From Rufibacter radiotolerans (GTDB lineage: Bacteria; Bacteroidota; Bacteroidia; Cytophagales; Hymenobacteraceae): 64,000 nucleotides of DNA. Of this stretch, positions 1 to 64,000 are shown in pieces (positions within the stretch are counted from its first letter, which is position 1; the number at the start of each line of letters is the position of its first letter). The position numbers and the translations under genes were made by a program. Under the pieces are notes generated by a model. The model saw only the letters and a program-made list of their open reading frames with translations, was not told the origin of the DNA and ran no database searches. Location: the NCBI RefSeq assembly GCF_001078055.1, contig NZ_CP010777.1, positions 3,563,001 to 3,627,000 of the forward strand, read 5' to 3'.

Positions 1-39
1 CCCAGCAACAGGCTTATAATGAGTATCTTCTTCATTTGC

Positions 40-1920
40 TTAGCCAACTTTTACCAGTTCCTTTTCTTTATGGGGCGTGTTCACAAACTCCTCATCGGCC
101 TCCTTGAGGCGGTCCCACCAGTTTTTCTTCAGGAACACAGAAGTAATGATCAGGACCGCCACCCAGGCCGCGGTGTAGTAATTCTCCCTGATCATGAAGT
201 AGATAGGAATCACTACCTGGGCCATCTGCCACACAATACCCACCAGAATATTGGCAGCATCTCGGCCTAAGTCTTTGTTCGGTACAAACGAAGGATCCTC
301 GGCCATGACCTCGCGCTTGATAGGTCCCCAGAAACCCCAGGGGCGGGTCTCGCGGTAGTAGTTCTTCACGGCCTCGCGGTTAGGCAGCGGAGACATATAG
401 GTACCCACCAGACAGCCAATCAACGAGAAAAGCAGAATAAGCGGGAACACGTAGATGTCCACAATCTCGGGGAACACGAACAGTTTGATGGTGGAGGCTA
501 TAAGGCCAAACAACATGCCGTAGAAGTAGCCAAAGCCGGTAAAGCGCCACCACACCCATTTAAGCACGTTAGCCGCCACGTAGCCACCGTACAGCGCCGA
601 GGTAATCCAGAGCGTGAGCTTGTTCAGGGACCCGGCGTTAAACCCAAAGACAATGCCTACCATCACCAGCACAATAGAGGAAATGATGCTCAGGCGCACG
701 TATTTCTTGTCAGAGGCGTGGGGGTTGATGTATTTGCGGTAGATGTCATTGACAATATAGGCCGGGGCCGAATTCACGAACGCCGAGAAGGTACCCATAA
801 AGGCCGCCAGCAGACCGGCCAACAGCAAGCCGCGGAACCCGTCGGGCACGAACTTGTTAATGGCCAAGGGCAGAATCTTCTCAAAGTCCATGTTGGCGCC
901 CATACCGTTCAGCTCAGGCACCAGGTACACCAGGGCCAGCACCGCAAAACCGGCCACCATCAGGTACCTCGGAATGTACATCACCCAGATGGTGGTAAAG
1001 CTCATCTTGGCGGCCTCTGAAGGGGTACGCGCCGAGAGCACACGCTGCATGTCATAAGACGGCACGGGCCCGGCAATAGAGGCAAAGATTCCTTTGAATA
1101 GCATCATCATGAACAACATACCAAACAGACCGAAGCCGTCATCAGATAACTTCTGGTTTACCGACGGGAACGGCGTCTTGCTCCAGTCCAGGTCCAGGTT
1201 CCAGCCAAAGGAAAGGTCTTTCCAGCCCGCCGGGATGGCGGCGTTGATCTGTTCGGCGCTCACCGAGGTGTAGGCCACGTACCCAATCACAAAACAGGAA
1301 ATGGTCATGATGATGAACTGCAGAATCTCGGTGGCCACCACGCTGTACATACCGCCTTTCACGGTGTAGAGGGTGGTAATGGCGCAGATGATCAAGGCAT
1401 AGGAACGCTCAGAAGAAACGGCCCAGTCACCTATCATAAAGGTTATGTCCCAGGGCAGAATGATAACACACAGTTTGCCTATCCCCTCAAAAAAGTAGGC
1501 GATAAAGCCCAGCACACTGATCACGGCAAAGGCCACAATAATGATATGCGAGAGCTTGGCCCCCTTGCCATCGCCAAAACGGAAGGTGATCCACTGCGCC
1601 CCGGTCATCACCTTTGAGCGCCGCATCCAGATGGCCAGGAACACAAACACGAACACCTGGTTCCAGACTGGCCAGAGCCAGGGAATCCAGGCGCTTTTGA
1701 GTCCGTACACAAACAGGATCATGACGGTCCACATGGTGCCCGAAACGTCAAACATACCAGAGGCGTTACTCAGGCCCAGGTAGTACCATTTCATGGTGTT
1801 GCCGCCCAGGAAATAGCTCTGCATGTCTTTGGAGGCCCTCTTGGAGATGTAGAAACCCACCCCCAGAATACCCACAATGTAGGCAAAGATGATAGCGATG
1901 TCTAAGACGCTTAAACTCAT
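40..1920 (-). CDS. Sodium:solute symporter (SSS family)
   Basis: A 626-residue, strongly hydrophobic protein with about 13-15 predicted membrane segments. The N-terminus (VLDIAIIFAYIVGILGVGFY) followed by a polar loop with SYFLGG and the early NASGMFDVSGTMW segment are typical of the solute:sodium symporter family, which couples Na+ entry to uptake of sugars or other small solutes across the inner membrane. The ATG at 1920 is the natural start because the first membrane helix begins directly after it. It lies 36 bases after the DUF5009 gene on the same strand, so the two are probably co-transcribed at the end of the glycan-use locus. By context it probably imports the mono- or disaccharide released by the upstream hydrolases. 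The substrate cannot be read from sequence. Confidence 0.88.
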   Translation of the reverse strand: MSLSVLDIAIIFAYIVGILGVGFYISKRASKDMQSYFLGGNTMKWYYLGLSNASGMFDVSGTMWTVMILFVYGLKSAWIPWLWPVWNQVFVFVFLAIWMRRSKVMTGAQWITFRFGDGKGAKLSHIIIVAFAVISVLGFIAYFFEGIGKLCVIILPWDITFMIGDWAVSSERSYALIICAITTLYTVKGGMYSVVATEILQFIIMTISCFVIGYVAYTSVSAEQINAAIPAGWKDLSFGWNLDLDWSKTPFPSVNQKLSDDGFGLFGMLFMMMLFKGIFASIAGPVPSYDMQRVLSARTPSEAAKMSFTTIWVMYIPRYLMVAGFAVLALVYLVPELNGMGANMDFEKILPLAINKFVPDGFRGLLLAGLLAAFMGTFSAFVNSAPAYIVNDIYRKYINPHASDKKYVRLSIISSIVLVMVGIVFGFNAGSLNKLTLWITSALYGGYVAANVLKWVWWRFTGFGYFYGMLFGLIASTIKLFVFPEIVDIYVFPLILLFSLIGCLVGTYMSPLPNREAVKNYYRETRPWGFWGPIKREVMAEDPSFVPNKDLGRDAANILVGIVWQMAQVVIPIYFMIRENYYTAAWVAVLIITSVFLKKNWWDRLKEADEEFVNTPHKEKELVKVG

Positions 1921-1956
1921 TTCAGTCAGTTAATTTGTTCGTTTAGTGGGCAAGTT

Positions 1957-3423
1957 CTAGGTGCGCCAGAACCAGCCTTTGCGTGTGGTATAGGCCGTGG
2001 CCGCCACTACGGCCCCGGTGATAAAGATACTCTTCACTACCCCCAGGTAAATATTTACATCGCGCAGCGCCGCCAACACGTCTGCCCCGTGCGTAAGGGC
2101 CAGCAGCGGAGAAATCAGGAAAGCCGTGGCCACGTAGGCCACCATAGGGTTCTGCCCAGTTTGGATAATGGATTTCCAGACCAAGTTTTGCGAGAACCTA
2201 CTAGAGACCAGGTCACAGAGAATGTAGGCAAAAAAGGCCAGGCCGCTGGTCAAAAACCAGAAACTAAATGAAGACGGGTCTTTCTTGATACCGCCCCCAT
2301 ATGGCTCCATGGCCAACCCCAGGAACAGCAGAAACACGCCCCAGCCCACCAGTTGCCGGAACAGTTCGCCCTGCGGGGAGGCTGGTTTCCGGACCAGCCA
2401 GAGTGCCGCTGCACTCAATACCGCATCAAGAGTTAAAGTCAGGCCCAACTGGCGGGTATACAGGCCATACAGGTTCACTACTATCAAAGACAGACAGAGT
2501 AACCCCAGCAAGATTTTTGAAGGACCTTCTTCTTGTGCGGGCTCCTGGTTACTACGGTATCTGATCATCAGGTCGCCCAGCACCGAACCCGGCAACACAA
2601 TGCACAGGTACTTGAGGAAGGAGAACTGGTACATCCAGCCTAAGGCCGGGTGGAAACCCCAGATGGCGTTGGTCCAGCTGCCTTCCAGGTCATGGGTGAG
2701 CCAGACCGCCGCAAAAAAAGCCAGCGCGCCCATGCGCAAGAGCAGGTTGTTTTGGGTGACAATCCAGATAAACGAGCCAAAAACGGCCATATTCGCCAGC
2801 ACTACAATAATGATGTCATTGCGGCTTTTGTCAAAAGTGAAATCTGTGTAGAAAGCATGTGCCCAGAGCAGCGCGGCGATGACGGCAAAGCCGATCAGTT
2901 TCACCCCCGTGGCCCTAACGCTGCTAAGGGACGGAAACCGCATAAACACCAGAAAAAAGCACCCGAAGGCTACTAAAGAAGTTAGTTGGTTGACCCAACC
3001 CGGCCCCTGCAACCCAAACCAGTTCAGATGCCGGATCATGAGCGCAAAAAACACTAATAAGGCACCGCGCTTGAGCACGTTGACCAGCACCTCCGGTAAT
3101 TTGCCTTCCTGGAGTTTCCGGCCCATTGCCAGCGGGAACGCCGCCCCCATGGAGAACAGGAAAAACGGGAACACCAGGTCTACCCAGGTAATGCCGGGCA
3201 CGTCAGGGGTATGGGTGAAACTGGGCGGCCCCACCTGGGCATGGAACATCCAGCCCGGCCACGGCGCCTCATGCGGAAACACCCCCGAGAACACCATGCC
3301 AATGATGGCTATGCCCCGTAACGCGTCCAGCCCCAAGGCCCGCGTAGCCACCGGCCTGCCCACGGCTTCAGGAGCTGGGGCAATTGGTTTTGTGCTTACG
3401 GCTGGGGTGGCAAGTACGGCCAT
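1957..3423 (-). CDS. DUF5009 / HGSNAT-like membrane acyltransferase family protein
   Basis: A 488-residue multi-pass membrane protein. Residues about 25-45 carry LGLDALRGIAIIGMV, followed by WVDLVFPFFLFSMGAAFPL, the two signatures of the DUF5009/COG4299 group related to heparan-alpha-glucosaminide N-acetyltransferase and YeiB-like proteins. Human HGSNAT moves an acetyl group from acetyl-CoA across a membrane onto a terminal glucosamine; whether bacterial members do this is not established. Ten or more hydrophobic segments are visible. The ATG at 3423 is used. It sits between a GHL10-like gene and the SSS symporter, suggesting a role in uptake or modification of the released sugar. Family assignment is firm, biochemical role is inference. 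Confidence 0.82.
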   Translation of the reverse strand: MAVLATPAVSTKPIAPAPEAVGRPVATRALGLDALRGIAIIGMVFSGVFPHEAPWPGWMFHAQVGPPSFTHTPDVPGITWVDLVFPFFLFSMGAAFPLAMGRKLQEGKLPEVLVNVLKRGALLVFFALMIRHLNWFGLQGPGWVNQLTSLVAFGCFFLVFMRFPSLSSVRATGVKLIGFAVIAALLWAHAFYTDFTFDKSRNDIIIVVLANMAVFGSFIWIVTQNNLLLRMGALAFFAAVWLTHDLEGSWTNAIWGFHPALGWMYQFSFLKYLCIVLPGSVLGDLMIRYRSNQEPAQEEGPSKILLGLLCLSLIVVNLYGLYTRQLGLTLTLDAVLSAAALWLVRKPASPQGELFRQLVGWGVFLLFLGLAMEPYGGGIKKDPSSFSFWFLTSGLAFFAYILCDLVSSRFSQNLVWKSIIQTGQNPMVAYVATAFLISPLLALTHGADVLAALRDVNIYLGVVKSIFITGAVVAATAYTTRKGWFWRT

Positions 3424-3644
3424 GGCTAAGTGGTTTAAGGCGTTGGTTCTGGTAGTCTATTCCTTGTTTCTGGCAATTAATTTTCTGGTTCTGTTCCTTT
3501 GTTCTTATTCGTGGCGGACCCCATCATTGCCACCCTGCCCGGCCCTGGCTAACATAGCGCCCAGTGTGGAGAGCGCCCGCTGTTGACCAGAAGCTTCTTG
3601 GCAGGAATGGCAATTAATGGGAATATGCCACAGAAAAACCTTGC

Positions 3645-3684
3645 CCGTTTTAGGCCTGCTTTCTAAAAAACAGGCCTAAAACGG
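3645..3684. repeat. GTTTTGGGCC-family palindrome, copy 1
   Basis: 14-bp perfect arms (ccgttttaggcctg) around a short T/A-rich loop. It abuts the stop codon of the minus-strand GHL10-like gene ending at 3685, so it is placed like a terminator. Confidence 0.85.
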
Positions 3685-5028
3685 TTATTCCGTGAGGCCT
3701 CGTTTCAGCTCTTTCCACCAGCCCTCATTGATCACGTGCACAATGTCAAAGACCATGGCCCCGTCTGATTTGGCGCGGCACATTTTCAGGGCTTTCACAA
3801 ACTGCTCGGAGTGGCCTTTGTACTGGTCTACATACACTCCGGCGTAGACCGGCACTTTGCCCTTGGTGATCTTCATGGCCATCTCCGCGGAGCCTTCCAC
3901 GGTGTACCAGTCTTCGGTGCCTTTGCCCTGCCCCGCCTCCGTGCGGTTCACCGTGGTTACATTTATGTTTTTGGCTTCTTTCTTCTCTACCTCAAAATAA
4001 TAGCTGCCCGTGGTGTACAGGTCCAGAGCTTCGGCGTAGCCGTAGTTTTTGTAGGTGGGCGTGGCCCAATCATAGGTGGCCGAAGGGTCATATTCTTTGC
4101 TGGCCCAGTTCACGCCCACCTCATAATAAGTGGGGTACCAGGAGCCGGTATAATCCCCGAAGATGAGCTTGGGGTTGATTTTCTTCAGTTCGGTACGGGC
4201 CTGGTACACAAAGTCATAGATTACCTTGGCGCGCCACTCTACCCATTGCTTGAACAGCGGGCCCGGCACGCGCACCGGCTTCTCGTCTTTGGAATAGGTG
4301 TAAATGTCTGCCGGAAATTTAGCCACCGGTCTGCCCAGGTGCTTCTCAAACGCCTGTCTTGAGGCCTGGGAGAAATCTGACTCCAGGCCGTCATAGCGCA
4401 CACGGTCCAGGATCACGCCGTCCAGTTTGGGGTAGCGCGTCACTAGTTCCTTTAAGATAGACAACTCATACTGCTGCACCTCAGGCAGGGCCGGGTTCAC
4501 CATTGCAGAGTACTTGGTTTTGATCTGGGTGATGGGCGTCATGCCCTGCGGCGTGTAGTTGAGCGACTGCCAGTTTTTCTTGGCCGGGTCTGCGTACACC
4601 GGCCCGCGGTTGAAATGGTTGTGGCCCGCCACGAAGATATTGGTGGAGGCGTGCACGGTCATGCCCAGTTGGTGCGCCTCCTGGATGAAAGCGGTGAGCA
4701 GGTCAAATTTCTCGGTTTTGGTAAAGCCGGCCCACTCGTTCATGACCGGGGCAATCTTGCTGGGGTACAGCACCTCTCCCGAGATAGGCTTCACGTCTAC
4801 CACCACATCAGTCACGCCCGCGTCTTTAGACTTCACCAGGTAATACCGGATAGAGTCCTGGAAGGAGAACCGTTTGAAATTGGCGGTGGCGTCAAAGTAC
4901 AGCAGGTTGCGGTTTTTATTTTTTTTGTCAGCCGCAGCGCTATCCAAAGAAGACGTAGCCTGGGGCTTTCCGCACATGCTCATAGTTATCGCCAGAAACA
5001 CCAGAACCGCTGAAGAATATTTGCTCAT
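3685..5028 (-). CDS. GHL10-like family 10 glycosylhydrolase, secreted
   Basis: About 447 residues. The start is set at the ATG at 5028; a longer reading frame beginning at 5133 would take its first residues from an intergenic palindrome, so it is not credible. MSKYSSAVLVFLAITMSMCG gives a lipoprotein-like signal with Cys at 19. The body resembles the glycosyl-hydrolase-like 10 / alpha-amylase-like (beta/alpha)8 proteins: VTDVVVDVKP early, MVNPALPEVQQYELSILKEL, then LDGVILDRVRYDG, the segment with the expected acidic residues near the end of a core strand. It is more distant from the three other GHL10 proteins in the window than they are from each other. Probably acts in the outer membrane or periplasm on glycan fragments. 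The substrate is unknown. Confidence 0.75.
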   Translation of the reverse strand: MSKYSSAVLVFLAITMSMCGKPQATSSLDSAAADKKNKNRNLLYFDATANFKRFSFQDSIRYYLVKSKDAGVTDVVVDVKPISGEVLYPSKIAPVMNEWAGFTKTEKFDLLTAFIQEAHQLGMTVHASTNIFVAGHNHFNRGPVYADPAKKNWQSLNYTPQGMTPITQIKTKYSAMVNPALPEVQQYELSILKELVTRYPKLDGVILDRVRYDGLESDFSQASRQAFEKHLGRPVAKFPADIYTYSKDEKPVRVPGPLFKQWVEWRAKVIYDFVYQARTELKKINPKLIFGDYTGSWYPTYYEVGVNWASKEYDPSATYDWATPTYKNYGYAEALDLYTTGSYYFEVEKKEAKNINVTTVNRTEAGQGKGTEDWYTVEGSAEMAMKITKGKVPVYAGVYVDQYKGHSEQFVKALKMCRAKSDGAMVFDIVHVINEGWWKELKRGLTE

Positions 5029-5092
5029 GTACCTTATGCTAAAAGTGCCGGGTGATGGTAAAAGGAAATAGGAGGTTTCCAGTGTGAATTTC

Positions 5093-5130
5093 CGTTTTGG
5101 GCCCGTTTTCCTGAAAACGGGCCCAAAACG
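5093..5130. repeat. GTTTTGGGCC-family palindrome, copy 2
   Basis: Near-perfect arms cgttttgggcccgtttt / aaaacgggcccaaaacg with a 4-base loop. Lies 34 bases past the stop of the FAD oxidoreductase gene (minus strand). Confidence 0.88.
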
Positions 5131-5163
5131 CATTAGTGGAGTAGCCTTTTGAGCGGCTGCCGC

Positions 5164-7062
5164 CTACAGCTTTTCGTTGGTTTTAAGGGAGACTCCCTGC
5201 GTCTTTAAATGCCCCTTGAAATCTACCGGAAGACTGAATGGATTCAGGAACCGGTCCACAATCACGGCGGCCTGCCGTCTGTTCAGTTCCGTAGCGGGTG
5301 CGGCAGGGGCAGTTATCCCTAAGGAAGGCCACTGGGCCACTATGGTGTCATAAGTCACAGCAGGGTTCACCGCGGTGAGCATCTCGCCCAGGGTTTTAAG
5401 GGTAAGGTTGGCGCCAGACGCCTGAAAGGTCTTTAGTTGCTCTGGATAATAGGTTTTCAGGCCGGAGGCCAGTTCATGCTCACTGATGGGGCGCTCTGGG
5501 TAGAACCAGGTTTGGTTGGCCCACTTGTACGCCACGCCGGTGCCTTTCAAGATTCCCGTGGCGCCTATGCGCTGCAAGGCGGCAAAGTGCGGGTCTTGCG
5601 GTTTCACGTCAATGTAAGGCATAATAAAGGCTTTGGACGCCAGCAGGGCCTGTTGCACTTCCCGTATGCTTACTTCCCGCGGCTGCACGTTATTCCTGAG
5701 CGCCACGGCAGCTAAAGCTCCGGCCGCTTGCCCCAGCCCCAGTACCACAGGCTGCAGGCGGGTAGCACCGTTCACAATGTTGGTCACGCCAATGCTTTTC
5801 TCCGCCACAATCAGCCCGCCTACCTCCTGCGGGATCAAGGAACCCAGCGGCACATTGTAAGAGGGCACCTTGATCTTGATGAACTCAATGTTGGGCGCAG
5901 CCGGGTTCTTGAGGTGGTGGTGGTCAATGGTGTAGTCGCCCACGGCGATGCCGGTGCGGTAATAGGCTTCCTTCTGGTCAAATGGGTTGGCCACATGGTG
6001 CACCGCCAGTTGCGCCAGTCCCTTCACCCTCCTTGACTCCCGGTGGTACGGGATCATGGGCAGGTGGTCAGTAGTCGGGAACTCATCCTCGGCTATGCCG
6101 AAATTCTTGAAACCCAGTTCGGTCTGGAGGTAATACAGGAACCGGAGCGTATGAAGTTTGGCTTCTTTCAGAGCCTCGGTCCGTTGGGCCGGGGTCTTTT
6201 CCACAATATTCAGGTAGATGTCATTGCCGCACTTGGGCCAGTTGATCATGTACTTGTTATTGGGCAGCCTGCCGTACCCCATCATCTGCAGACAGTTCTT
6301 ATTGGGGCCACCGTCGGCGGCTGGGTCAGACACGTCACAGGCGCAGTCAAACTCCTTGGGGTTGTAGCCGGCAGGTTTCTTGATGGTCTTGTCGGTCCCT
6401 TTGCCGTAGTCTTTCAAAACCACCACGTAGGTAAGGTCCTGCACAATATCGTTGGCTTTTTCTGGCGCGTAGGCCTCGCCGGTCTCCTGGCGGCTGTCCA
6501 TACCCAGGTCATATTTGGCGCCGACTTTGGCCATGACGTCTCCTAGTTCTGTGGCATCAATGATGAGCTTGGCTTCAATGACTTTTTTCTTCTTGCCGTT
6601 TTTCACGGTTACCCGCCAGACCTTGCCGTGCTTTTTCACGTCTTGCCAGGCGGTGTTGTACCAAATGGTGAGGTTCTTTTCGTTGGCCAGTTCTTTGAGC
6701 AGGCGGTTGCCCACGCTAGGCTCAAACAGGGTATTGCTCACCCAACCGGTCTCCACGGCCGCCGGACCGCCATAGTAATTGTAAAGCTTCTGCCTAAACT
6801 CGCCCCACAGCCCCGAAGGCATCTGGTGGTTTCCGTCAATGGCGGCTACACCCGCCGAGGTGAGCATGCCGCCCAGCCACTCGGTTTCTTCAATCATCAG
6901 AACCTTGGTGCCCATGCGGGCAGCCTGCACCCCGGCCGTAGTACCGCTAGCGCCGCCACCTACAATGAGAAGGTCGGTTTTAACATCTTGGGCCTGCGCC
7001 TTGAAGGCCACCGATCCAAAACCCACGAGGATGATGATAAAAAAAGATAGTATTTGCCGCAT
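5164..7062 (-). CDS. Secreted FAD-dependent oxidoreductase (FAD_oxidored family)
   Basis: 632 residues. Residues 1-24 form a Sec signal peptide ending in KAQAQ. Residues about 28-58 carry the FAD/NAD Rossmann motif VGGGASGTTAG followed by the acidic end of strand 2 (VLMIEE), then LGGMLTSAGVAAIDG, which identifies the FAD-dependent oxidoreductase group common in Bacteroidota and Planctomycetota sugar-use loci (Pfam FAD_oxidored type). A second conserved block near residues 430-460 (GLIVAEKSIGVT followed by RLQPVVLGLGQAAG) closes the FAD site. The last 130 residues look like a separate helical region. The role is probably oxidation of a sugar or sugar alcohol before or during uptake. It is flanked by palindromes on both sides, so it may be its own transcription unit. 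Confidence 0.82.
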   Translation of the reverse strand: MRQILSFFIIILVGFGSVAFKAQAQDVKTDLLIVGGGASGTTAGVQAARMGTKVLMIEETEWLGGMLTSAGVAAIDGNHQMPSGLWGEFRQKLYNYYGGPAAVETGWVSNTLFEPSVGNRLLKELANEKNLTIWYNTAWQDVKKHGKVWRVTVKNGKKKKVIEAKLIIDATELGDVMAKVGAKYDLGMDSRQETGEAYAPEKANDIVQDLTYVVVLKDYGKGTDKTIKKPAGYNPKEFDCACDVSDPAADGGPNKNCLQMMGYGRLPNNKYMINWPKCGNDIYLNIVEKTPAQRTEALKEAKLHTLRFLYYLQTELGFKNFGIAEDEFPTTDHLPMIPYHRESRRVKGLAQLAVHHVANPFDQKEAYYRTGIAVGDYTIDHHHLKNPAAPNIEFIKIKVPSYNVPLGSLIPQEVGGLIVAEKSIGVTNIVNGATRLQPVVLGLGQAAGALAAVALRNNVQPREVSIREVQQALLASKAFIMPYIDVKPQDPHFAALQRIGATGILKGTGVAYKWANQTWFYPERPISEHELASGLKTYYPEQLKTFQASGANLTLKTLGEMLTAVNPAVTYDTIVAQWPSLGITAPAAPATELNRRQAAVIVDRFLNPFSLPVDFKGHLKTQGVSLKTNEKL

Positions 7063-7273
7063 ATAGATTCCTTATACACCTCTAAATTATCTACATTTTT
7101 AAAAACTACAAAGTATTTTTAATTTTTTTTATTAAGTATTCTCATTAATGATGCCCTTGAAGCATTGGTCAATTTTGCGAAAAAGTGTATAATAGACACC
7201 AGAGAGGTTATAAAGAGCGTCTTTCCTGAGATGAATTTTCCAGAACCAGCCAGTAAACACCAAGGCCGCTTGC

Positions 7274-7312
7274 CGTTTTGAGCCTCTTTTACAGAAAACA
7301 GCCCCAAAACAG
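7274..7312. repeat. GTTTTGGGCC-family palindrome, copy 3 (degenerate)
   Basis: Arms cgttttgagcctctttt / aaaacagccccaaaac with several mismatches; a further half-site follows (aaacggccccaaacagg, to about 7329). Lies just past the stop of the GH92 gene. Confidence 0.7.
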
Positions 7313-7347
7313 CAAACGGCCCCAAACAGGCAAATCTAAAACCGGCT

Positions 7348-9597
7348 CTACCTCCCGGTCATGGAAGGCGGACTTTGGGCGGGAGCCGTGGCCCACTTCT
7401 GATTAGGGGTATCACCCATCACAAAGGTCAGCTTGCCGCCCTGCATCACCTCCTGGTGGGTAATGTAGGAACGCTCCAAAGCCTTGCCGTTGAGGCTTAC
7501 GGCTTGCACATAAAGGTTCCTGGTGCTATTGTTCTTGGCCTCTACCTCAAAGTATTTGTTGGGACCTACCTCAATGCGGGCCTGTGTCACCAGGGGACTG
7601 CCCAGCACATAGTTTCCGTCTGCGGGGTTCACCGGGTAGAAACCCATGGCACTGAACACGTACCAGGCGCTCATCTGCCCGCAGTCTTCGTTGCCCGCCA
7701 AACCGTCTGGTTTACTGCTGTACATGGTGGTCATGATCTGGCGCACCTTCTCCTGGGTTTTCCAGGGCTTGCCCGCGTAGTTGTAGAGGTAGGCAATATG
7801 GTGACTGGGCTCGTTGCCGTGCGCGTACTGGCCAATCAACCCAGAGATATCCGGGGACACGTTGGGGCCGGTCATTTTAGAGGTGACGTTAAACGTGGAA
7901 TCCAGGTGCTGAATAAAGCTGGCATCTGACCCAAACAGATTGATAAGCCCCTGCACGTCATGGGGTACAATCCAGCTGTGCTGCCAGGCGGTACCTTCAA
8001 TGTAAATACCGTCAAAACCGTGCTCAGAGTGGAAAGGATCAAAGGGAGACACCCAACTGCCGTTGGCGTTCTTGCCGCGCATAAACCTGGTCTGCTTGTC
8101 AAACAAAGCCTTGTAGGAGGCAGCGCGCTTCATGTACTTCTGGTAATCCTGGGGCTTGTTCAGTTTTTTGGCCACCTGGGCAATGCACCAGTCGTCATAG
8201 GCATACTCCAGGGTCTTGGTCACCGACCAGCCGTCTTTGTCAGCGGGAATATAGCCGTAGGTGCGGTAGAAATCTGTGCCGCGCACGTTTTGGGCCGCGC
8301 TCGCTTCCATGGCCGCGTAAATCTCATTTGCTTTCTCGGGCAGGTAGCCTTTCATGAGGGCATCGGCGAGCACGGGCACGGCGTGGTAGCCGGTCATAGT
8401 ATTAGCCTCATTGCCCGAAAGCTCCCAAACTGGCAACAGCCCGTGCTCTTTGTAGCCCTGCAGCAGGGAATTCAGCATATCAGGCACTCGGTCTGGCTGC
8501 GTGATGGTGAACAGCGGGTGGGTAGCCCGGAACGTATCCCAAAGAGAGAAAACGGTGTAGCGCTGAAACGGCACGGTGGTCACCGTATCCCGGAAGCCTT
8601 TGTACTGGCCTTTCACGTCTGAGAACAGGCTAGGTGCCAGGGCGGTGTGGTACAAGGCCGAGTAGAAAATGGTATCCATGCCGGGCTCAATAAAGGAGGC
8701 CTGAATCTTGCCCATTTCCTGGGCCCACTGGTTTCTGGCCTGCCGCGCCACCCGTTTGAAATCCCACCCGGGCAGTTCCTGCCGGATGTTCTGCAAAGCC
8801 CCTTCAGTGCTGGCGTTGGAGATACCCACCTTCAGCAGCAGCGGTTTGGGCCCTTTGGCAAAAGTGAACAAGGCTTTGGCTTTTACGCCGTGTACCTCCT
8901 TGCCGGCCTTGGTTTTCACGCTATCCAGTAGTTGCGTCTTCTGTATAGGCTCTGAGAAAACGGCGGCAAAATACACCCACTGCTTGCGGGCCCAACCGGT
9001 AGACCGGCGCATACCGGTCACCAGCGTGTCATTCACCACGGTAATGCGGGTTTCCGTGGGTTTGTCCCAGTTAATCCTGAAGCCCAGATCCAGCACTACG
9101 CCTTTGGCCGAGTCGGCGGGGAACTGGTATTGGTGCAGGCCCACCCGCTCCGTGGCGGTAAGCGCTACGTTGATTTTATTGTTTAGCGTAACGGTATAAA
9201 ACCCGGGCTCCGCCGATTCATTTGCATGGCTGAACTTCTGGCGCGGGTTCCTGGCCAAGTCAGGCAGGTACTGCGGCATAAAGGAAACATCGCAGAGGTC
9301 GCCAATGCCGGTGCCACTTAAATGCGTCTGGCTGAAGCCGGCAATCAGGCTGTCTGAATAATGGTACCCGGAGCACCAGTCCCACCCTTCCGTGCCGTTG
9401 TCTGGGCTCACCTGCACCATCCCGAAGGGGACCACCGCCCCCGGGTACGTATGGCCGTGGCCGCCGGTGCCCACAAAAGGATCAACCTTGTCTACACCAG
9501 CCGTTGCCTTCCCGGGCTCTCCCTGTTTCTGGAGGGCACACCCCGCCGCCAGGCCCAATGACAACATTACCCCAAATGCTCCTGTTTTTATCTTCAT
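7348..9597 (-). CDS. GH92 family alpha-mannosidase, lipoprotein
   Basis: 749 residues, the usual size of glycoside hydrolase family 92, which are calcium-dependent exo-alpha-mannosidases. The N-terminus is a lipoprotein signal (LGLAAGC, Cys 20). Family blocks are all present: VDPFVGTGGHGHTYPGA and PFGMVQVSPDNG in the N-terminal beta-sandwich; SGNEANTMTGYHAVPVLADA, EGTAWQHSWIVPHD and GNEDCGQMSAWYVFSAMGFY in the catalytic (alpha/alpha)6 domain. The SGNE and NEDCGQ blocks carry the expected acidic catalytic and Ca2+-site residues. It probably trims terminal alpha-mannose from the target glycan at the cell surface or in the periplasm. The ATG at 9597 precedes the signal directly. Confidence 0.95.
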   Translation of the reverse strand: MKIKTGAFGVMLSLGLAAGCALQKQGEPGKATAGVDKVDPFVGTGGHGHTYPGAVVPFGMVQVSPDNGTEGWDWCSGYHYSDSLIAGFSQTHLSGTGIGDLCDVSFMPQYLPDLARNPRQKFSHANESAEPGFYTVTLNNKINVALTATERVGLHQYQFPADSAKGVVLDLGFRINWDKPTETRITVVNDTLVTGMRRSTGWARKQWVYFAAVFSEPIQKTQLLDSVKTKAGKEVHGVKAKALFTFAKGPKPLLLKVGISNASTEGALQNIRQELPGWDFKRVARQARNQWAQEMGKIQASFIEPGMDTIFYSALYHTALAPSLFSDVKGQYKGFRDTVTTVPFQRYTVFSLWDTFRATHPLFTITQPDRVPDMLNSLLQGYKEHGLLPVWELSGNEANTMTGYHAVPVLADALMKGYLPEKANEIYAAMEASAAQNVRGTDFYRTYGYIPADKDGWSVTKTLEYAYDDWCIAQVAKKLNKPQDYQKYMKRAASYKALFDKQTRFMRGKNANGSWVSPFDPFHSEHGFDGIYIEGTAWQHSWIVPHDVQGLINLFGSDASFIQHLDSTFNVTSKMTGPNVSPDISGLIGQYAHGNEPSHHIAYLYNYAGKPWKTQEKVRQIMTTMYSSKPDGLAGNEDCGQMSAWYVFSAMGFYPVNPADGNYVLGSPLVTQARIEVGPNKYFEVEAKNNSTRNLYVQAVSLNGKALERSYITHQEVMQGGKLTFVMGDTPNQKWATAPAQSPPSMTGR

Positions 9598-9651
9598 CTG
9601 CCAAGTATTCTTTAGTACTGTAGGCTGCCTTGCCCGCAGGCAAAGCGCCTT

Positions 9652-9691
9652 CTGTTTTGAGCCTGTTTTCAGGAAAACACCCCTGAAACAG
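9652..9691. repeat. GTTTTGGGCC-family palindrome, copy 4
   Basis: Arms ctgttttgagcctgttttc / gaaaacacccctgaaacag, imperfect. Lies 28 bases past the stop of the GHL10 gene ending at 9720 (minus strand). Confidence 0.78.
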
Positions 9692-9719
9692 TAATTGCTT
9701 TATTCTCCGTTACCGGAAT

Positions 9720-10898
9720 TTACTGTTTTTGCTTTCTGAAGTCTGGGAACTGCACCCGGTCTTTATAGAGCGCCTTGAAGAATTCTTTGCGCTTCTTGAG
9801 GCCCTCATAGAAAAAGTACACTTCGCCATTAATGCCGTGGGCCCGGTTGTAGTTTACCATCTGGGTCAGCAACTCCGGCGAGGCCGTGTAGTCATCTACC
9901 TGCAGCAAGACACCCGGGTAAAAGCCTTCGGGGTTGAAGTTACCCAATTGCTGGCTCAGGACTTTGTTCATCTCATTCTGGTAAGGCGCAAAACCATAGC
10001 GGTACACCTGCGGAATCACCAGGTCTACCAGGCCCATGTTCAGCCAGGCGGGCCAGTCCTGCAGGTAATTTTCCTCGGCCCAAGGGTAAATGCTGGGCGC
10101 CATGGAAATGATCACGTCTGGCTTGGCCTTCCGCACCTCGGTCACCAGGTCTTTGAGGAATAGGTTCAGTTTGCCGGAGCGCCATTTCACCCACTCATAG
10201 TCTTTCTCATAGGCCGGGGGCGCCTTGCCGCTGTGCTCAGATTTGTACAGGTTCACGGTATAGGGGTCGTACCCGCCGTTGCTGGGTAGGGCCGGCAGGC
10301 GGTCATCGCCCTGGATGCCGTCTACGTCATATTTTTTCACTACCTCCAGCACCAGGTCCTTCACAAAGCCCTGCACCTCGGGGTGGAAAGCGTTCATCCA
10401 CTGGAAGTTGTTCTTGGCCGTGATCTTGCCTGCTTTGTCTCTGGAGGCCCATTCCGGCTTTTTCTGCAGAAGAATCCCACCCGTAGAATCATTGATGGAG
10501 GCGGCAAACCCAAACTCAAACCAGGCAAATACCTTTATATCTTTCTTTTTAGCTTCTTCTATCAGTTCCTGCAGCGGGTCACGACCGGCAAAGGCGGGAG
10601 CAATGGACTGGCCGGTGAGTTTTTGCATTACCTCACTCTGGTACATGGTCTGGGCCTCATTCAGGGTCACTACAAAAATAGTGTTGAAGCCCAGTTCATG
10701 GCACAGTTCCACCGCCTCTTTTATGTTCTCCCGGGAATAAAGCGCGTCACTGACCACGTTGGTGAGCCACACGCCCCTGATGCCCGTTTTTACCGGAACT
10801 GTAGCCGTGGGTTTAGAAACCGAACAGCCGCCAATTAGTAACAGTCCACCTACAAAGAGGAAAATGGCACATAGCTTTTTGATAGAGGAATACGGCAT
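9720..10898 (-). CDS. GHL10 family glycosylhydrolase-like lipoprotein
   Basis: 392 residues from the ATG at 10898 (a GTG six bases upstream is also possible). Signal with lipobox LLIGGC. The protein starts its mature part with GIRGVWLTNV, the hallmark opening of the glycosyl-hydrolase-like 10 family (PF02638, YngK-like, (beta/alpha)8 barrel), followed by FNTIFVVTLN, AGRDPLQELIEEAKK, KVFAWFEFGF and DVDGIQGDDRLPALPS, whose Asp pair is the likely catalytic or substrate-binding centre. It is a close paralogue of the gene at 19685 (both share GDDRLPALPS, GGYD and TVNLYKS). Family members are thought to hydrolyse glycans; no activity can be named. It lies next to the ROK regulator, transcribed away from it. 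Confidence 0.85.
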   Translation of the reverse strand: MPYSSIKKLCAIFLFVGGLLLIGGCSVSKPTATVPVKTGIRGVWLTNVVSDALYSRENIKEAVELCHELGFNTIFVVTLNEAQTMYQSEVMQKLTGQSIAPAFAGRDPLQELIEEAKKKDIKVFAWFEFGFAASINDSTGGILLQKKPEWASRDKAGKITAKNNFQWMNAFHPEVQGFVKDLVLEVVKKYDVDGIQGDDRLPALPSNGGYDPYTVNLYKSEHSGKAPPAYEKDYEWVKWRSGKLNLFLKDLVTEVRKAKPDVIISMAPSIYPWAEENYLQDWPAWLNMGLVDLVIPQVYRYGFAPYQNEMNKVLSQQLGNFNPEGFYPGVLLQVDDYTASPELLTQMVNYNRAHGINGEVYFFYEGLKKRKEFFKALYKDRVQFPDFRKQKQ

Positions 10899-11228
10899 GG
10901 ACACGCGGGTTAAGTAATACTACAGGAGACTTGCACGGTTTCTGACTGGTGAGCCAGGGAGTTATAAGCCGGAAGCATATCTTCACTCGCTTTTCCCTCG
11001 CTAAATAAGCCACCGTAGCAGGACTAAAGTAAGGCATATTTTTTTAAACTAAAATTTGTTTTTAAATGTTTTTATAAAGTTAAGCGCAGTTATTTAATGC
11101 CCTTGATATAAATAAAATGCATAATATGTGTACTCACTACACTATAGATTCCCATAAATGAATAAATTTGATGTATAGGGAGTACAAGTCTGCCGTTAGG
11201 GCCTCTTTATGACACAAGACTTTTTAAA
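10899..11228. other. Divergent intergenic region between GHL10 and ROK genes
   Basis: 330 bases, AT-rich between about 11040 and 11170. It must hold promoters for both the minus-strand GHL10 operon and the plus-strand ROK gene. Apart from the TAnnTTTG box at 11163 no clear operator palindrome or gene was seen. Confidence 0.5.
11163..11170 (+). promoter_or_regulatory. Candidate Bacteroidota -7 box for the ROK gene
   Basis: TAAATTTG fits TAnnTTTG and lies 58 bases before the ROK start codon. No matching TTTG -33 box at 19-21 bases spacing was found, so support is partial. Confidence 0.35.
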
Positions 11229-12461
11229 ATGACTAAAAACTTTTTCACCGATATAAGCAGTGATACCCCTACTGGTGTTGCCTACAGAAACGTCAACCAA
11301 AAGAAGAAACTGATTTCTTACTTCGCCAATACCGGCAATGCCACCATTGCTGAGCTTGGCAAAGAACTAAACCTGAGCGTTCCTAAGATCACCAGCCTCC
11401 TGAATGACTTAATGCAGGACGGACTGGTGAAAGACTACGGCAAGGTAGACTCTACCGGGGGCCGCAGACCCAACCTTTATGGCCTGGCCCCAGACTCGGG
11501 CTTCTTCCTTGGCATTGACGTGAAGAAATTCCACATCAATATTGGCCTCACAGATTTCCAGAAAAACCTGGTGAGCAGCTTTGACAAATACCCCTACCGC
11601 TTAACCAACAACCTGGAGTCACTGGAGGAACTGTGCCAGATCATCAATAAATTCATTGATGATCTACCCATTCCCCGCGAAAAGATCCTGGGCATAGGCA
11701 TTAACCTTTCTGGCCGCATCAATAACCAGAAAGGGTACAGCTACAGCTTTTTTCACTTCCATGAAGACCCGCTCAGCAAGATCATAGAGTCTGAGGTGGG
11801 CATCACAGTGTTTCTGGAGAATGACTCCCGGGCCATGGCCTTTGGCGAGTTCTGCTCTGGCGTGGTGAAAGACGAGAAAGACGTGTTGTTCCTGAACCTG
11901 GACTACGGCATAGGCATGGGCATCATGATCAACAGCCAGCTGTACTACGGCAAGTCTGGGTACTCAGGGGAGTTTGGGCACATTCCCCTTTTCCAGAACG
12001 AGATTATCTGCAAATGCGGCAAAAAAGGGTGTTTGGAAACGGAAGGTTCTGGCTGGGCCTTGATAGAGATGTTTAAGGAGCAACTCCAGGCGGGGGCCTC
12101 CACCCTGGTCACCCGGGAAAACATAAACCTGGATGACCTCAAGCTGGAGGACATTATCAAAGCCATCCACAATGATGATGTATTGGCCATTGAGCTTATC
12201 TCTAAAATTGGGGAGAACATTGGCAAAGGAATAGCCCTGCTCATCAACATCTTCAACCCTGAGTTGGTCATCCTGGGCGGAAGCCTCGCTTCTACCGGAG
12301 AATTTATCTTACTACCCATCAAGAGTGCCATCAAGAAATACTCCCTGAGCCTGGTGAACAATGACACCCAACTAAAGATCTCTATGCTGGGTGAACAGGC
12401 AGGGGTGATTGGCGCCTGCCTTTTGGCCCGTAATAGAGTATTGGCCTTAGAGGACATCTAA
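11229..12461 (+). CDS. ROK family transcriptional regulator/sugar kinase-like
   Basis: 410 residues. Residues about 26-85 form a winged helix (TIAELGKELNLSVPKITSLLNDLM, then STGGRRPNLYGL), and the rest is a ROK domain: GIDVKKFHINIGLTD, GIGINLSGRI, LENDSRAMAFGE and the zinc site H251 plus C261-x-C263-x4-C268 in CKCGKKGCLE. ROK repressors (NagC/Mlc/XylR type) bind DNA and lose it on binding a sugar or sugar phosphate. The ATP-binding DxGxT-like motif is weak (GIDVKKFHIN), favouring a regulator over a kinase. It is the only plus-strand gene inside a 28-kb minus-strand locus, so it is the most likely local regulator of the glycan genes. It ends facing the NAGPA gene across a long perfect hairpin. 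Confidence 0.9.
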   Translation: MTKNFFTDISSDTPTGVAYRNVNQKKKLISYFANTGNATIAELGKELNLSVPKITSLLNDLMQDGLVKDYGKVDSTGGRRPNLYGLAPDSGFFLGIDVKKFHINIGLTDFQKNLVSSFDKYPYRLTNNLESLEELCQIINKFIDDLPIPREKILGIGINLSGRINNQKGYSYSFFHFHEDPLSKIIESEVGITVFLENDSRAMAFGEFCSGVVKDEKDVLFLNLDYGIGMGIMINSQLYYGKSGYSGEFGHIPLFQNEIICKCGKKGCLETEGSGWALIEMFKEQLQAGASTLVTRENINLDDLKLEDIIKAIHNDDVLAIELISKIGENIGKGIALLINIFNPELVILGGSLASTGEFILLPIKSAIKKYSLSLVNNDTQLKISMLGEQAGVIGACLLARNRVLALEDI

Positions 12462-12483
12462 CCAAAACTTGGATTTCAGAGAA

Positions 12484-12549
12484 AAAAGGATCGCCCCTGT
12501 TTTAGGGCTGTTTTCAAGAAAACAGCCCTAAAACAGGGGCGATCCTTTT
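12484..12549. repeat. GTTTTGGGCC-family palindrome, copy 5, with extended arms; bidirectional terminator
   Basis: A 32-bp perfect stem with a 2-base loop. The family core (ctgttttagggctgttttc) is extended outward by complementary gene-specific sequence (aaaaggatcgccc / gggcgatcctttt). It sits between two convergent genes, the ROK regulator and the NAGPA gene, with T-runs on both outer sides. Confidence 0.9.
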
Positions 12550-12567
12550 AAAGGTAAGGAGGGGTGG

Positions 12568-14238
12568 CTACTGCTTCACAATGCGCTTCACCACCTTGCC
12601 TTCCGGAGATTCCAGCACCACCAGATACACGCCGGCCGGCACCTTGGTCAGGTCCAGTTCCACTGTCTTGCCTGTCAGGTTTTGCTTACGCAGAATGGTG
12701 TTTCCTACTAGGGTCATCACACGTACATTCCCGTTTTTCCGAAGGGCCTCCGGAACCTCCAAATACAGTTTGCCATGCGTGGGCACTGGGTACGCCACTA
12801 CCTGGCTGGCCAGCACGGCGTCTTTGGAGGAAGAGGCCAGCGTTCCAATTTTCTGCAGCCTGATGGCATCTATGGTCACATAGGTGGTAGCTTGGCCGGG
12901 AGTGGCACTGGCCAGGTTGGTCACTACCAGGGAGTCATTGGCCCTTAGGTCATACGTACCCACCACATTGAATTTAGAGCCGTTAAGGGATTGGTCCATG
13001 GCCACGGACGGCTGGGCTACCCCATCATGGTACACCGTGTAAGGCGTGTCCTTGGCCCGGTTAGTGGAGTTGACCCACCAGGCACTCAGCTCGTAGCGCC
13101 CAGGCTCCAGATCCACGAATTTATAGCGGGCCACCTTGTCTCCAGTGCCAATGGCCATGATTCTGGCCTTAGAAGTACCGTAATAGCCGGCGTTCCCGGT
13201 TTCGCCCCAGCTTCCGTTGCGGGTTGCAAAGGCCTCCGTCATTTCCGTGTCATAGATCTTAGGCTCCGGGGCCCGTTGTTTTAGAACAAGCGAAGAAGGC
13301 ATGGCCCGCTCCACGCCGGCATCAGAAGGCCGTATGGTGGTGGCGCCTTTCACCACCATGGTGGAAGAGCCGCCGCCATCTAAGTTCAGGGCCTCTACGG
13401 CGCCCAGGCTTACCATGATATCGGCTACCTCACTTAGGGTAGCGCCATCAGAAACCCCTGGGTTACCGCCTTCCACTACCAGTAGGATCATCTTTTTGTC
13501 TGCGGTATAGCCAATAGCCGTGCGGGCCCGGCGGGAGTTGTTATCTATCACAATGAGTTCCTCTGCGTCTGTGATCATTTTAGCCCCGTTCTGCACCAAT
13601 ACCGGAGAGCCGCCTATGCCCACCGAAGGTCGCCAGAGAGCACCCCCGGCCGGAAACGTGGCGGTAGGTACTGGTTGCGGGGCCTCACCTAAGCGGTTAG
13701 GACTTGGTACCGAATAGCTATAGGTGGTATTAGAGGCATCTATGCTGTAGATCCAGGCTACATCTGGCGTGTTATTCGCTAAGATCCCAAAGGCGCCGCG
13801 GGTAGGATAGTAAGGCGTAGAGGTGCCATTTAAATCGCGGTTCAGGGTCTTGATATTGGGGGCCAGCACCGCCGAACTCTGGGCCAGATAGCTGTAAGAG
13901 ACATTCCCACCAAAGAACCCGCCATTGACGGCCACATAAGCCGGCTCCCGTTGCTCCTCAGTAAAGAACTGGGTTGTAGTCTTGGAGGAAGTTCCCCCGC
14001 CGTAGGCCGCCTTCAGCTCAAGATTGGGATCCTTTAAATCTGCCAGAGTATAGTACGCCTTGGTAGGCACCCCAGCCGCAATAGGCGTGGTGGAGAGGAA
14101 GACTTCCACAGAGGCAGGCAAGCCCGAGTTGAGGGTGGCCGGTTTGGTCCAGGTCATTTGCGCGAATCCCGGCTGCGTAAACAGCAGGAGCGCTCCCATA
14201 CCCAGAAGGCTTTTCACAGAGCGTAATTTTCTTGTCAT
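12568..14238 (-). CDS. Phosphodiester glycosidase (NAGPA domain) with golvesin-like and T9SS sorting domains
   Basis: 556 residues from the ATG at 14238, which places a signal peptide (ending GFAQ) at the N-terminus; an upstream start at 14295 would bury it. Residues about 95-325 match the NAGPA/DUF2233 domain: AVNGGFFGG, RTAIGYTADKKMILLVVEGG and EALNLDGGGSSTMVV. The human enzyme removes GlcNAc from GlcNAc-1-phospho-6-mannose. Then follows a golvesin C-terminal-like domain (about 335-460; FATRNGSWGETGNAGYYG, GRYELSAWW) and a T9SS type A sorting domain (PVPTHGKLYLEVP to KVVKRIVKQ). It is probably cell-surface or released, cleaving sugar phosphodiesters. The same golvesin plus T9SS tail occurs in the next gene upstream. 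Confidence 0.88.
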   Translation of the reverse strand: MTRKLRSVKSLLGMGALLLFTQPGFAQMTWTKPATLNSGLPASVEVFLSTTPIAAGVPTKAYYTLADLKDPNLELKAAYGGGTSSKTTTQFFTEEQREPAYVAVNGGFFGGNVSYSYLAQSSAVLAPNIKTLNRDLNGTSTPYYPTRGAFGILANNTPDVAWIYSIDASNTTYSYSVPSPNRLGEAPQPVPTATFPAGGALWRPSVGIGGSPVLVQNGAKMITDAEELIVIDNNSRRARTAIGYTADKKMILLVVEGGNPGVSDGATLSEVADIMVSLGAVEALNLDGGGSSTMVVKGATTIRPSDAGVERAMPSSLVLKQRAPEPKIYDTEMTEAFATRNGSWGETGNAGYYGTSKARIMAIGTGDKVARYKFVDLEPGRYELSAWWVNSTNRAKDTPYTVYHDGVAQPSVAMDQSLNGSKFNVVGTYDLRANDSLVVTNLASATPGQATTYVTIDAIRLQKIGTLASSSKDAVLASQVVAYPVPTHGKLYLEVPEALRKNGNVRVMTLVGNTILRKQNLTGKTVELDLTKVPAGVYLVVLESPEGKVVKRIVKQ

Positions 14239-14313
14239 AGGGTAACGTTTATTAGTAAGATGTCTATTTGTTTTTAAGAGAACACACGCCACCAAGGCAT
14301 ACCTGAACCGCAG

Positions 14314-16161
14314 TTAAAGCACTACTATTTTTTGCCTGTATAGTAATCGGCCTTGCCGCACTTGTAAGGAATAAAGGCCCGGCCTGACTCCTTTGAGAGA
14401 ATAAGTGAAGGGCGTGGCCAATGGCTCCAGTTCCAGCACCAGCTTTCCCGTTGCGTCAAGCAGCCTTACGCTCTCCACTTCCCTGCTCTCCTCAGGCAGC
14501 ACCAACCGGAAAGCACCAGAGGTGGGATTAGGGTATATCCTGACTTCCCCTTTCCTTGGGTTTATATTTTCAAGCGCAGCACTTAAGAGAGGAGGAACAG
14601 GGGCGTTGTCTAACCGGCGGTTCCGGATGATCATCACCGCATCGGCACTGACCAGCTTGCCCGCCTCCACGTTCTCCGTGGTCAGCGTGATAAGTTTTTT
14701 CCGGCCAGCGGTCAGGTAGAAATCGCCCAATTTGTTCCAGCCGGCCAGGGCGGGCGTGGTCTGGTTCAGGGTTTTCACCACGGAGCTGTTGCGGTAATCA
14801 AACACCTGGTACGCGGCGGCGGTGGTTCTATTGGAGGCCGGCACGTTGTAGACATAGACCTCATAGTAGGCGTTGGCCGGCACTGTCACAAAATAGTCAA
14901 TGGCCGCAGGGCCGTCCAGCCCGCCGTAGATGCTTTTCCCGCTGTACCCCTCCATGCTGCTGGCGGCCCAGGAACCGGTCCGTACCGCATCCTGGGCATT
15001 GTTCACGGTGGTAATGGCCTTTTGCTCGCGCCAGTCCGCAAGGGCGTAAGGTGGGTGCGCCGGCGTGGCAAAACGGGTCTGCCGCAGGTAATTGAACTTG
15101 CCTACCAGGTCGTCATAAAACCAAAGTGCCGCTCCTTTAAAGCCTAGGGACGTATTCACGTTCAGGTAATCCACCACCTGTGGTCCGGTAAGGTTGGTAG
15201 AACCCGGGTTTACCGCAAACGAGGGATAAATGCGCTCATAGTTGCTCACCGCGTTTTTGGTGTAGGTTAGCCAGTTCTGGTAGGTAGAGATGCTGGAGGA
15301 GTAGCTTTGCATTTGCAGGTTATCTACCTTGTTGTTGGTGATCCACCATTTCCAGTCCTGCAGCAGGCCCTCATAGGCCGTGTAGGTAGAAGACCCCATC
15401 TGGCTGGGCGCGCTGGAAACATTCACCTGCGGGTTCACCGCTTTCAGGCTGTCATAGAGCAGGGCCACAAACTGGTTCAGCTTATCGGCGCGCCAGCGCA
15501 TCCAGGAAGTATCATTCACATCAACAGGAGGGGCCGCGCCGCTGTGCTCGCTTTTGTAGAGGTTCACGGTAAAGGGATCATACCCGTATTCTTTGCTGGA
15601 GTACCGGATACGGTCCATCTCAATGCCGTCTACGTCATACTTGCGCGCTATTTCTGTAGACAGACTGATGAGGAACTGGTGCACCTCTGGGTTACTCTGT
15701 ACCATCCAGTAGAAATTGCTTGCGTCCTTCTCCTCCCCGGCCTGGGTGCGGGCTATCCATTGGGGGTGCGCCTCAAAGATGGGACCTTTGGACGTAGTAC
15801 CGGCGGGCGCATAGCCGCCCACAAACCCGTACTCAAACCAGGCTTCCACGTGCAGGCCTACGCGGCGCCCCTCGGCAATGGCCTCTGCCAGAATATCACG
15901 CCCGGCGTAGGCGGGGTCAATGAGAATGCCGGTGTGCTTCTGGAATACCTCGCTCTGCCACAACGGGTAGCCGCGGCTCCAGACGTTCACATACACCACG
16001 TTGAAGTTGGCAGCGGCCAGGCTGTCCATCTGCGCGGCTATTCTGGCTTTGCTGGTGAATGAGGAACGGGCCATCCAGGTTCCCCGCAATTCCTGCGCCT
16101 GCACGTTGGCCAGCAGTACCAGGATCAATAGAAGACAGATCAAAACTCCAATTTTTTTCAT
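14314..16161 (-). CDS. GHL10 glycosylhydrolase-like protein with golvesin-like and T9SS sorting domains
   Basis: 615 residues from the ATG at 16161, followed by a signal peptide (VLLANVQAQ). The GHL10 domain covers about residues 22-360 (ELRGTWMARSSF, FNVVYVNVWSRGYPLW, HVEAWFEYGF, YDVDGIEMDRIRY, TVNLYKSEHSGAAPP). Unlike the paralogues at 9720 and 19685, the central block reads DGIEMDRIRY rather than DGIQGDDRLP, so the active-site acids may differ. A golvesin-like domain follows (about 365-510; RTGSWAASSMEGYSG, DYFVTVPANAYYEVYVY), then a T9SS type A sorting domain (IYPNPTSGAFRLVLP to YRQKIVVL). Predicted to be exported to the surface. It shares its tail architecture with the NAGPA protein 75 bases downstream, suggesting the two act together on one polymer. 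Confidence 0.85.
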   Translation of the reverse strand: MKKIGVLICLLLILVLLANVQAQELRGTWMARSSFTSKARIAAQMDSLAAANFNVVYVNVWSRGYPLWQSEVFQKHTGILIDPAYAGRDILAEAIAEGRRVGLHVEAWFEYGFVGGYAPAGTTSKGPIFEAHPQWIARTQAGEEKDASNFYWMVQSNPEVHQFLISLSTEIARKYDVDGIEMDRIRYSSKEYGYDPFTVNLYKSEHSGAAPPVDVNDTSWMRWRADKLNQFVALLYDSLKAVNPQVNVSSAPSQMGSSTYTAYEGLLQDWKWWITNNKVDNLQMQSYSSSISTYQNWLTYTKNAVSNYERIYPSFAVNPGSTNLTGPQVVDYLNVNTSLGFKGAALWFYDDLVGKFNYLRQTRFATPAHPPYALADWREQKAITTVNNAQDAVRTGSWAASSMEGYSGKSIYGGLDGPAAIDYFVTVPANAYYEVYVYNVPASNRTTAAAYQVFDYRNSSVVKTLNQTTPALAGWNKLGDFYLTAGRKKLITLTTENVEAGKLVSADAVMIIRNRRLDNAPVPPLLSAALENINPRKGEVRIYPNPTSGAFRLVLPEESREVESVRLLDATGKLVLELEPLATPFTYSLKGVRPGLYSLQVRQGRLLYRQKIVVL

Positions 16162-16230
16162 AAGCGTTTCATCTCTCAAAAGCTGGCACAAGTATTTTAT
16201 TTGGCCCTGGGAGAAGGCTGTTACTCAATT

Positions 16231-16905
16231 TTATTTCCTGAGGTGAGGCTTCACTAGCTGCCCCCATAGCACGTAGCCGGCAGGCGTCATGTGCAATCCG
16301 TCGCCAATGAAAAGCTCGGGCCGGGGTTTTCCGTCGGGGCCCAGCATGGGGGTGCCCACATCCACAAACTTCAAGTTCCGGTGCCAGAAGGCGTACCGCT
16401 TTATCTTTTTGTTGGCTTCCTGCATGACAGGGTACATGTCCCAGCGCGACAGGCTGGGCTTAATAGACAGGTACACCAGCTCAGCGTGGGGCAATTCTTC
16501 CTTCATTTTCTTCGCGAAGGCTTTGAACTGGGCATAGGTCATCTCAGCGGTTTTGCCGCTGGCAATGTCATTGTCCCCGGAGTACAGGAATACCTGCTTT
16601 GGGGCATATTTTTTCACAATGCGGCCAAAGTAATAGGTAGCGTCGCCTATTCTGGACCCGCCAAACCCACGCAGAATAATAGGGTATTCCGGAAAATCAC
16701 CGGGCAAGGTGCGCCAGCCCCTGATAGAGGAACTTCCGGTGAACACAATTCCGCCGGGGGCGGGCATGCGCAGGCTGTCACTCTTTTCAAAAGCCCTTAT
16801 TTCTTTTTCCCAAAGAGCGGGCGTATCTGGTTTCTGGCCCAGGGCAGGAATCAAAAGGCCTAGCCATAAAAAGAACAGAACCGAAAGAAAGGAGGCTGAT
16901 TTCAT
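16231..16905 (-). CDS. SGNH/GDSL hydrolase, secreted
   Basis: 224 residues with a signal peptide (LGLLIPALGQ). SGNH blocks are visible: GGIVFTGSSSIRGW (block I, nucleophile Ser within GSSS), GGSRIGDATYYF (block II Gly), YSGDNDIASGKT (block III Asn) and DGLHMTPAGYVLWG (block V Asp-x-x-His). This places it with the small GDSL-type esterases that remove acetyl or other acyl groups from glycans. It lies in the same operon as the GHL10-golvesin gene (69-base gap) and after a second SGNH gene. Likely role: deacylation of the target polysaccharide so that glycosidases can act. Confidence 0.88.
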   Translation of the reverse strand: MKSASFLSVLFFLWLGLLIPALGQKPDTPALWEKEIRAFEKSDSLRMPAPGGIVFTGSSSIRGWRTLPGDFPEYPIILRGFGGSRIGDATYYFGRIVKKYAPKQVFLYSGDNDIASGKTAEMTYAQFKAFAKKMKEELPHAELVYLSIKPSLSRWDMYPVMQEANKKIKRYAFWHRNLKFVDVGTPMLGPDGKPRPELFIGDGLHMTPAGYVLWGQLVKPHLRK

Positions 16906-16966
16906 GGTGTGAACAAGAGGGAATGAATGCGACTTAACGGTTTGAAATATTCAGAAGAATGCTAAG

Positions 16967-17006
16967 CTGTTTATGGCCTGTTTTCAGGAAAACGGCCATA
17001 AAACAG
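16967..17006. repeat. GTTTTGGGCC-family palindrome, copy 6
   Basis: Arms ctgtttatggcctgttttc / gaaaacggccataaaacag, one mismatch, 2-base loop. Lies 22 bases past the stop of the SGNH gene ending at 17029 (minus strand). Confidence 0.87.
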
Positions 17007-17028
17007 AAAATACCAACCTGGGTCCTGG

Positions 17029-18162
17029 TTAAGGGAGCCGTGACTTTTTATCAATGGTTTTAATGTCCTTTACCAGGGCACCGGCCAACTGGGAAAAGCC
17101 AAGGTCTGTAAGGTGCACCCCGTCTACAGTGCCTTCGCCGTCTGTATTAACCAAGCCTTTATTGTTGCGGTAGTAAAGCTGTTTCACTCCTTGGGCTTTT
17201 AATTGCGCATAGGCTTGCCGCAGGTTGTGGTTCTTTTTCTGCACCAGATCAGAGACGTGCAGGTCAATCCAGGTATGGGCATAGTTGATGTTCTCCAGCA
17301 ACAGGATAGGCGTATCTGGCCGGCTGGCCCGCAGCAGCAGCACTACCTCCAGCGTTCTGGGCAGCACCTCTTCGGGCTTCATGTTGGGCAGGCAATCCAG
17401 CACGTATAGGCTGGGGTCAAGATCGGTGAGAAGCGTCGCCATTTCCTGGTCCATCTTGCCGTTGCCCGAAAAGCCCAGATTGATGGTCTCCCGGTTCAAC
17501 TGCCGCCCTATAATGGCCGGATACGCCATACCGGCGCGGGAAGCGCAGGCCCCCTGCGTGATGGAGGTACCATAGATGACAATTGGTTTTCGGGCCGGTT
17601 TGGCTACGCCTGAAATGGAAGCGCCGCTCTCAATGCCAATGGCTACGGAATCTACCCCGTCATACAAAGGCAGGTAGAGCAGGAACTCCCGTTGCCCGGC
17701 CGCCATGTTGGCCACAATTTCGGCTTCGTTTTTCTTACCGGTTGGTTTTCCTGCCCCTACCCACTGCCAGCCTTTGGGGCCGCGGGCGTATAGGTCTACC
17801 CCTTTCACGCCGGTAGCCGCCATGTGGTTAAGGGTATTGTTGCCCCGCACGCTCCACCTCACCTTAATACTTTTAGAGGTACTTGTAAACTGCACGTGCG
17901 CCCCGGCGGAGTGCTGCCCCAGTTTCCAGACCTCGTCTGTCACCTGGCCTTTTGCTTTGGCCGGCAAACGGGTGTAGGTTTTCTCCAGTTCGGGCCACCC
18001 TAACCCTCTCACTCCCAGTTCCTGCGCGTCATGCCATTCGGTAGCGGCGGGGGCTACTGTTTTCGTCACTACATTGGCATGGGTAACCTGCCCACCTTCC
18101 ACAGCAAAGTAGATTAGCAACAGCACGCCCATTAAGGGCACCAAAAGATTGGATTGCTTCAT
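17029..18162 (-). CDS. SGNH/GDSL hydrolase with N-terminal GxDLY domain
   Basis: 377 residues from the ATG at 18162; the TTG twelve bases upstream is a poorer start. The N-terminus is a membrane-targeting signal (LLVPLMGVLLLIYFAV). Residues about 50-185 form the beta-sandwich that precedes many SGNH_3 esterases and include its signature VDLYARG (GxDLY-type). The catalytic domain follows: VIYGTSITQGACASRAGMAY (Ser in GTSITQG), NLGFSGNGKMDQEM, LDCLPNM in the block III position, LLLENINY and DGVHLTDLGF (Asp and His). Family members are acyl-glycan esterases. It lies 39 bases downstream of the 391-residue unknown protein and likely shares its transcript. Confidence 0.87.
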   Translation of the reverse strand: MKQSNLLVPLMGVLLLIYFAVEGGQVTHANVVTKTVAPAATEWHDAQELGVRGLGWPELEKTYTRLPAKAKGQVTDEVWKLGQHSAGAHVQFTSTSKSIKVRWSVRGNNTLNHMAATGVKGVDLYARGPKGWQWVGAGKPTGKKNEAEIVANMAAGQREFLLYLPLYDGVDSVAIGIESGASISGVAKPARKPIVIYGTSITQGACASRAGMAYPAIIGRQLNRETINLGFSGNGKMDQEMATLLTDLDPSLYVLDCLPNMKPEEVLPRTLEVVLLLRASRPDTPILLLENINYAHTWIDLHVSDLVQKKNHNLRQAYAQLKAQGVKQLYYRNNKGLVNTDGEGTVDGVHLTDLGFSQLAGALVKDIKTIDKKSRLP

Positions 18163-18201
18163 AAGTATAGGCAAGTGAAAGGTGAGAAAAGCAAGGCGCG
18201 C

Positions 18202-19377
18202 TTACTTCATGTCAATGGGCACAAAGATCAAGGGTGTAGGCAGGCAAGAGGCCCCGGGCGGGGAATACGTGAACCTGATGGTCTGCTCTTCTCCGTTGGC
18301 GGCCGGCGGAAAAACCTGAATCAGGATAGCCTCTGGGTCTTTTTTTGTGTTCAGGCGGTCACTGGGCAATTGAATGATGCCGGCGTCAAACTTGCCTTTG
18401 CTCACCACCATGGTAGCCGCCATGCCGCCACACCACTGGTTATCGTCGGCGCGGGAGTTCCAGGTGACCAAGGCCAGGCCTTTGCCATCTGTGCTTTTCC
18501 ATTTCATTTCCACCTCATACATCACCCCATAGTTACCGGCCAGGGTAGCCACCTCTCCCCTACTGCTTTCACGCCCTTGCACCCAGGGGTCTTTCTTGCC
18601 ATCTGCGATGATGATTTCGGCGGCGCCGTTTTTGGTATCTAACACGCCCTGGGTAATGACCCGGTAATTGCTCACGCCAAACACGCCGCGGCCAGCGCCG
18701 CTTTTACTTTTGGGGGGCAACACGTTGGTGATTCTGGCCAGGGCTGCGGGGCCCGAGGTTTTCAGGTCGGTCTGCAGCACGCTTACCTCGCCGGGCTGGT
18801 CTATTACAAACTCATAGAACCCGTGCACCAGCTCATCATACTTGACCACGTTTTTCTCCAGTCTCTCATCAATAGCGATAGCCTGGCCTGGTTTAATGGT
18901 CCTTATCTTGTTTTCTGGCTTTGAGGCGAAGTAATCTGCCAGGCCTTCTTTGCCGGCTTTAAAGTAATTGGTGGTGGGGGCCTGAGAAGAGTATTTCAAT
19001 AGGCGCAGATGCATGTCTGCCGTTCCCGTGTTTTTGATGACCGCGGTGATTTTACGGTCTATCTGCCGGGGCTCCTTGACGCCATTCACGTTGTAGACAT
19101 ACAAACGCACCGCCCCCGGCTGCACCGGCTCTTTGAACGCAATGGCCTCTGGCACCCTAATGTATTCCGGGTCATCAGAAATGAGGTACTGCGGCCCGGG
19201 CTGCACTATCTTTTGGTACTCAATGGAAGAAAATTTTTGCTTAAGAAAACCGGGCAGTTCTACCACGTTTCCCTGTTTGGCCTGCAAAACCGCTTTGTTT
19301 AGAGCAGGGTCCAGGGACTGGGCTTTCACGATTCCAGATAAACAGATCAGAAAGAGTAGATGGGAGAATCTTTTCAT
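18202..19377 (-). CDS. Secreted protein of unknown function (391 aa)
   Basis: 391 residues with a clear signal peptide (LIKLSGIVKAQ-like region, residues 1-20). I do not recognise a named family with certainty. The composition suggests an all-beta protein: alternating strands such as ITAVIKNTGTADMHLRLLKY and VHGFYEFVIDQPGEVSVLQT. The C-terminal half includes GNYGVMYEVEMKW and VTWNSRADDNQWCGGMAATM, and ends with a Cys-containing tail. The general look recalls extracellular adhesion or jelly-roll proteins annotated loosely with copper-amine-oxidase-like regions in Gram-positive bacteria, but this is only a resemblance. The context, between GHL10 and two SGNH genes on one strand, suggests glycan binding or a new enzyme in the locus. 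Confidence 0.7.
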   Translation of the reverse strand: MKRFSHLLFLICLSGIVKAQSLDPALNKAVLQAKQGNVVELPGFLKQKFSSIEYQKIVQPGPQYLISDDPEYIRVPEAIAFKEPVQPGAVRLYVYNVNGVKEPRQIDRKITAVIKNTGTADMHLRLLKYSSQAPTTNYFKAGKEGLADYFASKPENKIRTIKPGQAIAIDERLEKNVVKYDELVHGFYEFVIDQPGEVSVLQTDLKTSGPAALARITNVLPPKSKSGAGRGVFGVSNYRVITQGVLDTKNGAAEIIIADGKKDPWVQGRESSRGEVATLAGNYGVMYEVEMKWKSTDGKGLALVTWNSRADDNQWCGGMAATMVVSKGKFDAGIIQLPSDRLNTKKDPEAILIQVFPPAANGEEQTIRFTYSPPGASCLPTPLIFVPIDMK

Positions 19378-19684
19378 AGAGCACCGAATTGGAGGAAGAA
19401 TAACAGCTCTGAAGCACGTCTTAGAAAGTGCCCTAAGCTGGACTAAATATAAGATTACTTTCTATTATTAAAAAATTTTAAAATCTAATATACACTTAAA
19501 AAATATATTGCTTTGCCAGAAAAAAGAAGGCGATGAGCAGGCTCTAAAAAGCAGAACCCTCTTTCCGTTTTGGGCCTGTTTTTAGGAAAACAGGCCCAAA
19601 ACGGAAAGAGGGTTCTGGAGTTTACGTATGCTTCTTAAGACTTACTTAGTAATCACTTCCAACAGTTATTTACCAACTTGTGAT
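19378..19684. other. Intergenic region upstream of the 391-aa gene
   Basis: 307 bases. It holds an AT-rich stretch at about 19440-19500, with TATATTTA on the minus strand at 19451-19444 as a possible -7 box for the 391-aa gene, and palindrome copy 7 after the GHL10 gene ending at 19685. No gene is seen. Confidence 0.5.
19553..19616. repeat. GTTTTGGGCC-family palindrome, copy 7, with extended arms
   Basis: A stem of about 30 bp, nearly perfect: the family core ccgttttgggcctgttttt is extended by agaaccctctt / aagagggttct. It follows the stop of the minus-strand GHL10 gene (19685) by about 70 bases and precedes the promoter region of the next gene, a terminator position. Confidence 0.9.
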
Positions 19685-20821
19685 TTACTTCTTATAGGTC
19701 TCAAAAAACTGCGGAAACTTTTTAACTCCCTCAAAGAACCAGAAGCTTTCACCGTAAATCCCTTGGCGGCGGTTTTCATCTACCATTTGCTTCAGGAACT
19801 CAGGCGAAGGGTTGTAATCTGCATTCTGGATCAGCAGCCCCGGAAAGAACTTAGACCTGTGCTGTGGCTTGAGGTAATCTAGCTGCTGCTTCAGCACGGC
19901 CTGATACGCGGCGAAATCATAGCGGTAATGTTGGGGCAGCACCATGTCTGTGTATCCTTTGTCTAACCAGGCGGGCCAGTCTTGCAGGTACTCGTCCTTT
20001 GCCCAGGGGTGAATACTAGGCGCGGTAGAGACTATCACGTTTGGTTTCACCGCTTTTACCGCCTTGTACATTCTGCCTAAAAACTCTGTGAGCAGGTTGG
20101 CCCGCCAGTTTACCCAGGTAGCTTCTTTGTAGTTAGACGGGGGAGCGGCACCGCTGTGCTGGCTTTTATACAGGTTCACGGTGTAGTCATCATACCCGCC
20201 GGTGGAAGGCAGGGCCGGCAAGCGGTCATCTCCCTGCACGCCGTCCACGTTGTAGTTTCTTACCACCTCCAGCACCAAGGAAATCATGAAGTCCTGCACC
20301 TCGGGTTTGAAGGCATTCATCCACTCAAAGCCGTTCTTTTTGAGCAAGGCTCCGTTGGCATCTTTGGCGGCCCACTCGGGCTTGGTCTGCAGAATAAGGC
20401 CTCCGTTTTCATTGTTGGCGGCGGCAAAGCCGTACTCAAACCAGGCATGCACCTTAATGTTCTTCTTATGGGCTTCCTCTATCATCTCAGCCAGGGGATC
20501 ACGGCCCGCGAATTTATCGGCAATTTTTACCCCAAACTGGGCCTCCATGATCTGGCTGGGGTACAGGGTACGCCCCCGGTTCCAAACCACCACAAAGATG
20601 TTGTTGATGCCAGACTGCTCGCACACGCTTACGGCCTGCTGAATATTGGCCCGGGAGTCTAAGGCGGTACTGGCTACGTTGGTGATCCAGACGCCGGAAA
20701 ATCGCTCTTTCACGACAGGGGTTACTGGGTCAACTTTCTCTTCCTTGCCAGAGCAACTCCCTACGGAGAAGAACAACAGGAAAAGGCAAAGGAACGTGGT
20801 GAGGTTATTTTTCATATTCAT
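19685..20821 (-). CDS. GHL10 family glycosylhydrolase-like lipoprotein
   Basis: 378 residues with a lipoprotein signal (FFSVGSC). An alternative ATG lies six bases inside. The mature protein opens with FSGVWITNVA and continues with INNIFVVVWNRGRTLYPSQ, AGRDPLAEMIEEAHKK, KVHAWFEYGFAA, NVDGVQGDDRLPALPS and TVNLYKSQHSGAAPP, the full set of GHL10 (PF02638) landmarks. It is the closest relative in the window of the gene at 9720, with which it shares the central GDDRLPALPS block. It follows the unknown 302-residue lipoprotein gene by 15 bases, so the two are surely co-transcribed. It probably hydrolyses an internal or reducing-end linkage of the imported glycan in the periplasm or at the outer membrane. 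Confidence 0.87.
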   Translation of the reverse strand: MNMKNNLTTFLCLFLLFFSVGSCSGKEEKVDPVTPVVKERFSGVWITNVASTALDSRANIQQAVSVCEQSGINNIFVVVWNRGRTLYPSQIMEAQFGVKIADKFAGRDPLAEMIEEAHKKNIKVHAWFEYGFAAANNENGGLILQTKPEWAAKDANGALLKKNGFEWMNAFKPEVQDFMISLVLEVVRNYNVDGVQGDDRLPALPSTGGYDDYTVNLYKSQHSGAAPPSNYKEATWVNWRANLLTEFLGRMYKAVKAVKPNVIVSTAPSIHPWAKDEYLQDWPAWLDKGYTDMVLPQHYRYDFAAYQAVLKQQLDYLKPQHRSKFFPGLLIQNADYNPSPEFLKQMVDENRRQGIYGESFWFFEGVKKFPQFFETYKK

Positions 20822-20836
20822 GATCTTTAAAGAAAG

Positions 20837-21718
20837 TTAATAGCTGGCACCGCTGATATTGATGGTTTCAGCGCCTGCCTTTCGCTCCTCATCAGTGGCC
20901 ACTATCCTGAAGTAATTTATGTTGGGGCAGCGCATATCTGTAAACCTTTTCTGGTGCATGGGCACAGAAACCACTTTCCCTTCCCATTGACGGAACAGGT
21001 TGGTTTCCTTCCACACGGCGTTTTCTACCTTGGTTTTAGTGGCCTGTACTGGCTTGCCTTCATTGGCCACCTGGTCTATGGCATTCACGCGCTTAAAGTC
21101 TCCCTGGCCGCCCATTCTATAGCCGGCGGCATCAAACTCTTTCTCAAAGCGCTTGCCTGCGCCTTCTATGATCAGTTTCAGTTTTCCCTCTGCCACCACT
21201 TGCACAGACATAGACACCTCTTCACCGGGGTACCAGTAATAACCGCTTTCCGCCGGCGCGTTTTCATAGCTGGCAGGTTGTCCACTAACGTGGGAGGTGC
21301 GCCGCAAAAACGGCCGGAATGCTTTTCTGTCTGGGGTCACATTGCCCTGGGCATCTCTAATTACCTCCCAGGTGAGGCCAATGTCGGTTTCCTGCCCGCC
21401 CATGTTGCCCCCCATGTATACCGAAGGATTATCTAAGTATTGCTGCGGCTTGGCCGGGTTTATGCGGGCTGGGTCAAAGGCGATAGTGGGTAGTACCACT
21501 TTTCCCTGAATACCTAACCACACATCTTTACTGGACACCACCTTGCGGTAATACGCGCCGCTAAAACAGTTGGCACTCAGGGCTGGCTTTACTTCATTGG
21601 GGAAAAACGTGGTGATAGGATCTTCAGCCGTTGGGGTCACCTTGGGTTCTGGATCTGTATTGCTACAGGCGCCAAAGCACAAGCCCACCGCTGTTAAAAG
21701 ACTAAGCAAAACTCTCAT
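20837..21718 (-). CDS. Lipoprotein of unknown function (293 aa)
   Basis: 293 residues from the ATG at 21718, which yields a lipoprotein signal (LLTAVGLCFGAC); the ATG at 21745 lies inside a strong hairpin and is less likely. Not recognised. A low-complexity linker (SNTDPEPKVTPTAEDP) leads into a mostly beta domain containing YYRKVVSSKDVWLGIQG, PSVYMGGNMGGQETDIGLTWE, GYYWYPGEEVSMSV and KLKLIIEGAGKRFEKEF, and it ends with CPNINYFRIVAT. The pattern of aromatic-rich beta strands looks like a carbohydrate-binding or jelly-roll domain (inference). It is placed between the SusCD/DUF5018 genes and a GHL10 gene, fitting a surface glycan-binding or new hydrolase component of the locus. Confidence 0.7.
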   Translation of the reverse strand: MRVLLSLLTAVGLCFGACSNTDPEPKVTPTAEDPITTFFPNEVKPALSANCFSGAYYRKVVSSKDVWLGIQGKVVLPTIAFDPARINPAKPQQYLDNPSVYMGGNMGGQETDIGLTWEVIRDAQGNVTPDRKAFRPFLRRTSHVSGQPASYENAPAESGYYWYPGEEVSMSVQVVAEGKLKLIIEGAGKRFEKEFDAAGYRMGGQGDFKRVNAIDQVANEGKPVQATKTKVENAVWKETNLFRQWEGKVVSVPMHQKRFTDMRCPNINYFRIVATDEERKAGAETINISGASY

Positions 21719-21740
21719 AATAGGAGGAAATTTAAAAACC

Positions 21741-21788
21741 ACCATGGTCGGTTCTGCCTGTTGTAAGACAGGCAGAACCGACCATGGT
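21741..21788. terminator. 20-bp perfect hairpin between DUF5018 lipoprotein and downstream lipoprotein genes
   Basis: Two perfectly complementary 20-base arms (starting accatggtcgg) around an 8-base loop. Its sequence is unrelated to the GTTTTGGGCC family. It lies 9 bases past the DUF5018 lipoprotein stop and before the next start on the same strand, so it may act as a partial terminator or mRNA 3'-end stabiliser separating abundant SusCD-type transcripts from enzyme genes. Confidence 0.75.
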
Positions 21789-21796
21789 AGGAAAGA

Positions 21797-23599
21797 TTAC
21801 TTCTCAAGCTTATAAAGGCGCATTCCAATATTGGTACACACAAAAGCGGCATGCAATTTCCCGTTTACCACTGCCATATCTGCGTCCATGGTGTTGTTGG
21901 CATTGGCGGCGGTAGAAGGCATCAGGAGATTCATGATCGGGTTCTGGAACGAAGCCACTTGTCCATCTGTGATATCACATACCCTAAAGTACGCCCCTTT
22001 ACCAGAGGAATAGGCGGTATAGGCTAAATAGGTACGGCCTTTGTGCGCCAGAACGCGGGCGTCGGTGGCGGTGATTCCCGTTTGCTTGTGCAGTTCCGCC
22101 ATGGTACTGTTCAGGGAAATAATTCCGTTGAAGTTAGTTCCGGTGGCAGCGCCAACGTAACCGGCAGTTCCTATTGGCATTGGCTCTACACTCCAGTAAA
22201 AACCATTTCCGGTGAACGGGAAGTTATACCGCGTTGGGGTTGGGTTCAACACCCCGCCGGTTACCGTCCAGACAAAGACATCTGTTTTCTGGGCCATGCC
22301 TACGGTGATAATGGCATTGCCGTCTAGGCTACCAGAGATATTGATACCAGCCGAACGAGGCGTGTAATCTACCCCTAACGATGCTCTGGAGTATTTGATG
22401 TAAGGCACTGGCGCCGCGGTGACGTTATCCCATTTGTAAATGGTCTGCTCTGCGTCTGTCAGGCCCAGAGGCACTACCAGAATGGCGCCTTTAGTATCTG
22501 TAGCCAGCTTGCGAAGGCTATGGGCAATCACTACCCCTGTCTTGTTCAGAACACCTACCTGCTGGCCGGTGAAGTCATAATAATTTGGTCCTACTACGGT
22601 AGGCGCTACGGCAGAATAGTTAGGCACCACCAGGTAATTCCCACTGAAGCCTACGCTGTTCAGGTCATTGGCCCCATAGCCAAAGCTGGCGTAGTCTTTT
22701 GAGAAAACAGGCAATAAAGACAACTGCGGACGGCCGATGGTGAATTCTTTGACAATACCGTCTGTACCCGTGATTTTCACTTTCACGTTGCCTGCCAGCA
22801 GGTTCAGATTCTGGCCAGTGAAGGCAGGGTCTACCCGGTTCCCGAAACCAGTTTCCAGCATAACGGTTGAATTTGTAAAGTCGCTCAACCCGGTTACGTA
22901 CGGTACCAGGGTTGTACCACCCACTACTACCACTGAATCTGTGGGAAGACCGTTGATCTGCATGGACCGCACTGAGGCCGGCCCTACCTGCTCGGTAGTG
23001 ATGATCAGGTCATATGGGTAAATGGTTTCATCATCTACCCCTTTGATCTTGAAGGTCTTTTTATCAGTATAGTCAGCAGCAACCCCATTAGTAAACTCCT
23101 GCAGGGTGCCATTGACAAATTCCATGGTCACCTTCAATTGCTTCAGGTTGGTTCCTTTGGGCACCTGCACAATGAGAGAGCTAGCCCCAAAGTAAATGTC
23201 TTTCTTCTCCACGTTCACCCCTTCAATGATGAAGGAAGATAGCGCAGGCGGTGACTGCACCTTAAGAATCACTTCGGTCTGCTCTCCGTTGGCTCCTTTC
23301 AAGCTTAGCTTGATAGGTTTCCTGGCGTCATATTTCTCATTGTTCTCAAAATTCTGGGCCTCTCCGTTGGCTACCAAAAGCTGTAGTTTCACGTTTGACA
23401 GGTCACGCCCGTTGGGTAGCGCAATCTGCACCACGTTGCCGGCGTATTGCGGGGTGTACAGGTCATTGTTCACCTTTACCCCCACTACTTTCACGGCCTC
23501 GTAGTTTCTGGACAATTCATCTACGCTACAGGCGCTTACTACCAAAAACAGCAGGACTGCAAAAATCCCCTGCCACTTAGTATTATAAATCTTTTTCAT
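21797..23599 (-). CDS. DUF5018-type surface lipoprotein downstream of SusD
   Basis: 600 residues with a lipoprotein signal (LLFLVVSACS). The N-terminal half holds three repeated beta-sandwich units of about 80-90 residues, each with a pattern like ISSFIIEGVNVEKKDIYFG, IVQVPKGTNLKQLKVTMEF and ADYTDKKTFKIKG, which is the DUF5018 / Ig-like arrangement seen in SusE/SusF-position proteins. The C-terminal half (about 300-600) looks like a beta-propeller or lectin-like region (YNFPFTGNGFYWSVEPMPIG, AYTAYSSGKGAYFRVCDI). It follows SusD by 55 bases. By position and architecture it is a surface glycan-binding protein that feeds the SusCD transporter. Confidence 0.82.
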   Translation of the reverse strand: MKKIYNTKWQGIFAVLLFLVVSACSVDELSRNYEAVKVVGVKVNNDLYTPQYAGNVVQIALPNGRDLSNVKLQLLVANGEAQNFENNEKYDARKPIKLSLKGANGEQTEVILKVQSPPALSSFIIEGVNVEKKDIYFGASSLIVQVPKGTNLKQLKVTMEFVNGTLQEFTNGVAADYTDKKTFKIKGVDDETIYPYDLIITTEQVGPASVRSMQINGLPTDSVVVVGGTTLVPYVTGLSDFTNSTVMLETGFGNRVDPAFTGQNLNLLAGNVKVKITGTDGIVKEFTIGRPQLSLLPVFSKDYASFGYGANDLNSVGFSGNYLVVPNYSAVAPTVVGPNYYDFTGQQVGVLNKTGVVIAHSLRKLATDTKGAILVVPLGLTDAEQTIYKWDNVTAAPVPYIKYSRASLGVDYTPRSAGINISGSLDGNAIITVGMAQKTDVFVWTVTGGVLNPTPTRYNFPFTGNGFYWSVEPMPIGTAGYVGAATGTNFNGIISLNSTMAELHKQTGITATDARVLAHKGRTYLAYTAYSSGKGAYFRVCDITDGQVASFQNPIMNLLMPSTAANANNTMDADMAVVNGKLHAAFVCTNIGMRLYKLEK

Positions 23600-23654
23600 A
23601 TGGTGCTGATATTTGCTGTTACAGGGCTGCCCCTTTACTTAAACCAAATCAGTA

Positions 23655-25538
23655 TTACTGGCCGTAACCGTCATTCTGGGTGAGCCAAGGCGCCTTGTTG
23701 CGCTCGGTCTGCGGAATGGGCCATAAATAGAACTTATCATCCCATTGGCGGCTGCGGTCACGGACCCTGAGCTTGCTGGCAAATGCCTGGTAACTGGCAA
23801 TGTCATTCAAGTCTCTCTCTGAGCCGGGCGCGCCATAAGAAGGCACCATGTCTGCCGTAGCCTGGTCATAACCGTCTGGGTAAACTCCCTGCGCGGCATT
23901 CACGCCAGTTGCCAATGGATACCCGTAAGTAGGCTCAGCATTCTGCAGGGCCCCAATTCTCCACCGGCGCATGTCAAACAGGTAAAGCGACTCTTTAGCC
24001 AGTTCCACTTTTCTTTCACGGCGCACAATCTGGCGCATCTTGTCCTGGTTACCGGCACGACCTGGGTCTGCTTGCAGGATGCTTGGCATACCTACCCGGG
24101 CTCTCACCTGGTCAATGGCATTTACCACCGTCGCGTCCATTTCACCTACCTCAATTTTAGCCTCGGCGTACGTGAGCAGAATCTCCGCGTAGCGCATAAT
24201 AATGATGTTGTATGTAGGCAGCGCGCTGCTTTCATCATCAAAGTGGTTATACTTTCTCCAGGCAAACCCTACCCCGCTTTGCACATAGCCAAATGGGGCC
24301 ACCGCTCCGGAATAATCTTTGTTGTCAATCATTTTCAGGTTACCGGCCTCATCCCATGACTTGGTCTGGGGCTTGTATACTTCCATCAAGAATTTAAGCT
24401 TGTTGCTTCCGGTGTTGCCTATAATGGTATCATGGTGGGTATAGATAGTATACTTGAGACGGGGATCTCGGCTTGCAAAGGGGGTTTTGGGGTTATAGCC
24501 AGAGCCAGGCTCATCAATGCGTTTCCCGTTGGCCATCTCATAGGTATCTACCAGCTGCTGGGTAGGGAAACGGCCACTCTGCCCAATCATGCGCACTTGC
24601 TCACCCAAAGACATGTAATGCGAGTTCTTGTCGCCAAAATCTGAGAACATCATAAAGAACAGGTTCTCGCGTTTGGCGTCTGCCTTCATTTGCCCCGTGC
24701 GGGTGAACAGGTCATTGTAATTGGTCGCCAAGCCACGGCCACTCTCATCCATTACTCTCTTAGCAGCGGCCGCTGAAATTCTGAAGTACTTCTCGGCTTG
24801 GGCAGGATTTTTTACCCCACTCATTCCGTACCCGAATTTATGCCATGAACCGGCGTATAGGGCAATGCGGGCCTTAAGACCCAGCGCCACAGATTTATCT
24901 ACCCGGCCCCATTCGGTGGCCGTCCAGGGGAGGTTAGCGGAGGCGTCATCCAGATCTGCGATAACGGCGTCTACCACTTCATTCCAGGGCGTGCGGTTCA
25001 CCCCCGTTAATTGCTCAGTGGTAACGGAGTTAGGGAAGTAAGGGACATCCCCGAACAGGGAAACCAACTGTATGTAGAAATGGGCTCTTAGGACTTTTAC
25101 TTCCGCCAGGTACCGCTTGGCGTTGTCATTCAACTCGCTTTGGTAGGGAGCCGCGCCGTCCAGCACCGTGTTTGCCCGGGCAATGGAGGTATAAAGGGTG
25201 GACCAAAGCAGTTCCTGGGTGAAATTGGTTCTCAGGTCAATGTTGCCTACCCCAATAGAACTGTTGTCTGCCCGCTCAATCCCGAAGGGGGTGTACATGT
25301 CCCATAAGATGGAGAAGGGAATATTGCTAGTGCTACCATGGTTCATTTTCAACCGCTGGTACACCCCGTTGGCCCCTTGCTTGATGGCGCCTTCATTGTT
25401 ATAGAAGTTAGAAGACAGGTAGTCGCTTTGGGGCTCACGCTCCAGAAAATCATCACAGCCAGAAAGGGCCACTAGTCCCAGGGCACAAAGGAGCACCTTT
25501 GCCCTAAACAGTTTTTTGAAAGTATACTTCATTTTCAT
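23655..25538 (-). CDS. SusD/RagB family outer-membrane glycan-binding lipoprotein
   Basis: 627 residues with a lipoprotein signal (LGLVALSGC). SusD landmarks are clear: DDFLEREPQSDY after the Cys, NNEGAIKQGANGVYQ, the TPR-like helices (AEVKVLRAHFYIQLVSLFGDVPYF, GLKARIALYAGSW) and the C-terminal EILLTYAEAKIEVG, ERKVELAKESLYLFDMRRW, FYLWPIPQTERNKAPWLTQN. SusD proteins sit as a lid over the SusC barrel and hand over oligosaccharides. It is separated from SusC by only 13 bases. The length is somewhat above the average, within family range. The ligand cannot be inferred. Confidence 0.96.
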   Translation of the reverse strand: MKMKYTFKKLFRAKVLLCALGLVALSGCDDFLEREPQSDYLSSNFYNNEGAIKQGANGVYQRLKMNHGSTSNIPFSILWDMYTPFGIERADNSSIGVGNIDLRTNFTQELLWSTLYTSIARANTVLDGAAPYQSELNDNAKRYLAEVKVLRAHFYIQLVSLFGDVPYFPNSVTTEQLTGVNRTPWNEVVDAVIADLDDASANLPWTATEWGRVDKSVALGLKARIALYAGSWHKFGYGMSGVKNPAQAEKYFRISAAAAKRVMDESGRGLATNYNDLFTRTGQMKADAKRENLFFMMFSDFGDKNSHYMSLGEQVRMIGQSGRFPTQQLVDTYEMANGKRIDEPGSGYNPKTPFASRDPRLKYTIYTHHDTIIGNTGSNKLKFLMEVYKPQTKSWDEAGNLKMIDNKDYSGAVAPFGYVQSGVGFAWRKYNHFDDESSALPTYNIIIMRYAEILLTYAEAKIEVGEMDATVVNAIDQVRARVGMPSILQADPGRAGNQDKMRQIVRRERKVELAKESLYLFDMRRWRIGALQNAEPTYGYPLATGVNAAQGVYPDGYDQATADMVPSYGAPGSERDLNDIASYQAFASKLRVRDRSRQWDDKFYLWPIPQTERNKAPWLTQNDGYGQ

Positions 25539-25551
25539 GTCGATTTCTAGA

Positions 25552-28500
25552 TTAGAACTTTAAGTCAACGCCCAAGGTGTAGGTCTGCATGATGGGGTAG
25601 AATTCACCGCCAACGCCGCCACCGTAACTAACCTCTGGGTCATACCCCTCAAAAAAGTTGCTTCTGGTGAACAGGTTCTGACCACTCACATACACCCTGA
25701 AGCTCTCTACTTTTACCCGTTGGGTAAGAGCCTTAGGAATGGTGTAGCCTAGGACCACGTTCTTCAACCTGGCATAAGCGCCGTCACGCACCCATTTGTC
25801 TGAGCGCACAAAGTTGTCTGATGAGTTAGCCTCAGGTACCAGCAGCGGATATTCCGCATTCTGGTTTTCTGGGGTCCAGGAATCTAACTGGTGCTCAAAC
25901 AGGTTACTGCCATTGGCAAAAGGCTTCAGGCCTACGCCGCTCATAAAGGTGGAACGCTTGCCTACCCCCTGAATAAAGGTGGTAAAATCAAAGCCTTTCC
26001 AGCCTGCGTTCAGGTTCAGGCTATACTCGTAATGCGGGAACGGATCACCCAGGTACACCAGGTCACGGGAGTCTATCAACAGTGGGTTAACACCATCTGC
26101 CTGGTAGATCTTCTTGTACTTCACAAAGCCAGGGCGGGCCGAGGTGCCTAATTTTGGGGAGGCGGCCACGTCATCCCAGTCTCTGTAGTAGCCATCTGTC
26201 AGATAGCCCCAGATGCCTTGGTTAGGGTAGCCTTCCACCATGGTCCTGTCCTGAGAGTTCAGGCCGTTCAGGTTCGTGATCTCATTCTGGTTGTCACTCA
26301 AGGTTACCGTTGCGCCGTAGCTGAAGCCGTTTATCTCATTGCGGTGGGTAAGGCTTATCTCCCAGCCATTGTTTCTCATGTCACCGGCGTTGGTGAACGC
26401 CGGGCTGATGCCTGCATAATAAGGCAGCGGGAATTTCATGAGCATGTCATACACGCTCTTGATGTAGTAGTCGGCGGTTAAAGACAATTTGCCTCTCCAA
26501 AGGGCGGCATCTACCCCCACGTTGAATTGCTTTGATTGTTCCCAGCCAATGTTGCTGTTCTCCAGTTCTGTCTGCGCCACACCAGGCACCAATTCTTTGT
26601 TGTCACCCAGGTAATAGCCATAGCCCGGGTTGATGGTGGCCGTGTATGGGTAGTTCCCTATGTTCTGGTTACCCAGCAAGCCGTAAGAAGCCCGCACCTT
26701 TAACAGGTCCAGTTTGGAGATATTCTCCATGAAGCTTTCTCTGGATATCACCCAACCAGATGACACGGAAGGGAAGAAACCCCATCTGTTTTTGGCCACG
26801 AACCGGGAAGAGCCATCATAGCGCCCGTTTACCTCCAGCAGGTATTTGTCATCAAAGGTGTAGTTAAGGCGAGCATACCCAGACATAAGGGCCCAGGCGC
26901 TGGCTCCGCCACCTGAGGTAGCCGTGGCACCGTCACCGTTTCCTAAGTAATACCGGCCCAGCTCAAAGCCCTGCTTTGCGCCGAAGAATGAAGAGAATTC
27001 ACTTTCCTCGGTCTGGAAACCAGCCAGCACCTTGGCATAATGCTTACCCAAATCCTTTTCATAGGAAGCCTGGGTCCGGAAGTTGTTTTGAACCGTCTGA
27101 GACCATCCTTCGGTAAGGCCATCTTCAGCGGGGTAGATACCCAGCACCTGACCTTTTAAGGAAGTAGTATACGGCGTCACCAGGCTTCTGCTTCTGCCGG
27201 TTACGTTACGGCGGGAATATTGGGTCACCAGTTCCAGACCAGCTAGCGGGGTGGCCGTCAGGGTTCCGTTGATCAGGATCTCAGAGCTTTTGTTTTTGTT
27301 CTCGCCGCTGGCATACGCCTGCGCGGTAGGGTTGTCTCCGTTTTTACCATATCCCCAGTTTCCGTCCAATTCGCGGGCGGCAGAAAGGGTGGGCAACATG
27401 TAGAGTGCTTTGTTGATAATACTTTTAGGCGAACTCACCCCCGGAGCCAAGGTGTTGGACTCCCGTACCCCCGTAATGAGGCCGGCCTTCAGCCATGACG
27501 TGATCTTGGCATCTGTGTTCACCTGAATATTGGTGCGGTTAAAGCTGTTATTGGGGATTAAGCCATCCTGGGTTAGATAAGACCCTGACCCAAACATTCT
27601 CAGTTTTTCTGTACCACCGCCTACTGACACGTTGTGTTGATGCAGTAAAGCGTAGTCTTTCAGGGTTTCCTTTTTCCAGTCAGTATCATACCGGTTCCAG
27701 TTGTCTGGCTCCAGGTTCTTCTGGTCTTCAATCAGCTTTGTTTGCTGCTCTCTCTGGGCCGGTGACACACTCACGCCCGCGTTGTCAAATGACTTGAGTT
27801 CGGCTTCCAGGTACTGCCAGGCCCTTACCACGTTAGGCATGTTGGTAGGACGCTGCACGGTGGCAGACCCGCTGTAAGAAGTAGTGATGCCGCCTTCTTT
27901 TCCACGCTTGGTGGTAATCAGGATAACCCCGTTAGCGGCCCTGGAACCATAGATAGAGGCCGAAGCCGCATCTTTCAGCACAGACACACTCTCTACAATG
28001 TTGGCGTCTACTTGGTTAATATCCATCTCTACGCCATCAACTAACACCAATGGGTAGGTACTTGAGTTAATGGAGCCTATCCCTCTAATTCTGATATTGG
28101 ACCCGTCTGCGCCTGGCTGACCAGATGTCTGTTGCACGGTAACGCCGGGCATAGTCCCTTGTAGGGCAGTAGAAAGCGACGCTACTTTTCTTTGGTTCAA
28201 GACCTCTCCGCTCACAGAAGAAACCGCCCCGGTTAAGGTTGCTTTCTTCTGGGTGGCATAACCTACCACCACCGTTTCCTGCAATTCAAAGGCGTTTGGC
28301 TCTAAGTTTACGGCTAGCTGCTTTTGGTTAGTATAAGGCACTACCTGTGTCTTATAGCCAATAAAAGAGAATACCAGCTCATCGCCTGGGGTTACATTCA
28401 GGCTGAACTTCCCGTTGACATCTGTGGCCGTCCCCTTGGTGGTTCCTTTCACCACCACACTTACGCCCGGCAACGGCTCTGCTTTGTCAGAGACTGTTCC

Positions 28501-28578
28501 AGTTAAAGTAAAGTCCTGCGCAAACAGACTGGCAGACCTTATCAATAAGAATAAAATCAAAGTAAAAACTCTTTTCAT
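25552..28578 (-). CDS. SusC/RagA family TonB-linked outer-membrane transporter
   Basis: 1008 residues. Signal peptide at residues 1-20 (SASLFAQ); a carboxypeptidase-like regulatory domain (about 22-105: TLTGTVSDKAEPLPGVSVVVKG, ATDVNGKFSLNV); the plug with the family signature VVVGYATQKKATLTGAVSSV and SVLKDAASASIYGSRAANGV; then a 22-strand barrel ending QTYTLGVDLKF with the terminal Phe. No N-terminal SusC sigma-factor-regulating (STN) domain is present, so it is not coupled to an anti-sigma system. It imports oligosaccharides bound by SusD using TonB energy. First gene of the long minus-strand locus; promoter candidate at 29008-29040. Confidence 0.97.
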   Translation of the reverse strand: MKRVFTLILFLLIRSASLFAQDFTLTGTVSDKAEPLPGVSVVVKGTTKGTATDVNGKFSLNVTPGDELVFSFIGYKTQVVPYTNQKQLAVNLEPNAFELQETVVVGYATQKKATLTGAVSSVSGEVLNQRKVASLSTALQGTMPGVTVQQTSGQPGADGSNIRIRGIGSINSSTYPLVLVDGVEMDINQVDANIVESVSVLKDAASASIYGSRAANGVILITTKRGKEGGITTSYSGSATVQRPTNMPNVVRAWQYLEAELKSFDNAGVSVSPAQREQQTKLIEDQKNLEPDNWNRYDTDWKKETLKDYALLHQHNVSVGGGTEKLRMFGSGSYLTQDGLIPNNSFNRTNIQVNTDAKITSWLKAGLITGVRESNTLAPGVSSPKSIINKALYMLPTLSAARELDGNWGYGKNGDNPTAQAYASGENKNKSSEILINGTLTATPLAGLELVTQYSRRNVTGRSRSLVTPYTTSLKGQVLGIYPAEDGLTEGWSQTVQNNFRTQASYEKDLGKHYAKVLAGFQTEESEFSSFFGAKQGFELGRYYLGNGDGATATSGGGASAWALMSGYARLNYTFDDKYLLEVNGRYDGSSRFVAKNRWGFFPSVSSGWVISRESFMENISKLDLLKVRASYGLLGNQNIGNYPYTATINPGYGYYLGDNKELVPGVAQTELENSNIGWEQSKQFNVGVDAALWRGKLSLTADYYIKSVYDMLMKFPLPYYAGISPAFTNAGDMRNNGWEISLTHRNEINGFSYGATVTLSDNQNEITNLNGLNSQDRTMVEGYPNQGIWGYLTDGYYRDWDDVAASPKLGTSARPGFVKYKKIYQADGVNPLLIDSRDLVYLGDPFPHYEYSLNLNAGWKGFDFTTFIQGVGKRSTFMSGVGLKPFANGSNLFEHQLDSWTPENQNAEYPLLVPEANSSDNFVRSDKWVRDGAYARLKNVVLGYTIPKALTQRVKVESFRVYVSGQNLFTRSNFFEGYDPEVSYGGGVGGEFYPIMQTYTLGVDLKF

Positions 28579-29534
28579 GTTTTTAACATTTTAGTAAAGC
28601 TTGGGCTGAAAAATCTAATTCTAGTCTTGACCGGTGCCAACCAAGACGGATAAGCATTTGGGGTGATGGTATAAATAGGAGGCCGAAACCCTTTAAACTG
28701 CTGCGGACTCGCGCCTAACTCTGTATTGCCAGATTCTTACAGTAAGACCTTCTTCTAAAATTGGGGGCATCTAGAAGCATGCTTACCTGGTGCTGCTGTA
28801 TTCTTCAGAAGCTTCTTTTCATTCCTGAAATCATAAGAAGTTCTGCGGCCATAAGGATTATCCTCACCCACCAATGCTTCAGCAAGGCCTTCTCTTTAGC
28901 AATAGATCTGCCTGCGACAGTTAAATCTCTTTCTGCCTGAAAATAAGCCACCTATCTCTTCAAGTACCAGGTTGCCTTCACTTCCTGTTCTTGCCTCTAT
29001 AGCCAACCAAATATAACAAAAGCAAAAAGTGATTACCAAATTAATAATGATTAAATTTTAAAAGGTTGTTTTAATTAGAGTTAAAGTTAAAATGATTGCA
29101 ATACTTTTTAAATAAAATTAATTTCAATTTTACATTCCCTTCTATCTTATTTTGAAAGAATATCTATAAAAAGGATAGAAAAGGCTATTATTTACATTAA
29201 TGGAGGTGCTGAGTTTTTTTAAGCTTCAGGGCCTATGTTTCCCTCTAGTAAGTAACTAAGGCAACCTTTACCTCCCAAAGTGGTGGTTACAAAAAGGCTA
29301 AATCCTTGCTCTCTTACCCCAGTGAATTGAATCCCCTTCTACATCCTGAGGGTCAGGCATTCCAGGGGCTCCTATATGAGAAGGAGATTTCATCTAGAAT
29401 AAATTTAAAAAGCCCGTCCCTCTTATTGCATTCTCCTCCTAAAACAATTACTTTAACAGAGTTTATTGACCAACAGGAATTTATCGTCTTCTGTAGGAGA
29501 GAAACACCTTCCAATCAGCCCCAACGCATCACCT
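28579..29534. other. Long non-coding region between SusC and amidase genes
   Basis: 956 bases between divergent genes. It becomes very AT-rich between about 29005 and 29180. The minus-strand side holds a promoter candidate (29008-29040) and a transcribed leader of about 420 bases before SusC. No tRNA, palindrome of the local family, or credible ORF was found; a short frame at 29306-29608 mainly reflects the amidase gene. Confidence 0.5.
29008..29040 (-). promoter_or_regulatory. Candidate Bacteroidota promoter of the SusCD operon
   Basis: On the minus strand TTTG (29040-29037) is followed after 21 bases by TATATTTG (29015-29008), a full match to TTTG-N19-21-TAnnTTTG. It predicts a start near 29000 and a leader of roughly 420 bases before SusC. 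Confidence 0.6.
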
Positions 29535-30779
29535 ATGACAAAACTGCTACCTCTCCTTTCAGCCCTGCTTTTTTGCCTTTCCCTATCCGCCAGCGCTCAG
29601 GGCATTAATCCGGTTAGGGATACCGTGGTGACCGTGCAGCCGGGCCAGAGCTATCCCCTACGTCTGCAGAAGGCCGGGGCCATTGCCGTTAAATGCGAAA
29701 CTTGCACCCTGGCCGGCAGTTATTTCCTGCAGGGAAGCGACACGTTGGAGATAGTACCAGACCCGCATGAAGACCAATCGGCGCTGGTGTCTTTGGAGAG
29801 CCCTGGTGAAGCCATTACCTTCTTTAGCGGTGGTATTACCGGCGACCTCAAGTTGCTGTTCATTTCTTCGGGCACAGTGAAAGCGGCCGCTAAGAGCAAG
29901 GTAGCGCAGCGCGAAGGAAATGGTGAGTGCGCGTTTGAAGTGGTGCCTACTTCTGTGTGGCGCGCCGGCCTGGCAGAACCTACCTACACCCGGTCCTATA
30001 CCGCCACCAAGCACGTGGCCGTGCACCACGCCGCGGGCTCCAACACCGCCACCGACCATTATAAGGTGGTGCGCGACATTTACCTCTACCACCGCAACTC
30101 CAACGGCTGGAGTGACATAGGCTACAACTACCTCATTGCCCCAGACGGCACCATTTTCCAGGGCCGCGACAACCCGGCGGGTAACTTTGACCATGATTAT
30201 GTACTGGGCGCGCACCTGTGCAGCAACAACTCCAACGCCATGGGCATCTGCCTGCTCGGCGATTTCACCAACACCCTGCCTACCCAACAGGCCATGGACG
30301 CCTTGTACAAGGTGATCAAGTGGAAGACCAAGAAAGACAACATAGACGTGTTCGGGAGCACGTCCCATACCATAGGACCATCTTCCTACATGGCCACCGC
30401 CATGATGCCCAACGTGCTGGGCCACCGCGACGGCTGCCAGACTGGTTACACCGCCTGCCCCGGCAATCTGCTCTACACGAAAATGGCGGATATCAGAAAC
30501 CAGGTGAACACCATCTGCCCCACTCCTTTGGGCATTTCTGAACCGGGCGCGGCTTCTTTGGTAATAGTGTACCCTAACCCAACAGACGGGGCGCTGCTCC
30601 AAACCCAATTCCCCTGGACCTCAGCGGATATCTTTACTTTAGGTGGACGGCTGGTGCAAACCGTTTCCGGCAAGGCAAGCCAGGAACTGAAAGTAGACCA
30701 CCTGCCGGCGGGCGTGTATCTGTTCAACTTCCAGACGCCCGAGTTTGGCAAAGTGGTTAGAAGAGTAGTGGTGCAGTAA
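29535..30779 (+). CDS. N-acetylmuramoyl-L-alanine amidase (PGRP/Amidase_2) with T9SS sorting domain
   Basis: 414 residues from the ATG at 29535, which gives a signal peptide (CLSLSASAQ); an earlier ATG at 29466 would hide it. After a beta domain (about 20-135), residues about 165-330 carry the zinc amidase fold: VAVHHAAGS (zinc His), GWSDIGYNYLIAPDGTIFQGRD, AMGICLLGDF, VLGHRDGC (zinc His) and TACPG (zinc Cys). This cleaves the lactyl-Ala bond of peptidoglycan. The C-terminus is a T9SS type A domain (VYPNPTDGALLQT to VVRRVVVQ), so the enzyme is exported, perhaps against other bacteria or for cell-wall scavenging. It converges with pruA across a group of palindromes. Confidence 0.92.
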   Translation: MTKLLPLLSALLFCLSLSASAQGINPVRDTVVTVQPGQSYPLRLQKAGAIAVKCETCTLAGSYFLQGSDTLEIVPDPHEDQSALVSLESPGEAITFFSGGITGDLKLLFISSGTVKAAAKSKVAQREGNGECAFEVVPTSVWRAGLAEPTYTRSYTATKHVAVHHAAGSNTATDHYKVVRDIYLYHRNSNGWSDIGYNYLIAPDGTIFQGRDNPAGNFDHDYVLGAHLCSNNSNAMGICLLGDFTNTLPTQQAMDALYKVIKWKTKKDNIDVFGSTSHTIGPSSYMATAMMPNVLGHRDGCQTGYTACPGNLLYTKMADIRNQVNTICPTPLGISEPGAASLVIVYPNPTDGALLQTQFPWTSADIFTLGGRLVQTVSGKASQELKVDHLPAGVYLFNFQTPEFGKVVRRVVVQ

Positions 30780-30824
30780 ACCCAGAAACCTATTCTACTT
30801 AGTTTTCAAACTTCTTTGCCTTTC

Positions 30825-30861
30825 CGTTTAAAGGCCGTTTTTCTTGAAACAGCTTTAAAAC
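30825..30861. repeat. GTTTTGGGCC-family palindrome, copy 8 (degenerate)
   Basis: Arms cgtttaaaggccgtttt / aaacagctttaaaac with mismatches, just after the amidase stop codon. Confidence 0.7.
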
Positions 30862-30922
30862 AAAACAGCCCCAAACCGGATTTCCAGTTTGGGGCTGTTT
30901 TCATAAAAACGGGCTATAAACG
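30862..30922. repeat. GTTTTGGGCC-family palindrome, copy 9, nested arms
   Basis: A 15-bp perfect hairpin (aaaacagccccaaac at 30862 with gtttggggctgtttt ending 30901) overlaps a second pairing (gtttggggctgttttc with aaaacgggctataaac, to 30922). With copy 8 this gives several alternative stems between the convergent amidase and pruA genes, probably a bidirectional terminator. Confidence 0.8.
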
Positions 30923-30923
30923 C

Positions 30924-32576
30924 TTAGATGGCTCCTTCTGGGGCGCCGTCTTGTTGCAGGAATGGGTAGCGGTAATCTACCGGCGGCACAAACGTTTCTT
31001 TGATGGTACGGGCCGTGGTCCAGCGTAGCAGGTTCAGCATAGAACCGGCCTTGTCATTGGTACCCGAGGCGCGCGACCCGCCAAACGGCTGCTGGCCCAC
31101 TACAGCCCCGGTAGGCTTGTCATTGATGTAGAAGTTACCGGCGGCGTGCGTCAGTTTCTTGGTGGCGGTTTCTACGGCGTAGCGGTCATTGGAGAAGATG
31201 GCACCAGTCAGGGCGTAAGGGGAGGTAGTGTCTACTAGTTCCAGGGTTTCCTCAAACTGATCGGCGTCATACACATAAAGCGTCAACACCGGCCCGAATA
31301 GCTCTTCGCACATGGTTACGTACTTAGGGTCTTGGGCCACGATCACAGTAGGCTCAATGAAGTAGCCTTTGCTCTTGTCATAGTTGCCTCCGGCGATGAT
31401 CTCTACGCCCTTGTCTTTCTTGGCGGCATCAAGGTACTTGGCCAGCTTATCAAAGGATTTCTCGTCAATCACGGCGTTCACGAAGTTGCCAAAATCCTGC
31501 GGGTCGCCCATTTTCAGGGAACCAAGGTCTTCTATCACGTGGGCTTTCACGTCCTCCCAGATATTGCTGGGGATATAGGCACGGGAGGCTGCCGAACATT
31601 TTTGCCCCTGGTACTCAAACGCGCCACGGGTAATGGCCACGGCCACTTCTTTGGCGTCAGCCGATTTGTGCGCCACAATAAAGTCCTTCCCGCCGGTCTC
31701 GCCCACAATGCGCGGGTAGTTGCGGTAGTTGCCTACGTTCTCGCCAATGGTTTTCCAGATGTTGTTGAACACCCCGGTGCTACCGGTAAAGTGGATACCA
31801 GAGAAATCACGGTGCTTGAAGATCACCTCGCCGGCGGTGGGGCCGTCTACATAGACCAGGTTGATCACGCCATCGGGTACGCCCGCCGCGCGGAACAGGT
31901 CCATGATTACGTGCGCCGAATAGATCTGGGTATTGGCTGGTTTCCACACGACCACGTTCCCCATCATAGCTGGGGCAGCGGGAAGGTTGGCAGCAATAGA
32001 GGTAAAGTTGAACGGGGTCAAGGCGAAGATGAAGCCTTCCAGCGGGCGGTGCTCCAGACGGTTCCACATGCCCGGCAGTGACTCCGGTTGCATCTTGTAG
32101 ATCTCGGTCATGTACTTCACGTTGAACCTAAAGAAGTCAATCAGTTCGCAGGCAGCGTCAATCTCGGCCTGGAAGGCGTTTTTGGACTGACCCAACATGG
32201 TAGCGGCGTTCATGCGCGCCCGAAAAGGTCCGGCCAGCAGGTCGGCGGCTTTCAGGAAGATGGCGGCGCGGCTTTCCCAAGGCATAGCGGCCCATTTCTC
32301 GCGGGCGGCAAGGGCGGCATCAATGGCCTGCTGTACGTGGGCGGCCTTGCCTTCGTGGAACTGGCCAATAACGCGTTTGTGGTCATGCGGCGGCGCAATG
32401 TTTACGGTCTTGCCGGTACGCACTTCTTCGCCCCCAATGTACATAGGGATATCCAGTTGCTGCTCACGCAGGGAATTGTAAGCGGCAAGTAATTCTTGTC
32501 TTTCTTTGCTTCCGGGCGCGTAGCTTTTTACGGGCTCGTTTATTGGAATAGGAACGTTGAAAAATCCGTTGGCCAT
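30924..32576 (-). CDS. pruA: L-glutamate gamma-semialdehyde (1-pyrroline-5-carboxylate) dehydrogenase
   Basis: 550 residues, the length of the stand-alone PruA type. It oxidises glutamate semialdehyde to glutamate with NAD+, the second step of proline breakdown, in the cytoplasm. Aldehyde dehydrogenase landmarks: LTPFNFTSIAANLPAAPAMM, VVWKPANTQIYSA, HFTGSTGVFN, the catalytic Glu in ETGGKDF and catalytic Cys in GQKCSAASRAYIP; the C-terminal GQQPFGGSRASGTNDKAGS is also typical. The minus-strand -7-like TACCTTTA (32614-32607) lies 31 bases before the ATG. No proline dehydrogenase gene is adjacent. Confidence 0.96.
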   Translation of the reverse strand: MANGFFNVPIPINEPVKSYAPGSKERQELLAAYNSLREQQLDIPMYIGGEEVRTGKTVNIAPPHDHKRVIGQFHEGKAAHVQQAIDAALAAREKWAAMPWESRAAIFLKAADLLAGPFRARMNAATMLGQSKNAFQAEIDAACELIDFFRFNVKYMTEIYKMQPESLPGMWNRLEHRPLEGFIFALTPFNFTSIAANLPAAPAMMGNVVVWKPANTQIYSAHVIMDLFRAAGVPDGVINLVYVDGPTAGEVIFKHRDFSGIHFTGSTGVFNNIWKTIGENVGNYRNYPRIVGETGGKDFIVAHKSADAKEVAVAITRGAFEYQGQKCSAASRAYIPSNIWEDVKAHVIEDLGSLKMGDPQDFGNFVNAVIDEKSFDKLAKYLDAAKKDKGVEIIAGGNYDKSKGYFIEPTVIVAQDPKYVTMCEELFGPVLTLYVYDADQFEETLELVDTTSPYALTGAIFSNDRYAVETATKKLTHAAGNFYINDKPTGAVVGQQPFGGSRASGTNDKAGSMLNLLRWTTARTIKETFVPPVDYRYPFLQQDGAPEGAI

Positions 32577-32699
32577 ATGACTATAGTTTTAGATTCTGAT
32601 AAGGTGTAAAGGTAGGCATATTGTATGAAAAGGCTAACACCTATTAGCCCTACCGCCTGCCGCAGTTTGTGCAACAGCATAAATACGTACCTTGTTCCT

Positions 32700-33461
32700 A
32701 TGACTGCTTCTAAAGACAACTTCTCCCGGCAGGCCGCGCTCTACAAACAGTTCAGGCCAACCTACCCGGCGGCACTTTACCAGTACCTATTAACCCTGGT
32801 TCCCGCCCGCGGCACCGCCTGGGACTGCGGCACCGGCAACGGCCAGGTAGCGGTAGAACTGGCCCGGCATTTCACCCACGTCATAGCCTCTGACATCAGT
32901 CAGAAGCAACTGCAACAGGCAGCCCTTAAAGAAAACATTGAGTACCGCCTAATGCCCGCGGAGCAGACCGATTTTCCAGTCCAAACCTTTGACTTAATTA
33001 CGGTAGGGCAGGCGGCGCATTGGTTTGACTTTGACCGATTCTACGCCGAGGTAAACCGTGTGGCCAAACCCAACGCCATTCTGGCGCTCTGGGGCTATGG
33101 GCTGCTTTCTATTTCGCCGGCCATTAATGATGTCATCCACCGTTTCTATACCCAGACCATAGGCCCCTACTGGGACCCGGAACGGGATTATGTGGATGCC
33201 GCGTATGCCACGCTCCCCTTCCCTTTTAAAGAGTTGGCTCCGTTTACCGGCTCCATTACCCAAACCTGGACCCTGCCCGATTTGGAAGGCTATCTGAATA
33301 CCTGGTCTAGTGTGCAGGCATATATCCAGAAACGAGGAGAGAATCCGGTTACAGCGTGTATAACTGAGATCAAAACCGTTTGGGGAGAGCAGGAAGCGCT
33401 ATCGGTCCTGTTTCCGGTATTCAGCAGGATAGGCAGAGTAGTCAGGAAAGAATTGATTTAA
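32700..33461 (+). CDS. Class I SAM-dependent methyltransferase
   Basis: 253 residues from the ATG at 32700; a TACCTTG -7-like box lies directly upstream, so the leader is very short or absent and the longer frame from 32625 is unlikely. Motif I (AWDCGTGNGQVAVELA), the acidic end of strand 2 (VIASDIS), motif II (IEYRLMPAEQTDFP) and the post-motif FDLITVGQAAHWFDFDRFY fit the Methyltransf_11 group related to trans-aconitate and TgtA-type methyltransferases. The substrate is not identifiable. It is divergent from pruA with a 123-base shared promoter region, and ends against a strong bidirectional hairpin. Confidence 0.88.
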   Translation: MTASKDNFSRQAALYKQFRPTYPAALYQYLLTLVPARGTAWDCGTGNGQVAVELARHFTHVIASDISQKQLQQAALKENIEYRLMPAEQTDFPVQTFDLITVGQAAHWFDFDRFYAEVNRVAKPNAILALWGYGLLSISPAINDVIHRFYTQTIGPYWDPERDYVDAAYATLPFPFKELAPFTGSITQTWTLPDLEGYLNTWSSVQAYIQKRGENPVTACITEIKTVWGEQEALSVLFPVFSRIGRVVRKELI

Positions 33462-33519
33462 AGCAAGGAGCCGTTTTGGGCCTGTTTTTCTGTAAACAGG
33501 CCCAAAACGGCTCCTTGCT
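33462..33519. repeat. GTTTTGGGCC-family palindrome, copy 10, with extended arms; bidirectional terminator
   Basis: A 26-bp perfect stem with a 6-base loop. The core ccgttttgggcctgttt is extended by agcaaggag / ctccttgct. It starts at the stop codon of the methyltransferase gene and lies 14 bases from the stop of the convergent phosphoesterase gene. Confidence 0.9.
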
Positions 33520-33532
33520 GTCTGGTCAGGCG

Positions 33533-34366
33533 TTACACGTCAAATAAAAAGAACGGCATGGCAAAACCGGCTTTCTGGAGAATAGGCTTGGCTACGTTGA
33601 AGACTTTTACCCCGTGGGAGGTCTCCCCTTCTAAGGTACCAATGTGGGCATGGCCATGGAAACAGGCCAGCACGTTCTGGCGGTTCAGAGGCTCGGCCAG
33701 GCGGGAGCAGCCCAGGAATGGATGGATGGCTTCAGGCTCACCTTCCACGGTGGCTTTAATGGGTGAATAATGCAGCAGGGCAATTTTTTTTATGTCTGGA
33801 TATTCAACGTCCAGGCGGGAAAGGCCGGCTTCCAGTTTGAGGGCTTCGTCTACAGCTTCCTGCACGAAGGCCTTGTTAGCCGTTTCGCCAAACATAGACA
33901 GCATGTGGTGCCCAAACCCGCCCCCGAAACCCTTTACGCCTGTAAAGCCCACGTTTTTGATGACCACGGCATCGCCATCCACAAAATGGACATTGTCATT
34001 TATGAGGCAGGACCGTATTTCCTCGTGCTGGCCCTTGTCATGGTCATGGTTGCCCAGCACGCAGATCACCGGTATGGTGCAGGCCCGCATTTCCTCGGCC
34101 AGCACCTCGGCCTCCTTGGCATATCCATGGTCGGTGAGGTCGCCGCAGAGCAGCAGCACATCGGCCTGGGCCGAAGCCGCCTTAAAGAACTCCACCCATT
34201 TCCCTTTGTCGGTTTCGCGCACGTGAATGTCGCCTACGGCCGCAATTCTTACCGGCGCGGCTGCCTGCGGCACGGGTGTTTCTAATTGCTCCTCTGGTTG
34301 CAGGTTTACGGGCTGTAACGGCTGAATAGGCTGCGGCGTCAAGAAAGGTTGGGGCTGTTGTTCCAT
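33533..34366 (-). CDS. Calcineurin-like metallophosphoesterase with Pro/Gln-rich N-terminus
   Basis: 277 residues from the ATG at 34366. The first 38 residues are rich in Pro and Gln with no signal peptide. The catalytic domain shows all metal-site motifs: GDIHVRE (Asp46, His48), CGDLTD (Asp76), LGNHDHD (Asn106, His107), LLHYSP and FHGHAHIG. This fits a cytoplasmic phosphodiesterase or nuclease of the Icc/YfcE group. It lies 87 bases downstream of a nucleotidyltransferase-like gene and is likely co-transcribed with it, with a small hairpin between them. The natural substrate is unknown. Confidence 0.88.
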   Translation of the reverse strand: MEQQPQPFLTPQPIQPLQPVNLQPEEQLETPVPQAAAPVRIAAVGDIHVRETDKGKWVEFFKAASAQADVLLLCGDLTDHGYAKEAEVLAEEMRACTIPVICVLGNHDHDKGQHEEIRSCLINDNVHFVDGDAVVIKNVGFTGVKGFGGGFGHHMLSMFGETANKAFVQEAVDEALKLEAGLSRLDVEYPDIKKIALLHYSPIKATVEGEPEAIHPFLGCSRLAEPLNRQNVLACFHGHAHIGTLEGETSHGVKVFNVAKPILQKAGFAMPFFLFDV

Positions 34367-34411
34367 GTAGTAAAAATTGCTGGTTGCTGATTGCTGATTG
34401 TGTAGATAAAG

Positions 34412-34431
34412 TGTTCGGTATAAACCGAACA
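34412..34431. repeat. Short palindrome between nucleotidyltransferase and phosphoesterase genes
   Basis: 8-bp arms tgttcggt / accgaaca with a 4-base loop. It could be an operator or a small hairpin in the mRNA; not part of the local repeat family. Confidence 0.4.
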
Positions 34432-34453
34432 ACTACTAACGATCAACTAAAAA

Positions 34454-35194
34454 CTAGATGGTCATGATGGTCATGGCTTTGAAGCCCCATTCGGTGACGG
34501 CCGGGGCATATTGGGTCTGGTCAATGAGCAAACCGCGGCAAACGCGCTCAGTGGGCGGCGGCATGTCAAACTGTTCTTTGGCGCGCAAGATCAATTCATC
34601 AAAAAGGTCGCGCGGAATAATGTCCCGCTCTGAGGGGTACACAAACTGGAAAGAAAGCAATTGCATGAGCAACAGTTGCCAGTGCTGCTCCAGGGTCTGC
34701 AAGATGCGCTCCCAGTCCATTTTATCGCCGTGTCTTAGGATGAGGTGATTCAGGTCTGAGCCGTCATAGCGCTCTCGGTTCTGCACGTAGATTTTGCATT
34801 TGAAAAGATCCTCGGCAGAGATGTACTTGACGGGCACGCCGAACTCCGTTCCTTCCGGGGCTCTCCTGAACCAGCCGTCGTTGACGGGCATGTTGCTGGC
34901 GGGGTTGTTGAAGATGAAGTCTACGTACTTGCCGTCTTTGTAGGCCTTGGCCAGCCAGCGGGCATCCACCAGTTCGGTCTTGAAGCCTTCATCTGAGAAG
35001 ATCTTGAGCAGGCGCGGACAATCGCCGGCCTTGCAGAACACGTCCATGTCTTTCATGTCGCGTTGCATACCGGTGTACTGCCGCAGGGCGAAGCCACCAC
35101 CCATTAAGAAGGGCAAACCGCTTTCATGCAGCATTTGCAGGGCCTGCGGGTAAAATTCTTTGGCCACTTCGGGGGCCATATCGTCCAGTTCCAT
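34454..35194 (-). CDS. Nucleotidyltransferase-fold protein
   Basis: 246 residues, no signal peptide. LPFLMGGGFALRQYTGMQRD followed by MKDMDVF gives the GG(x)n-hD-x-D signature of the polymerase-beta/MNT nucleotidyltransferase fold (Asp49, Asp51), with a third acidic residue probably in KYVDFIF. The C-terminal half is helical (DWERILQTLEQHWQLLLMQL). Such proteins can act as nucleotidyl- or aminoglycoside-type transferases, but the group found here is commonly annotated only as nucleotidyltransferase-like. It pairs with the metallophosphoesterase downstream; a transferase next to a phosphodiesterase could be a make-and-break pair, which is inference. Confidence 0.78.
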   Translation of the reverse strand: MELDDMAPEVAKEFYPQALQMLHESGLPFLMGGGFALRQYTGMQRDMKDMDVFCKAGDCPRLLKIFSDEGFKTELVDARWLAKAYKDGKYVDFIFNNPASNMPVNDGWFRRAPEGTEFGVPVKYISAEDLFKCKIYVQNRERYDGSDLNHLILRHGDKMDWERILQTLEQHWQLLLMQLLSFQFVYPSERDIIPRDLFDELILRAKEQFDMPPPTERVCRGLLIDQTQYAPAVTEWGFKAMTIMTI

Positions 35195-35384
35195 AATAGT
35201 CTGTTGTTGCTAGTGCTGTTATAATATAAGAGGTGTGCCCTGCTAAGGCTACGTATACTTCCGCCGCCGTCAGGTACGTCAAAAGACGCTTCTGGCAGGT
35301 TGGCGGCAGGTATTGCATTTACTGAATCCTTAGAAAAATGTTATCCTGAACTGCCCCTTCAGGCTTGAAAGGAGGAAAAATTCT

Positions 35385-35420
35385 GTTTATAGCCTGTTTT
35401 CAGGAAAACGGCCCTAAAAC
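35385..35420. repeat. GTTTTGGGCC-family palindrome, copy 11, in a divergent intergenic region
   Basis: Arms gtttatagcctgttttc / gaaaacggccctaaaac, 2 mismatches. Unlike most copies it lies between two divergent genes, upstream of both, so it cannot be terminating either of them. Confidence 0.82.
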
Positions 35421-35433
35421 GAAAAAGACTATG

Positions 35434-35466
35434 TTTACGGGGTTGAGGCAGAATTGCATAAGTTTG
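35434..35466 (+). promoter_or_regulatory. Candidate Bacteroidota promoter of the 134-aa gene
   Basis: TTTA at 35434 and TAAGTTTG at 35459-35466 with 21 bases between them; the box ends 26 bases before the ATG. Confidence 0.5.
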
Positions 35467-35492
35467 CCTTATAGGCTTAACCTTCTCCTTTT

Positions 35493-35897
35493 ATGACCGG
35501 CAAGAATTTGAAATATATGTTGCTGGCGGTCCTTGCCGCCTTTGTGATCTGGTTCGTGAAAGACGCCTTCACCCAACCCGGCGTCAATAAACTCTCCGGC
35601 GATTTCACCGAGGTGGCCCTGTACCGCAACGAGAACAATACCGGCCCCATCAAGCGCATTTACGCCGTCACCACCGCAGACACCCTCTGGAACCAGATGC
35701 AGCAATACGGCGACTTCATGCCCCACACCAAATACGGCACCACCACTGTGTATTTCTTTTTAAAAGGGAAACCCGTGCCAGAGAAGGTGTACCCTGGGGA
35801 GCAGAACTTTGACGTTCAGTTTCAGGAGCAGTGTATAGCCAGATATGAGAAGGACGCCATGGGGCAGGTGAGTTTGGTGAAGCGGCCGTTTAGATAG
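35493..35897 (+). CDS. Small membrane-anchored protein of unknown function
   Basis: 134 residues. One N-terminal membrane helix (YMLLAVLAAFVIWFV, about residues 8-22) and a soluble remainder outside the cytoplasm: a domain with EVALYRNENNTGPIKRIYAV, YGDFMPHTKYGTTTVYFFL and a C-terminal QEQCIARYEKDAMG. Not recognised. The codon use is like that of neighbours and the start is supported by the promoter candidate just upstream. It stands alone between a divergent gene and dnaX. Confidence 0.75.
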   Translation: MTGKNLKYMLLAVLAAFVIWFVKDAFTQPGVNKLSGDFTEVALYRNENNTGPIKRIYAVTTADTLWNQMQQYGDFMPHTKYGTTTVYFFLKGKPVPEKVYPGEQNFDVQFQEQCIARYEKDAMGQVSLVKRPFR

Positions 35898-35974
35898 GCG
35901 ATAAATTTTTTACTCTTTCCAAAGACAACCAAAAACAATAGAGAGAGAAAGAAGAGGCATAACCGCCTACTAAG

Positions 35975-36006
35975 CGCAGACTCTCCCCTCAAGGGGAGAG
36001 TCTGCG
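35975..36006 (+). terminator. Hairpin terminator candidate after the 134-aa gene
   Basis: 14-bp perfect arms (cgcagactctcccc / ggggagagtctgcg) with a TCAA loop. No strong T-run follows. Confidence 0.6.
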
Positions 36007-36164
36007 GTGATTAGAAGCCTTTGGGCACTTCTGTCATTAAAGCCGGTTTAATTAAGAACTACTAGCCACCTTCTCCCTTTCCACCCCACTTTCCTCAAAA
36101 ACACCCTCCAACCGCCATCCTCTTTGCATTAAACCAAGAACCTGTTCTTACCTTCCTTTTTCCG

Positions 36165-36196
36165 TTTCGCAATCGAATCAGAATAGATTAACTTTG
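36165..36196 (+). promoter_or_regulatory. Candidate promoter of dnaX, near-leaderless
   Basis: TTTC (36165) and TAACTTTG (36189-36196) separated by 20 bases. The -7 box ends only 7 bases before the ATG, implying a leaderless or very short-leader mRNA. Confidence 0.5.
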
Positions 36197-36203
36197 TAGA
36201 GCG

Positions 36204-38123
36204 ATGGAGAATTTTGTTGTATCTGCTAGGAAATACCGCCCGGCCACCTTTGACAGTGTGGTGGGGCAGCACCATATTACTACTACTTTAAAGAACGCAA
36301 TCAGCAGTAACCACCTGGCCCAGGCGTTCCTTTTCTGCGGCCCGAGGGGCGTGGGCAAGACCACTTGCGCGCGTATTCTGGCCAAGACCATCAACTGCCA
36401 GAACCTGACGGCTGAGGTAGAGGCCTGCAATACCTGTGACTCCTGTAAGAGCTTCAATACCAACAGCTCCTTCAATGTGCATGAGCTGGATGCGGCGTCT
36501 AACAACTCGGTAGATGACATCAGAAACCTGGTGGAGCAGGTGCGCTATGCGCCCCAGACGGGCAAGTACAAGATCTATATCATAGATGAGGTGCACATGC
36601 TCTCCAACTCGGCGTTCAACGCGTTTCTGAAGACCCTGGAGGAGCCGCCGTCCTACGCTATTTTCATTCTGGCTACTACTGAGCGTCATAAGATCATCCC
36701 CACCATTTTATCACGGTGCCAGATCTTTGACTTCAACCGCATTCAGATTGAAGACATGGTGCGGCACCTTGACAGCATTGCCGGCAAAGAGCAAATCAAA
36801 GCCGATGCCGATGCCCTGCACCTGATCGCCCAGAAAGCCGACGGCGCCCTGCGCGATGCCTTGTCCATCTTTGACCAGATGGTGACCTTCTCGGGCAACC
36901 ACCTCACCTACAAGGCCACCGTGCAGAACCTGCACATCCTGGACTATGACTATTACTTCCGGCTCACAGACTTCCTGCTCACGCAGAATCTGAGCGGTGC
37001 GTTGCTTTTATATGATGAGATCCTGAAGAACGGTTTTGACAGCCATAACTTCGTGCTTGGTATTGGCGAGCACTTCCGGAGTCTCTTGGTATGCAAAGAC
37101 CAGGTAACCATTCAGTTGCTGCAGGTCTCTGAGAATATAAAGGCGCAATACGCGGTGCAGGCCCAGGAGGCTTCGCTCAGTTTCCTGCTGTCAGGATTGA
37201 ACCTGGTAGGTACCTGTGACCAGAACTTTAAATCTACCAAGAACCAGCGGCTGCATGTAGAGCTGCTACTCATGAAACTGGCGCATCTGCCCCACGCCCT
37301 GCAACTGGCCCAAGACGTCTCTGTAACCGGAGAGGTTAAAAAAAAAACTAATGGAAGTTCCGGCATAACCGCGCCAGCTCCTTCCCTTCCTGCCCCGTCG
37401 GCCCCGGCACCAGCCGTAACTGCCCCGGCAGCGCCGCCGGTTTTGGCCCCTTCTGCGCAAAACACTGCAGAAACGCACCACAACACCGCCCCATCAGACA
37501 TGGATTCGGGCGAAGACCCCATCTTTGACACGTACCCAGAGGAGGCGCCTTCATTGGTGCCTGAAATGGCCAAACCCGCTCCGGTCATGGCTGCCCCGGC
37601 GGCTCCGTTGCGCACCGCCTCGTCTCCCCTGGCCAGCCGCAAAGTCTCCAAACTGCCCAGCCTCAAGAACATTGAGGAACGGGTGGCAGCCTCGGCGGCG
37701 CCAATGGTAGAGGTGCTGGAGGAGGAAACCGAAGCCTACGTGCCCGGCACTCTGCCCACCATTAACGCCCATAAACTAAAGCAGCTCTGGCAACTGTACG
37801 TAGACCGCGTCAAGCACACCGACCGCACCCTGGAGTACACCATCCTGAACCGTGAGTGGTACTTTGATGCCGAGAAAGCCGAAGTACACCTGCAGGTGGA
37901 AAACGAGGTGCAGGTAGCCGAATTCAACAGCTTTAAGCCCGAGTTTCTTCTGTTTCTGCGCCAGGGACTGGGCCATAACCGCCTGCAGGTGACCATAGAC
38001 GTGGTACAGCAGGAAAACGGCCGCAACCTCTACACTTCCCAGGACAAGTACAATTACCTGTCGGAGCTTTACCCGGCACTCAAAGATCTGAAAACCCGCC
38101 TGGGCCTGGACACCGATTTCTAA
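36204..38123 (+). CDS. dnaX: DNA polymerase III subunit tau (and gamma)
   Basis: 639 residues, the size of E. coli tau (643). It is the ATPase of the clamp loader. Walker A GPRGVGKTT (46-54), zinc cysteines C65, C75, C78 and C81, Walker B IIDEVHML (127-133), sensor 1 ILATTE and the SRC motif (170-172) are all present. Domain III ends near residue 375. Residues about 378-500 are an Ala/Pro-rich linker, followed by a tau-specific C-terminal domain (about 520-639). Codons 379-381 are a run of ten A (37338-37347); a -1 shift there reads AAC then TAA at once, giving a gamma-like form of about 382 residues (see findings). The gene ends with a clear hairpin terminator. Confidence 0.97.
   Translation: MENFVVSARKYRPATFDSVVGQHHITTTLKNAISSNHLAQAFLFCGPRGVGKTTCARILAKTINCQNLTAEVEACNTCDSCKSFNTNSSFNVHELDAASNNSVDDIRNLVEQVRYAPQTGKYKIYIIDEVHMLSNSAFNAFLKTLEEPPSYAIFILATTERHKIIPTILSRCQIFDFNRIQIEDMVRHLDSIAGKEQIKADADALHLIAQKADGALRDALSIFDQMVTFSGNHLTYKATVQNLHILDYDYYFRLTDFLLTQNLSGALLLYDEILKNGFDSHNFVLGIGEHFRSLLVCKDQVTIQLLQVSENIKAQYAVQAQEASLSFLLSGLNLVGTCDQNFKSTKNQRLHVELLLMKLAHLPHALQLAQDVSVTGEVKKKTNGSSGITAPAPSLPAPSAPAPAVTAPAAPPVLAPSAQNTAETHHNTAPSDMDSGEDPIFDTYPEEAPSLVPEMAKPAPVMAAPAAPLRTASSPLASRKVSKLPSLKNIEERVAASAAPMVEVLEEETEAYVPGTLPTINAHKLKQLWQLYVDRVKHTDRTLEYTILNREWYFDAEKAEVHLQVENEVQVAEFNSFKPEFLLFLRQGLGHNRLQVTIDVVQQENGRNLYTSQDKYNYLSELYPALKDLKTRLGLDTDF
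37329..37351 (+). promoter_or_regulatory. Candidate programmed frameshift/slippage site in dnaX
   Basis: GGAGAGG (37329-37335) resembles a Shine-Dalgarno stimulator and is followed by A10 (37338-37347) and CTAATG. In frame 0 it reads Val-Lys-Lys-Lys-Thr; in the -1 frame AAC is followed directly by TAA (37349-37351). Confidence 0.65.
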
Positions 38124-38133
38124 CGACCTGCGT

Positions 38134-38175
38134 AAACCTGTGAGACCTTTACCGTTTCACAGGTTTTTACTTTTA
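38134..38175 (+). terminator. Rho-independent terminator of dnaX
   Basis: 10-bp perfect arms aaacctgtga / tcacaggttt (38134-38166), followed by the T-rich tail tttacttttat. Confidence 0.8.
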
Positions 38176-38183
38176 TCCCCTCC

Positions 38184-38711
38184 ATGAGCAACCTCTTCGA
38201 CCGTAAAACCGACAATTTCTTTGGAAGCCTCAGTTACGTGGGCTATGTCCTTTTAGTAGTCGGTCTGGCAACGGCTAGCAGTCCCTGGTGGTGGGGTGAA
38301 GGCGCCGACCAAACCCAGATGCTGGCGGTAGGCGGTTTATTGGTGGTGCTGGGGTTCCTGTTCAAATTCACTTACCATGGTTTCCAGCTGGATCTTGCGC
38401 ACCAGCGCGTGCGCGAGTACCTGAGCATGTTCGGGTTCAAGACCGGCAGATGGGCCCCGCTGCCCGCCTTCCAGCGTGTCACCCTCACTTCTAACCTTCA
38501 GCTGGCCCCTGACCACGGGCATTCCCACGGCGAGGAACCAGCGCCTCTGGTCACCTGGTACACCATCGGGCTTTATTCCCAATCCCCCTCGGCAGACTAT
38601 GAACTGCGCACTGATAACCACCAAGACGCCCGGAAGACAATGCAGCTTTTGGCGGAGAAATTAAGGATTGCCGCTGAGGACCATACCTTGGTAACGGCGC
38701 CTTTGGGGTAG
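38184..38711 (+). CDS. Membrane protein of unknown function (175 aa)
   Basis: 175 residues. Two membrane helices (about 17-37, SYVGYVLLVVGLATA; and 49-66, AVGGLLVVLGFLFKFTYHG) separated by a short loop with SSPWWWGEG, then a cytoplasmic domain of about 105 residues with a His-rich stretch (DHGHSHGEE). Not recognised. It starts 61 bases after dnaX, beyond its terminator, with TACTTTTA as a possible -7 box overlapping the terminator tail. The start at the ATG 38184 gives an ordinary amphipathic N-terminus. Confidence 0.75.
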   Translation: MSNLFDRKTDNFFGSLSYVGYVLLVVGLATASSPWWWGEGADQTQMLAVGGLLVVLGFLFKFTYHGFQLDLAHQRVREYLSMFGFKTGRWAPLPAFQRVTLTSNLQLAPDHGHSHGEEPAPLVTWYTIGLYSQSPSADYELRTDNHQDARKTMQLLAEKLRIAAEDHTLVTAPLG

Positions 38712-38749
38712 TGTTTTGGGGCTGTTTTTCGGGAAACAGGCTTAAAACA
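38712..38749. repeat. GTTTTGGGCC-family palindrome, copy 12
   Basis: tgttttggggctgtttttc with gaaacaggcttaaaaca, imperfect. It starts at the stop codon of the 175-aa gene. Confidence 0.78.
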
Positions 38750-38843
38750 GGTTGATCTGCAGGAGTGTATCATCCTCCCTACCCATTTCAAAGGGGGACG
38801 GACTAAAGTGTGTAGCTGATTAGATCTTTATCAGATATGTAGA

Positions 38844-38862
38844 GGCGTTACACTGTAACGCC
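38844..38862. repeat. Second palindrome family, copy A (GGCGTTACACTGTAACGCC)
   Basis: 9-bp perfect arms around one base. The flanks (tgtaga before, gtgg after) are shared with copy B in inverted orientation. Confidence 0.75.
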
Positions 38863-38977
38863 GTGGCTCTTCGCAGCAGTGCCGCCTAACCCCACCTAAC
38901 CCCACATTTGCAACCAAAAATTACTGCTGTGTATCAAGGTCTGTTCTTAACGAGCCGTTTCTGTTATATGGCACTAC

Positions 38978-38996
38978 GGCGTTACAGTGTAACGCC
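38978..38996. repeat. Second palindrome family, copy B
   Basis: GGCGTTACAGTGTAACGCC. Read on the minus strand it equals copy A, including the TGTAG flank, so A and B form an inverted pair 115 bases apart. Confidence 0.75.
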
Positions 38997-39088
38997 GCTA
39001 CATTGATCAACAATACCAGTTTGCGCCTTCTCAAAAAACCTCGTAGTGTGCGCAGCTCTTTTCGAGTGTCTACGCCAATTACCCCAAG

Positions 39089-39125
39089 CGTTTTGGGCCT
39101 GTTTTCGCAAAAACAGCCCCAAAAC
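39089..39125. repeat. GTTTTGGGCC-family palindrome, copy 13
   Basis: cgttttgggcctgttttc / aaaaacagccccaaaac, near-perfect. Lies about 100 bases before the M16 peptidase start. Confidence 0.85.
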
Positions 39126-39189
39126 ACCCACACACTTCTCCCCTATCCAAAAGCGTTAGCACCTATACAAGCAAATGCTTTCATTTTCC

Positions 39190-39197
39190 TATATTTG
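39190..39197 (+). promoter_or_regulatory. Candidate -7 box of the M16 peptidase gene
   Basis: TATATTTG, a full match to TAnnTTTG, 25 bases before the GTG start. No good -33 partner was found. Confidence 0.42.
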
Positions 39198-39222
39198 ATA
39201 ACTAACAATCCACCCATTTCCC

Positions 39223-42186
39223 GTGAAGAAAAAACTCCTTCCTTTCTCTATACTAAGCGCCTTGCTGTTAACCCAGTGTAAAACCAGCGCGCCTACCCAA
39301 ACCGCCCAGGACACCGCCCCCGCCATGGTGGTGGAAGCGCCTAAGGAAGCCTTTCCGTACAAGACCGTTCCCAATGACCCGCTCAAGGCGCGCATTTACA
39401 CCCTGGACAATGGCCTGACGGTGTACCTCACGCAGTACAAAGATGCGCCACGCATTCAGACGTACATTGCCGTGCGCGCGGGCAGCAAGAATGACCCGGC
39501 CAATGCCACGGGGTTGGCGCATTACCTGGAGCACATGGCCTTTAAGGGCTCAAGCCGCCTGGGCACTATTAATTGGCAGAAGGAGCAGGAAGAACTGGCC
39601 AAGATAGAGGGCCTGTATGAAACCTACCGCACCCAGAAAGACCCGGCGCTGCGCAAGAAAACCTACCACCAGATTGACTCTATCTCGGGGGTGGCCGCCA
39701 AGTATGCGGTGCCCAATGAGTATGACAAACTGGTGGCGGCCATGGGCATGAAAAACTCCAACGCCAGCACCTGGGTGGAGCAGACCATTTACTACGGTGA
39801 CATCCCCAGCAACCAACTGGCCAAGTGGGCCCTGCTGGAATCAGAGCGGCTGGGCGTCATGATCCCGAGGCTGTTCCACACCGAGCTGGAGGCGGTGTAC
39901 GAGGAGAAGAACCGCTCCCTGGACAATGACAACAACAAGGCCTTTGAGGCGGCCTTCGCGGCACTGTTCCCTACGCACCAGTACGGCGCGCAGACCACCA
40001 TTGGCACGGTGGAGCACCTCAAGAACCCGTCCATCACCGAAATCAAGAAGTACTTTGATAAGTACTACGTGCCCAACAACATGGCCATTGCCATGAGCGG
40101 CGACCTGGACTTTGACCAGACCATCAGAACCATTAACGAGCATTTCGGCCGTTGGAAAAAGAAGGAAGTGCCGGCCTATACGCCTCCGCAGGAAAAGCCT
40201 ATCACGGCCCCGGTGGTGAAAGAAGTGCTGGGACCTGAGTCTGAAATGCTGCTGATGGCCTACCGGTTCCCGGGCATTAAGTCTAAAGACGCGTTGGTAC
40301 TGCGCATGATCAACCAGATCCTGAGCAACGGCCAGGCCGGTCTCATTGACCTGAACATTAACCAGAAGCAGGCGGCCTTGGGCGCAGGGTCTTTCTCTGA
40401 GATTTACAATGATTACAGCGCGCATTTCCTGAGTGGAAACCCGCGCCAGGGCCAGACCCTGGACCAAGTGAAGAACCTGCTGCTGCAGCAGATTGAGCTG
40501 GTGAAGAAAGGGCAGTTTGAGGACTGGCTGATTCCGGCCATTGTGAACAAGAACAAGATAAGCAAGATGCAGGCCTATGAAAGCAATGCGGCCCGCGCCA
40601 CCGCTTTTGTAGACGCCTTTATTGCCCGCCAGGACTGGGCCGATTACCTCAAACAGGAAGAGGCGTTTGAGAAAATCACCAAGCAGGACGTGGTAGACGT
40701 GGCCAACCGCTATTACGGCAACAACTACGCTATTATCTACAAACGCACCGGCCAGGACCCCAATGCCCAGAAAGTGGAGAAACCTACCATCACCCCGGTG
40801 CCCGCCAACCGCGAGGCCCAGTCGGAGTTCTACAAGTCGGTGGCCGCTATTCCGGTGTCTGACCTGCAGCCGCAGTTCGTGGATTACAAGAAAGATATCC
40901 AGCAGGGCACTTTGAAAGGCAACATTCCGGTGTACTTCACCAAGAACCAGGAGAACGGCCTGTTCAGTTTGTACTACATCCTGGACATGGGCACCAACAA
41001 TGACCTGAAGTTGGGCCTGGCCGTGGATTACCTGCAGTACCTGGGCACCGACAAATACTCCGCCGAGGAGCTGCAGAAAGAGTTCTTCAAGATTGGCTGC
41101 TCGTTCAGCGTGTCCTCGGGACAGGACCAGGTGTATGTTTCCTTGACCGGCTTAGATGAGAACCTGGAGAAAGGCCTGCAGCTCTTTGAAAGCCTCCTGC
41201 AAAACCCCAAAGCCGACCAGAAAGCCCTGAACGACATGGTGGCCGGCATCCTGAAAGACCGCAAGGACGCTAAGCTCAACAAGAACATCATCCACAGCGT
41301 GGCCATGGTGAACTACGCCAAGTACGGCCCCAAGAACCCGTTCACGCACATCTTAACTGAGCAGGAACTGAAGAAGGTGAAGCCCTCTGAGCTGATTGCC
41401 CGCATCAAGAGCATTCCTACGTACCAGCACCGGGTGTTGTATTACGGCCCAAGAGAGTTGCAATCCATTACCGCCACCCTAAACACCGGCCATATTGTAC
41501 CCGCCACCCTGCAACCGGTGCCCGCTGAGAAAGCCTTCAAAGAACTGGACATTAACAAGCGCCAGGTGTACTGGACCAACTATGACATGGTGCAGGCCGA
41601 GCTTCTGTTCCTGACCAAGTCTCTGAACTATGATCCTAAGTTGGTACCCACCATCAGGCTCTACAACGAGTACTTTGACGGGGGCATGGGCGCCATTGTG
41701 TTCCAGGAGCTGCGCGAGTCAAGGGCGTTGGCGTATAGTGCTAGCTCCCGGTTTGCCAACGCCAGCCGGAAAGACCGCGCCAACTACATCATGTCGTACA
41801 TCGGCACGCAAAGCGATAAGCTGCCCGAGGCCATGGCCGGCATGCAGGAACTCCTCAATGACTTGCCGGTGGCCGAGACCAACTTCACCAACGCCAAGGC
41901 CTCGGTACGCAACAGCATCGCCACGGAGCGCATTAACAAGGTGGGCATTTTGATGAACTATGAGCAGGCCCGCAAACTGGGCATTGACTATGACATTAGA
42001 AAGGACATCTACCAGAGCCTGGACGCCATGACCCTGGACCAGATCAAGGCGTTTCAGCAGCAGTTTGTGAAAGGCCAGAACCAGACCATTCTGGTGATAG
42101 GCTCCAAGAACCGCCTCAACTTTAAGGAACTGGCCAAGTACGGCACGGTGAAGCAGTTGAGTTTGAAAGAGCTGTTTGGATACTAG
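39223..42186 (+). CDS. M16 family zinc peptidase, lipoprotein
   Basis: 987 residues from the GTG at 39223, which sits directly before a lipoprotein signal (LSALLLTQC, Cys 19); no ATG is available nearby. The inverted zinc motif HYLEH (His100, Glu103, His104) and the distal Glu in ELEAVYEEKNRS mark an active first M16 domain. Two inactive-type repeats follow, so the protein contains both halves of the clamshell in one chain (pitrilysin-like, two M16 plus two M16_C domains). A late block, FQELRESRALAYS, is the usual R/Y motif of the C-terminal half. Probably a periplasmic peptidase for small proteins and peptides. Confidence 0.95.
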   Translation: MKKKLLPFSILSALLLTQCKTSAPTQTAQDTAPAMVVEAPKEAFPYKTVPNDPLKARIYTLDNGLTVYLTQYKDAPRIQTYIAVRAGSKNDPANATGLAHYLEHMAFKGSSRLGTINWQKEQEELAKIEGLYETYRTQKDPALRKKTYHQIDSISGVAAKYAVPNEYDKLVAAMGMKNSNASTWVEQTIYYGDIPSNQLAKWALLESERLGVMIPRLFHTELEAVYEEKNRSLDNDNNKAFEAAFAALFPTHQYGAQTTIGTVEHLKNPSITEIKKYFDKYYVPNNMAIAMSGDLDFDQTIRTINEHFGRWKKKEVPAYTPPQEKPITAPVVKEVLGPESEMLLMAYRFPGIKSKDALVLRMINQILSNGQAGLIDLNINQKQAALGAGSFSEIYNDYSAHFLSGNPRQGQTLDQVKNLLLQQIELVKKGQFEDWLIPAIVNKNKISKMQAYESNAARATAFVDAFIARQDWADYLKQEEAFEKITKQDVVDVANRYYGNNYAIIYKRTGQDPNAQKVEKPTITPVPANREAQSEFYKSVAAIPVSDLQPQFVDYKKDIQQGTLKGNIPVYFTKNQENGLFSLYYILDMGTNNDLKLGLAVDYLQYLGTDKYSAEELQKEFFKIGCSFSVSSGQDQVYVSLTGLDENLEKGLQLFESLLQNPKADQKALNDMVAGILKDRKDAKLNKNIIHSVAMVNYAKYGPKNPFTHILTEQELKKVKPSELIARIKSIPTYQHRVLYYGPRELQSITATLNTGHIVPATLQPVPAEKAFKELDINKRQVYWTNYDMVQAELLFLTKSLNYDPKLVPTIRLYNEYFDGGMGAIVFQELRESRALAYSASSRFANASRKDRANYIMSYIGTQSDKLPEAMAGMQELLNDLPVAETNFTNAKASVRNSIATERINKVGILMNYEQARKLGIDYDIRKDIYQSLDAMTLDQIKAFQQQFVKGQNQTILVIGSKNRLNFKELAKYGTVKQLSLKELFGY

Positions 42187-42210
42187 TTGTTAGTGTTTAG
42201 TTATTAGAGA

Positions 42211-42278
42211 GGGAGCAGCCGCGGGTTGCTCCTTCTTCGTTTTGGGGGTGTTTTGGGGAAAACAGGCTAAAAACGAAG
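42211..42278. repeat. Composite two-hairpin repeat, copy I (contains palindrome copy 14)
   Basis: First hairpin gggagcagcc / ggttgctcc, then the family palindrome cttcgttttgggggtgtttt / aaaacaggctaaaaacgaag (42235-42278). Follows the M16 peptidase stop. Confidence 0.8.
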
Positions 42279-42443
42279 GAGATCATGTAATCATATGCAT
42301 GATGCCTATTGCCTGCGGCATGGGCCTCTCACTTCAAGGTTCCCAGGTAGTTGTGGCTAAAGTAATTGAGGAGCCCTGCACCTTCTGTAATAATTCAGGC
42401 TTGAAGCCTACTAATTAAAGGCATACTACTAAAATAAAGCTCC

Positions 42444-43454
42444 ATGAAGAGATTAATCTTGCTCATTTTCCTACTCCTCTTCTTTGTCTTTAGTAAGTCA
42501 CAGGTGCATGCGCAGGCCTGTCATACCAGGGTATTAGACCCCAATGTTGCGGCCTTTCTGAAAATGATTGGGTATGAAGATTTATCGCTTGCCCAACTAA
42601 GGCGCATGCCCATAGACCAGATTAAGTTTGCAGGTCCGCCGCCAAGACCTTACCCCCAGGAAGATGTCAAAAGGATTAAGATTACCGCAGACAGTATTCC
42701 TGTTCTGGTGTTCAATGCCTCCAAAGGGCAGAACCTTCCTATTCTCATCAATTACCACGGTGGCGGATTCATTTCTCCGCTGCTGCCAGGGTTAGAGCAT
42801 TCTTTGTGGCAGGAGTCTAAAACGTATGGCGCCATTGTGTTCGCCATAGACTACCGTGTGGCCCCCGAACACAAATTTCCGGCAGCGGTAAATGACAGCT
42901 ACCATGCCTTTAAATGGATTGCACAACACGGCAGAGAGTTAGGCGGAGACACCAGCCGCATTGCTTTGATGGGCAACAGTGCCGGAGCCAACCTGGTGGC
43001 AGTCATCGCGCAGAAAGCCAAAAAAGAAGGCATTGCCAGAAAAATAAAGCTGCAGGTAATGAATGGGCTGCCCGTTGACTTGCGCCCGAGCAACATGGAA
43101 ACTTCTATTTCTTACCAGCTAAATGCCAAAGGGTATTTCCAGACAAAAGATGCCTGCTATTTTTCTATAGAAACCTATGCCCCCGGGCAGATCAATAACC
43201 CAGAAGTCTCCCCAATTCTAACCAAAGATTTAACTGGCCTGCCTTCGGCGGTGATTATCAATGCTGAGTTTGACCCCTTACGGGAAGACGGTATTTTATA
43301 TGCCGCCCAATTGAGGAAGGCGGGCGTGAAAGTGTGGGATAAATGCTTCGCGGGGCAGATACATTGTTTAATTGGTTTGCCGCCCGGGGCGCCTGCATTG
43401 CAAGAATATGAGGCCCTGGTGAAGGCAGCGCTGAAAGAGAGTTTCCAAAAATAA
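42444..43454 (+). CDS. Secreted alpha/beta hydrolase (HSL-type, Abhydrolase_3)
   Basis: 336 residues with a signal peptide (SKSQVHAQA). Hormone-sensitive-lipase family marks: oxyanion-hole HGGG (105-108), IDYRVAPEHKFPAAV, nucleophile GNSAG (Ser179), the acid in FDPLREDG and the His in GQIHCLIGLPPG. Members hydrolyse small acyl esters. It is followed by a membrane protein gene after about 110 bases. The substrate cannot be inferred; context gives no pathway. Confidence 0.9.
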   Translation: MKRLILLIFLLLFFVFSKSQVHAQACHTRVLDPNVAAFLKMIGYEDLSLAQLRRMPIDQIKFAGPPPRPYPQEDVKRIKITADSIPVLVFNASKGQNLPILINYHGGGFISPLLPGLEHSLWQESKTYGAIVFAIDYRVAPEHKFPAAVNDSYHAFKWIAQHGRELGGDTSRIALMGNSAGANLVAVIAQKAKKEGIARKIKLQVMNGLPVDLRPSNMETSISYQLNAKGYFQTKDACYFSIETYAPGQINNPEVSPILTKDLTGLPSAVIINAEFDPLREDGILYAAQLRKAGVKVWDKCFAGQIHCLIGLPPGAPALQEYEALVKAALKESFQK

Positions 43455-43562
43455 GTTACCCAAGGTTTCCTTTTAGATGCTCCCATCATGGGTCATCAGA
43501 TACAAGGTCCGTCTGGCGTAGGCCAGCCCTACCCTTCAGGCAAACCCAACAGAAAAGTTAAT

Positions 43563-44138
43563 ATGGACAAGGCATCGTTTTTTAAGGTAAGAATTTGGTT
43601 TACGGCATTGGTAGCCATTGGCATCTGGTCGCTGTTGAGTTATCAGCATTACCATGGGGGCGTGCCTGTTCACCATATCCTGGCAGATGAAAACCTTCCT
43701 AGCTTTTCTAATTGGTGGGGAGCGCTTCTGCTTCCGGTGCTGACCTGGATTTTGTTGTACCGCATAGAAAAAAGAGCCTTCAGCACAAAGGATTCTGGGC
43801 ATTCAGGTGCGCCTACCTCTCTGAAATATGTAGCCCTTGGATTTGCCGGTGCATTATTATTTGGCAGCCTCCTCTCCATCTTCTTCTCGCTAGGGTACCA
43901 AGACCTGCCCGGCTATATGCTGTTAGGCTTATTTGCCCTGGCATTGGTTGTCCCTGTGTACCGCGCCCAGTGCCTGCTGGGTTTTGTACTGGGCATGACC
44001 GTTACCTTTGGCGCCGTTCTGCCCACGGGCGTAGGGCTTATTCTGTCTTTGATTACCGCCGTGATCTTTCTCCTCCTTAGGCCTTCAATCTTGTTTGTCT
44101 TCTCAAAATTGACCCGGAAGCAACCTACCCAAGCTTAA
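43563..44138 (+). CDS. Multi-pass membrane protein of unknown function
   Basis: 191 residues from the ATG at 43563, which directly precedes the first hydrophobic segment; an ATG 75 bases upstream would add a polar stretch of no clear meaning. About five membrane segments (FTALVAIGIWSLLSY, WWGALLLPVLTWILLY, YVALGFAGALLFGSLLSIFF, GYMLLGLFALALVVPVY, and two more near the end). No motif recognised. Confidence 0.7.
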   Translation: MDKASFFKVRIWFTALVAIGIWSLLSYQHYHGGVPVHHILADENLPSFSNWWGALLLPVLTWILLYRIEKRAFSTKDSGHSGAPTSLKYVALGFAGALLFGSLLSIFFSLGYQDLPGYMLLGLFALALVVPVYRAQCLLGFVLGMTVTFGAVLPTGVGLILSLITAVIFLLLRPSILFVFSKLTRKQPTQA

Positions 44139-44186
44139 TCTTTTTCTACTAAGGCCGGCTTCTCTTTAGCTGGTGTAACCTCACAG

Positions 44187-44224
44187 CGTTTTGGGCCTGT
44201 TTTCTGAAAAACAGGCCCAAAACG
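44187..44224. repeat. GTTTTGGGCC-family palindrome, copy 15
   Basis: Perfect 17-bp arms cgttttgggcctgtttt / aaaacaggcccaaaacg with a 4-base loop. The closest copy to the family consensus. 48 bases past the membrane protein stop. Confidence 0.92.
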
Positions 44225-44312
44225 TCCATCCCCCCTCTCCTGAAAATAATTCTTCCTCTACCTGTGATTTTCCTGCGCCTTGCTACACTAATGGGGTGAA
44301 GTTTGATTATAG

Positions 44313-44807
44313 ATGGACCTACACCACCAGTTTACCAGCGTCATCCAAGAGCACAAGGGCTTGATCCTGAAGGTCTCGGCTATGTACACCAACTCCCCAG
44401 AAGACAGGATTGACCTGCAGCAGGAGATTGTGTACCAGCTCTGGAAGTCGTATGGAGCCTTTAAGCAGGAATCTAAGCTGAGTACCTGGATGTACCGCGT
44501 GGCTTTGAATACAGCCATCTCTTACCTAAATCAAACCAGGAGAAGAGTCAGCACTATTCCCTTGCAACTAGAGGCGGACCGTTTAGCCGAGGATTATGAT
44601 AAGACCGAGGAGGAACAGATTCAGCAATTATATACTCAGATTCAGAGCCTTCACCTGCTGGACCGGGGCATCATCCTACTGTTCCTGGAAGGAAAGAAGT
44701 ACGAGGAGATTGCTGCCATTGTAGGCATTACCGCCAGCAACGTGGGTACCAGAATCTCGCGCATCAAAGAAAGACTTAGGACACAACTAGTTAAACAACC
44801 TGCATAA
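44313..44807 (+). CDS. ECF RNA polymerase sigma factor
   Basis: 164 residues. Region 2: SPEDRIDLQQEIVYQLWKSY, then STWMYRVALNTAISYL; region 4: LLDRGIILLFLEGKKYEEIA, then GITASNVGTRISRIKERL, a helix-turn-helix for the -35-type element. This is the extracytoplasmic-function group. It overlaps the next gene by one base (TAATG), so the pair is translationally coupled, and that partner is its likely regulator. The target genes are not visible here. Confidence 0.93.
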   Translation: MDLHHQFTSVIQEHKGLILKVSAMYTNSPEDRIDLQQEIVYQLWKSYGAFKQESKLSTWMYRVALNTAISYLNQTRRRVSTIPLQLEADRLAEDYDKTEEEQIQQLYTQIQSLHLLDRGIILLFLEGKKYEEIAAIVGITASNVGTRISRIKERLRTQLVKQPA

Positions 44808-45400
44808 TGGAACTGGAAGAAATGCAACAGGCCTGGGGGAAACTGAGCCAACAAGTAGAGAAACAAGAGATTCTGACCAATCAACTACTAGACAAAACAA
44901 CCCGCCAGAGCTACCACTCCCGGCTGAACAGAATCAAGTACTCTGAGTTGGCTGGCACCCTGGTCTGCTACGCCGCCGCCGCATACGTGAGTGTGCACCT
45001 CGCCCAACTAGAGGGTCTCTGGATGCAGGCGTTGGCAGCCCTGACCATTGTGGTGCTGCTGGTGTTACCCATTCTGTCGCTGGCCTCGGTGCGCGCTGTC
45101 AAGGGCGTCAACATTTCCGTGGCTACGTATGCAGAAACCATCCAGACTTTCGCCCGGCAGAAGATCAGGTTCCAGCAATTGCAGAAAATGAATGTGTTGT
45201 TAGGGCTGGTGCTGCTGGTAGTTGCCTTGCCGGTACTAGCGGCCATACAAGGCAAAGACCTTGGCCAGATCCCGTATCTCTGGGCGGTGATGGTGCCGGT
45301 AGGTATGGCGGTGTTCCTGGTGTTTGCTTTCTGGGTGCTTAGGGCCTACAACAAAACCCTGGCTGAAATGGAAAAGGCACTCTCAGACCTTAATGATTAG
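44807..45400 (+). CDS. Membrane protein coupled to the ECF sigma factor (putative anti-sigma partner)
   Basis: 197 residues. The N-terminal about 65 residues are soluble and helical (EEMQQAWGKLSQQVEKQEIL), followed by two helix pairs (about 48-90 and 125-175) typical of a small membrane protein. No zinc anti-sigma motif is visible. One-base overlap with the sigma factor and the layout (cytoplasmic N-terminus, membrane C-terminus) point to an anti-sigma or sensor role. Similar gene pairs are common in Bacteroidota. Confidence 0.8.
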   Translation: MELEEMQQAWGKLSQQVEKQEILTNQLLDKTTRQSYHSRLNRIKYSELAGTLVCYAAAAYVSVHLAQLEGLWMQALAALTIVVLLVLPILSLASVRAVKGVNISVATYAETIQTFARQKIRFQQLQKMNVLLGLVLLVVALPVLAAIQGKDLGQIPYLWAVMVPVGMAVFLVFAFWVLRAYNKTLAEMEKALSDLND

Positions 45401-45415
45401 TTGTTAGTGATTAGA

Positions 45416-45486
45416 GCAAGGAGCGGCCAAAGCAGTTTCTCCTTCTGCGTTTTGAGGGTGTTTTGGCGAAAACAGGCGTAAAACGC
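45416..45486. repeat. Composite two-hairpin repeat, copy II (contains palindrome copy 16)
   Basis: A degenerate first hairpin (caaggagcggcc / agtttctccttc) and the palindrome gcgttttgagggtgtttt / aaaacaggcgtaaaacgc (45447-45486). Just after the anti-sigma-like gene. Confidence 0.72.
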
Positions 45487-45634
45487 GGCAGGGGCTTACA
45501 CTAAAGAAGCACTTCGCTTACTATTAATTAAACAATATATAGCCTTTGTTTAAGATTGGATCAGGCAATCAGCTTACCTTAGATGGATCAATGCTATAAA
45601 GGCACAGAAACAATTCTTTTCCGCTTAATCACCC

Positions 45635-46846
45635 ATGAGAACATTCCTTTTCCTTTTATTCCTGCTTCCAACGCTTTGTCTGGGGCAAACCACCAAACAG
45701 CCCGATACCCCAATCACCATAGGCACCAAGCAGATCCTTCACTCAGCTATTCTAAAGGAAGACCGAACCCTGTGGGTATATGTGCCTAAATCAGGTGGCG
45801 ATGGCGCGAAAACGCGTTTCCCGGTGATGTACCTGCTGGACGGAGAGGCTTTTTTTGCGTCCATGGCCGGCACGGTAGACTATCTAAGCGGACAAGGCAA
45901 GATGCCCGAAATGATCATAGTAGGCATCCAAAGTCCAGATCGGGTACGGGACCTGACGCCTACCCATTATCCGTTTTGGGCCAGTGGCGAGCCGGCCAAT
46001 GATTTAAAATCTTCGGGCGGCGGGGCCAATTTTATGGCCTTTCTGGAAAAGGAGGTGATGCCATACATTGAAAAGCGCTACCAAACCCAGCCGTACCGCA
46101 TGCTGGTGGGGCACTCCCTGGGCGGGTTAACCGTTTTGCAAGCCCTGGTGCACCAACCAGCCTTGTTTACTTCTTACGTGGCCATTGATCCTAGCATCTG
46201 GTGGGACAAGCAACTCATCATGAAACAGGCCGAGAAAGCCCTCACCCAAAAAGACTACGCCGGCGAAAGTCTCTTCTATGCTGTTGCCAACACCATGGAC
46301 AAGGGAATGGATACCGTGCGGGTGGTGCAGGACAAAGCGCAAGGCAACCATAATGTGAGAAACCACCTTCTCTTCAGGGAGACGCTCAGAAAGAGCAAGA
46401 GCCTGGCCTGGGCCTGAAAATACTACCCAGAAGACAACCATGGCTCGGTGCCGTTTCCGGCGCAGTATGACGCCCTGCGGTATCTCTTCAAAAAATATGA
46501 GCTAGACAAGGAACTGGATGATGCTACCATCACGGTAGAGTATATTAAAAACCACTACCGTGCCGTGTCTGCCCTATTACAGTACCCGGTGTTGCCTGCC
46601 ATGGGCACGGTGAATACCTTGGGCTATGTCTCCCTGGGCGAAAAAAAGTATGACCAGGCATACCAGTACTTTAAAATGAACCTTGACAATTACCCCACGG
46701 TTGGCAACCTCTATGATTCCATGGGCGACTATTACGTGAAGATAGGTGATAAGAAGAAGGCCATGGAAGCCTTCCGGAAGGCCTTGTCTCTGGAGGAAGT
46801 AGCAGATACCAGAAGAAAGCTGAAGCAACTGGAGGCGGGTCAGTAA
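45635..46846 (+). pseudogene. Alpha/beta-hydrolase esterase with C-terminal TPR, interrupted by one in-frame TGA
   Basis: One continuous frame of 404 codons is broken only by TGA at 46415-46417. The first part (260 residues) has a signal peptide (LPTLCLGQ), LLDGEAFF and the nucleophile GHSLGG (Ser161), typical of the EsteraseD-like fold used by acyl and siderophore esterases. Directly after the TGA, in the same frame, come KYYPEDNHGSVPFP, which holds the expected catalytic His, then a tetratricopeptide-like tail (VGNLYDSMGDYYVKIG, KKAMEAFRKALSLEE). Homologues usually have a Trp or another large residue at the interrupted place, so a TGG to TGA change is the simplest explanation. The upstream product alone would lack the His and be inactive. 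Confidence 0.85.
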
Positions 46847-46872
46847 CTGGCCTTATAATTTGATTAACTATT

Positions 46873-46942
46873 GCAGAAGGAGCAGCCTCAGGTTGCTCCT
46901 TCTGCGTTTTGAGGGTGTTTTCGCGAAAACAGGCGCAAAACA
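46873..46942. repeat. Composite two-hairpin repeat, copy III (contains palindrome copy 17)
   Basis: First hairpin gcagaaggagcagcc / ggttgctccttctgc (15 bp, one G-T pair, 3-base loop), immediately followed by gcgttttgagggtgttttcg / cgaaaacaggcgcaaaac. The clearest example of the two-hairpin unit. Confidence 0.85.
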
Positions 46943-47075
46943 GAACCTATTTCAAAAACCTGACAATCAACCTATTAAAACCCATCCAAAACCAAAAGAA
47001 AAATATTTTCAGAAAGTCTGCGTCTTTTCGGGACCCGGGGCGTCTTCAGGGCAGAACATTAAAAACGGTAAAGCC

Positions 47076-47537
47076 ATGAAAAGATTTCACGTACACGTAA
47101 GAGTTGAGAACCTCCAGGAAAGCATTGATTTCTACAATGCCTTGTTTAACACCCCGCCCACCGTGGTAAAGCCAGACTATGCCAAATGGATGCTGGAAGA
47201 CCCCAGAATTAACTACGCTATTTCTACCGGGCACTCTGAAAACGGCATTGAACACCTGGGCCTGGAAGTGACCAGCGAGGAAGAACTGCAGGAGGTATAC
47301 GCCAACATGCAAAACGCCAAAGGCACCATCAGAGCCGAAGGCGAATGTACCTGCTGCTATTCCAAATCTCAGAAAAGCTGGATCACAGATCCGCAGGGCG
47401 TAGACTGGGAGGCTTTTTACACCCACGGCACCGCCACGGTCTACGGCGAGGGCATCAATGCCAGACCGGCCCCCGAAGCCATGGACCAATGGACCGGTAA
47501 CGATGGTAAAAACGCCCCGGTAACCGCCCTGGCTTAA
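47076..47537 (+). CDS. ArsI/CadI-like vicinal-oxygen-chelate dioxygenase
   Basis: 153 residues from the ATG at 47076; an upstream frame from 46860 runs through a palindrome and is not credible. The fold is glyoxalase/VOC: RFHVHVRVENLQESIDFY at the start, metal ligands His5, His60 and Glu112 in the expected places, and the ECTCCYSKSQKSW block with the vicinal pair Cys93-Cys94. In ArsI these cysteines bind trivalent organoarsenicals and the Fe(II) enzyme cleaves the carbon-arsenic bond; in CadI-type relatives they bind cadmium. No arsR, arsM, arsP or efflux gene is next to it, so the actual substrate is open. Confidence 0.85.
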   Translation: MKRFHVHVRVENLQESIDFYNALFNTPPTVVKPDYAKWMLEDPRINYAISTGHSENGIEHLGLEVTSEEELQEVYANMQNAKGTIRAEGECTCCYSKSQKSWITDPQGVDWEAFYTHGTATVYGEGINARPAPEAMDQWTGNDGKNAPVTALA

Positions 47538-48046
47538 GAAAGAGATCCTCCACTTTAAACAACCCATACCACTCCTCCCCCCGGCTGCCTAGCCTCAGAT
47601 TTTGTTGGCTGCTGGTGAGGCGTGATTAAATTTTGCAGAAGGAGCAGCCTGGCGGTGGCTCCTTTTGCGTTTTAGGCCTGTTTTCAGGAAAACAGGCGTA
47701 AAACGGTCCGGCACCACACCTACCCTTCCCTCCTACTAAGCATAAGAATTTTTGGCTGGCGTTATGGCTTTCTCCTCCACTTGCCCCTCCCCTTACAGCA
47801 CAACCACTAGTATTCCTTTCTCCTTAACCTGAGCCCAAACTAGCCAACAGGATTAAATAGCTTTCTGCTTTTGCTGGTAAAGAAACCACCAGTTTTATAC
47901 TCCGCAAAAACGATACTTGGTTTCCTTAAAAACGGAACTCAGAGAAATAAATCACTTCTTTTATTCACTTCGAAATAAATTCTAAACAATACGTATACAG
48001 GCTAGTTTACCTTTTGATTATCAATCTACTACAAAAACCAAAACGT
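47538..48046. other. Intergenic region before the fasciclin gene
   Basis: 509 bases. It contains the composite repeat copy IV and an AT-rich stretch after 47900. TACCTTTTG at about 48008 is a possible -7-like box of the fasciclin gene. No further gene or RNA was recognised. Confidence 0.5.
47635..47705. repeat. Composite two-hairpin repeat, copy IV (contains palindrome copy 18)
   Basis: First hairpin gcagaaggagcagcc / ggtggctccttttgc, then gcgttttaggcctgttttc / gaaaacaggcgtaaaacg (47667-47705). Confidence 0.83.
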
Positions 48047-48619
48047 ATGAAAAAGTTAACCATTTTCCTGTTTTCAGCCACTGTTTTCTTTGGCTGTAAC
48101 ACCAATGAAAAAGCCACCGAAACCACAGACACCACCACCTCCAGCACGGAGACCGTGACCACCGATGACACCATGACCACCGATGCCGCGGCCGCTACCG
48201 GAACGAAAGACATTGTAGCCCTGGCTTCAGAAACCCCTTCGCTCTCTACCCTGGTGCAGGCCCTGAAAGCCGCCGACCTGGTGGGCGCTTTGCAAGGTAC
48301 CGGTCCATTCACGGTATTCGCGCCTACCAATGAGGCCTTCGCTGCCTTACCCGCCGGAACCCTGGAAAGCCTGCTGAAGCCTGAGAACAAACAAAAGCTG
48401 ATAGATGTTTTAACCTATCACGTGGTAGAAGGCAACGTAAAGTCTACTGACTTAACCAACAACATGATGCCTAAAACCCTGAACGGCGCCACCCTGAAAG
48501 TGATGCTACACACCAATAGCGTCATGATCAACGACGCCACCGTGACCATGCCCAACGTAGCCGCCACCAACGGCGTAGTGCACGTGATTGACAAAGTATT
48601 GTTGCCGCCCAGCAAGTAA
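48047..48619 (+). CDS. Fasciclin (FAS1) domain lipoprotein
   Basis: 190 residues from the ATG at 48047, which gives a lipoprotein signal (SATVFFGC, Cys 17). A Thr/Ser-rich linker of about 35 residues follows (TTDTTTSSTETVTTDD), then one FAS1 domain (about 60-190): STLVQALKAADLVGALQG, FTVFAPTNEAFAALP, LTYHVVEGNV and NGVVHVIDKVLLPP. FAS1 domains mediate adhesion or polymer binding. The domain is complete. The gene is followed by a strong terminator and appears to be alone. Confidence 0.94.
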   Translation: MKKLTIFLFSATVFFGCNTNEKATETTDTTTSSTETVTTDDTMTTDAAAATGTKDIVALASETPSLSTLVQALKAADLVGALQGTGPFTVFAPTNEAFAALPAGTLESLLKPENKQKLIDVLTYHVVEGNVKSTDLTNNMMPKTLNGATLKVMLHTNSVMINDATVTMPNVAATNGVVHVIDKVLLPPSK

Positions 48620-48639
48620 TCTGGGTACAGGAATAATTG

Positions 48640-48682
48640 AAAACGGGCCGATGCTTTAAAAGCGTCGGCCCGTTTTGCTTTT
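48640..48682 (+). terminator. Rho-independent terminator of the fasciclin gene
   Basis: Stem aaaacgggccga / tcggcccgtttt with inner pairs and a T-rich tail gctttt. Not a member of the dispersed palindrome family. Confidence 0.82.
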
Positions 48683-48860
48683 AGGAAGACATGGCAAGAA
48701 ACCAGCGCAGGTTGAAGGAGTGTTTTGGTGAGGCTACCTTGTGCAGCGACCCTATCACCACGCGAACTGGGTGATACAGGTTCACAGGCTACTACAAAGC
48801 AGACGAAGCAAAGCGATCCAGTAAGATCAAATCCAACCCGTTATCCTGGGTTGCACCACG

Positions 48861-49766
48861 CTACCCCTTCCGGGCGGCCAGCACTTGCTGCACGGTGGTC
48901 CATTTTATTTCCGGATAACGGGCATTGTCCAGGGGTTCCAGTTTTACTTTGCCGGCAAACATATCCCGCATGTATTGCATGCCCTGCCATGCCGGGAACA
49001 CTTCGCCTTTGCCAGGCGCCAGCATTTTAGTAACCGTGATCAGGGCGTTGAGTACCCCCAGCCCTCCTACCCGTAGGGGCTTGAACTTTTCGCCGGTGGC
49101 GGCACTGGCAGCCTGCACCAACCCGTGCACCGAAAGCACATCGCCGGCAATGCGCAGATAGCGGGGCGTAGTGGGATCAAGGGCCGCGGCGGCAGTATAA
49201 GCGGCCGTGTTAGCAATGGTAGTGAAATCCAGCAACTGGTTGGCGTTGCCATAGTACATGACCCGCTTGATAGGGAACAGCACCATGGGTGCCTGCCCGG
49301 TGAGCAAATCTGTGAACATGCCGTTGAGAATGGAAGTGGCCTGAATAGGCGCTTTATCCAGAATGGCCTTGAACTCCAGCCGGAAGTCCAGGTTGCGGTT
49401 ATGGCCGGGCGTGAGTTTGGTGAAATCAATGGAGAAGTCTGAGGGAATAAACCGGGGCACCCCAGCCGCTACCGCCGCCTTCAAAAGCTGGGTCTGGGTG
49501 TCTACTATCACGTCCCGCAAACCCGACAAGGCACTCACTACGCAGGTCCCGCCCTGACAGGCTTGGGTCAATGCTTGTGCGTTTTGAAAGTCCACCTCCA
49601 CCACCTCGGCGCCCAGGGCTTGCAAGGCAGAACGTTTGCCGGCCTCGGTTCCCACCCGCACCAAGGCCCGCACGTGCGCGCCTCTTTTGCGCAACTCTTC
49701 GGCGATGAGGCCTCCTAAGTGGCCAGTGGCTCCGGCGAGGATGATGGTTGGGGTGGTGGGTGTCAT
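48861..49766 (-). CDS. NmrA-like NAD(P)-binding family protein (isoflavone-reductase type)
   Basis: 301 residues. The Rossmann motif GATGHLG (12-18) follows the first strand, with VRALVRVG at the second. PRFIPSDFSIDF and the C-terminal YLRIAGDVLSVHGLVQAAS match the NmrA / isoflavone-reductase subgroup of atypical SDRs, which act as redox sensors or reduce enone substrates. No active-site Lys typical of plant reductases is clearly visible, so redox sensing is as likely as catalysis. It stands alone, facing the AT-rich region ahead of the HSP90-like gene. Confidence 0.88.
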   Translation of the reverse strand: MTPTTPTIILAGATGHLGGLIAEELRKRGAHVRALVRVGTEAGKRSALQALGAEVVEVDFQNAQALTQACQGGTCVVSALSGLRDVIVDTQTQLLKAAVAAGVPRFIPSDFSIDFTKLTPGHNRNLDFRLEFKAILDKAPIQATSILNGMFTDLLTGQAPMVLFPIKRVMYYGNANQLLDFTTIANTAAYTAAAALDPTTPRYLRIAGDVLSVHGLVQAASAATGEKFKPLRVGGLGVLNALITVTKMLAPGKGEVFPAWQGMQYMRDMFAGKVKLEPLDNARYPEIKWTTVQQVLAARKG

Positions 49767-50062
49767 AGGGGTTTATTAATTATGCCTCATGAACTATCAA
49801 AAAGCAAAATAGTTTTTAATAAGTAATAATAAACGTGTTTATTTATTAATTAAAGTTCTATATAGTATATTCGTTTCTGACTTTAAAGTTGTTGGCCAAG
49901 AATGATAAAATAACGGATACATGGCTCCGAACAAAGTGCATATAACCAGAAAAAATCCGTTAATTACTTAGTTGTGCTACATCTTTAAAACCACTATAAT
50001 TATTCACGAAAAAGCATTATATATTTTCTAATCTACATAATTAATAAACTCATAATAACATA
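49767..50062. other. AT-rich upstream region of the phosphoesterase-HSP90 gene
   Basis: 296 bases, strongly AT-rich, where the base composition drops abruptly against the neighbouring NmrA-like gene. TATATTTT at 50020-50027 is a 7-of-8 match to the -7 box. No palindrome, repeat or gene was recognised. Confidence 0.55.
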
Positions 50063-52738
50063 ATGCGAATAGTACAACTATCAGACATCCACCTGAGCAA
50101 TGGCAATATAGAAGATCTAAGAAATTATTATTTACAAGCCCTCATCGAGGATCTTAAGAAATTTCACAGTGAGAAGAAAATAGATGTGATTTTATTTACC
50201 GGTGATTTGGTTGACAAAGGTGGTGAATCTCTCGGCAGTGAACCCTATGTGATATTTCGCAATGAGGTTATTAATCCAATTGTTGAAGCACTCAATATTA
50301 CTACAGATCAAGTACTCCTCATACCAGGAAATCATGATGTTAACCGGTATGAAGTTGAAGAATATAGTGAAACTGGGCTCTCCACTCGTTTAGACAACTC
50401 GTCTGCAAACGATCTAGTGCGTTCAACTAGAGAAAACTTTTCACCTGTTAATAAACGGATGGAAAGATTCAAAAATTTTGAAAAAGAGTTTCACAAAAAC
50501 AATCAAAACTACTCTTATTCACATTATGAGTCAACCACTGACTTTATTAATGAAGGAAAAAAGGTGGGTTTTGCCTTGATTAATGATTCTTGGAGATGTT
50601 CCGCAGCATTAGTGCGAGAACAGCACTTTATCGGACATAATCAGTTATTAAAAACAGAGCAACTACTAAACAATAACGGGTCTATTTTAAATATTGCAGT
50701 ATTCCACCATCCACTTACAGCTATAAACCAAAATGAAAGCGATGAAGTTGAAAACATTTTAAAATCAAAAAATTTTGATATTGCTTTTTTTGGACATAGT
50801 CACAAACATGAGGCTAAATCTCTAACTACAGCAACTGGAGGTTATTTGACAATTAATGGCCGTGCTGCTTTTAACCAGCCAAGAGAAATTATAGCAAAAT
50901 TTCAACCCGGGTACAATATTCTTGACGTAGATCCAGAAAAAAGAAGCTATTCACTTTTTTCTCGTTTATTTATTAGGGAAAGTGGGTATCGGTTTGATAG
51001 CGACACAACATCATTGCCAGGTGGGCAAGAATTTGGCATGCTTCCAAGTAGAATTCCATATTATAAACTTGCAAACGCAGAAGAATCCAATAACAATGAC
51101 AGAGCTCTTCCCAACAGCTATTCAGCAGATGTTCATAGAATTGTTAAACTCTTAGTCGGAAAATCGTTATACCCTAACCCATACTCATTTGTCCGTGAAT
51201 TAATTCAAAACTCTGTAGATGCTTGTAATAGAGTGAGAAAAAATCAGTCTTACCTTTCACCCAAAATAATAATCAATATCAATACCCGAGATAATTTTTT
51301 GGAAGTAATTGATGAAGGGGATGGGATGACAAAGAATATTATAAAAAATCACTTTTCAGTTATAGGAAAAAGTATCAGCCAAGAATTTAATGATAGTACG
51401 GGTAACTTTAATTTAATTTCCCAATTTGGCATAGGATTCATGAGCACCTTCATTGTCGCTGATAAAGTAGTTGTAGCAACCAAGAACAATGAAGATGAAC
51501 TGATTACGTTCGAAATTACTGATGTATTTAAAGAATTTAATTATTTAACACCCTCCCCGGTTACAGGTATAGAAAAATCTGGAACAAGTATACGTGTATA
51601 TCTAAAAAAGAATTTTCATTTAAGTATAGCACTAAACCATATTAGAAATTACTGCCGACATATCAATAATCTTCAAATATATTATGACGGAAATGAACAA
51701 CAGATCAATCAAAGCTGGAACATTGAAGGATCAAATCACACATTCCAATTACAAACAGAAAGTTACCAATTACAACTTGGCATAAGTGTAAATTCTAAGC
51801 ACATAATAGCAACAAATAGCGGCTTTTTAATTACACATAATCCAGCACCACTTATACCATACAAATTTCCATTTATAATTAGTGGAGAAGTTAATTTTGC
51901 CCCCAAAGGCATTGATTTTGACATGTCAAGGACCAATATTATGACATCCGAAAAATCTGAAAGCTTCCGCCGAAACATGTCTGTTTCATTGCGCAAATTA
52001 TTCCGTGAGGCTTTGGAGGCTGGTGATCCCCAATTATCGCAATCCATAGAACAGTATCTTCACTATTACCTTCAATACTATGACGTTAATAATACACAAA
52101 TGGAGCAGTCACATACTGACTTTTACTCTAAAAGAGAACTAGTCACATTATGCAGTGATTATACCCGGTTTCAATACCAAGGCAGAGAGCAATCACTAAA
52201 TAATATTATTGAATCAATGAAGACGAGATCACTCGATACTTTGTTTTATATCAATAGCCAAGTCCTCAATGATTATCAACTTATTCTAATCCAGTATTTA
52301 GAAAATAAAGGGTATTTGATTTTTATAAACAGAAGCTATAATGTAGCATTTAGGGATGGGCAATCTACTGTAACTCTGTTAAATGTTTTGCAACCAATAG
52401 CGGCAACTCACGGCATGCAAATTATGGATATTAATCTAGCTCAAGAGTATGTTACTAAAGATATGAAAATGGATAAAAATAAATTTCAAGAAAATATACA
52501 AAAACATATTAAAAAAATTGAGTCGCAGTATGGAGTAAATATTGAGATTGGCAAGTTTAGCAGGTTGCCAAAAGCTTCTGTAAGAAATAATAATCAAATT
52601 TTTTTAAACTTCGATCATCAGACTTTTCAATCCTTAATAAATAGGACAGATCTTCCTGATCAGGCCTTAGAAATTTACCTACTTGGTATACTTGCTCTTC
52701 AATTACCTAATACCAATGATCATATAGAGGTAAAATAA
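50063..52738 (+). CDS. Metallophosphoesterase fused to an HSP90-type (GHKL) ATPase
   Basis: 891 residues, no signal peptide. Residues 1-290 are a calcineurin-like phosphoesterase with every metal-site motif: SDIHLS (Asp8, His10), GDLVD (Asp48), PGNHDVNR (Asn90, His91), FHHP (His216) and GHSHKHE (His245, His247). Residues about 350-520 form a Bergerat-fold ATPase of HSP90 type: VRELIQNSVDAC (Glu379, Asn383), DEGDGM (417-422), QFGIGFMS (454-461) and GTS (507-509). An HSP90-like middle part follows, including GIDFDMSRTNI, and a helical C-terminal part. The composition is very AT-rich (27% and 32% G+C in two sampled 60-base lines, against 52% in a neighbour), suggesting recent transfer. Fusions of a nuclease-like effector with an ATPase are typical of anti-phage proteins; this role is inference. 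Confidence 0.88.
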   Translation: MRIVQLSDIHLSNGNIEDLRNYYLQALIEDLKKFHSEKKIDVILFTGDLVDKGGESLGSEPYVIFRNEVINPIVEALNITTDQVLLIPGNHDVNRYEVEEYSETGLSTRLDNSSANDLVRSTRENFSPVNKRMERFKNFEKEFHKNNQNYSYSHYESTTDFINEGKKVGFALINDSWRCSAALVREQHFIGHNQLLKTEQLLNNNGSILNIAVFHHPLTAINQNESDEVENILKSKNFDIAFFGHSHKHEAKSLTTATGGYLTINGRAAFNQPREIIAKFQPGYNILDVDPEKRSYSLFSRLFIRESGYRFDSDTTSLPGGQEFGMLPSRIPYYKLANAEESNNNDRALPNSYSADVHRIVKLLVGKSLYPNPYSFVRELIQNSVDACNRVRKNQSYLSPKIIININTRDNFLEVIDEGDGMTKNIIKNHFSVIGKSISQEFNDSTGNFNLISQFGIGFMSTFIVADKVVVATKNNEDELITFEITDVFKEFNYLTPSPVTGIEKSGTSIRVYLKKNFHLSIALNHIRNYCRHINNLQIYYDGNEQQINQSWNIEGSNHTFQLQTESYQLQLGISVNSKHIIATNSGFLITHNPAPLIPYKFPFIISGEVNFAPKGIDFDMSRTNIMTSEKSESFRRNMSVSLRKLFREALEAGDPQLSQSIEQYLHYYLQYYDVNNTQMEQSHTDFYSKRELVTLCSDYTRFQYQGREQSLNNIIESMKTRSLDTLFYINSQVLNDYQLILIQYLENKGYLIFINRSYNVAFRDGQSTVTLLNVLQPIAATHGMQIMDINLAQEYVTKDMKMDKNKFQENIQKHIKKIESQYGVNIEIGKFSRLPKASVRNNNQIFLNFDHQTFQSLINRTDLPDQALEIYLLGILALQLPNTNDHIEVK

Positions 52739-52779
52739 GCTATATGAATTCATTAGTCGTTCCTAGAAACATTAACCAT

Positions 52780-52819
52780 GAACAAGCCTAATTCATAGGG
52801 AACAAGCCTAATTCATAGG
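52780..52819. repeat. Perfect tandem duplication, 2 x 20 bp
   Basis: The 20-base unit gaacaagcctaattcatagg occurs twice without a gap, 40 bases after the AT-rich gene. It may be a slippage product or an insertion/excision scar. Confidence 0.85.
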
Positions 52820-52920
52820 CTTTAAAGATGTTCTAAAAAAGTAAGAACGTACAACAATGCGCAACCGGCTTCTACGGTAAAGGGCCTGCGCCGTCGCTTA
52901 TTCTAAACCATTAATTACAA

Positions 52921-52954
52921 AAAGGCCGCTTGAGATTTCTCTCAAGCGGCCTTT
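52921..52954 (-). terminator. Terminator of the decayed icd copy
   Basis: 15-bp perfect stem aaaggccgcttgaga / tctcaagcggccttt with a TTTC loop. Nearly identical in sequence and distance to the terminator of the intact icd at 61494; 62 of 66 bases match from here to the last codons. Confidence 0.85.
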
Positions 52955-52977
52955 CCTTTTCTAAACTATTCTCCCTC

Positions 52978-53255
52978 CTAGAACTGGTCTAAGAAAGAAT
53001 TCAACGTGGCACTTGGGCGCATGGCTTCGGCAACTTTGGCCGTGTCTGGGTGGAAGTAACCTCCCATGTCTACGGATTTGCCTTGGGCCGCAATCTGCTC
53101 CTGTACAATCTTGTCTCCGTTCTCGGTTGAGGCTTGGGCTAGGTCCGTGAAACGGGTTTTCAGTTCCTCGTTATGGTTTGCTCTGCCAGAGTTTGGGCCC
53201 ATTCAAGCGCCAGATAGAAGTAGCTTCCGCGATTGTCAATGCCACCTACCATTCT
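52978..53255 (-). pseudogene. Decayed 3' fragment of a second icd (monomeric isocitrate dehydrogenase)
   Basis: About the last 93 codons of a monomeric NADP-isocitrate dehydrogenase. The readable part (EEQIAAQGK-like segment to [15 protein letters not shown]) is about 70% identical to the C-terminus of the intact protein at 61551 (45 of 64 residues in a hand alignment). Upstream, [19 protein letters not shown] continues in another frame because of a one-base deletion near 53175, and homology stops at about 53255. It cannot make a functional enzyme. It is in the same orientation as the intact gene and has the same terminator, forming direct repeats around the 53.3-61.5 kb cluster. Confidence 0.88.
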
Positions 53256-53411
53256 ATTAACATGTCTAGTTTTATAGAAATAAAATGACCAATTCAGCTA
53301 ATTGGCCTTTTTTTTAATATCTTAATGCCAACGTTGGCACAAATCTATTCTAGAAGTGCTAAAAGGCATCCCAACCGGTTGCAAAATACAGGTAGACAGA
53401 ATAAACCATAA

Positions 53412-54269
<858 letters not shown>

Positions 54270-54345
54270 CAGAAACTCCCGGGAAGAAATATGCCGCCCA
54301 CCAAAACGGCTAATTATTAATCAACTTAAAATAGGATTTCAACTC

Positions 54346-55704
54346 ATGCGAAAGGTAAAGATTGCCGGGTGTCTGCTTCTGATGTTTTGTATCCTCCAGG
54401 GAATTCAGGCCCAGAATCCCATCATCCAGACTGCCTATACCGCAGACCCTGCGCCCGTGGTGTATAATAACAAACTGTTCCTGTACACCAGCCATGATGA
54501 AGACGGTTCTACCTGGTTTACCATGAACGACTGGAAGTTATATACCACTGAAGACATGGTAAACTGGACAGATCATGGCACCATTCTGTCCTACTCAGAT
54601 TTCACCTGGGCCAGAATAAATGCATGGGCCCCGCAATGCATTGAGCGGGGAGGTAAATTTTACCTATATGTTCCCTTAACCACCCATGATAACAAAGGGG
54701 CCATTGGCGTAGCGGTGGCCAACAGTCCGTACGGGCCTTTCACAGACCCGCTGGGCAAGCCCTTGATTCAAAGCGGAGGCGGTGATATTGACCCTTCGGT
54801 TTTTATTAATGAGGATGGGCAGGCCTATCTGTATTGGGGCAACCCCAAATGCTACTACGTCAAACTGAACGAAGATATGATTTCTTACCAGGGAGAAGTC
54901 ATGCCCGTGCCCAACACCATAGAAGCCTTTGGCAAGCGCGAGGGCAACCCCGAAAGGCCCACCACCTACGAGGAAGGCCCGTGGCTCTATAAACGCAAGG
55001 GCTTGTACTACCTTCTATTCGCCGCTGGCCCCCTACCCGAGCACATTGGCTATTCCACCAGCTCCAGCCCCACCGGCCCCTGGAAATACCAGGGCGTTTT
55101 AATGCCTACCGAGGGAGGCAGTTTCACCAACCATCCGGGCCTGGTAGATTTTAAAGGAAAGACCTATTTCTTCTACCACAACGGGGCCCTGCCCGGCGGC
55201 GGCGGCTTTACCCGCTCCGTGTCTGTAGAAGAAGCGGCATTCAAAAAAGACGGAACCCTCCAGCCCCTAAAAATGACCAAAGGAATTACCAAAGGTCTGG
55301 CTCCTTTAAACCCCTTTGTGAAGAACGAGGCAGAAACCATCGCCTGGTCAGAAGGCGTGAAAGCCATGCAGAATGAGAAAGTGGGCGTGTTCGTGACGGC
55401 CCTCCGGAGCGGCGCCTATACCAAAGTAAAAGACGTTGATTTCCGGAAAACAGGTGCTACCAGATTTACGGCCCGGTTGGGCACCACGCATAACACTGAG
55501 GTGACCCTGGAAGTACGGCTAGGAAGTGTAGACGGGGAATTACTGGGAACCGTGAAAGCGCCCCTCACCGGCGGAAATGACCGTTGGGCCCTGGTCTCTA
55601 CGGAGGTTAAAAAAGTAACCGGCGTGCATGATGTCTACTTTGTCTTTAAAGGAAAAGAAAGAAGCAATATCCTGTTTTTTGATTACTGGAAATTCTCCCA
55701 ATAG
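54346..55704 (+). CDS. GH43 glycosidase with C-terminal CBM6-like domain
   Basis: 452 residues with a signal peptide (ILQGIQAQ). The five-bladed propeller of family 43 is recognised by the catalytic base in YTADPAPVV (Asp34), the pKa modulator in [10 protein letters not shown] (near 143) and the acid in YEEGPWLYK (near 207). Closest in layout to the arabinofuranosidase/xylosidase subfamilies that carry a CBM6; residues about 320-452 form such a beta-sandwich ([34 protein letters not shown]). Exo-acting on arabinoxylan side chains or xylo-oligosaccharides is most likely. It follows the CE6 gene by 76 bases. Confidence 0.93.
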
Positions 55705-56017
55705 GCATTGCACCTGTTAACTAATGGGTCGCGCTGCCTTTGTTGGTGTTCACAGGGGCCAACAAACCCAATGGCTGGAGCATTTATGCTTGTTGTGGAT
55801 AGCACCAACAAGGGCTAAAAGGACAGGATACCGCCTTCTTTTTTGTCATCCTGAAAGGATCTTGGTAGCGAACGGTAATGGCGGGTCAAAAGAGTATTTC
55901 TAGTTCGCCCACAAGATCCTTTCAGGATGACAAAAAGGGGTAATACATAAAAGGGGAAACCCTAAAATACAGTCAGCATATCAAATCTTATAGCGACCAT
56001 ATCTAAATCATCTCCCT
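55705..56017. other. Intergenic region inside the cell-wall cluster
   Basis: 313 bases. The main content is the long inverted repeat at 55840-55936; no gene or obvious promoter match was seen. Confidence 0.5.
55840..55936. repeat. Inverted repeat of the GTCATCCTGAAAGGATC type
   Basis: 25-bp perfect arms beginning tttttgtcatcctgaaag, extended after a 3-base bulge by gcgaac / gttcgc, with a loop of about 31 bases. GTCATCCTGA... inverted repeats are widely dispersed in Bacteroidota intergenic DNA. The only copy in this window. Confidence 0.82.
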
Positions 56018-56968
56018 ATGAACTACACTCCATTAAAACTGGCTAAAAGATTCCTACTGGCCGCCTTATTAGTCTCTTCCGCCACCGCCATGGCCCAAGA
56101 CGGCACTATCTATCCGCTCAAAGCCCCTGCTGAACCCAAAGCCATTCCGCTGGGCACCGGTGGCGTGGAGGGCCAGAAAGCCCCTGAGACCTGGTTCAAG
56201 CAATGGGGGGACCCCATGGCCAGAAACATCTCCAAGGCTACCCTCACGCCATTCCTGCCTGCCCCGGGCAAGGCGAATGGCACGGCCGTGATTGTGGCAC
56301 CCGGTGGTGGCTACCGGTGGCTATCCATGGGCAATGAGGGCTGGGAAGTTGCCCAGGCCCTCGCCGACAAAGGAATCACTGCCTTCGTGCTGAAGTACCG
56401 CCTCCACCCTACCCCGGAATTATTAGAGGAATTTACCGCCTCCATGAATCCACCCCGCCCGGCTCCCCCTGCGTCTGCCAACGCATCGGCCAGTGCCACT
56501 CCACCCCGCATGCCGCAAGTAGATCTGTCTAACCAACTCCAAGACGCCGAAGCTGCCTATGCCCTCATCCTCAAAAGAGCCAAGGAATGGGGCGTTGATA
56601 CGGACAGAATAGGCATGATTGGTTTCTCGGCGGGTGCCGGCCTCACCATGCACGCCACCCTAAACTCCAAGACCATGAAACTGGCGTTCATCGGGCCAAT
56701 CTATGGTGGCATGGGTCCGGTGGAAGTGCCTAAAAATGCGCCGCCCATGTTCAACGTGATCGCTACGGATGATTTCCTTTTCAAGGGTCAGTTTGGCGTG
56801 GTGGATTCCTGGTATAAAGCCGGCATACCGGTTGAGTTTCACCTCTACCAGAACGGTGGCCACGGCTTCGGGATTGGCAACCCAGACCGAACCAGTAACC
56901 GCTGGTTTGATGCCTTCATGCATTGGCTGGACGTGAATAAATTTCTCAAGCCTCAGGCCAAGAAATAA
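56018..56968 (+). CDS. Secreted alpha/beta hydrolase (xylan/feruloyl esterase-like)
   Basis: 316 residues with a signal peptide (SATAMAQ). VIVAPGGGYRWLSMGNEG is the oxyanion-hole region, GFSAGAGL carries the nucleophile Ser, IATDDFLF the Asp, and QNGGHGFGIG the His. These match the BD-FAE / Axe-type esterases that act on acetylated or feruloylated xylo-oligosaccharides. An Ala/Pro/Ser-rich insert (PPRPAPPASANASASATPP) lies at about 147-166, probably a surface loop before the catalytic Ser region. It sits between the two GH43 genes on the same strand, so the whole group fits xylan breakdown. Confidence 0.88.
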   Translation: MNYTPLKLAKRFLLAALLVSSATAMAQDGTIYPLKAPAEPKAIPLGTGGVEGQKAPETWFKQWGDPMARNISKATLTPFLPAPGKANGTAVIVAPGGGYRWLSMGNEGWEVAQALADKGITAFVLKYRLHPTPELLEEFTASMNPPRPAPPASANASASATPPRMPQVDLSNQLQDAEAAYALILKRAKEWGVDTDRIGMIGFSAGAGLTMHATLNSKTMKLAFIGPIYGGMGPVEVPKNAPPMFNVIATDDFLFKGQFGVVDSWYKAGIPVEFHLYQNGGHGFGIGNPDRTSNRWFDAFMHWLDVNKFLKPQAKK

Positions 56969-57037
56969 GCAAGCGATCTTTTAAGAGAAGGCCACCTTTG
57001 GCCATTCACAGATATAAGTAACCACTTAAAATTTAAG

Positions 57038-58795
57038 ATGAAGAGAATTGAATTTGGATCTGCTCCTCAGGGAAAAACACGGGTAAGAATACTCTGTGTT
57101 TTGGTGGCCCTGTTTTCTTTGATAGGAGTAAGCGGCAACAGCCAGAATGTAAAAATGCCTAAAAATGCCCCGGTGTTTTCGAACTCGGTCTACGAAGGCC
57201 ATGACAAAGTTTACCAGGATAATCCCCTTAAACCCGGCGAGTTTTATAACCCCATTATACAGGGTGCTTATCCAGACCCGGCCATTACGCGCAAGGGCGG
57301 AGATTACTACATGGTACACTCCTCTTTCGCCATTTTCCCGGGGGTACCTATTTTCCATTCAAAGGATCTGGTGAACTGGACGCAAATCGGGCATGTGCTG
57401 GATCGTGTTTCCCAGTTGAATGTACATGATACCGGAATAAGCCAAGGGGTTTATGCCCCAGACATAGAGTATAATCCCAACAATGACACCTTTTATATGA
57501 TCGTGACGGCCTTCGCCGGAGGGGCCGGGAACATTGTGGTGAAGTCAAAAGACCCGGCCAAGGGTTGGAGTGAGCCGTTCAAGCTGAACTTCGGGGGAAT
57601 AGACCCCTCTCTTTTCTTTGATGACAACGGCAAAGCCTATGTGGTCCACAATGATGCCCCGGACAAAGGGAAAGAACTGTATGAAGGGCACCGGGTGATC
57701 AAGGTGTGGGACTATGACCTGGAGAAAGACCAAGTAATTGCCGGAACCGACAAGATTATCGTAGACGGTGGCGTGGACCTCTCCAAGCGGCCCATCTGGA
57801 TTGAGGCCCCGCATATCTACAAAAAGAACGGACGGTATTACCTCATGTGTGCCGAAGGCGGTACCGGCGGAAACCACAGCGAGGTGGTTTTTGTGAGCGA
57901 CAGCCCCAGAGGCCCCTTTACCCCCGCCCCCAACAATCCCATTCTCTCACAAAGGCATCTGAACCCCAATAGGCCACACAAAGTAGACTGGGCCGGTCAC
58001 GCTGATTTAGTGGAAGGCCCCGACGGCAAACACTACGGCGTGTTTCTGGGCATCCGCCCGAACGAGAAGAACCGCGTGAACATAGGCCGTGAAACCTTTA
58101 TCCTGCCGGTTGATTGGTCCGGTGAATTCCCGGTTTTCGTCAACGGGCTTATCCCCATGGAACCGAAGCTGAAAACGCCTGACGGCGTGGTAAACAAAAC
58201 CGGAAAAGAGGGGTTCTTCCCCAACGGCAATTTCACCTTCGCAGACAACTTTACTTCTAAAAAACTGGACTACCGCTGGGTGGGTTTAAGAGGTCCCCGC
58301 GAGGCGTTTATTTCCCAGACAAAGAAAGGGTTGCAGATCAACCCGTTCCCGGTCAACATCAAAGAGGTAAAGCCCACCTCCACTCTTTTCCTGCGTCAGC
58401 AGCACAATAGTTTCTCCTACACTACCACCCTAGACTACAAACCTGCCTCAGAAAAAGACCTGGCGGGCATAGTGTTGCTGCAAAGCGAGAAGTTCCACTA
58501 CCTGTTCGGACTTACCAGAAAAGGCAAAGACGCTTACCTGGTTCTGGAAAGAACAGAAAAAGGAACCTCAAACCTCATCGCCAGCCAAAAAATAGATATT
58601 AAAAAGCCCATACAACTTAGGGTAAAGGCAGAGGGAGACGCCTACCAGTTTAGCTACTCCACAGACGGGAAGACCTTTGTTGATCTAGGTGTCCCTGTAT
58701 CAGGTGATATCCTCTCCACCAATGTGGCGGGAGGCTTCACGGGTACTTTGATTGGTTTGTACGCCACCTCGGCCAATGATATACAGCCTCAGTAA
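57038..58795 (+). CDS. GH43 beta-xylosidase/arabinofuranosidase with C-terminal sandwich domain
   Basis: 585 residues. The signal region is long and atypical: a polar N-terminus (KRIEFGSAPQGKTRV) precedes a hydrophobic helix ending ALFSLIGVSGNSQ. The catalytic propeller has Asp80 in AYPDPAIT, Asp in GGIDPSLFF and Glu in IEAPHIYK, the GH43 triad. From about residue 400 a concanavalin-like beta-sandwich follows (FADNFTSKKLDYRWVGLR, LFLRQQHNSFSYTTTL, VAGGFTGTLIGLYATS), as in the beta-xylosidases of GH43 with a C-terminal X19/DUF1349-like module. It is 55 bases upstream of the GH9 gene. Confidence 0.93.
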   Translation: MKRIEFGSAPQGKTRVRILCVLVALFSLIGVSGNSQNVKMPKNAPVFSNSVYEGHDKVYQDNPLKPGEFYNPIIQGAYPDPAITRKGGDYYMVHSSFAIFPGVPIFHSKDLVNWTQIGHVLDRVSQLNVHDTGISQGVYAPDIEYNPNNDTFYMIVTAFAGGAGNIVVKSKDPAKGWSEPFKLNFGGIDPSLFFDDNGKAYVVHNDAPDKGKELYEGHRVIKVWDYDLEKDQVIAGTDKIIVDGGVDLSKRPIWIEAPHIYKKNGRYYLMCAEGGTGGNHSEVVFVSDSPRGPFTPAPNNPILSQRHLNPNRPHKVDWAGHADLVEGPDGKHYGVFLGIRPNEKNRVNIGRETFILPVDWSGEFPVFVNGLIPMEPKLKTPDGVVNKTGKEGFFPNGNFTFADNFTSKKLDYRWVGLRGPREAFISQTKKGLQINPFPVNIKEVKPTSTLFLRQQHNSFSYTTTLDYKPASEKDLAGIVLLQSEKFHYLFGLTRKGKDAYLVLERTEKGTSNLIASQKIDIKKPIQLRVKAEGDAYQFSYSTDGKTFVDLGVPVSGDILSTNVAGGFTGTLIGLYATSANDIQPQ

Positions 58796-58849
58796 GAGCT
58801 CCTACTAACACTTATTCTTTTTGAACAGGAAAAGACGGATTCAAGAAAT

Positions 58850-61378
58850 ATGAAAAAACGAAAATTATACTCCCTGGTATTGCTGCTACTAGGGGCATTC
58901 CAGTATGCTACGGGCCAGGACTTGAAACTCAATGACCGGGAGTATTTTGAGCAGCAAGGCGTCAATGTGCTGGTGTACAATAACCTTTTTACCGGAGGCT
59001 TCAATGATGAGAAGAACGCCGGGATAGAACTGATTCACCATGGCGTGAGAACAGCGCAGGGCGGCGCGGTTCGGCTCTCCAACACGCCGGAGCAATGGGA
59101 CCTTGTACCTGACATACTAAACCGGAAGGTGGACCGGGCGGCAAAGACCATAGAAGCAACGCTACGCTACAAAGAGTACAACTTTGATTCACGGGTAGTG
59201 GTGACGGCCAAGGGGAAAGGCGTAGAGATAGCGGTTTACCTGGACAAACCCCTCCCCAAAGCATTGGAAGGAAGTGCCGGGTTTAACCTGGAGTTTCTGC
59301 CCTCACAATATTGGGCGAAGAACTATCTGGTGGATGGGCGCCCTAATCTCTTCCCGCGCTATGTGGTGGGCAATACGGTGACCAAACCTAACAGCCAGAA
59401 ACCGAAGCAATACAAAGGCTATGTGACCTCAGATGACCGGGGCACCGGCAAATTCATTGATCCCCTTCCGCTGGAAACCGGCCGCACCTTTCTCTTTGCC
59501 CCTGATGCCCCGGAACGGATGGTAAAAATCACTTCGCCAGATACTGACCTGATGCTGTTTGACGGCCGCATGCTGGCCCAGAACGGCTGGTTTGTGGTGC
59601 GCAGCCTGCTCCCGGCCGGCAAAACAGGCAAGGTATTGACTTGGACCATAGAGCCAAACGCCATCAAAGATTGGGTAAGAGAGCCCAACATTGGCTTCTC
59701 CCAAGTGGGCTACCTTCCTGCGCAACCAAAAGTGGCGGTTATTGAACTAGACAAGAAAGATAAACCAGCTAAAAGCGCCTTCATCTTTAAAGTAGGCGAC
59801 GACGGCAAAGCCACCAAAGTGTTCAGCGGCGCTATTAAACCCTGGGGCGACTACTTCAAGTACCACTATGTGAAATTTGATTTCTCTGCGGTGAAGACGC
59901 CCGGTATCTACTACATCCAGTACGGAGGCAACAAGACCAATAATTTCCTCATTGGCGATCACGTGTACAGCAAGATCACCGATGCTACCAGCGACATCTG
60001 GATTCCCATCCACATGAACCACATGTTTGTGAACGAAGCCTACCGGGTGTGGCACGGCGAACCTTTCAAGGATGGTTACCTCCAGGCTCCGCCCAACACC
60101 GATCACTTTGACCTTCACGCGCAAGGCCCCACCACCGATACTAAGTTTAAACCGCTGGAAGTAATTCCTGGCCTGAACGTAGGCGGCTTTTTTGATGCCG
60201 GGGATTTTGACATTGAGACCGGGTCTAACATTAGCGTGGTGCAGAACTTTGTCAAAACCTGGGAAAGTTTCAAGCCCTTGCGTGACCAGACGTTCATTGA
60301 CCAGAAGCAACGGTACGTAGACCTTCACCGCCCCGATGGGACCCCAGACGTGCTGCAGTTCATTGAGCACGGCACCCTTAACCTGGTAGCCCAGGCAGAG
60401 ATTCTAGGTCACATGGCCCAAACGCTCTCTAACTCGGTGCTGGATAATTACCACCACCTGGGTGACGCCGCCTCTTTAACAGACGGTCTTCCCTACAACC
60501 CTAAGTTGGGCCCTTACGAAGTAGCCAAGGATGGCCGGTCCAGCGGCGTGAAGGATGATCTATGGGCCTTTACCAGCCGTGAACCCGAACTGGATCTCAG
60601 GGCCGCCACCATGTTTGCCGCCGCCAGCCGGGCCTTGAAGGGATACAACGACGATCTATCGGCAAGAGCATTGACACAGTCAAAAAGACTCTTGAAAGAA
60701 GCGACCGCTTTAATGGCCAATCAGAAGCAGGATACATCTGGCCGGGGCAATGCCGCCAACATGGCTACCAACCTCCAACTGTACATTGCCACTTCTGAAA
60801 AGCAATACCTTGATAGATTTCAGGAGCTTCTATGGCCTGCTCTGGAGCGTAACGTGAGTGCTAATTTGTTAACGGCCCTGGATGCTATCCCGCACCTGGA
60901 CGCCTCTTATAAAGAAAAGCTCCGTCCGTATGTAGTGAAGTACAAAGAATACATTGCCGGCCTTGAAAAGAATAACCCTTATGGAGTGCCCATTGGCCTA
61001 ACCAACTGGGCAGGCAGCGGAGACGTGACGGCCTTTGGGACCACCGTTTGCTTTGCCAGCAAATACTTTCCTGAGATCATTGACGCCAGCCATGCGTTCA
61101 AAGCGACCAACTATCTGTTTGGCGCCCACCCGTATCACAATTATTCTTTAGTAGCCACAGTGGGTGCCACACGCCCCAAAGCAGTTTTCTACGGGAATAA
61201 CCGGGCTGATTTCTCCTTTATTCCAGGCAACGTGGCTCCCGGTATCTTATTCAGAAAACCAGACCATTTTGAGAACTACGACGACTGGCCTTTTCTGTGG
61301 GGACAGAACGAAGGCACCATTGGCGGAAATACCGCTTATTTGATCTTTGGATCAGCGTTTAAGAATCTGGTGAAGTAA
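58850..61378 (+). CDS. GH9 family glycoside hydrolase (endoglucanase-like)
   Basis: 842 residues with a signal peptide (FQYATGQ). An N-terminal region of about 270 residues of unknown type precedes the Ig-like domain (IGFSQVGYLPAQPKVAVIELD to NNFLIGDHVY, about 280-370), then the (alpha/alpha)6 catalytic domain: GGFFDAGDFD (Asp449, Asp452, base and nucleophile-water ligand), GAHPYHNYSLVA and WGQNEGTIGGN (general acid Glu). GH9 enzymes hydrolyse beta-1,4-glucans or related beta-glycans by inversion. The unusual N-terminus is not typical of cellulases, so another hemicellulose is possible. Last gene of the plus-strand cluster; a strong hairpin follows. Confidence 0.93.
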   Translation: MKKRKLYSLVLLLLGAFQYATGQDLKLNDREYFEQQGVNVLVYNNLFTGGFNDEKNAGIELIHHGVRTAQGGAVRLSNTPEQWDLVPDILNRKVDRAAKTIEATLRYKEYNFDSRVVVTAKGKGVEIAVYLDKPLPKALEGSAGFNLEFLPSQYWAKNYLVDGRPNLFPRYVVGNTVTKPNSQKPKQYKGYVTSDDRGTGKFIDPLPLETGRTFLFAPDAPERMVKITSPDTDLMLFDGRMLAQNGWFVVRSLLPAGKTGKVLTWTIEPNAIKDWVREPNIGFSQVGYLPAQPKVAVIELDKKDKPAKSAFIFKVGDDGKATKVFSGAIKPWGDYFKYHYVKFDFSAVKTPGIYYIQYGGNKTNNFLIGDHVYSKITDATSDIWIPIHMNHMFVNEAYRVWHGEPFKDGYLQAPPNTDHFDLHAQGPTTDTKFKPLEVIPGLNVGGFFDAGDFDIETGSNISVVQNFVKTWESFKPLRDQTFIDQKQRYVDLHRPDGTPDVLQFIEHGTLNLVAQAEILGHMAQTLSNSVLDNYHHLGDAASLTDGLPYNPKLGPYEVAKDGRSSGVKDDLWAFTSREPELDLRAATMFAAASRALKGYNDDLSARALTQSKRLLKEATALMANQKQDTSGRGNAANMATNLQLYIATSEKQYLDRFQELLWPALERNVSANLLTALDAIPHLDASYKEKLRPYVVKYKEYIAGLEKNNPYGVPIGLTNWAGSGDVTAFGTTVCFASKYFPEIIDASHAFKATNYLFGAHPYHNYSLVATVGATRPKAVFYGNNRADFSFIPGNVAPGILFRKPDHFENYDDWPFLWGQNEGTIGGNTAYLIFGSAFKNLVK

Positions 61379-61390
61379 AACAGGTAGTAT

Positions 61391-61429
61391 TGAAAAGGCT
61401 TGAATCAGCAAATGACTCAAGCCTTTTCA
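61391..61429 (+). terminator. Rho-independent terminator of the GH9 gene
   Basis: 13-bp perfect stem tgaaaaggcttga / tcaagccttttca with a 13-base loop, 13 bases after the stop codon. Confidence 0.8.
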
Positions 61430-61493
61430 CATGCCAGAATTTGCCGACCAGAAGCCGCTTTTCATCCTGCCAGCTTAAGTTAGCATATAACAG

Positions 61494-61527
61494 AAAGGCC
61501 GCTTGAGATTTCTCCCAAGCGGCCTTT
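61494..61527 (-). terminator. Terminator of icd
   Basis: 12-bp stem aaaggccgcttg / caagcggccttt with a 10-base loop, 23 bases past the icd stop. It is the near-identical partner of the hairpin at 52921. Confidence 0.85.
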
Positions 61528-61550
61528 CCTTTTCTAAACTTATCTTCCTC

Positions 61551-63929
<2,379 letters not shown>

Positions 63930-63974
63930 TCAAATAGACATAAAGAAAACAGGCTACTGCGGAAGCGCTAAATT

Positions 63975-64000
63975 GTGTTTTAAGCCCGTTTTCCCAAAAA
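63975..64000. repeat. GTTTTGGGCC-family palindrome, copy 19 (cut by window end)
   Basis: Left arm tgttttaagcccgtttt and the loop are visible; the right arm lies outside the window. Confidence 0.7.

Follow-up and report, generated by a model that had tools for sequence, protein, structure and literature searches.

Slippage of RNA polymerase has been described at the dnaX gene of Thermus, and the RNA-DNA hybrid within which a transcript is held measures 9-10 bp (PMC5009743). The same paper describes, in an insertion sequence (IS) element of Roseiflexus, a nascent stem-loop adjacent to the 5' side of the slip motif that drives slippage. Antonov et al. 2013 reported dnaX genes split over two ORFs, with 10 A's in 9 of 17 predicted genes, and proposed slippage for them (PMC3711429). 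Both slippage in Thermus and split dnaX genes with A10 having been published, the phenomenon is of a known kind. The ribosomes of Bacteroidia are described as not recognising Shine-Dalgarno sequences (PMC9976891), and F. johnsoniae retains the prfB frameshift motif, though the shift is reportedly inefficient (PMC12421855). Here we describe a dnaX gene that, judging from its sequence and those of its relatives, probably carries a programmed RNA-polymerase slippage site through which one gene would supply two clamp-loader subunits.

The window, by which we mean the whole stretch of 64,000 nucleotides analysed, is part of a 4.82-Mb genome (G000:C1:3563001-3627000). Its dnaX gene scores 814 bits against the NCBIfam gamma/tau model NF011531 (cut-off 685). 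An earlier note on this DNA had pointed to ten A's in dnaX followed at once by a stop in the -1 frame, had placed them at the end of the domain III part and had predicted a gamma subunit of about 382 residues. Direct reading bears out all of this (Table 1). The run lies in phase 0, taking up codons 379-381 and the first base of ACT, and the -1 frame across it reads AAA-AAA-AAC-TAA; the Pfam match to domain III extends to residue 368 and leaves ten residues before the run. A second TAA, in the +1 frame, was absent from the earlier note and is predicted to give a longer gamma variant if one A is lost or two are gained.

Table 1. Features of dnaX and its A run in the window
Feature	Position	Strand	Remarks
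dnaX, tau reading frame, 639 aa	36204..38123	+	ATG at 36204, ORF end 38123, 639 codons
Stem-loop adjoining run	37314..37337	+	arms 37314-37323 and 37328-37337; loop 37324-37327
A10, putative slip run	37338..37347	+	exactly ten A; conserved in 16/16 genus members
TAA, -1 frame stop (gamma)	37349..37351	+	+11 from run start; stop here in 16/16 genus members
Predicted gamma, 382 aa, C-terminus VKKKN	36204..37351	+	direct reading; needs move to -1 frame in A run
TAA, +1 frame stop	37366..37368	+	+28 from run start; stop here in 16/16 genus members

Runs of this length are not rare in such DNA. The window has two A9 matches, both in one run, where 2.46 are expected (sd 2.13); the window genome has 15 A10 matches, counted as 12 runs, and matches per genome range from 3 to 16 across the 16 genus members. 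Because a single A10 is thus unremarkable, we did not count its rarity in favour of a function. Elsewhere in the window genome, locus L060 (C1:1293225-1293235) has a sense-strand A11 in a 506-codon open span, by eye a lipoprotein with TolB-like repeats, and is a second possible slippage site. At locus L066 a sense T10 lies in a 451-codon open span, by eye an MFS transporter.

Though a single such run is within chance, chance does not give the conservation of the A10 in dnaX. The first search covered 59 genomes, each of which has dnaX. The earlier note had proposed looking for the run and its adjacent stop in close relatives, and both are there: all 16 Rufibacter genomes, the window's included, have A10 in the same phase with both stops. 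(The genus name comes from L165, Rufibacter hautae, whose dnaX stretch is identical to that of L009.) The stops of both frames persist while their spelling varies, the -1 stop being TAA in 15 genes and TGA in one, the +1 stop TAG in 14 and TAA in two. Upstream of the site, lysine codons in the same 16 genes are divided between AAA (156) and AAG (150), and only 3 of 17 invariant lysine columns are AAA in 16/16; at the site, all three are AAA in 16/16.

To place the site in the class, we drew on a phylum sample of 296 genomes, of which 292 were matched and part fetched, together with 80 named loci, and searched for runs from -60 to +130 nt relative to where the aligned N-terminal part ends. After removal of the repeats L075, L076, L084, L104 and L165 (the same as L009), A9 or longer stood at the site in 175 of 206 distinct class loci, and exactly A10 in 144. 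The remaining 31 had no such run at the site, among them L193, L201 and L228 (Bacteroides or Bacteroidaceae). With targeted additions, and with the repeats L324 and L332 removed, the counts were 235 and 189 of 283 loci; because the additions were partly picked for short frames (G378, G499, G362, G397, G503) and partly aimed at one genus, these are not a fair draw, and the 206-locus counts come nearer to one. Outside the class, A9 was present near the site in two of 18 loci, L159 and L163, perhaps of separate origins. We call g5 and g6 Hymenobacter-like by their likeness to L166-L168 and f25 Flavobacteriaceae by its likeness to L241 (Aquimarina); that g3 is Pontibacter-like, and the label Flavobacterium, are our own guesses.

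The frame in which tau continues beyond the run is not fixed. Of the 235 loci whose run is A9 or longer, 166 continue tau in frame 0, 65 in -1 and four in +1; by the codon phase in which the run starts, they divide into 84 (phase 0), 92 (phase 1) and 59 (phase 2). In every such gene of the 206-locus set in which tblastn found the C-terminal domain, the frame of that domain was the longest open frame. A FastTree phylogeny of N-terminal proteins (273 rows, repeats among L263-L313 removed beforehand, no support values used) needs the layout to have switched 26 times or more among genes whose run is A9 or longer: the run has lasted where the layout has not. Even a new run length can persist: L299 and L304, each with A9 and tau in -1, are placed together on the family tree with good support (SH-aLRT 98). 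In the four loci with tau in +1, L115 and L215 (A10) and L285 and L306 (A11), one -1 ribosomal shift cannot yield tau. The A11 of L285 and of L306 comes from single genomes each and could reflect homopolymer sequencing errors. The layout of L115 is shared by none of the 29 other sampled genomes of its genus, in which L316 and L328 have tau in -1.

We examined stops in the two other frames over clusters at 80% identity, weighting by cluster rather than by gene and counting a frame as closed if a stop fell within 22 nt. For the frame in which -1 ribosomal frameshifting requires a stop, this held in 0.86 of 45 clusters with tau in 0 and in 0.94 of 31 clusters with tau in -1, against 0.30-0.53 in controls. 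The +1 frame was closed in 0.79 and 0.76 of the same clusters, against 0.24-0.43 at control positions. Since a closed +1 frame is a need of slippage only, this favours slippage over a -1 ribosomal shift. With amino acids held fixed, stops were closer than expected from synonymous choice at p < 0.05 in only 1.7% and 0.6% of 173 genes for the single frames and in 14.5% for both together, and median stop distances were 22 and 13 nt against synonymous expectations of 46 and 25 nt. The amino-acid-fixed excess is small, so the closeness of the stops is mainly due to the linker amino acids chosen, and this counts against the reading as a slippage site. These tests left out two genes with a tau frame below 400 nt, and the cluster test also left out two +1 genes.

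Directly upstream of the run, Rufibacter dnaX has an inverted repeat of 9-10 bp whose 3' arm ends one base before the first A, and this stem-loop ending at the start of the A10 is new here. In the window, the stem has one G-G mismatch, which weakens it, and one G-U pair at its base, and folds as RNA (37310-37337) at -10.5 kcal/mol (z -2.86); the hairpin of L004 folds at -16.1 kcal/mol. Compared with synonymous shuffles, the stem stood out in 16/16 Rufibacter genes at p 0.01 or less (window p 0.01). Against plain letter shuffles 14/16 reached 0.05, and the window did not (p 0.1). Over 14 distinct sequences, 99.2% of the stem cells pair. Compensatory change is limited to one pair, the fourth, which is G-C in ten sequences, C-G in three and G-G in one, that of the window. 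The amino acids change on both sides of this pair (Val/Leu, Asp/Glu), and the DNA tree has at least two changes on its 5' side and at least three on its 3' side, C-G having a single origin in 20% of bootstrap trees. The number of cells paired together with the covariation score was matched by 6 of 500 shuffles; pairs changed on both sides were not in excess, 330 of 500 shuffles reaching the same number.

The earlier note had read GGAGAGG, just upstream of the run, as a stimulatory Shine-Dalgarno sequence. That heptamer lies in the 3' arm of the stem-loop, and Bacteroidia ribosomes are described as not recognising Shine-Dalgarno sequences (PMC9976891); the stimulatory role is not supported, and we set it aside. 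The other half of the proposal, a slippery A10 placed to make gamma, is supported, run and stop being conserved in close relatives. Between ribosome and polymerase the note had made no choice.

In other lineages the stem is found unevenly. In family f25 the stem has a different sequence (CTCTATCA/TGATGGAG); of 29 loci taken without selection, 24 reached p ≤ 0.05 and five fell short. We rely on this count because an earlier f25 set (51/51) had been picked by eye after the stems were seen; in that eye-picked set 98.8% of stem cells pair, with one compensatory cell. In genus g37, which belongs to f25, the stem reached p ≤ 0.05 against synonymous shuffles in 30/30 genes. When these 30 genes are taken together with 20 more from f25, TCT, ATC and GAT in the stem never vary, nor do GCC and GGA as long as the amino acid stays the same, whereas codons -8 to -16 vary synonymously. 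Locus L120, outside the codon-profile set, has different stem codons (TCC, ATT, AAT). Among five named Flavobacteriaceae-like loci, only L241 reached p ≤ 0.05, as did 11 of 43 Hymenobacter-like loci and two of six in g4. Weighted by cluster over the whole class, the share at p ≤ 0.05 was 0.245 of 78 clusters, the nominal expectation being 0.05. A strong stem thus marks certain lineages, while many others lack one.

An A10 holds the heptamer A_AAA_AAA in every phase, so the ribosome could shift or slide on it as well. Programmed -1 ribosomal frameshifting at this heptamer, making gamma as in E. coli, would fit the -1 stop that follows immediately, and two related genera have sites that resemble ribosomal-frameshift sites in their short runs. 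In g3 (22 loci: L020, L023-L026, L263, L265-L267, L269-L273, L305, L307-L313), the site is A7GCTAA in 21 loci, the -1 stop falling at +9, and several downstream codons are frozen (GCT, GTA and GCC in 21/21, ACC in 20/21); L305 has one A fewer (A6G) and is split, with A_AAA_AAG and tau in -1. Both g2 loci (L028, L029) likewise combine A_AAA_AAG with a tau frame of -1. Compared with shuffles, upstream stems stood out in 0/22 loci of g3 and 0/2 of g2, and downstream stems in 3/22 and 2/2. For g2 (n=2) the mean downstream z is -3.96 and the downstream hairpin is clear; for g3 the mean is -0.86, no better than in Rufibacter, and such a hairpin is no more than suggested. The A10 genera group together on the family tree (SH-aLRT 83), g2 and g3 lying outside at an unresolved fork; because outgroup rows have A10, the short sites are probably derived.

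In Rufibacter itself, folding is somewhat stronger than in shuffles over the 55 nt beyond the run (mean z -1.07; control -0.05). This slight excess also speaks for frameshifting, but stems starting 1-8 nt past the run beat synonymous shuffles in 0/16 genes, and we reject a downstream hairpin there, the weak mean z notwithstanding. Frameshifting further meets a class in which Shine-Dalgarno sequences go unrecognised (PMC9976891), four relatives that need a +1 change, and a +1 frame that is closed as well. In addition, the run is held at ten although seven A's would suffice for a ribosomal shift. Taken together, these points make -1 frameshifting an unlikely source of gamma in Rufibacter.

A second ribosomal explanation, in which ribosomes slide along successive AAA codons unaided by programmed stimulators and terminate out of frame in both directions, would account for the +1 stops and the +1 layouts, and E. 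coli ribosomes do slide on iterated AAA, possibly both forward and backward (PMC4363877). In the cell-free system of that report, however, the minimum was 11 A's, though shorter runs slid in a stalled set-up (PMC4363877). Furthermore, the upstream stem would be enclosed by a ribosome that decodes the run and could then not fold, and we regard sliding as very improbable. That the run is a mere lysine patch or the product of drift, with tau the only product, is scarcely credible: lysines at a domain boundary may be useful in themselves, and one A10 is within chance for a window of this kind, but AAA AAA AAA is kept in 16/16 genes whose upstream lysines are spelled both ways, the stops stay while codons change, and no single frame could give tau in relatives whose gene is split.

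Polymerase slippage is favoured over the ribosome because of the relatives, those with +1 layouts included, and because of the closed +1 frame. Ten A's amount to about one hybrid length (9-10 bp, PMC5009743), so a run of this size would fill the RNA-DNA hybrid, and a transcript realigning within it would leave some mRNAs with A's gained or lost. Messengers with 10 or 13 A's would yield tau. Those with 9, 11 or 12 A's would run into a near stop in another frame and yield gamma, made up of domains I-III. In Rufibacter, the nascent stem-loop, closing right behind the hybrid, would probably promote realignment; a hairpin at the edge of the A10 would be expected to close in the RNA exit channel while the last A's are being made, and stem and run would be arranged like an intrinsic terminator whose U's are replaced by A's. 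The sequences establish the run, the stops, the conservation of both, the shifts in layout and the constraint acting on the stem, whereas slippage and its rate, the part played by the stem and the presence of gamma in the cell are what we infer.

A broader proposal, to which we give about even credence, is that across Bacteroidia, whose ribosomes are blind to Shine-Dalgarno sequences, the choice between tau and gamma has been passed to RNA polymerase through a hybrid-length A10 and, in several lineages, a lineage-specific hairpin adjacent on the 5' side. The gene would thereby have become indifferent to frame, its layout moving among 0, -1 and +1 many times, and a ribosomal shift would have replaced this module in g2 and g3. 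The prediction is that slippage by RNA polymerase sets the make-up of the clamp loader in much of a bacterial class. Related genera with A10 and an upstream hairpin on one side and short runs on the other offer natural pairs for asking when the polymerase and when the ribosome serves the same end. As a practical matter, dnaX will look broken in many Bacteroidia assemblies though it probably works.

Among the matches listed in the open-access literature, titles and abstract openings mentioned neither a stem-loop adjoining a dnaX A run nor class-wide changes of dnaX layout. The known systems each share part of what is seen in the window. The E. coli dnaX -1 frameshift has the same product, the same position in the gene and an immediate -1 stop. 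Unlike E. coli, which uses A_AAA_AAG, a Shine-Dalgarno sequence and a downstream stem-loop, the window has no such downstream stem and no in-frame A_AAA_AAG, its AAA AAA AAA ACT fitting A_AAA_AAA only. The split layout of Antonov et al. 2013 matches 65 class loci in our set, whereas in the window gamma and tau parts share one frame in a single 639-codon ORF; all 17 of their genes are -1, and the portions of that paper drawn on here mention no stem-loop (PMC3711429). The window shares with the Roseiflexus IS element a stem-loop that abuts the slip motif on its 5' side. The Roseiflexus motif, however, is a mixed T5C5 in a transposase gene and gives one-base deletions only (PMC5009743), whereas that of the window is a homopolymer in a replication gene. 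The dnaX gene of Thermus thermophilus (A9) agrees with the window in having a run of at least nine A's at the end of the gamma part, tau in frame 0 and near stops in both other frames (+11 and +28 nt in the window), and its gamma comes from slipped mRNAs, the product route proposed here as well (PMC1088944, PMC5009743). Slippage of the Thermus type would be expected to give mRNAs that differ in the number of A's and a tau to gamma ratio near 1:1. Unlike Thermus thermophilus, the window has A10 and a stem-loop directly 5' of the run and belongs to another phylum, and among its relatives the run survives changes of the tau frame.
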